Virus record (IMG/VR): IMGVR_UViG_3300029448_000534
Coordinates: 1 to 21,083 of that record
Source of the DNA: a virus
DNA length: 21,083 nucleotides
Reading direction: 5' to 3' (one strand)
Position numbers and translations under genes: made by a program. Position 1 is the first letter of the stretch. Each line of letters opens with the position of its first letter. Under the pieces are notes generated by a model, which did no database searches, had not been told where the DNA came from, and saw nothing but the letters and a program-made list of their open reading frames with translations. This document shows, piece after piece, positions 1-21,083 of this stretch.

Positions 1-196
1 TTGTTTCTTTTATTATTTCTTTGCAGTGATCTTTTGCTTGTTCTAAGACTGTTGTTAAGTTTGGAAAATTAGAAGGATATACTCCATAAATATATAAATC
101 ATTTATAGCAGCTGCTACTCTTGATAATCCTTGGTATCTTCTTTTTAATCTTTGAACTTTACTATCATAATCTAAATTATGTGGAATATTACTCAC
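1..196 (-). CDS. Hypothetical protein, 3' part beyond window edge
   Basis: An open minus-strand frame begins with GTG at 196-194 and stays open for 65 codons to the window edge, so the C-terminus is not seen. The start is supported by a perfect GGAGG seven bases upstream. The visible N-terminus starts MSNIPHNLDYDSK and continues with an Arg/Lys-rich stretch (QRLKRRYQGLSRVAAAIND), probably helical. The start overlaps the last codons of the upstream small gene (stop at 191-189), suggesting translational coupling. I do not recognise the family. The good ribosome binding site and the compact operon make it a likely real early gene. Confidence 0.6.
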   Translation of the reverse strand, partial: MSNIPHNLDYDSKVQRLKRRYQGLSRVAAAINDLYIYGVYPSNFPNLTTVLEQAKDHCKEIIKET

Positions 197-353
197 TAGG
201 TTTCCTCCATTTTGTATTTTGTATTTTTATTTCCATTTGCTTGACCTCCTGAGAGACTGGATCTTTTCCTTCAGTAGCTTTTTCTTCAGATTCAAATTGC
301 TCCTCCAGGACAAAGGCAGCCTCTCCAGTTGTTGTTTTAATTATTTTAGGCAC
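189..353 (-). CDS. Small acidic hypothetical protein (54 aa)
   Basis: A short minus-strand frame starts with GTG at 353-351 inside the last codons of the upstream gene and ends at TAA 191-189, inside the start of the next gene. It encodes 54 residues beginning MPKIIKTTTGEAAFVLEEQF, with an acidic central part (ESEEKATEGKD) and a basic C-terminus. An AAGGAA lies 7 bases upstream of the GTG. It fills what would otherwise be an empty 150-base gap and overlaps both neighbours by a few bases, the usual pattern here. No family recognised. The main doubt is its size and the non-ATG start. Confidence 0.5.
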   Translation of the reverse strand: MPKIIKTTTGEAAFVLEEQFESEEKATEGKDPVSQEVKQMEIKIQNTKWRKPSE

Positions 354-549
354 TTTGTTTTTCCTTAACTAAATTTCCAGCATCAACAGTTTGTCTAATA
401 TGTGGCTTACTATTGGTTAATAAAACCTTAGCAATTTCTTTGCTTTTATTTGGTCCTTCATAACTAACTAAAACCATATATTTACATCCAGCATCTTCAG
501 TTTGTTCTTGTATCTCTATATCAATTTTATCGCTTTCAACTATCGACAT
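346..549 (-). CDS. Hypothetical early protein (67 aa)
   Basis: The frame is open from 567, but the start at 549 (MSIVESDKIDIEIQ) is preferred because AAGGAG lies six bases upstream of that ATG. It gives 67 residues. The sequence alternates hydrophobic and charged residues (DKIDIEIQEQ, CKYMVLVSYEG, KEIAKVLLTN), suggesting a small mixed alpha/beta fold. No signal, membrane segment or known motif is visible. It overlaps the upstream XRE gene end by 14 bases, so it belongs to the leftward operon. Function unknown. Confidence 0.6.
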   Translation of the reverse strand: MSIVESDKIDIEIQEQTEDAGCKYMVLVSYEGPNKSKEIAKVLLTNSKPHIRQTVDAGNLVKEKQSA

Positions 550-829
550 GGATAACTCCTTTTTCAATAGATTTTGAATTTATAAAATCAGGATTAGTTA
601 AGTCATTTGGTGTAACTTTATAAAAATTTGCCAATTGAACTAATCTGTATGAGCATGGAACATTTTTTCCATTTTCATATTTTTCTACTTGTTGATGTGT
701 TACTCCAAGATGAGCTGCTGGAACTTTTTGAGGCATAAATGTTGCTCTATCTAATCTTAAATATCTCAAATTAGATCCAATCATTAATGCAAATCTTTTA
801 ACTTCTTCTTTATCTCTATTCTTTGCCAT
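536..829 (-). CDS. XRE-family helix-turn-helix protein (97 aa)
   Basis: A small DNA-binding protein of the XRE/Cro type. The start at 829 (MAKNRDKEEVKRF) is chosen over the open frame further upstream because GGAGG sits six bases before this ATG. After about 15 residues the HTH begins: IGSNLRYLRLDR, then the recognition-helix region AAHLGVTHQQVEKYENGKN, the classic xLGVxxxxxxxYExGxxxP pattern, then a helix ending with LANFYKVTPNDL. Proteins of this form repress or modulate phage or plasmid promoters. It lies inside the leftward operon, far from the two palindromic operators, and may be a second, Cro-like regulator. Its target is unknown. Confidence 0.8.
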   Translation of the reverse strand: MAKNRDKEEVKRFALMIGSNLRYLRLDRATFMPQKVPAAHLGVTHQQVEKYENGKNVPCSYRLVQLANFYKVTPNDLTNPDFINSKSIEKGVIHVDS

Positions 830-1091
830 CAGTTGCCTCCATAAATTGTTTGACATCAGATTTTATTAATTCGACATCTAAAACTTTTGAACTTTCGCAT
901 GTTGCTTTAAAACAAGCATCAGGCAGCTGCTGAAATTTAGTGTGCATATCTACAAAATAACCTACACATCCATTTTTTTTCTTTTTGATCCACCAAGAGC
1001 TGTTATCTAATCTCTTATAAGGACCAGTATTATCATTTAAGAAAGTTGATTTACTCATAGAGCAATAACTTTCTCTAACTTTTCTAGTCAT
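816..1091 (-). CDS. Cysteine-containing hypothetical protein (91 aa)
   Basis: The frame is open from 1238, but translation most likely begins at ATG 1091 (MTRKVRESYCSM), where GGAGG lies seven bases upstream; residues encoded before that lie inside the previous gene. The 91-residue product has four cysteines (SYCSM, NGCVG, DACFK, ATCESS), a basic WWIKKKKNG patch and a C-terminus ending MEATDGKE. The cysteine spacing is not a recognisable zinc-binding pattern. It overlaps the next gene's start (829) by 14 bases and the previous gene's stop (1088) by 4. Function unknown. Confidence 0.55.
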   Translation of the reverse strand: MTRKVRESYCSMSKSTFLNDNTGPYKRLDNSSWWIKKKKNGCVGYFVDMHTKFQQLPDACFKATCESSKVLDVELIKSDVKQFMEATDGKE

Positions 1092-1369
1092 AATATTTCC
1101 TCCAAAATTGACTTTGTTAGTATTAATTGAGCAAGAACTGAATTTAGTCTTGCAGCTGTTATTGGTGCGAACTCTATTGTCTCGCCATGATTTGCTAATA
1201 CTCTTAATTCTATTTGTGTAATTGGGTAATGATGCCAACTAGGATCTGACATTTTTGATGCCAATGATGCAGTATGTTTTAAAATTTCTTTTTGCTGGTT
1301 ATCTAATTCTTCATTTTCAGATCCAGGAAATTTAACAATATTATTTGTAAATCTTTTTCCGATACTCAT
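1088..1369 (-). CDS. Hypothetical early protein (93 aa)
   Basis: A 93-residue protein starting MSIGKRFTNNIVKFPG. Residues about 22-93 look helical (NQQKEILKHTASLASKM and the C-terminal AARLNSVLAQLILTKSILEE), with a short beta-like middle (ITQIELRVLANHGETIEF). The start is preceded by AAGGAATAT repeated twice in tandem, giving a weak, rather distant ribosome binding site. It overlaps the downstream gene by four bases and the short upstream ORF by 29. No family recognised. Confidence 0.55.
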   Translation of the reverse strand: MSIGKRFTNNIVKFPGSENEELDNQQKEILKHTASLASKMSDPSWHHYPITQIELRVLANHGETIEFAPITAARLNSVLAQLILTKSILEEIL

Positions 1370-1469
1370 TTTTTATATATTCCTTATATTCCTTATAAAA
1401 TTCTGCATCTTTTTCAAAAGTTGTCCGATGATTTAGTTCTTGGTTTAGTTTCCATTCCAAGTAACTCAT
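1341..1469 (-). CDS. Very small charged hypothetical protein (42 aa)
   Basis: A 43-codon minus-strand frame from ATG 1469-1467 to TAA 1343-1341. The product starts MSYLEWKLNQELNHRTTFEK and continues with Tyr/Lys/Glu repeats (EFYKEYKEYIKNEYRKKIYK), a strongly helical charged composition unlike a random frame. It covers the otherwise empty 1370-1413 gap and overlaps both neighbours, as other small genes do here. The ribosome binding site is weak (AGAG about 10 bases upstream) and the overlaps are long (56 bases at its start), so it is uncertain. Confidence 0.4.
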   Translation of the reverse strand: MSYLEWKLNQELNHRTTFEKDAEFYKEYKEYIKNEYRKKIYK

Positions 1470-1758
1470 CGGTATCAATCTCTTCAGATTTTTCTTTGTG
1501 CATGTCATGTGATTGAACTATGTAAGCAAGAGCATCATCATAAGTATCTTGTTTAAATTTATGTGTTGCTCTTATTAATTTTGCCTGAGCATAAAGAAGT
1601 GGAATTACATGACCAGGAATGTCTTTTTTTAAATATGGATCTAAGAGGATGGACCAGGCAGCAGCAATCTTTTTCATATTGCGACTGAAAGATCCATAAT
1701 CCTCTTCTCTGGATTTTTCTAGCTCAGTTAATCTTTTATTTAGATTTACTTTTGCCAT
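1414..1758 (-). CDS. DUF6378/MazG-like phage protein (114 aa)
   Basis: The start at 1758 (MAKVNLNKRLTEL) is preferred because GAGG lies nine bases upstream; an earlier in-frame ATG lies inside the preceding small gene. The core EEDYGSFSRNMKKIAAAWS, then HVIPLLYAQAKLIRATH, then YDDALAYIVQSHDMH matches the layout of the DUF6378 family (YGDPxxNFxxIAxLW, a second helix with K/R-A-R, then a DD..D-Y-A helix). That family is all-alpha and is often likened to MazG-type NTP pyrophosphohydrolases; it is frequent beside phage recombination genes. The family call comes from motif memory; catalytic activity is not claimed. Confidence 0.55.
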   Translation of the reverse strand: MAKVNLNKRLTELEKSREEDYGSFSRNMKKIAAAWSILLDPYLKKDIPGHVIPLLYAQAKLIRATHKFKQDTYDDALAYIVQSHDMHKEKSEEIDTDELLGMETKPRTKSSDNF

Positions 1759-1906
1759 TCTTAAAATCCTCATGAGCTTTTGTAATATAAAATTCAACTG
1801 TCTTGCTCATTGATATAGGCAGCTCAAACTTTTTTTGAGAAAGTTCCTCAAGCAGTTTGTAAGTGGCAATATTAATTGCGACTGATTTGAATTTATCTGG
1901 ATTCAT
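1736..1906 (-). CDS. Ribbon-helix-helix-like small protein (56 aa)
   Basis: A 57-codon minus-strand frame from ATG 1906-1904 to TAA 1738-1736, with a perfect GGAGG five bases upstream. The product begins MNPDKFKSVAINIATYKLLE. It has a short beta-like strand (FKSVAINI), a helix (YKLLEELSQKK), a turn, then a second helix (SMSKTVEFYITKAHEDF): the order and spacing of a ribbon-helix-helix DNA-binding domain (MetJ/Arc type), followed by a basic tail. Such proteins act as dimeric repressors or modulators. It sits between the small beta protein and the DUF6378-like gene and overlaps the latter by 23 bases. The fold call rests on pattern only. Confidence 0.6.
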   Translation of the reverse strand: MNPDKFKSVAINIATYKLLEELSQKKFELPISMSKTVEFYITKAHEDFKNGKSKSK

Positions 1907-2179
1907 TTAAGCCTCCAATTCAGATGGCTCAAAGCTGGTATCAGCAGCTCCTCCAGGTGCATCAGCAAGTTCTACTCGATAGAAGGTATAAAAAACTGTT
2001 CCTTCTGCCATCTTACCATTACCACTAGCTTTCTGTTTATAAGCTCCGAATTTGTGCTTAACTCCATCAACTACAATTGTTCCAGACATATCGTAGGATT
2101 GTGGAGATTTTTTATTTGTTGCAATAAAAGCAGCTCCAAGATCTGGTCTTTCTTTTTTTTGCATTTGTTCATCTGACAT
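1907..2179 (-). CDS. Small beta-rich protein next to ERF (90 aa)
   Basis: A 90-residue protein, ATG at 2179, with AGGAG nine bases upstream. After a polar N-terminus (MSDEQMQKKERPDLGAAF) comes a likely beta barrel or sheet: YDMSGTIVVDGVKHKFGAYKQ, then GTVFYTFYRVELAD. This resembles small DUF736-like phage/plasmid proteins (Y.G...VDG....... ..K....G..Y....). Its position directly after the ERF annealing gene (1-base gap) suggests a role in single-strand DNA handling or recombination. That is an inference; no OB-fold single-strand binding signature could be confirmed by eye. Confidence 0.6.
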   Translation of the reverse strand: MSDEQMQKKERPDLGAAFIATNKKSPQSYDMSGTIVVDGVKHKFGAYKQKASGNGKMAEGTVFYTFYRVELADAPGGAADTSFEPSELEA

Positions 2180-2180
2180 A

Positions 2181-2780
2181 TTAGATTACTCCTCGTTGTT
2201 GCAGATTGGTTTTAGCTGAAGTAAATTTTGCCATAAACTCTTTGTAAGTTAATGGATTATTTGCTTTCAGATCGGAAAGGAAAACTTTATTTTTAGAAAT
2301 CCATTCCTTGTAATTTCCAGCATGACTGACAGCATTTAATTCTGTTAGTGCTGCTTGGATCTTTTTATCTTGCTGCTCTATTGCAGCTGACACTTCTTCT
2401 GCTGATGCGATTTGGTCATTAGTTACTCCACATACAGCTAACATTCTTCCTATTGCAGAACTTTCACAGTTCTCTAAGGCTGATGTTTGATTTATTCTTG
2501 ATGCAGTTCTTTTCTCTTCTGCATGACCAGTAGCAATAACTATTCCATCAAGTATGCCAGTTGCTTTCATAACAACTGTTTCTTTATCTACTGAAATAAT
2601 CTCAGTATGGATTTGAAGTTTTGCTCCTAAGTTTCTTCTTACAACAGCAATTCTATGAGCAACTGTTGCATATTCTTTTCCATGAATATTAATCATAGAT
2701 CCATTTTTTGATTTTTTAAAATCGTTAATGGTGCTGATTAATTGATCTGGAATTATAGTATTATTATTGTCATCAGACAT
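2181..2780 (-). CDS. erf: ERF-family single-strand annealing protein
   Basis: A 199-residue member of the ERF recombinase family (P22 Erf-type single-strand annealing proteins), which pair complementary single strands during phage recombination and genome circularisation. The family core is at residues 40-137: VAHRIAVVRRNLGAKLQIHT, then INQTSALENCESSAIGRMLA and the CGV..DQIASAEEV motif, diagnostic for ERF. The C-terminal 60 residues are more variable and helical. The start at 2780 has AGGAG seven bases upstream. The gene follows a PD-(D/E)XK nuclease, the usual exonuclease-plus-annealase pairing. Length fits the family (about 180-210). Confidence 0.9.
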   Translation of the reverse strand: MSDDNNNTIIPDQLISTINDFKKSKNGSMINIHGKEYATVAHRIAVVRRNLGAKLQIHTEIISVDKETVVMKATGILDGIVIATGHAEEKRTASRINQTSALENCESSAIGRMLAVCGVTNDQIASAEEVSAAIEQQDKKIQAALTELNAVSHAGNYKEWISKNKVFLSDLKANNPLTYKEFMAKFTSAKTNLQQRGVI

Positions 2781-2890
2781 AATATAACTCCTATGATTAG
2801 TGTTGATTTTAATCGCTGCCTTTGTTGCAGCTTTTTTAATTTGTCCAATTTATGTTGGATGTGAAAACCTTTTATTAATTTACTTTCCAT
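2753..2890 (-). CDS. Small protein with C-terminal membrane segment (45 aa)
   Basis: A 46-codon minus-strand frame from ATG 2890-2888, inside the last codons of the nuclease gene, to TAA 2755-2753, 28 bases into the ERF gene. An AAAGGA lies 3 bases upstream. The N-terminal half is a basic amphipathic helix (MESKLIKGFHIQHKLDKLKK, LQQRQRLK); the C-terminal end STLIIGVILCLMTIIIL is hydrophobic and long enough to span a membrane. It fills a gap of about 95 bases in a tightly packed operon. The hydrophobic tail overlaps the ERF ribosome binding site and start, so it may be coincidental. Confidence 0.4.
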   Translation of the reverse strand: MESKLIKGFHIQHKLDKLKKLQQRQRLKSTLIIGVILCLMTIIIL

Positions 2891-3909
2891 AAATCCTTTG
2901 CCTCTTGCAATAATTCAGTTGGTAATCCATTCCAGGCAAAAGGATGATCAAAATTTGGATCTATCATTTGCACTGCATTTTCAATTATTTCTTCTCTTGT
3001 AAAATCTTGAAATTGAGAAAGTATTTTTTCTCTTCTCATAAATGTTCTAAACATTATTTGTAAATTTCTTTTTAATCCTTCAACTGTTAAATGATGACAA
3101 TTAGTGCTATCAAAAATTTTAAAATCTTTTTCTGTTGAATAAAGTAAATAGACTGGAACTTTAAAATTATAATGAGCTGCATAAACAGCACATTGAACTA
3201 AATGATTAAAGCTCGGAACAGCTGGAGAAGAACAAGAAAGAAAACTCCTAGTACCATCTTTTTTTATTTTACCAAGTCGTGAATACTTGGTTTTTAGCTC
3301 AACAATCTTTTGAGGAAACAATGAAAGCTCTCCAGATTGTTTGCCAAAGTCAAAATCAATTCTGCCAACAGTTGGGAGAGAAGGAGATGAAAAAAAATCT
3401 TCCAAGTTGTTAGTGTCAATTGATACTTGTCTTTCACAAGTGATAGGACTTGCTATTCCGAGTTCTGTTAAACCAGCATTTGCATTATTAACTATCTGAG
3501 GAACTTCCTCTAAATATTTAATTTTTTTATCGCTGTCTTTGTCATCGACTGGCTGGTATTCTTTAAAAATTTCTATTTGCTCTTCTAAAGCATTTGCTAA
3601 ACTTATTTTTTCATTAGTTGTTGCTGCTACTTTTTTTGTTGTTGGATGTAATTTATAAATTGTTTCTGCATGTTGTCTTTGCAACACCTCGCCTACTCTT
3701 TTTCCAGCCTCCATAGCAGAGTTGCTATCAAGCATTTCTCTCCTCATTTTCTGGTCCATAACTACATACTTAAATAACCAGGCACTATCAGGAATTGCGA
3801 ATTGAGTTGGAGAGTTATGAGAAAGTTTTAATTTTTGTGCGAAGAGTGGTAATTCTTTTTCTTCTAAAGGATCTTGTAATTTTTGTTGAATTGCATTTTT
3901 CAATATCAT
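2875..3909 (-). CDS. PD-(D/E)XK nuclease (RecB/Cas4-like exonuclease)
   Basis: A 344-residue protein with PD-(D/E)XK nuclease motifs: E159 (CERQVS), D185 in VGRIDFDFG, the E-x-K pair E204/K206 in KIVELKTKYS, and Q239 in HLVQCAVYAAH, the motif III glutamine of the RecB/Cas4/lambda-exonuclease-like branch. Such enzymes resect double-stranded ends, and the ERF annealer just downstream is the expected partner. The first 150 residues are helical and probably contribute to DNA binding. The start at 3909 lacks an obvious Shine-Dalgarno sequence. The promoter-like element and palindrome directly upstream (3933-3967) suggest this is the first gene of the repressible leftward operon. Confidence 0.85.
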   Translation of the reverse strand: MILKNAIQQKLQDPLEEKELPLFAQKLKLSHNSPTQFAIPDSAWLFKYVVMDQKMRREMLDSNSAMEAGKRVGEVLQRQHAETIYKLHPTTKKVAATTNEKISLANALEEQIEIFKEYQPVDDKDSDKKIKYLEEVPQIVNNANAGLTELGIASPITCERQVSIDTNNLEDFFSSPSLPTVGRIDFDFGKQSGELSLFPQKIVELKTKYSRLGKIKKDGTRSFLSCSSPAVPSFNHLVQCAVYAAHYNFKVPVYLLYSTEKDFKIFDSTNCHHLTVEGLKRNLQIMFRTFMRREKILSQFQDFTREEIIENAVQMIDPNFDHPFAWNGLPTELLQEAKDLWKVN

Positions 3910-3932
3910 GAGAGCACATATAATTATGTGAG

Positions 3933-3967
3933 ATTATATGTAAAGTGGATTATCCAGATTGGATAAT
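3933..3967 (-). promoter_or_regulatory. Leftward operator/promoter upstream of nuclease gene
   Basis: 3949-3967 is a perfect 19-bp palindrome, ATTATCCA-GAT-TGGATAAT. A third half-site (TGGAT, 3946-3950) lies directly adjacent. On the minus strand a consensus TATAAT is at 3938-3933, so the palindrome covers the region where the spacer and -35 would lie. A bound dimer should block RNA polymerase for the nuclease/ERF operon. The palindrome matches the one at 5537-5555 in half-site sequence and 3-bp spacing. The site is seen directly; the promoter is an inference, because the -35 hexamer is poor and TATAAT is common in such A+T-rich DNA. Confidence 0.7.
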
Positions 3968-3968
3968 A

Positions 3969-4223
3969 TTATTTTTTGGAAATATCTGATTTGGTACGAT
4001 TAGATCCGATTGAAACTACTGGAGCTTTTTTGTTCTTGATGTGTCCTTCAAACCATTGAATAAAAGCTGCTCTTGGATATAAGATTTTGTCGCCTAATCT
4101 AAAAAACATTGGTCCTTGATCTGCCAATCTCCATTTCTTTAAGGTGTTTCTTGGTATTTGGAAATCATTTTCAATATCAATATCAGTTGCAGTTTGTTTT
4201 AAATTTTTCCATTCATCAAACAT
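3969..4223 (-). CDS. Excisionase-type helix-turn-helix protein (84 aa)
   Basis: A small protein with an excisionase/HTH_17-like winged-helix fold at residues about 10-62: TATDIDIENDFQIPRNTLKKW, then DQGPMFFRLGDKILYPRAAFIQWFEGH. This is the characteristic pattern (x-W-R..G-P.f.+lG.+i.Y....... W) of proteins annotated as excisionase or AlpA-like regulators. A Lys/Ser-rich tail follows. Its ATG shares one base with the stop of the upstream CI-like gene (TAATG), so the two are translationally coupled. No integrase is present in the window, so a regulatory role beside the repressor is as likely as excision. Confidence 0.7.
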   Translation of the reverse strand: MFDEWKNLKQTATDIDIENDFQIPRNTLKKWRLADQGPMFFRLGDKILYPRAAFIQWFEGHIKNKKAPVVSIGSNRTKSDISKK

Positions 4224-5497
4224 TATTTTTTACCTCTAATAACTTTAAATGGAGAATAAATTTTATTTAATACAGATTGCTCTTTTTCAAAAAGATTTAA
4301 TTTTTGTTTTGTCTCTTGATTAATTTTATTTGTTACTTGCTCAACTTTTGCTAATTGTAATTTTATTTCTTCTTCTAATTTTTTATGCTGATCTCTAATT
4401 TCTTTAGATGCTTTTTCCATTTGTTCTTTTTGCATCTTAATATTTAATTGCTCTATTTCAGATTTTAATTTTTCTTCTTGTCTTACAAGTGCTGCTTGAG
4501 GAATATTATGTTTTAATTTTGTTTTATCTACTACTGCTACTGGGTTTAATAAATTGATAACTGGAGCTATAAATTTTGGAGTAAAATTTTTTAAAATAAA
4601 TTTATTTTCTGGAGAAACATAAGGATCTGGATTTATTAAATTACTTTGTCCTCTTATCTCTTCATATAAACCAAAATAATATCTTTCTTCAGTTGCGTCA
4701 GTTAATTCTGGTGGACCAAGTGGCTCTTCAATTCCAACAATACATAATTCATTTAAACAATCAGCATCTCTATCAGCAGCTCTATAATAAAAAGCAACTT
4801 TATTATCATACATAGATCCTCTGGCATCTATTTTAATTGCTTTAATATCTTCTCTATAAATATCTCTTGGAACTACAACTTTTTCTAAATTATTTTCAGC
4901 AGCATAAGAAAACAATCTGCCTGGCTTATAACTTTCTTCAAGTTCAGTAGATTTTAATAAATTAACTTTAGACCATACTGGAATAGAAATTTTATCAAAC
5001 ATTAGATCTACTGGATCACAATTTAATTTAGCTGCATATTCAATTGCAGTTTCTCTTGAGATCTCTCTTCCACCAGATACATGATGATATAATGATGGAG
5101 CTGCTACTCCACTTTGTTTTGCAAATTCTTTTGTGTTTAAATTTAATTCAAATAATTTTCTTTTTAATAATGATGATGGAGATGATGTTGCTTTTTCATA
5201 ATCAGTAGTTGTCCAGGCAAACTTAAATTTCTCCTGGAGCTCTGCTGCTTTACCTGGGTTTTTTTTCTCAGCAATTTTATCCATTGCTCTTTGATAAACT
5301 GCATCTTCTGGTCCAAATATAATTAATCTTTTTTGATCTTTATCTGTCTCTCCAGATTTTTTTTTGTAAATAAACATGACATCAGCTTTTCCAGTTCCAA
5401 GTAAAGACTGAGGAGCTAGTTTGATTATTTTAAAATCAACTAACTCGCTTACATTGTTCCAATTACCTAATTTTTCTTCTTTATAAGGAAGTGCCAT
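4223..5497 (-). CDS. CI-like regulator: XRE HTH, S24-like domain, coiled coil
   Basis: A 424-residue probable repressor. Residues 1-100 are an unrecognised N-terminal domain. An XRE helix-turn-helix lies at about 110-168 (LNTKEFAKQSGVAAPSLYHH then SGGREISRETAIEYAAKLN and DPVDLMF). Residues 172-320 resemble the C-terminal S24/LexA-like domain of phage repressors: IKAIKIDARGSMYDNKVAFY places a Ser-Met at the GDSM-like position, followed by NELCIVGI. No clear catalytic lysine motif is seen, so autocleavage is doubtful. Residues 332-410 form a long Lys/Glu/Gln-rich coiled coil. The gene plus the coupled HTH gene are flanked by the two identical-design palindromes, which makes it the best candidate for the protein that binds them. 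Typical CI proteins are 200-240 residues, so this architecture is unusual. Confidence 0.7.
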   Translation of the reverse strand: MALPYKEEKLGNWNNVSELVDFKIIKLAPQSLLGTGKADVMFIYKKKSGETDKDQKRLIIFGPEDAVYQRAMDKIAEKKNPGKAAELQEKFKFAWTTTDYEKATSSPSSLLKRKLFELNLNTKEFAKQSGVAAPSLYHHVSGGREISRETAIEYAAKLNCDPVDLMFDKISIPVWSKVNLLKSTELEESYKPGRLFSYAAENNLEKVVVPRDIYREDIKAIKIDARGSMYDNKVAFYYRAADRDADCLNELCIVGIEEPLGPPELTDATEERYYFGLYEEIRGQSNLINPDPYVSPENKFILKNFTPKFIAPVINLLNPVAVVDKTKLKHNIPQAALVRQEEKLKSEIEQLNIKMQKEQMEKASKEIRDQHKKLEEEIKLQLAKVEQVTNKINQETKQKLNLFEKEQSVLNKIYSPFKVIRGKK

Positions 5498-5504
5498 ATA
5501 CTCT

Positions 5505-5532
5505 TATATAATGGCTTTTTGCTAATAGTAAA
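5505..5532 (-). promoter_or_regulatory. Candidate promoter of the CI-like regulator gene
   Basis: On the minus strand TTTACT (5532-5527) and TATATA (5510-5505) are 16 bp apart. Transcription would begin about seven bases beyond, near 5498-5499, next to the ATG at 5497. The mRNA would then be nearly leaderless, as known for lambda cI from PRM. No Shine-Dalgarno sequence precedes this ATG, which fits. The 5537-5555 operator abuts the -35 element on its upstream side, a position where a bound repressor could stimulate or regulate its own gene. Hexamer matches in A+T-rich DNA are weak evidence. Confidence 0.4.
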
Positions 5533-5536
5533 GACC

Positions 5537-5555
5537 ATTATCCATAGTGGATAAT
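5537..5555. promoter_or_regulatory. Palindromic operator between divergent early operons
   Basis: A perfect 19-bp palindrome, ATTATCCA-TAG-TGGATAAT, in the only divergent intergenic region of the window, between the leftward CI-like gene and the rightward 182-aa gene. It has the same half-sites and 3-bp spacer as the site at 3949-3967. The 8-bp arms differ from surrounding sequence, and no other full copy was found in the window by eye. It overlaps the first possible GTG start (5547) of the rightward gene, so binding would block rightward transcription or its elongation. A plus-strand TATAAT lies upstream at 5507-5512. Confidence 0.75.
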
Positions 5556-6095
5556 AAAAGACTTGACTATTTATCTGAGGAAATTAAGGCTTTTTTGATG
5601 CCTAGAAAACAGTATTTTGACCAATTAGTTACACCTTTTAGTTATTGGCATAGAAATCAGCATAATGGGATTGCTTATTCAGATATAGACCAGGTTTCTC
5701 TATGTCCAGCATGTGCAGCTCCTCTTTTCCTGGCTGATCATATTTATAATAAAGATAATAAATTTAGATCTAAATCAGAATGGCTTTATAGACCTTATAA
5801 GATCCTGGCTCAGGCAGCTAAAATTCCTTTTTTCACAATTTGGTACACTGTTGACGAAAATACCGAAAACAGAGAAATCACTGAATTTCATGTCCGAAAT
5901 AACCTCTCAGGAGCTCGTATATTAAGATTAGAGCCTGATCACATGCTCCAGTACCTAGAATATAAAGTGATCCAACACATTCCAGATTGCCAATCAAAAG
6001 AATATTTATTGAAGAGAGTAACAGACACTAACGAACACAATCAAAACTTTTTAAGGCAATATAATTATGTCAAAATTTTACTTAACAGATCCTAA
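5547..6095 (+). CDS. CxxC-containing early protein of unknown function
   Basis: First gene of the rightward early unit, up to 182 residues. The GTG at 5547 lies inside the operator and has no ribosome binding site; the ATG at 5598 (MPRKQYFDQLV, 165 residues) is an alternative, with AAGG 9 bases upstream. It has a CPAC motif after SDIDQVSL (residues about 53-56 from the first start), which could be half of a zinc site, then KSEWLYRPYKILAQAAKIPF followed by a beta strand FTIWYTV. The Lys/Ala helix with IPFF..WY recalls small nuclease-like folds, but no catalytic set is evident. It overlaps the next gene by 29 bases. Family not recognised. Confidence 0.65.
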   Translation: MDNKRLDYLSEEIKAFLMPRKQYFDQLVTPFSYWHRNQHNGIAYSDIDQVSLCPACAAPLFLADHIYNKDNKFRSKSEWLYRPYKILAQAAKIPFFTIWYTVDENTENREITEFHVRNNLSGARILRLEPDHMLQYLEYKVIQHIPDCQSKEYLLKRVTDTNEHNQNFLRQYNYVKILLNRS

Positions 6096-6576
6096 TATAA
6101 ATATTTTACCTTTGTCAGATCTTCAATTCAGGATCTATCAATATCTATGTGGTCAATACAATATTAAAAAGAGACAAGCATTTATTAGAATTGTAAATAT
6201 TGCTGGACAGTTTCAATTAACAAAAGATGAGGTCCAGGTAGAGCTCATTGCTTTATCTAAAATTAAACACCTGGATTTGCCATTAATACAAATTAAACCA
6301 GGTAACTATATTTCTTTTGATATGCCTTCTCATAAAAAATTCCTGGAAAGCATTGGTTTTAAAAAGTTTTCTAACTATGGATGGAAAGTATTAAATGGTC
6401 ATTTGAAAGAGATCCATACTCAAGAATTAAATAAAGAATATTTATATCCAAGATTGGACCAGTATGAATTAAGAGAGCAGCTTGAAGATTTGCCAACAGA
6501 AGAATTAAATAAAATTAAAAAAGATCAATTATTATATCCATGGATTTTAAAAGATGTCATCAAAGATAGAGCATGA
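6067..6576 (+). CDS. Putative winged-helix replication/regulatory protein (169 aa)
   Basis: A 169-residue protein. Residues 14-66 (LPLSDLQFRIYQYLCGQYNI then FIRIVNIAGQFQLTKDEVQVELIAL) look like a winged-helix DNA-binding domain of the kind at the N-terminus of phage replication initiators and DnaD-like proteins. A charged helical C-terminus with YPRLDQYELREQLEDL follows. It overlaps the genes on both sides (29 and 23 bases), so the three rightward genes are an operon. A replication-initiator role is suggested only by the domain type and by the absence of other replication genes here. Confidence 0.6.
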   Translation: MSKFYLTDPNINILPLSDLQFRIYQYLCGQYNIKKRQAFIRIVNIAGQFQLTKDEVQVELIALSKIKHLDLPLIQIKPGNYISFDMPSHKKFLESIGFKKFSNYGWKVLNGHLKEIHTQELNKEYLYPRLDQYELREQLEDLPTEELNKIKKDQLLYPWILKDVIKDRA

Positions 6577-7024
6577 TGTAGATGTTTATATAAGAGTTAG
6601 AAAGAATATTATTCTAATTCTTAATGATGCTGGTAGCTGCGAAAGATTTTTATCTAAACCAAATAATAATAGAGTGCCTTCAATGTATCAGCTCCTGGAG
6701 GATCATGTTGGTTATGATAAAAAAGATTGGGGATTTCATGTAGCTCCTAAATTAAAATTAAGAGCAACTCCAAAACAATTAACTAATTATTCAACAGCAA
6801 TAGATCTATTATTAATGATTGATAAAACTATCTCAGAAGATCCTACATTAATGAGAAAGATATTATGGCTTAAAGCAACTAGAAATAGTTATACTGCTAT
6901 TGGAAAGTATTTAATCTATCATCGAACAACTATTAAACGAATGTATGATACTGTCTTAGATAAACTTACAAATAAAATTATTAAGGAAAGCATTGACATT
7001 TACGACAAAAAATTTACTTATTAA
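6554..7024 (+). CDS. DUF6362-like helix-turn-helix protein (156 aa)
   Basis: A 156-residue protein with the layout of DUF6362-type phage proteins: an N-terminal helix, a conserved WGFHVAPKLKLRATPKQL region, a helix with AIDLLLMIDKTI, then DPTLMRKILWLKATRNSYTA leading into a sigma-like HTH (AIGKYLIYHRTTIKRMYDTV, about 115-134). Such proteins occur near phage terminase genes and may regulate transcription or aid DNA binding. It closes the rightward early unit; about 190 bases of non-coding DNA follow before the structural genes. The family call rests on motif memory; the HTH itself is fairly clear. Confidence 0.65.
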   Translation: MSSKIEHDVDVYIRVRKNIILILNDAGSCERFLSKPNNNRVPSMYQLLEDHVGYDKKDWGFHVAPKLKLRATPKQLTNYSTAIDLLLMIDKTISEDPTLMRKILWLKATRNSYTAIGKYLIYHRTTIKRMYDTVLDKLTNKIIKESIDIYDKKFTY

Positions 7025-7075
7025 TTATATCCTCAAATAAAAATAAAAAATATCCAACATAGGAAAACATCATAG

Positions 7076-7126
7076 TTGCAAAGTTATCCAACAGCTGTAA
7101 AATAAATAGTAACTGTTTTAAAACAG
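7076..7126 (+). promoter_or_regulatory. Candidate late promoter with 14-bp palindrome
   Basis: The 186-base gap 7025-7210 has no convincing gene. It contains TTGCAA (7076-7081) and TAAAAT (7098-7103) with a 16-bp spacer, a reasonable sigma-70-type promoter facing the structural genes. The spacer contains TTATCCA (7085-7091), identical to seven bases of the early operator half-site. Just past the expected start point is a perfect 14-bp palindrome, CTGTTTTAAAACAG (7113-7126). This may be the promoter for the morphogenesis operon and a regulated one. Evidence is positional and by sequence match only. Confidence 0.4.
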
Positions 7127-7210
7127 AATAAGTAAGAACTGTATTTATATTTTCTTTTTCTCTTTTTTCTTTTTTCCTACAATGAATATTAAGATTGAAT
7201 TTCAAACAGC

Positions 7211-7438
7211 ATGGTCAAGTGGAAACAATTAAGATTGCAATGCGAGACATTAACTAAGCAAGGTAAAAGACCTTGTAGAGCTCCAGGTCAATTATGTAAA
7301 AATGGAAGAGTAAGATGCAGAGTACATGGTGCAGCATCTACTGGTCCTAGATCTAAAGAAGGTAAAGCAAGATCTGCCAAAAATATAATTAACTATAATG
7401 ACAAAAGAATTAGTAATAACAGAAAGTCTAACGACTAA
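7211..7438 (+). CDS. HGG-type cysteine-rich phage protein (75 aa)
   Basis: A 75-residue basic protein with the pattern of a small family found just before terminase genes: QCETLTKQGKRPCRAP, then CKNGRVRCRVHGAASTGPRS and KEGKARSAKN. The family core is C...T..G..C..P....... C..HGG.STGP+T.EG+.R. Four Cys and one His (C10, C22, C29, C36, H39 region) suggest zinc binding; its precise job is unknown. Here HGG is HGA, a small deviation. No good ribosome binding site precedes the ATG, and no earlier in-frame start exists. The end overlaps the small terminase subunit gene by 41 bases. Confidence 0.7.
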   Translation: MVKWKQLRLQCETLTKQGKRPCRAPGQLCKNGRVRCRVHGAASTGPRSKEGKARSAKNIINYNDKRISNNRKSND

Positions 7439-7835
7439 GATTTGCCAAGAATTAATGAATGGTGTTCCACTTGCTAGACTTGCAAGATCTAAGGATTATC
7501 CATCACTAACTAGAATTTATAAGCAGATCATGAAAGACAAAGGATTTGCCAACAAGATAACTGAGGCTAGAAAGTTTGGAGCTCAGACTTATATTGAGAA
7601 AGCTATGGATGAGTTAGAGACTGCTGATAATAGAAATATTATGGTAGTTAGAGAGAAGGTCCAATTAGCAAAGTGGATAGCATCTAAGCTCATTCCAGTT
7701 TATGGAGATAAGCAAGAGATCAAGACTGATACAACAATAGAGATTAAATGGAACAATCAAGATGATAAGGTTGTTGATGTAACTCCTGATGTTGATGCTG
7801 TTGAGGTCGGTAATACTGAGATCAAACAAACTTGA
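7398..7835 (+). CDS. terS: Terminase small subunit
   Basis: A 145-residue protein matching phage terminase small subunits: an N-terminal HTH (KICQELMNGVPLARLARSKD, YPSLTRIYKQI) used to recognise the packaging site, then a helix (FANKITEARKFGAQTYIEKA), an acidic linker, and the conserved VVREKVQLAKWIASKLIPVY with YGDK, the oligomerisation region. The C-terminal tail is acidic and probably contacts the large subunit. It would form the ring that brings DNA to the ATPase. It overlaps the HGG gene; two small genes and a 200-base gap separate it from the large subunit, an unusual spread. Confidence 0.85.
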   Translation: MTKELVITESLTTKICQELMNGVPLARLARSKDYPSLTRIYKQIMKDKGFANKITEARKFGAQTYIEKAMDELETADNRNIMVVREKVQLAKWIASKLIPVYGDKQEIKTDTTIEIKWNNQDDKVVDVTPDVDAVEVGNTEIKQT

Positions 7836-8059
7836 TCTTTGCGTCATGAGGTTTGGATTAATATTGAATAGACTAATTCACTATCCATTCACTAAAAGTT
7901 TAAATTAATAAAGTTAAATAACAAAGAGTAGTTGATCATTCATCAAGAGAAGTGAAATTCTGGAGATAAAATAATGTTTTTTCTTTGAGGTACTACACCA
8001 AAAAAAATGGTGTGGCTCTCTTATACGATTAATCATAGGTGCAACACAGACACAAACAC
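7836..8059 (+). other. Intergenic stretch between terminase genes, with hairpin
   Basis: About 200 bases without a supported gene. It contains ATTCACTA twice, 11 bases apart (7876-7883 and 7887-7894), and a hairpin with a perfect 6-bp stem, ACACCA (7995-8000) and TGGTGT (8008-8013), around an A7 loop. No T-run follows the hairpin, so a terminator is unlikely. Its position between the terminase subunits fits a packaging-recognition site or a promoter region, but nothing in the sequence proves either. No tRNA cloverleaf was found. Confidence 0.4.
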
Positions 8060-8263
8060 ATGAACAAAGATAATAAGAAAAAGTTTTTACCTGAGAAATA
8101 CGAAGATATTTCAGCATACAGCTTTACAACATATAATAATGAGCTTGTTATCAGCTTTGATGGATTTAAAAACCAGGCAGATATTTTAGAGTTTGCCGAC
8201 TTTGTATTTGCTAAGATTAAAATGAGGTATTGGCATTCCGAGAATGTTCCTACATTTCATTAA
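8060..8263 (+). CDS. Hypothetical protein before TerL (67 aa)
   Basis: The ATG at 8060 (MNKDNKKKFLPEKYEDI) is preferred over an in-frame GTG at 8039, which only adds a His/Gln-rich stretch. Neither has a clear ribosome binding site. The 67-residue product has a basic N-terminus, a beta-like stretch (YSFTTYNNELVISFDG) and a helix (NQADILEFADFVFAKIKMRY). Its stop overlaps the next ATG by one base (TAATG). Function unknown; the place, just ahead of the large terminase, suggests a packaging or regulatory accessory. Confidence 0.6.
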   Translation: MNKDNKKKFLPEKYEDISAYSFTTYNNELVISFDGFKNQADILEFADFVFAKIKMRYWHSENVPTFH

Positions 8264-8415
8264 TGAATTTATTACAACAGATAAACCAGGCAGCTATTGA
8301 TTACAACAGAACAAAGAAACCTGAATTTAAAACTAAATGGTACGAACTGATTAAAAAATTTAATGAAAGTTACAATTCCTTATACTCCAAGAAAAGCTCA
8401 GGCTTACATACATGA
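8263..8415 (+). CDS. Small helical protein coupled to TerL (50 aa)
   Basis: Fifty residues from ATG 8263, which overlaps the preceding stop by one base. The frame is open a little further upstream but the coupled ATG is the natural start. The sequence MNLLQQINQAAIDYNRTKKP continues as a helical, basic protein (KWYELIKKFNESYNSLYSKK). It overlaps the start of the large terminase gene by 53 bases. No family assigned; position suggests it is co-translated with TerL. Confidence 0.55.
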   Translation: MNLLQQINQAAIDYNRTKKPEFKTKWYELIKKFNESYNSLYSKKSSGLHT

Positions 8416-9634
8416 TAATTTAGAAAAATTTAGATATAGCTTACTCTGTTGTCATAGAAGATTTGGCAAAACTGTTTTGTGTATTAATCATTTAATCAAA
8501 GCAGCGATGACAAGTAAAAACCATAATCCAAGGTATGCTTACATTGCTCCTACTTATGGACAAGCAAAGAAAATAGCTTTTGATTATTTAAAACATTATA
8601 CGAAAAATATTCCTGGAACTAAATATAACGAAACTGAGTTAAGAGCAGATTTAGTTAATGGTGCTAGGATTATGTTACTATCTTCTGAAAATCCAGATAG
8701 TATTAGAGGAATTTATTTAGATGGCTGCATTGTTGATGAGACTGCACAAATTAATCCATTACTGATTAATGAAGTCATAACTCCAGCTTTATCTGATCGA
8801 AAAGGTTTTATGATCCTTGTTGGTACTCCAAAAGGAATGGCAAATCTTTTTTACGATTATTATCAGAAAGCTCAGTCAGATCCTAAATGGTTTTTGCATA
8901 TAGCAAAAGCAAGTGAAACAAAGATTGTAGATGATGAGGAATTGGCAGCTGCTTTAGCTGTGATGGGATCTCAGAAATACGAACAAGAATTTGAATGTTC
9001 TTTTATCGGCAATATTCAAGGATCTATATATGGAGACTTAATTGCCAAACTTGAAGATAAAAAGCAGATAACAAGATGTCCAATTGATCCTGGTTATCCA
9101 GTACATGTTGCTTGGGATCTTGGCTATAACGATGCTAGTTTTTTAATTTTCTTTCAGCAAATAGGACACATGATTCATATTGTTGATTGCTATGAAAACA
9201 ACAATGAGGCTTTGCCTCACTATGCTCAGGTTATTAAAGAAAAAGATTATGTCATTGGTCAAAATTATGGACCACATGATTTAGAACAAACAGAATTTGG
9301 ATCTGGAAAGACCAGACGAGAAGTAGCTTATCAACTTGGATTACGATTTAAAGTAGCTCCAAGAATGGCAATTGAAGATGGCATCCATGCAGTGAAGATG
9401 ATACTGCCAAGATGTATTATTGATGTCGATAACTGCTCTAAATTAATTAATGCACTTAGACATTATCATAGAAAATTCTCTGATAAGGAAAGAGTGTATA
9501 AAATAAAACCAGTTCATGATTGGTCCTCACATGCTGCTGATGCTTTAAGAACTTTAGCAGTTGGATTAAATGAACATAAATTTAACAATACAACAAGACA
9601 ACAACAACACGAAACAAACTACAAGGTATTATAA
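8363..9634 (+). CDS. terL: Terminase large subunit (packaging ATPase/nuclease)
   Basis: A 423-residue genome-packaging motor protein. The ATPase domain has the Walker A variant HRRFGKT (31-37), adenine-site residues near residue 10 (TPRKAQ), Walker B IVDE (123-126) and the coupling motif ILVGTP (151-156). The C-terminal RNase-H-like nuclease has acidic residues in WDLGYNDA (D252), GPHD (D306) and HAADALR (D393, after HDWSS). It cuts concatemers and pumps DNA through the portal. At 423 residues it is compact compared with the 550-600 of T7-type large subunits but complete. The start overlaps the small upstream gene; the stop overlaps the next ATG (TAATG). Confidence 0.95.
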   Translation: MKVTIPYTPRKAQAYIHDNLEKFRYSLLCCHRRFGKTVLCINHLIKAAMTSKNHNPRYAYIAPTYGQAKKIAFDYLKHYTKNIPGTKYNETELRADLVNGARIMLLSSENPDSIRGIYLDGCIVDETAQINPLLINEVITPALSDRKGFMILVGTPKGMANLFYDYYQKAQSDPKWFLHIAKASETKIVDDEELAAALAVMGSQKYEQEFECSFIGNIQGSIYGDLIAKLEDKKQITRCPIDPGYPVHVAWDLGYNDASFLIFFQQIGHMIHIVDCYENNNEALPHYAQVIKEKDYVIGQNYGPHDLEQTEFGSGKTRREVAYQLGLRFKVAPRMAIEDGIHAVKMILPRCIIDVDNCSKLINALRHYHRKFSDKERVYKIKPVHDWSSHAADALRTLAVGLNEHKFNNTTRQQQHETNYKVL

Positions 9635-9729
9635 TGAAACTACAAGATCATATTCCACATATCATTAACGAACATAAAACAACATGTGCAGTGGTGGCTG
9701 TAATCATAATTGTTTTAGCAATATTATAA
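9634..9729 (+). CDS. 31-residue single-pass membrane protein
   Basis: A short frame coupled to the TerL stop by a one-base overlap (TAATG) and ending just before the ribosome binding site of the next gene. The product starts MKLQDHIPHIINEHKTTC and ends in a hydrophobic run AVVAVIIIVLAIL, giving a polar N-terminal half and one membrane helix. Coupling, full use of the gap and the clear membrane segment argue that it is real. It might be a holin-like or envelope-acting small protein, but no lysis gene adjoins it and 31 residues is very short. Function not assigned. Confidence 0.55.
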   Translation: MKLQDHIPHIINEHKTTCAVVAVIIIVLAIL

Positions 9730-9738
9730 GGAGTATTT

Positions 9739-9969
9739 ATGGGTGGTATATTCTCAAAACCAAAAATTCCAGCTCCTCCTCCATTGGTTATGCCAGAGCC
9801 GACTGAAACTCCTGACTATGAAGATGAGGCTAGAAGAGAAGAGGCAGCTGATAAAGAAAGACAAAGAATGCTAAATAGAAAAGGCAGAAGATCTACAATT
9901 TTAACTGGTCAAGGTTTAACTGAAATTGAAGATGATGAGATTAATAAAAAGTCTTTATTAGGTGGCTAA
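9739..9969 (+). CDS. Proline-rich linker protein with RKGRRSTILTG tail
   Basis: A 76-residue protein with AAGGAG five bases upstream. It has an MGGIFSKPKIPAPPPLVMP start, an acidic/basic charged middle (YEDEARREEAADKERQRMLN) and a C-terminal motif RKGRRSTILTGQGL ending KKSLLGG. Small phage proteins of this design (Pro-rich N-terminus, R-R-G-R-x-S-T-I-L-T, terminal LLG) are common beside podovirus portal genes. They are probably virion or assembly components of unknown role. The tail motif recurs in the protein at 10157-10834. One base overlaps the next gene. Confidence 0.75.
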   Translation: MGGIFSKPKIPAPPPLVMPEPTETPDYEDEARREEAADKERQRMLNRKGRRSTILTGQGLTEIEDDEINKKSLLGG

Positions 9970-10154
9970 TGTTTAAAGCAATAAAAAATTTATTTAAAAA
10001 ATCAAAAAAAAAAGAAGAAGTTGATCCTTTAGATCTTAAATTTGAAATATTAGAAGATATAACTTTTGAAAACGAAGTTGCAAAATCTAACGAAGAAAAA
10101 GCAAAAGTTAAAGATACTAAAGAAACAAAAACTTCATTAACATTTGGAAAATAA
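9969..10154 (+). CDS. Small charged hypothetical protein (61 aa)
   Basis: Sixty-one residues. The N-terminus is strongly basic (MFKAIKNLFKKSKKKEEVD) and could form an amphipathic helix; the middle is acidic (FEILEDITFENEV) and the C-terminus is KETKTSLTFGK. The ending faintly recalls the T-x-L-T...LLG tails of its two neighbours. It is translated from an ATG overlapping the previous stop. No family recognised; probably a virion or assembly accessory. Confidence 0.6.
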   Translation: MFKAIKNLFKKSKKKEEVDPLDLKFEILEDITFENEVAKSNEEKAKVKDTKETKTSLTFGK

Positions 10155-10156
10155 TT

Positions 10157-10834
10157 ATGGGTGGTAATTCAAGTAGTGGTAGTAATGGTGGTGGTAGAAC
10201 AGATGCTGGACCAAATAGAACAACAGCTACAAAAATTGGTGTAGGTAACATAAATGAAAAAGGAAAATTAACTGGTCAGTATAAATCAGATAATGATGAT
10301 GCCTTTAGAAATAGAGGTGCAACCAAAATTAAAAAAGGAATTAAAACTCCATCAATAGCAATTAATGTTGGTGCAAAACTTTTATCTGGACCATTACAAG
10401 CTGGATCAAAAGTTACTAGAGATTTTTTTACCGATAAAGTTTTAGGATCTAAAAATTATCAAGGAACTTCCAAAACAGATTTTTTAAGTATGGATGCTAA
10501 TAAGCAAGAACAGATCTATGGAGATTATATGTCGAATAGACAATCTGGAGCAACAGATGCTTATGGTAATCGATTAAGCTCCAGAGATAGTCAAGGCAGT
10601 GGATCTTACATAGATCCGAATAAATCTTTAGCTCAGCCTAAAGTAGCATCACAAATGGATAACTCTGGTGTTAAGTCAGATTTAATTTCAGCTAAAGGAC
10701 CAACAACTGCTGAAATGTCCGAAGATGAAAATATGATTGATGTAAAGAGAAGAGGAAGAAAAGTAACTACATTAACCAGTTTAACTGGATCATCTCAACC
10801 AACATTAACTAAAAAAGTTTTATTAGGAAATTAA
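10157..10834 (+). CDS. Gly/Ser-rich protein sharing the R-G-R-T tail motif
   Basis: A 225-residue, low-complexity, basic and polar protein. It opens with MGGNSSSGSNGGGR, has a middle rich in Ser/Gly/Lys/Asp with no hydrophobic core visible, and ends in KRRGRKVTTLTSLTG ... LTKKVLLGN. The end closely parallels the tail of the 76-residue protein encoded two genes upstream, and both begin MGG. It is probably a virion-associated or assembly protein, largely disordered. The stop overlaps the portal start by one base (TAATG). Function unknown. Confidence 0.65.
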   Translation: MGGNSSSGSNGGGRTDAGPNRTTATKIGVGNINEKGKLTGQYKSDNDDAFRNRGATKIKKGIKTPSIAINVGAKLLSGPLQAGSKVTRDFFTDKVLGSKNYQGTSKTDFLSMDANKQEQIYGDYMSNRQSGATDAYGNRLSSRDSQGSGSYIDPNKSLAQPKVASQMDNSGVKSDLISAKGPTTAEMSEDENMIDVKRRGRKVTTLTSLTGSSQPTLTKKVLLGN

Positions 10835-12447
10835 TGCAATCACAAAATTTTAGAGATTTAGCTCGTCAATTAAAAGACAACCTTTCTAGGCTACAAGAAA
10901 AAAGATCTAACTGGGAAAGCCATTGGCAAGAGGTTAGTGATTATATGTTACCTAGAAAAGCAGAGATAACAAAACAGAGAGCAAGAGGCGACAAGAGACA
11001 CATACAAATATTTGACGCAACAGCCATACATGCTTTAGAACTGTTGGCAGCATCTTTGCATGGTATGCTGACGAGCTCTGCCAACAAATGGTTTTCATTA
11101 AGATTTAAAGAAACAGAATTAAATGATATTGATGAGGCGAAAGAGTGGTTAGAAAATTCAACGACCAGGATGTATGATGGAATTGCTAAATCAAACTTTC
11201 AACAAGAAATCTTTGAATGTTATTTTGATTTAATTGCTTTTGGCACTGCATGTTTAATGATCGAAGAAGATCAAGAAGATACTATCCTCTTCTCTGCTAG
11301 ACACATTAAAGAAATTTATATCCAGGAAAATAAAAAAGGATTTGTAGATACAGTTTATCGAAAATTTAAAATGCCATCCCAGGCAGTCATTGATAAATTT
11401 GGAGCTGATAATGTTTCTAAAGATACATTAACAACATTTAAAAAATCTCCTTTTGAAGAAATTACTTTAGTTCATGTTGCTAGACCAAGATTTGATTATG
11501 ATCCTAAGAAAAAGGATAAGCAAAACATGCCAGTTGAAAGTATTTATATGGAGTTTGAAAATGGACATATAATTTCTATTGGTGGATTTAATGAAATGCC
11601 TTATGTCATTCCAAGATATTTAAAAGCATCTACTGAACAATATGGAAGATCTCCAGGAATGAATGCTTTACCTGATGTTAAAGTTTTAAATAAAATGGTG
11701 GAGAATAGTTTAAAGGCTGCTGCTAAGCAGATTGATCCTCCTCTATTAGTTCCTGATGATGGAATGTTAGCTCCTATTAGAATGTCTCCTGGATCTATTA
11801 ATTTCTTTAGATCTGGATCAAGAGAAAGAATTGAGCCATTAAATATTAACGCAAATACAAATGTTACTTTGAATAATGAAAATCAAAGAAGAGATGCTAT
11901 TGCAAAAATGTTTCATGTTGATCAGTTATTAATTACTGAAAACAGAAACATGACAGCAACAGAAGTTTTACAAAGAAATGAAGAGAAGATGAGGATCTTA
12001 GGACCAGTCTTAGGAAGATTACAATCTGAATTATTATCTCCATTAATTATTAGAGTTTTTAATACAATGTTAAGAAATGGTTTATTCCAACAAGCTCCTG
12101 ATATTTTATCTCAACAAGAATTAAATATTGAATATGTTTCTCCAATGGCTTTAGCTCAAAGATCTCAAGAGTTACAAAGTTTAATGAGAGGATTAGAAAT
12201 ATTTGGATCTTTATCTCAAACACTTCCAGTTATGGATTATGTTGATGATAATGGAATGGTAAAACAAATTATTGAAATTTTAGGATTACCAGCAAAAGTA
12301 ATTAAATCAGATCAAGAAGTTCAAGATTTAAGAGCAGAAAGAGCTGAGGCTGAACAAGCTGCTATGCAGCAACAGCAAGAAATGGCTCAAGCTCAAATGG
12401 CAAAAGACGCAGCTCCTATGGCGAAAGTAATACAAGATGGATCATAA
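10834..12447 (+). CDS. Portal (head-to-tail connector) protein
   Basis: A 537-residue protein of the podovirus head-to-tail connecting family (T7 gp8-like). The N-terminal signature includes RLQEKRSNWESHWQEVSDYM, LPRKAEI and IFDATAIHALELLAASLHGM, with LTSSANKWFSLRF. The middle has the VPRYLKAS...YGRSPGMNALPDVK segment conserved in these portals and the TATEVLQRNEEKM helix. The C-terminus is an Ala/Gln-rich helix (AEQAAMQQQQEMAQAQMAKD) that would project into the head. Twelve copies form the ring through which DNA is packaged and to which the tail tube attaches. Length matches the T7 group (about 535). Confidence 0.95.
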   Translation: MQSQNFRDLARQLKDNLSRLQEKRSNWESHWQEVSDYMLPRKAEITKQRARGDKRHIQIFDATAIHALELLAASLHGMLTSSANKWFSLRFKETELNDIDEAKEWLENSTTRMYDGIAKSNFQQEIFECYFDLIAFGTACLMIEEDQEDTILFSARHIKEIYIQENKKGFVDTVYRKFKMPSQAVIDKFGADNVSKDTLTTFKKSPFEEITLVHVARPRFDYDPKKKDKQNMPVESIYMEFENGHIISIGGFNEMPYVIPRYLKASTEQYGRSPGMNALPDVKVLNKMVENSLKAAAKQIDPPLLVPDDGMLAPIRMSPGSINFFRSGSRERIEPLNINANTNVTLNNENQRRDAIAKMFHVDQLLITENRNMTATEVLQRNEEKMRILGPVLGRLQSELLSPLIIRVFNTMLRNGLFQQAPDILSQQELNIEYVSPMALAQRSQELQSLMRGLEIFGSLSQTLPVMDYVDDNGMVKQIIEILGLPAKVIKSDQEVQDLRAERAEAEQAAMQQQQEMAQAQMAKDAAPMAKVIQDGS

Positions 12448-12658
12448 TAAAGAAGTAGAAAAAAAATTAAAAGAATTACAATCAGATTACAAAATAACTT
12501 TTGGAACTGATGAAGGCAAAAGAGTTTTAGACGACATCTCTAAAAGATGTCATGAGTTTAATACTACTCATGTTAAAGGCGATAGTCATGAATCTGCATT
12601 CTTTGAAGGTCAAAGATCAATCATGGTTTTCATAAAAAGTATTTTAAAAGTAAAATAA
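12437..12658 (+). CDS. Bbp19-like small head protein (73 aa)
   Basis: A 73-residue protein overlapping the portal gene end by 11 bases. The stretch FGTDEGKRVLDDISKRCHEF, then HVKGDSHESAFFEGQRSIMV and FIKSIL, fits the Bbp19-like family of small phage proteins (FxTxxGxxVLxDLxxxC.....F..gd...TAf.EGrR.v...I), found between portal and scaffold genes in many podoviruses. Role not established; likely involved in head assembly. Family match is by motif memory. Confidence 0.7.
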   Translation: MDHNKEVEKKLKELQSDYKITFGTDEGKRVLDDISKRCHEFNTTHVKGDSHESAFFEGQRSIMVFIKSILKVK

Positions 12659-12673
12659 CAAATAGGTATATAA

Positions 12674-13540
12674 ATGGAAAATCAGACAACTGAGCAACAA
12701 GCTCAATCTGAGCAACCGACAGATGTTGTTCAGAATAATACTGAGGCAACAGCTGAGGTTAATAATAATACTGCTTTAACATCAGAGCAGCCAACAGAAA
12801 ATTTTAAAGATACTATTCCTGAGCAATACAGAGAAGAAAAATCTTTAGAAAATATTAATAGTATGGATGATCTTTTAAAAGGATATGTTCATGCACAAAA
12901 GTTAGTTGGGAGTAATAAAATTCCTATTCCTAATAAACATTCAACTGATGAGGATTGGAATGAAGTATTTAAAAAATTGGGTGCTCCAGATACACCAGAA
13001 GGCTATCAATATAATTTCAAAGATCAAGAAGTGGATAGTCAGCAAGTATCAGAATTTAATAAAACAGCACATCAATTAGGATTACTTCCTAAACAAGCTG
13101 AAGGTCTTATTAAATTTTATAATGAGATGAATGGTAACATTGCTGCTAATCAAGAAGATCAAGCAGCTCAAGCTCAACTAACTACTGAGACAGAACTTAA
13201 AAAAGAATATGGACCTCAGTTTTCTAAAAGACTTGACCAGGCTAAGAAATTGGCAATAGGTACTTTAGGTCAAGAATTTTTAGAAAATACATATTTAAAA
13301 GATGGATCAAGACTTGGAGATAACTTAAATGTTATTAAAGCATTTTCAAATCTTGCAGACAAATTATCAGAAGATGAAATCATCAAAGGCGATGGTACTG
13401 GTTATATGACTGCTAAAGAAATTGAAAAAGAAATTGACGATCTAACTCAAGAAGGATCTCCATATTGGAATAAGCTACATCCAAATCATTCTAAGAATGT
13501 TTCGGAGGTACTTAAACTAAGAGAGCTGTTAAATGCTTGA
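12674..13540 (+). CDS. Capsid scaffolding protein
   Basis: A 288-residue, acidic, Gln/Glu-rich protein. Its N-terminal 45 residues are low complexity (TEQQAQSEQPTDVVQNNTEA). The conserved part is TIPEQYREEKSLENINSMDD, then LLKGYVHAQKLVGSNKIPIP and EVFKKLGAPDTPEGYQ, typical of T7-type scaffold/assembly proteins placed just before the capsid gene. The rest is helical, ending in a Leu/Lys helix. It would guide procapsid assembly and leave before DNA entry. Position between portal and major capsid genes supports the call. Confidence 0.85.
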   Translation: MENQTTEQQAQSEQPTDVVQNNTEATAEVNNNTALTSEQPTENFKDTIPEQYREEKSLENINSMDDLLKGYVHAQKLVGSNKIPIPNKHSTDEDWNEVFKKLGAPDTPEGYQYNFKDQEVDSQQVSEFNKTAHQLGLLPKQAEGLIKFYNEMNGNIAANQEDQAAQAQLTTETELKKEYGPQFSKRLDQAKKLAIGTLGQEFLENTYLKDGSRLGDNLNVIKAFSNLADKLSEDEIIKGDGTGYMTAKEIEKEIDDLTQEGSPYWNKLHPNHSKNVSEVLKLRELLNA

Positions 13541-13730
13541 TGGTAAATTTGAGCCGATGGATGATATAAATCCAGACATTCAAATAAGATTAGAATGTTT
13601 GCGATTAGCAACTGAGTTCGGTGTAGAGAATGATCGAAGAGATCCAATACCAATTGCAGAAAAATATTATGATTGGTGTTTAAAAAATTCTAAGAGACAA
13701 CCTGAAAAGACCTCTAAGAAAAAAGTCTAA
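13533..13730 (+). CDS. Hypothetical protein between scaffold and capsid (65 aa)
   Basis: A 65-residue protein overlapping the scaffold gene by eight bases. It has a helical segment IQIRLECLRLATEFGVENDR, then PIAEKYYDWCLKNSKR and a basic Lys-rich tail. Similar small proteins with ECLRLA...AE.YY.W motifs occur in this slot in other podoviruses, as far as I recall, but no function is known to me. Probably real. Confidence 0.6.
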   Translation: MLDGKFEPMDDINPDIQIRLECLRLATEFGVENDRRDPIPIAEKYYDWCLKNSKRQPEKTSKKKV

Positions 13731-13757
13731 TTAGAGACTATAAATCTAAAGAAAAGA

Positions 13758-13771
13758 TCCGAGTAATCGGA
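13758..13771 (+). other. Small hairpin upstream of capsid gene
   Basis: TCCGA-GTAA-TCGGA forms a perfect 5-bp stem with a GNRA-class tetraloop in the 86-base leader before the capsid gene. The capsid ATG (13817) has a very strong ribosome binding site (GAGGAGG, eight bases upstream). The hairpin could protect or process the 5' end of the capsid mRNA. No T-run follows, so a terminator is unlikely. Confidence 0.35.
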
Positions 13772-13816
13772 AAATCAATTCGATAATCAATCAACCAATA
13801 AGAGGAGGATGATATT

Positions 13817-14908
13817 ATGTCATCACAAATAACAACAGCATTCGTACAGCAGTATAGTTCTAATGTATCAATGTTGTCTCAACAAAAAGGCTCTCTTCTT
13901 AGAAAGGCTGTTGAAGTTGAAAGTGTAGTAGGTAAAAATAGTTTCTTTGACCAAGTTGGCTCTGCCATTGCTCAAAAGAGAACTTCAAGACATGCTGATA
14001 CACCTCAAATGGATAAAATAACTGTTCATTAAAAATTCGGTGGATTGCTGGGAACTCCTAATAGGACAATCAGCAGCTTAGCTTTATAATTTAAAAGGTA
14101 TAAGGAAAGTTCAACGACTAGAGATTGACGATAAGAATAATATCTCCAAGAGTGCCGAACACTATTTAATAGTGAAGATATAGTCTAAGCTACATAGTAA
14201 TATGTAGAAGTAGTAATTAAAAAATCTACAAAGAATAAACTGACACCTCATGCAAGAAGAAGAGTATCATTGGTAGATTATGAGTATGCTGATTTAATCG
14301 ACAATCAAGATAAAATCAGAACTCTTATCGATCCAACATCATCATACGCACTAGCTGCTGCTTACGCACTAGGTAGAGCTCAAGATGATGAAATCATCGC
14401 TGCTGTTTCTGGCACTGCTTATGCTGGGGAAACTGGATCTACTTCAGTTGCTCTACCATCTGCACAAAAGATAACAGAAAGTGGTACTGCTGGATTAACA
14501 ATCGCTAAACTTAGATCTGCAAAAGAGATAATGGATAGTGGTAATGTTGATCCTTCAATTCCTAGATGGATTGTAGTATCTCCAAAACAAGTAACTGACT
14601 TGTTAGGAACTACTGAAGTTACTAGCTCGGACTTTAACTCTGTTAAAGCTCTTGCTAATGGCGAAGTAAATTCATTTTTAGGATTTAACTTTATAGTCTC
14701 TAACAGACTTTCAATCGGATCATCAAAAAGACTATGCTTAGCATGGGCTCAAGATGGTATGAAAATGGCTCTTGGTCAAGACATTATGACTAAGATCGAT
14801 GAAAGATCTGACAAAGGCTATGCAACACAAGTCTATGTGTGTCAAAGTATTGGAGCAACTCGTCTCGAAGAAGAGAAAATTGTTTCTATACAAGCACATG
14901 AGGCATAA
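13817..14908 (+). CDS. Major capsid protein, split by a group I intron
   Basis: Best read as join(13817-14014, 14243-14908), giving 287 residues. Exon 1 (66 codons) starts at ATG 13817 after GAGGAGG and ends ...RTSRHADTPQMD. Exon 2 (221 codons plus stop) begins TPHARRRVSLVDYEYADLID, then NQDKIRTLIDPTSSYALAAA and YALGRAQDDEIIAAVSGTAY. These are core motifs of the podovirus HK97-fold capsid proteins that follow a scaffold gene, and DTPxxxTPHxRRR is the expected continuous motif across the junction. Both exon ends are in phase. Without splicing, translation stops at UAA 14030-14032 after 71 residues; exon 2 alone could only start at TTG 14270, without a ribosome binding site and without the N-terminal arm. 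The protein forms the capsid shell. The splice junction is inferred from base pairing and frame. Confidence 0.9.
14015..14242 (+). ncRNA. Group I self-splicing intron (ORF-less, IA-like)
   Basis: A 228-nt ribozyme inside the capsid gene. P1 pairs exon AAUGGAU (14008-14014) with guide GUUCAUU (14024-14030), placing the required U-G wobble at U14014/G14024. P3 is UUCGGU (14036-14041) with GCCGAA (14154-14159). P4 is UGCUG (14046-14050) with CAGCA (14071-14075). P5 is UCCU/AGGA (14056-14066). P6 is CUUUAUA/UAUAAGG (14082-14105). P7 is GACUA (14116-14120) with UAGUC (14181-14185). P7.1 is GAGAU/AUCUC (14121-14146). P8 is CACUA/UAGUG (14160-14174). P9 is CUACAUA-GUAA-UAUGUAG (14190-14207). The conserved core words GUUCAACGACUA and AAGAUAUAGUCU match T4 td-type introns. 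The terminal G is 14242. There is no homing endonuclease ORF. P10 is weak. Confidence 0.93.
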
Positions 14909-14927
14909 TCAATAGGAGGATATAATT

Positions 14928-15371
14928 ATGGCAAGTGTTAAAGGTGTAAATATCACAAACATGGATGCAACTCCTGTTGTAAATGTAGATAGCGAGAATG
15001 CTGGTGGAAAACTTAGAGTGTTTCATGACACTTATGAGGCATCTTCATTAGCATCTGGATCTGACATTACGATTGCAAGAATACCAGTTAATGCAACTAT
15101 TCACGATGTAATTGTGAAATGTGATGCGTTAGGTGGATCTTCAACTTTGAAAGTTGGCGATAGTGGAGACGATGACAGATATTTAGCTGCTGTCGGAACA
15201 TGGAATGCTGCTGGACAAGTACAATCAATGTTAGGTGGATCTACTGCTGCAAATACAGCTGTTGCTGGTCTAGGTTACAGAACAACTGAGGCTACTGACA
15301 TTGTAATCACAACTGGAGGTGCAACAATCTCTGGTACGATTTATTGTTGGGTGCATTACACAGTTGAGTAA
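14928..15371 (+). CDS. Probable capsid decoration / head-stabilising protein
   Basis: A 147-residue protein right after the capsid gene, with AGGAGG eight bases before the ATG. Composition is small-residue and beta-rich with no cofactor motifs: ASGSDITIARIPVNATIHDV, then LKVGDSGDDDRYLAAVGTW and a Gly/Thr-rich end. Proteins of this type and place in podoviruses are minor capsid or decoration proteins. The assignment is by context and fold type, not by a diagnostic motif. Confidence 0.6.
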   Translation: MASVKGVNITNMDATPVVNVDSENAGGKLRVFHDTYEASSLASGSDITIARIPVNATIHDVIVKCDALGGSSTLKVGDSGDDDRYLAAVGTWNAAGQVQSMLGGSTAANTAVAGLGYRTTEATDIVITTGGATISGTIYCWVHYTVE

Positions 15372-15385
15372 TCAATAAATAAAAT

Positions 15386-15415
15386 TGTGGTGGCGATGAA
15401 ATATTCGCCATCGCA
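15386..15415. terminator. Strong hairpin after the capsid cluster, possible terminator
   Basis: An 11-bp stem with two G-U pairs (15386-15396 with 15405-15415) closes an 8-base loop, with the core TGGCGA/TCGCCA. On the plus strand the sequence after it is TAACAAAATTTTT, so the T-run is six to eight bases away. On the minus strand CAATTTTATT follows more directly. It is the most stable hairpin I found outside the intron, and it sits just after the capsid and decoration genes, as the T7 terminator follows gene 10. It may attenuate the transcript and so favour capsid expression over tail genes. Confidence 0.5.
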
Positions 15416-15430
15416 CTAACAAAATTTTTA

Positions 15431-15664
15431 ATGAAATATATTTTAATTTTATACATGTGCAGTATGGCAAATAATCAGTGTCCATCTAATTCAATTTCTG
15501 GTTATCAATTTAATGATCATTATGATTGTGTAAATGCTGGTTATGCAGTTGCTCAAACAACATTTAGAAATTTATTAGAAATGGAAGAATGGGATCGAGA
15601 TCTCATAAATAAAAATAAAATAGTTATAAAATTTGAATGTAGAAAAGTAGGAGAACAAACATAA
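15431..15664 (+). CDS. Small cysteine protein with hydrophobic N-terminus (77 aa)
   Basis: Seventy-seven residues opening with a hydrophobic run MKYILILYMCSMA, then NNQCPSNSISGYQFNDHYDC, an amphipathic helix and IKFECRKVGEQT. The Cys positions (10, 17, 34 and 70) and the N-terminus could mark an exported or membrane-anchored protein, possibly disulfide-bonded. Similar short proteins (GYQFN.HYDC..AGY) are familiar to me from marine podovirus genomes at this position. Role unknown. It overlaps the next gene by one base. Confidence 0.6.
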   Translation: MKYILILYMCSMANNQCPSNSISGYQFNDHYDCVNAGYAVAQTTFRNLLEMEEWDRDLINKNKIVIKFECRKVGEQT

Positions 15665-16242
15665 TGGCATCAACAGTAGATATATGTAATTCAGCTTTAA
15701 ATCTTTTAGGAGCATCAACAATCTCAGCATTAACTGACGACAGTAAAAATGCGAGATTATGCAATCAAAGATATGAGCCAGTAAGAAATAGAGTTTTTAG
15801 ATCTCATGCCTGGAATTGCTTACATAAAAGAGTTCAATTAGCTCAAAACAGTACAGCTCCAGTTATAGAATATTCTTATGCTTATTCTTTACCTTCAGAT
15901 TGTTTGAGAGTTTTAAAGGTCCATAATGGAACAACAGATAGTATTGCATCATCAATCGATTACAAATTAGAAGGCAGAAATATTGTAACAGATGAAGGAA
16001 CTATTTATTTAATTTATATTGCATTAATTACAGATCCTAATGAATACGATAGTTACCTCCAGGAAAGTATTTCACATCAATTGGCAGCAGACATTGCTTA
16101 TGCTGTAACAAACAATGCAACTCTAGCAAATAATTATATGACTAGAGCAGATGAAAGATTAAGAGAGGCAAGATTTGTAGATGCAACAGAAAACAGTTTA
16201 GGAACAATAGAAAGTTCAGAGTTCACTGATGCAAGATTATAA
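15664..16242 (+). CDS. Tail tubular protein A (T7 gp11-like)
   Basis: A 192-residue adaptor of the podovirus tail. The N-terminus MASTVDICNSALNLLGASTI, then SKNARLCNQRYEPVRNRVFR and SHAWNCLHKRV, is the signature of tail tube A proteins (ICN.AL..LG......... A..C...Y..VRD..L..H.WN.A). The rest continues to a YDSYLQESISHQLAADIAYA helix, also conserved. Twelve copies join the portal to the tail nozzle. Length (about 190) matches T7 gp11. Confidence 0.9.
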   Translation: MASTVDICNSALNLLGASTISALTDDSKNARLCNQRYEPVRNRVFRSHAWNCLHKRVQLAQNSTAPVIEYSYAYSLPSDCLRVLKVHNGTTDSIASSIDYKLEGRNIVTDEGTIYLIYIALITDPNEYDSYLQESISHQLAADIAYAVTNNATLANNYMTRADERLREARFVDATENSLGTIESSEFTDARL

Positions 16243-16460
16243 TGACAACTTCAGCATTTGATCCAAGATTAATAGAAAAATATTCAAAGCCAAAATCGCT
16301 ACTCCATTTTCAATGGGGAGATGACACAAAAGTTTATCGATATTGTTTAGTAGAAATCATAGATGAAAAAGATATTGATCCAACGACTAAATGTAAAAAA
16401 GACGAAGAAGGATTAACTCAACAAGAAATTTTTAAAAAGATATGCCAAGAACAACACTAG
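16242..16460 (+). CDS. Hypothetical protein between tail tube A and B (72 aa)
   Basis: A 72-residue charged protein (MTTSAFDPRLIEKYSKPKSL, YRYCLVEIIDEKDIDP, then a Lys/Glu-rich end). It is coupled to tail tube A by a one-base overlap and overlaps tail tube B by 19 bases. No domain recognised. Likely a structural accessory or regulatory peptide; tight coupling supports it being translated. Confidence 0.55.
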   Translation: MTTSAFDPRLIEKYSKPKSLLHFQWGDDTKVYRYCLVEIIDEKDIDPTTKCKKDEEGLTQQEIFKKICQEQH

Positions 16461-18433
16461 CTTTAACTTCATTTGTATCAGGAGAATTTTCTGCAAAAAT
16501 GGATGGCAGAACTGATTTTGAAAAATATAGTTCTGGAGTTAAAACTATGGAAAACTTTTTAGTGCATCCTCAAGGAGCTGCTACTAGAAGAATTGGAACT
16601 CAATTTATTTCAGAAGTAAAATCTTCTGCTGCTAAAACAAGATTAATACCATTTGAATTTTCAACTACTCAAACTTATGTTTTAGAATTTGGAAATACTT
16701 ATATTAGATTTTATAAAGACAAAGGACAGATTGTATCTGGTGGATCAGCTTACGAAATTTCTACTCCTTATTTAACTGCTGAATTATTTGACATCAAGTT
16801 TGCTCAATCAGCTGATGTTATGTATATCACACATCCTAATCATGAAGTGATGAAGTTAAGTAGAACTGGACATACAGCCTGGACACTAGCTGCTATTGAT
16901 TTTACTGATGGACCTTATTTAGCTCAAAACCAAACAGCGACTACAATGGCTGCATCTGGAACTTCTGGATCTGTTACAATAACTGCAAGTACATCTACAT
17001 TTGTTGCAACTGATGTTGGAAGATTAATTACATTTAACTCAGGCAGAGCAAAAATTACTGGCTATACTTCTGCAACTCAAGTTGCTGCTACAACTCAAGT
17101 TAATTTTTCTGGAACTGGAGCTGTAACAGATTGGAAGTTAGGAGCTTTCAGTGATACGACTGGACATCCTTCATGCGTATCATTCTTTGAACAAAGATTA
17201 GTTTTTGCTGGAACATTATCTGAGCCACAAACTTTATATTTCTCTAAAGCTGGAGATTATGAAAACATGACGACTGGAACTAATGCTGATGATGCTATGG
17301 TTTATACAATTGCCTCAAATCAGGTTAATGCCATTCGATATATGAAAGCAGTAAGAACTTTAGTTATTGGAACAACTGGAGGAGAATTTACAGTATCAGC
17401 TGATGGAACTAACGCATCGGTTACACCAACAAATGTAACGATTAAAAAACAAAGTTCTTTTGGATCTGCAAATGTAGATGCTATTCCAGCTGGGAATGCA
17501 ATTTTATTTTTACAAAAAGCAAAAAGAAAAATTAGAGAACTAGCTTATAACTTTGATAGTGATGGTTATGTTGCTCCAGATTTAACAATATTAAATGATA
17601 CAGTTACAAAAACTGGAATTAATGAAATGTCATATCAACAAGAGCCAGATAGTATTATTTGGTGTGTTAGAGATGATGGTCAATTAGCTGGTTTAACTTA
17701 TCAAAGATCTGAGAATGTAACTGCTTGGCATAGACACATTTTCGGAGGAGCTTTTGGATCTGGCAATGCAGTTTGTGAAAGTGTTGCAAGTATTTCTGGA
17801 ACTTTAACTGAAGATGAAGTTTGGGTAATAGTTAAGAGGACTATTAATGGTGCTACAAAAAGATATGTAGAATGTTTTTCTGATTTTGATTTTGACGAAA
17901 CAACTTCAACAGATTTTAAATTTTTAGATAGCCACCTCTCCTACTCTGGATCTTCAACATCTACATTATCTGGATTAGCACATTTAGAAGGTCAAACAGT
18001 TTCAATCCTGGCTGATGGTGCAACACATGCTACAAAAGTTGTAAGCTCAGGTGCAATAACTTTAGACAGAGCATGTACTAAAGCATGTGTCGGTTTATCT
18101 TATGATAGTGTTTTACAAACTATGAGAATTGAAGGAGGAGCTGCTGAAGGAACTTCTCAAGGAAAAACAAAAAGAATTTCAAAAGTTGTTTTAAGATTAT
18201 TTGAAACAGTTGGTGTTAAAGTTGGACCATCTCTAACAACCTTAGAGACAGTTCCATTTAGAACAACATCATCACAATTAAGTTCTCCAGTTGATACATT
18301 ACTTGCTGGAGATAAAGAGATAGAATTTAGAGATGATTATAATTCAGATGGATTTATATTTGTTAAACAAGATCAGCCTTTGCCTTGTTCTGTTTTAGCA
18401 ATTTATCCTACTCTGGTTACATCTGATGGCTAA
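16442..18433 (+). CDS. Tail tubular protein B (T7 gp12-like nozzle)
   Basis: A 663-residue tail nozzle protein. The N-terminus LTSFVSGEFSAKMDGRTDFE, KYSSGVKTMENFLVHPQG and AATRRIGTQFISEVK is the hallmark of podovirus tail tube B proteins (N....GGv.....R.DL..Y..g......N......GG..RRPGT.f). Further motifs are LIPFEFSTTQTYVLEFGNTY and the FFEQRLVFAGT....PQTLYFSKAGDYENM segment. It forms the channel distal to tail tube A through which DNA exits. Shorter than T7 gp12 (794) but usual for marine podoviruses. Confidence 0.93.
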   Translation: MPRTTLALTSFVSGEFSAKMDGRTDFEKYSSGVKTMENFLVHPQGAATRRIGTQFISEVKSSAAKTRLIPFEFSTTQTYVLEFGNTYIRFYKDKGQIVSGGSAYEISTPYLTAELFDIKFAQSADVMYITHPNHEVMKLSRTGHTAWTLAAIDFTDGPYLAQNQTATTMAASGTSGSVTITASTSTFVATDVGRLITFNSGRAKITGYTSATQVAATTQVNFSGTGAVTDWKLGAFSDTTGHPSCVSFFEQRLVFAGTLSEPQTLYFSKAGDYENMTTGTNADDAMVYTIASNQVNAIRYMKAVRTLVIGTTGGEFTVSADGTNASVTPTNVTIKKQSSFGSANVDAIPAGNAILFLQKAKRKIRELAYNFDSDGYVAPDLTILNDTVTKTGINEMSYQQEPDSIIWCVRDDGQLAGLTYQRSENVTAWHRHIFGGAFGSGNAVCESVASISGTLTEDEVWVIVKRTINGATKRYVECFSDFDFDETTSTDFKFLDSHLSYSGSSTSTLSGLAHLEGQTVSILADGATHATKVVSSGAITLDRACTKACVGLSYDSVLQTMRIEGGAAEGTSQGKTKRISKVVLRLFETVGVKVGPSLTTLETVPFRTTSSQLSSPVDTLLAGDKEIEFRDDYNSDGFIFVKQDQPLPCSVLAIYPTLVTSDG

Positions 18434-18887
18434 TTATAAAATAATTCCATATTACAAAAAGCATGGAGACGAAATTGTTGCTTTAGGTATGAATGATAAA
18501 TTGATGGAGATAGATGCAAGTTTTACAGAAAATAGGCTCGATACTGCTATCGCTGGTTTGTCTTTCACTTTATTGGTCAATAATAATATTGTGTTGGCTG
18601 GTGGCATTATTCCTCTTTGGCATGGAGTGGCTGAAGGCTGGGTTATGTGCTCTCAAAGAGTATCTGACCACAAAATTACAGCAGCTGCGTCAGTCAAGAA
18701 GAGATTAGATTATCTCTGTCTTAATAACAAAATTCGTAGATTACAAACAGCAGTTAAAGAAGAGTTTTATACTGGAGTTAGATTTGCTGAATGGCTTGGA
18801 TTAAAAAAAGAAGGTCTAATGAAATATTATGGATTAGACAAAACTAACTATTGGAGGATGGCAAAATATTATGAGTTTCATAGGTAA
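18426..18887 (+). CDS. Gp13/GNAT-like internal virion protein A (153 aa)
   Basis: A 153-residue protein similar to the T7 gp13/DUF2833 group, which looks like a degenerate GNAT acetyltransferase: an N-terminal LDTAIAGLSFTLLVNNNIVL, then AGGIIPLWHGVAEGWVMCS, a basic helix NNKIRRLQTAVKEEFYTGVR, and AEWLGLKKEGLMKYYGLDK. In this family the last block matches the GNAT end (A..LGF..EG.M+.YG). It probably takes part in virion assembly; acetyl transfer is not shown. It overlaps tail tube B by eight bases and the next gene by 17. Confidence 0.7.
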   Translation: MANYKIIPYYKKHGDEIVALGMNDKLMEIDASFTENRLDTAIAGLSFTLLVNNNIVLAGGIIPLWHGVAEGWVMCSQRVSDHKITAAASVKKRLDYLCLNNKIRRLQTAVKEEFYTGVRFAEWLGLKKEGLMKYYGLDKTNYWRMAKYYEFHR

Positions 18888-19332
18888 CATAGCAGCTGCA
18901 CAAACAGCAAGTGCTTTAGGTAAATATAATCAAAGTGTTTATAACCAACAAGCAGAATTACAAAGAAGAAAAACAGAGATTGCAAGAAATGCTTACAATC
19001 AAATTGATAGAAAAAGATTAGTTATCAATCAAGAAAAACAATACGATAGTTTATTTGTTAATCTACTTAGCTCAGGTGCAGAAATGAGATTAGGCGATAC
19101 TGGTTATGAAGTATTGCTTGAAACAAAATATAATCAAATGACTGATCTTGCTATTGAAGATTATAATTCTCAACAAGCATATTATGATGGTATTAACCAA
19201 TCTTTATTATTGCAGAGTAAAGGTGTTGGCGAAAACTTTAAAGGTCAATTAACAGCTAGAGCAGAATATTTTAAAGCAGCTGGAACTATGTTTGGAAATT
19301 ATCAAAGCTCAGGAAGTATTTTATCTAGTTAA
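18871..19332 (+). CDS. Internal virion protein B-like (T7 gp14 position, 153 aa)
   Basis: A 153-residue Ala/Gln-rich helical protein. It has an N-terminal MSFIGNIAAAQTASALGKYN, heptad-like charged helices (YNQQAELQRRKTEIARNAYN) and a Gly/Ser end. In length, composition and place (between the Gp13-like protein and the long internal protein) it corresponds to internal virion protein B, part of the ejected core complex that extends the tail across the envelope. Assigned mainly by context. Confidence 0.7.
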   Translation: MSFIGNIAAAQTASALGKYNQSVYNQQAELQRRKTEIARNAYNQIDRKRLVINQEKQYDSLFVNLLSSGAEMRLGDTGYEVLLETKYNQMTDLAIEDYNSQQAYYDGINQSLLLQSKGVGENFKGQLTARAEYFKAAGTMFGNYQSSGSILSS

Positions 19333-19334
19333 TT

Positions 19335-20975
19335 ATGGCTGCTATAAAAATTCCTCAATCTACTGCTCAGGTTAAAGTTGGTGCTGCAACACAAACTGGA
19401 GCTCTTGCTCTTCCAATAACTCAATTATCTAATGTTGTTGGATCTGGTTATAAAGCTCTTGGAAAAGTTGTTGAAGATATACATAAAGAACAAGTAACAG
19501 CTGAAGATAATGCTCAGTTTCAAGATATTGTAAAAAAGGCTGCTGTTGATATTGAGAGAATAAGTACAGCTGCATCAAAAGGAACTGATGTAAAATTAGC
19601 AGTAGATACATTTGAAAAATTAACAAAGCCTGAGAAATGGAATGAATTAACAAATGGCAAAAGAAAGAAAGTTAAAACAAAATTTAATCAATGGTTAAAC
19701 AAAACTAAATTAACAGAATATGTTTCAATAACAAAAGCTGTAACTGGTAATCATGTTAAATATGTTAAAGTTTCAAACAATACATATTTAGATGACTTAA
19801 CTTTAAAAGCATCAAGCACAAATGCTGAAAGATCTATTAATGCTTTAAATGAATTAAAAGGATGGTTTGATGATCCAGCAAATAGTATTCCTTATGACAT
19901 TGATGAATGGGAAAAATTAAAAGAAGAAAAATTAAATCAAGCTCAAAAACTTGCATATCAATTTGGAGCTAAAAATAATCCTGACTATACTCTTAACAAC
20001 AGAAAAGAAATTGAAGAAGTTGTTGGTTTTGAAGAGGCTGGAAAACTTGTTGAAACAGCTAAATTAAAAATAGCATCAAATGTAAATGCTGAGGACCAGG
20101 CTGATGAGGCAGATATAATAAATAGACAAGATTATAAAATAGGTAACTTTACTGAGTTTCTTCTTAGATTAAATGATCAAGAGGATATTCCAAGTTTAGA
20201 TGTCATTAATGATTTTTGGAAAGAAGATAAAATTAATACAGCTCAATATGAGGCTTTAATTAGATTTTATGCTAATCCAAAATATTTAGGCAGTGATGAT
20301 GTTTATGATTTAATTAATGAGCAAATATTTTTAGCTGATAGTGTTGAAGAGCATGATGCTTTACAAAGAAGATTAAAATTATCTCCAGATTATTTAATAG
20401 GATTAGGTATTAAAGATATATCTGCAATTTCTGGAATTATTGAAAAGTCTAAAGACAGACAAGTATTTCAAGATATGAAATATTATAAAACTGTTTTAGA
20501 TGATGTTTTAGGAAAATTAGATGAAGGAGGATTTATTTCTTTATCTCCTTCAGAAGATCCTAAGAAAGATAAAAAATTAAGAACAAAAGCTGGAAGATTA
20601 TATAACGAATATTTAGATCAAAACTTATCTCCAGAAGATGCGTTTATAAGAGTTGCTAAAGGTTTCTTATTACAACAAGACAGAATGCCAGTTATTTATG
20701 ATATTGCTCCAATAACTTCTATTGCAACACCTGAGCCTTCTGATGCTGACAAAAAAGGAAAACCAGAAGATGTATTTGATGGCTGGAGAACAAAAGCCAT
20801 GGATGAATACAAAAAAGGCAATATTGGTTTTAATGAATTGTTAAGAGATTTAGATGGATTAGATACTATGCAAGATCTTTTTAATATCAGAAAAAGAGCA
20901 GAAAAACATATTGAAGGTTTTGATGCTTGGAGCTCTAACAACAGTACAACATCAGGTGCAACAGGAAAATTATAA
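19335..20975 (+). CDS. Internal virion (ejection) protein, T7 gp15 position
   Basis: A 546-residue, mostly alpha-helical, Lys/Glu/Asp-rich protein in the slot of T7 gp15. The N-terminus MAAIKIPQSTAQVKVGAATQ with QLSNVVGSGYKALGKVVED is typical of internal core proteins of marine podoviruses. No enzymatic motif was found. It would be packaged in the head and ejected into the host envelope. The stop overlaps the next ATG by one base. Shorter than T7 gp15 (747). Confidence 0.7.
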   Translation: MAAIKIPQSTAQVKVGAATQTGALALPITQLSNVVGSGYKALGKVVEDIHKEQVTAEDNAQFQDIVKKAAVDIERISTAASKGTDVKLAVDTFEKLTKPEKWNELTNGKRKKVKTKFNQWLNKTKLTEYVSITKAVTGNHVKYVKVSNNTYLDDLTLKASSTNAERSINALNELKGWFDDPANSIPYDIDEWEKLKEEKLNQAQKLAYQFGAKNNPDYTLNNRKEIEEVVGFEEAGKLVETAKLKIASNVNAEDQADEADIINRQDYKIGNFTEFLLRLNDQEDIPSLDVINDFWKEDKINTAQYEALIRFYANPKYLGSDDVYDLINEQIFLADSVEEHDALQRRLKLSPDYLIGLGIKDISAISGIIEKSKDRQVFQDMKYYKTVLDDVLGKLDEGGFISLSPSEDPKKDKKLRTKAGRLYNEYLDQNLSPEDAFIRVAKGFLLQQDRMPVIYDIAPITSIATPEPSDADKKGKPEDVFDGWRTKAMDEYKKGNIGFNELLRDLDGLDTMQDLFNIRKRAEKHIEGFDAWSSNNSTTSGATGKL

Positions 20976-21083
20976 TGGCTAAAGAAAAATTAACAGAGGC
21001 TCAATACGAAGAGTTTGATTATATTACTGACTTCTATATGCCGATTAAAGAAGTTGAAGATAAATATAACTCTCCACATCTAT
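20975..21083 (+). CDS. Start of the next virion gene, cut by window edge
   Basis: An ATG at 20975 overlaps the preceding stop by one base (TAATG), and the frame stays open to the window end (36 codons). The visible N-terminus is MAKEKLTEAQYEEFDYITDF with YMPIKEVEDKYNSPHL. By position it is probably the next internal virion or tail protein, for example the large core protein, but the visible part does not identify it. Confidence 0.6.
   Translation, partial: MAKEKLTEAQYEEFDYITDFYMPIKEVEDKYNSPHL

Follow-up and report, generated by a model that had tools for sequence, protein, structure and literature searches.

Judged from its sequence and its relatives, the insert that splits the major capsid protein (MCP) gene of IMG/VR record IMGVR_UViG_3300029448_000534 is a group I intron without an open reading frame (ORF). 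The window, that is the whole stretch analysed, covers 21,083 bases. The full account, to which we give a probability of about 0.95, is that of a self-splicing intron, probably of the IA type, situated after codon 66, most likely passed between phages by recombination, and having relatives that changed sites.

The interrupted capsid gene

Head and tail genes occupy the right part of the window: small and large terminase, portal (PF12236), MCP and tail proteins, with a protein matching a protease family also among the head genes. The MCP gene is organised as follows:

13817..14014, plus strand: MCP exon 1, codons 1-66, ending in DTPQMD; gap-free against relatives up to the junction
14015..14242, plus strand: group I intron without ORF, 228 nt, last base G (14242, omega-G); RF00028 match and covariation
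14030..14032, plus strand: in-frame TAA, terminating translation of unspliced RNA
14243..14908, plus strand: MCP exon 2, codons 67-287 plus stop

An earlier note on this DNA had claimed that the capsid frame stops at 14030 and resumes in another phase near 14243, and this is indeed the case: the ORF 13817-14032 closes at the TAA, so that unspliced RNA is predicted to yield a 71-aa product only. Joining 14014 to 14243 (198 + 666 nt) gives 287 aa plus a stop and, as the same note had proposed, brings DTPQMD and TPHARRR together in frame. The spliced protein matches PF19821 at 301.8 bits and phrog_3437 with E=1e-91, and is 95% identical in amino acids to the uninterrupted proteins of L002 and L003. 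Aligned with related capsid proteins, its junction (...TPQMD/TPHARRR) is gap-free in 80/80 uninterrupted relatives, these being the best 80 of at least 579 confirmed and a list biased toward intact genes. Among isolates, the best matches are pelagiphages HTVC028P (76.3% aa over the full length) and HTVC203P (76%), followed by Lederberg EXVC029P (73.5%) and HTVC010P (72.8% aa over the full length). Since its MCP lies nearest to these pelagiphage isolates, the record is read as a fragment of an HTVC010P-type pelagiphage. SAR11 bacteria are the hosts of such phages.

Identity and boundaries of the intron

The covariance model Intron_gpI (Rfam RF00028) matches strongly, as the earlier note had anticipated, with 88.8 bits against a gathering score of 50 (E=7.8e-22), from model position 1 to 253, the full length. 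The start of the match reported by cmscan, 13947, results from P1 being forced into the exon, and the boundary at 14015, with P1 formed by 14009-14014 and 14024-14029, is therefore preferable. The U at position -1 and the terminal G are kept in every complete intron extracted, and the U.G pair at the 5' splice site is present in 16/16 introns scored. The exact empty site exists in homologues, and exact 30-nt empty sites were found for four other carriers (L201, L210, L221 and L222). Within the window intron the longest stop-to-stop open stretch is no more than 51 codons; having no ORF, the intron encodes no homing endonuclease of its own, in agreement with the first reading.

Could the gene simply be broken, through an error of sequencing or assembly, or else carry an intein or be read by translational bypass? 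The interrupted frame is all that recommends such explanations. Ribozyme covariation, the recurrence in about 40 contigs, the exact empty sites and an insert that no open frame crosses make them barely credible.

An extra helix between P7 and P3, P7.1 (P7.2), is a mark of subgroup IA. From P7.1, which has covarying pairs here, and the known anatomy of the subgroups, the intron probably belongs to IA, an assignment made at the IA level only. We infer from these sequence features that the capsid transcript is spliced: the end of exon 1, AUGGAU, would pair with the internal guide GUUCAU, and GTP would attack just 3' of U14014; exon 1 would then attack after G14242, and the exons would be joined to encode the 287-aa capsid protein.

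Architecture and covariation of the ribozyme

The predicted secondary structure contains the following helices:

P1, plus strand: exon AUGGAU 14009-14014 with guide GUUCAU 14024-14029; U.G at the 5' splice site, 99% paired
P3, plus strand: 14036-14041 with 14154-14159; covaries; encloses P4, P5, P6 and P6a
P4, plus strand: 14046-14051/14070-14075; invariant
P5, plus strand: 14056-14059/14063-14066; covaries
P6, plus strand: 14076-14077/14109-14110; invariant
P6a, plus strand: 14082-14088/14099-14105; strong covariation
P7, plus strand: 14116-14120 GACUA with 14181-14185 UAGUC; invariant
P7.1, plus strand: 14121-14125/14142-14146; inside P7, strong covariation
P8, plus strand: 14160-14165/14169-14174; inside P7, strong covariation
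P9, plus strand: 14190..14207; 7 bp with GUAA loop, 99.2% paired, three pairs changed on both sides, strong covariation
P9.1, plus strand: 14210..14229; 4 bp, 86.8% paired

Pairs were counted by applying this P1-P9.1 structure, taken from the window, to an alignment of 19 distinct introns of the same gene family; MAFFT misplaced P1 of the introns at sites B and D (defined below), and those ends were trimmed beforehand. Across the 19 introns 96.8% of the cells are paired, against 85.9% when shuffled and 27-41% when slid, and 28 of the 58 pairs are changed on both sides. Covariation reaches 0.345, compared with 0.146 for shuffled and at most 0.071 for slid alignments. The P3-P8 core with its P3/P7 pseudoknot is present, helices P3-P9 being 88-100% paired. 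The core helices, the P1 with its splice-site U-G pair and the 7-bp P9, first drawn from one sequence, also pair in the related introns. The single-sequence minimum free energy fold is weak (z=-2.0, with 8/200 shuffles equally stable), the pseudoknot lying beyond this model, so the case is carried by comparative evidence and not by folding energy.

P1 is the most telling helix. Exon G/C and guide C/G switch together (9 versus 7 introns): carriers of the exon word AUGGAU have the guide GUUCAU or GUCCAU, while carriers of AUCGAU have GUCGAU, GUUGAU or GUCGAG. As the two vary together (AUG/AUC), the intron tracks the Met/Ile codon of the capsid gene. The predicted P10 amounts to 1-2 bp at most.

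Insertion sites across the capsid gene family

Exon-, guide- and core-anchored pattern scans of IMG/VR, followed by tblastn, identified about 40 MCP genes of this family with ORF-less group I introns, at eight positions or more. The earlier remark that the mode of spread was open is thus right but understated. All introns measure 198-246 nt, which is too short to encode an endonuclease. The sites, given in codons of the window protein, are:

Site C, after codon 45: L212-L214, L259, L264, L265, L293, L314, L332-L334, L359
Site E, after codon 48: L115
Site F, after codon 61: L327, L331
Site A, after codon 66: the window and 22 others
Site B, after codon 69: L101, L127, L189
Site D, after codon 78: L222
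Site G, after codon 96: L327, L331
Site I, after about codon 270: L346, L395

Carriers are a minority, the best 80 of the at least 579 confirmed relatives being all intronless. At least five genes have two introns, among them L212-L214 (C and A), L115 (E and A) and L327 (F and G), and L331 may be another. The two introns in the MCP gene of L115 (7226-7771) are of clearly unlike make-up: a 198-nt intron after codon 48, scoring 55.9 bits, and a site-A intron. The MCP gene of L331 (149-739) has one intron ahead of TPQID and another at site G. The 3' half of the latter differs in type, being richer in GC, and continues into the exon that encodes ALVQGEVDTF (about codon 207), so that about 110 codons are skipped. 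Either two introns from different phages have recombined here, or the assembly is chimeric.

How closely are these introns tied to the capsid gene? A guide-anchored scan that is independent of the capsid sequence, GTCGAN{4,6}AAATTSGKTRAATTGCTGG, returned capsid genes at 24/24 loci, with every match listed, and a scan with the window-type guide at 9/9. When whole records were searched with Rfam, introns scored above cut-off in 26/27 and 13/13 carrier records and in 0/15 intronless relatives; where compared by coordinates, the matches in carriers lie in the MCP gene. (A SNORD34 match on the minus strand of the window, 1477-1549, has 28.7 bits, below the cut-off of 38, falls within a predicted ORF and was taken as chance.) A restriction of such introns in general to capsid genes was ruled out by a 3'-end pattern, which led to capsid genes at only 3 of 88 newly examined loci. 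What is confined to the capsid is the P1-P4 signature, together with the introns within these phage records.

Beyond this family, introns of this kind also occur in L335 (near 5893) and at about 30 more loci, immediately upstream of a gene that these loci have in common, and a cluster of 32 similar frames lies downstream of these introns. In three viral contigs (L242:1708-4118, L248:308-4484 and L381:7100-8921), the motif of the intron core or of its 3' end recurs 3-4 times over a few kb. Distant blastn searches of annotated phages with the intron yielded only partial matches to the core, in other phages, and a scan of genome contigs for a host origin gave no match.

Probable transfer at a single site

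Near-identical alleles with and without the intron suggest what may accompany its arrival. The carrier L205 and intronless L066/L067 share 99.65% DNA identity over the MCP gene (3/861 bases differ), and the carriers L217 and L202 are 99.4 and 99.1% identical to intronless L035. In both sets the insertion point reads GAC/ACT when empty and GAU/ACA when filled, that is, C to U at -1 and T to A at +3. The U at -1 is needed for P1. P10 was considered as a reason for the A at +3 and dropped; this A being synonymous and unexplained by P10, a short co-conversion from the donor is its simplest reading. The comparison suggests that the intron arrived together with a few exon bases, and later adaptation could also have produced the -1 and +3 changes. 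Spread at the same site between phages is most likely the work of DNA recombination in which a very short stretch of exon is co-converted, with no recognised endonuclease in the records.

One alternative is plain homologous recombination with vertical descent: the introns would be inert and would travel with the capsid gene whenever phages swap it in their frequent co-infections. The correlation between intron and capsid identities (rho 0.69, n=119 pairs) fits this, but the 99.65% identical alleles, which differ solely by the intron and three bases, do not, and exchange of genes leaves new sites unexplained; as a full explanation it is rather doubtful.

Another is collaborative homing: the intronless gene would be cut by a free-standing endonuclease, encoded elsewhere in the same phage or by one that co-infects, and the intron would be copied in during repair. 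Such homing is known for introns lacking an ORF in phages related to T4 and in others (PMC3984707), and near-identical alleles with and without the intron, with exon changes at the splice site, are traces that homing leaves. However, PF13392 had no match above cut-off and PF01541 no match in 27 carrier records, nor did PF01844, PF02945 or PF14528 match in 25 carrier and intronless records. HNH, GIY-YIG, LAGLIDADG_3 and Endo VII are thus without a match, a result that is suggestive only, the records being mostly fragments. Furthermore, a single enzyme recognising a long target would not account for six sites or more whose flanks are unrelated, and the tracts deduced are very short. Homing of this kind is, like plain recombination, less likely than not. 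A single sub-threshold HNH_3 match, in the record of L127 (G025:28682-28783, 23.6 bits for a cut-off of 24.8), belongs to a frame of 117 aa that lies about 6 kb away from an intron-bearing MCP gene and marks a candidate free-standing endonuclease.

Movement between sites

Related introns changed sites within the capsid gene, as shown by the intron tree: it requires eight site changes, and monophyly is rejected for site A (AU test, p=2.4e-5; p=0.0015 with an earlier 19-row tree) as well as for site C (p=9.4e-4). The site-C intron of L212 is 88.5% identical to the site-A intron of L206 and 77.4% to the site-A intron of its own gene. This same C_L212 and its tree neighbour D_L222 have the identical guide GUCGAA at different sites.

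A possible route is reverse splicing, whereby free intron RNA would insert, at words that pair with the guide (UCGAU, GGAU), into the capsid mRNA, which is presumably the late message present in greatest amount; cDNA synthesis and recombination would complete the process. This would account for spread to new sites, not for splicing. In its favour are the related introns at codons 45, 61, 66, 78, 96 and about 270, the rejected monophylies, the shared guide of C_L212 and D_L222, and intron-internal scans that led to MCP genes alone. Over six sites, the -6..-1 word has 71% identity (29% at random), while the flanks remain at the random level (31% versus 29%, p=0.17). In the MCP family, the word UCGAU is found chiefly at codons 96, 86, 45, 66, 164 and 78, and four of these six positions hold introns with that type of guide. 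On the other hand, P1 is obligatory in every working intron, so the sharing of words is partly forced and fits RNA-guided insertion without proving it; measured against GAU codon ends, the excess has p=0.07 only. No intron was found at codon 86, where UCGAU is common, and the -1 and +3 exon changes fit transfer at the DNA level. Reverse splicing is on balance unlikely. The specific proposal that pelagiphage introns without an endonuclease invade the capsid gene as RNA, reverse-splicing into the viral mRNA present in greatest amount at sites that match the guide over 5-6 nt, and afterwards spread from phage to phage through recombination, is likewise unlikely.

Comparison with known introns

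Introns in capsid genes are already known, and what makes the present case interesting is that one gene was invaded repeatedly. Mycobacteriophage LittleE has an intron, most likely of group I, in its major capsid gene, also with U before it and G at its end, and its splicing was shown by RT-PCR and protein sequencing; it differs in being 819 bp long, with a homing endonuclease, and in occurring in one phage, whereas the intron described here has no ORF and lies in a PF19821 MCP with many sites (PMC3706429). A related intron in BAKA and Optimus, making one lineage at two genes, is like ours small (265 bp), free of an endonuclease and placed in a virion gene; it is spliced, but interrupts a tail gene of mycobacteriophages of siphovirus form (PMC3706429). 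A capsid gene of lactococcal phage Tuc2009 is likewise interrupted by a group I intron, as cited in the same paper (PMC3706429).

Huge Jug phages contain many small group I introns, about 206 nt on average, with splicing seen in metatranscriptomes for 37/76 (PMC12363816). Those introns lie in many genes (terL, nrdD, DNA polymerase) of 360-402-kb phages with many endonucleases, unlike the pelagiphage introns, which are confined to the MCP gene of small podovirus-type phages with no recognised endonucleases (PMC12363816). Fungal rDNA is alike in that related group I introns, thought to spread by reverse splicing, occupy several places in a single gene of high expression, but the host there is a eukaryotic rRNA and not a phage protein gene (PMC1299323). 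According to a review, mobility by reverse splicing has no direct experimental support, and rDNA is its best circumstantial case (PMC3984707). The literature searched contained no report of such introns in the capsid genes of pelagiphages, and the apparent matches deal with subjects other than capsid introns.

The capsid protein is presumably the product that pelagiphages must make most of. If these introns splice, reliance of this protein on a ribozyme is a recurrent feature of the family. With some 40 genes, at least eight sites, alleles that differ by the intron only and no recognised endonuclease, these phages offer natural material on how ORF-less introns move.
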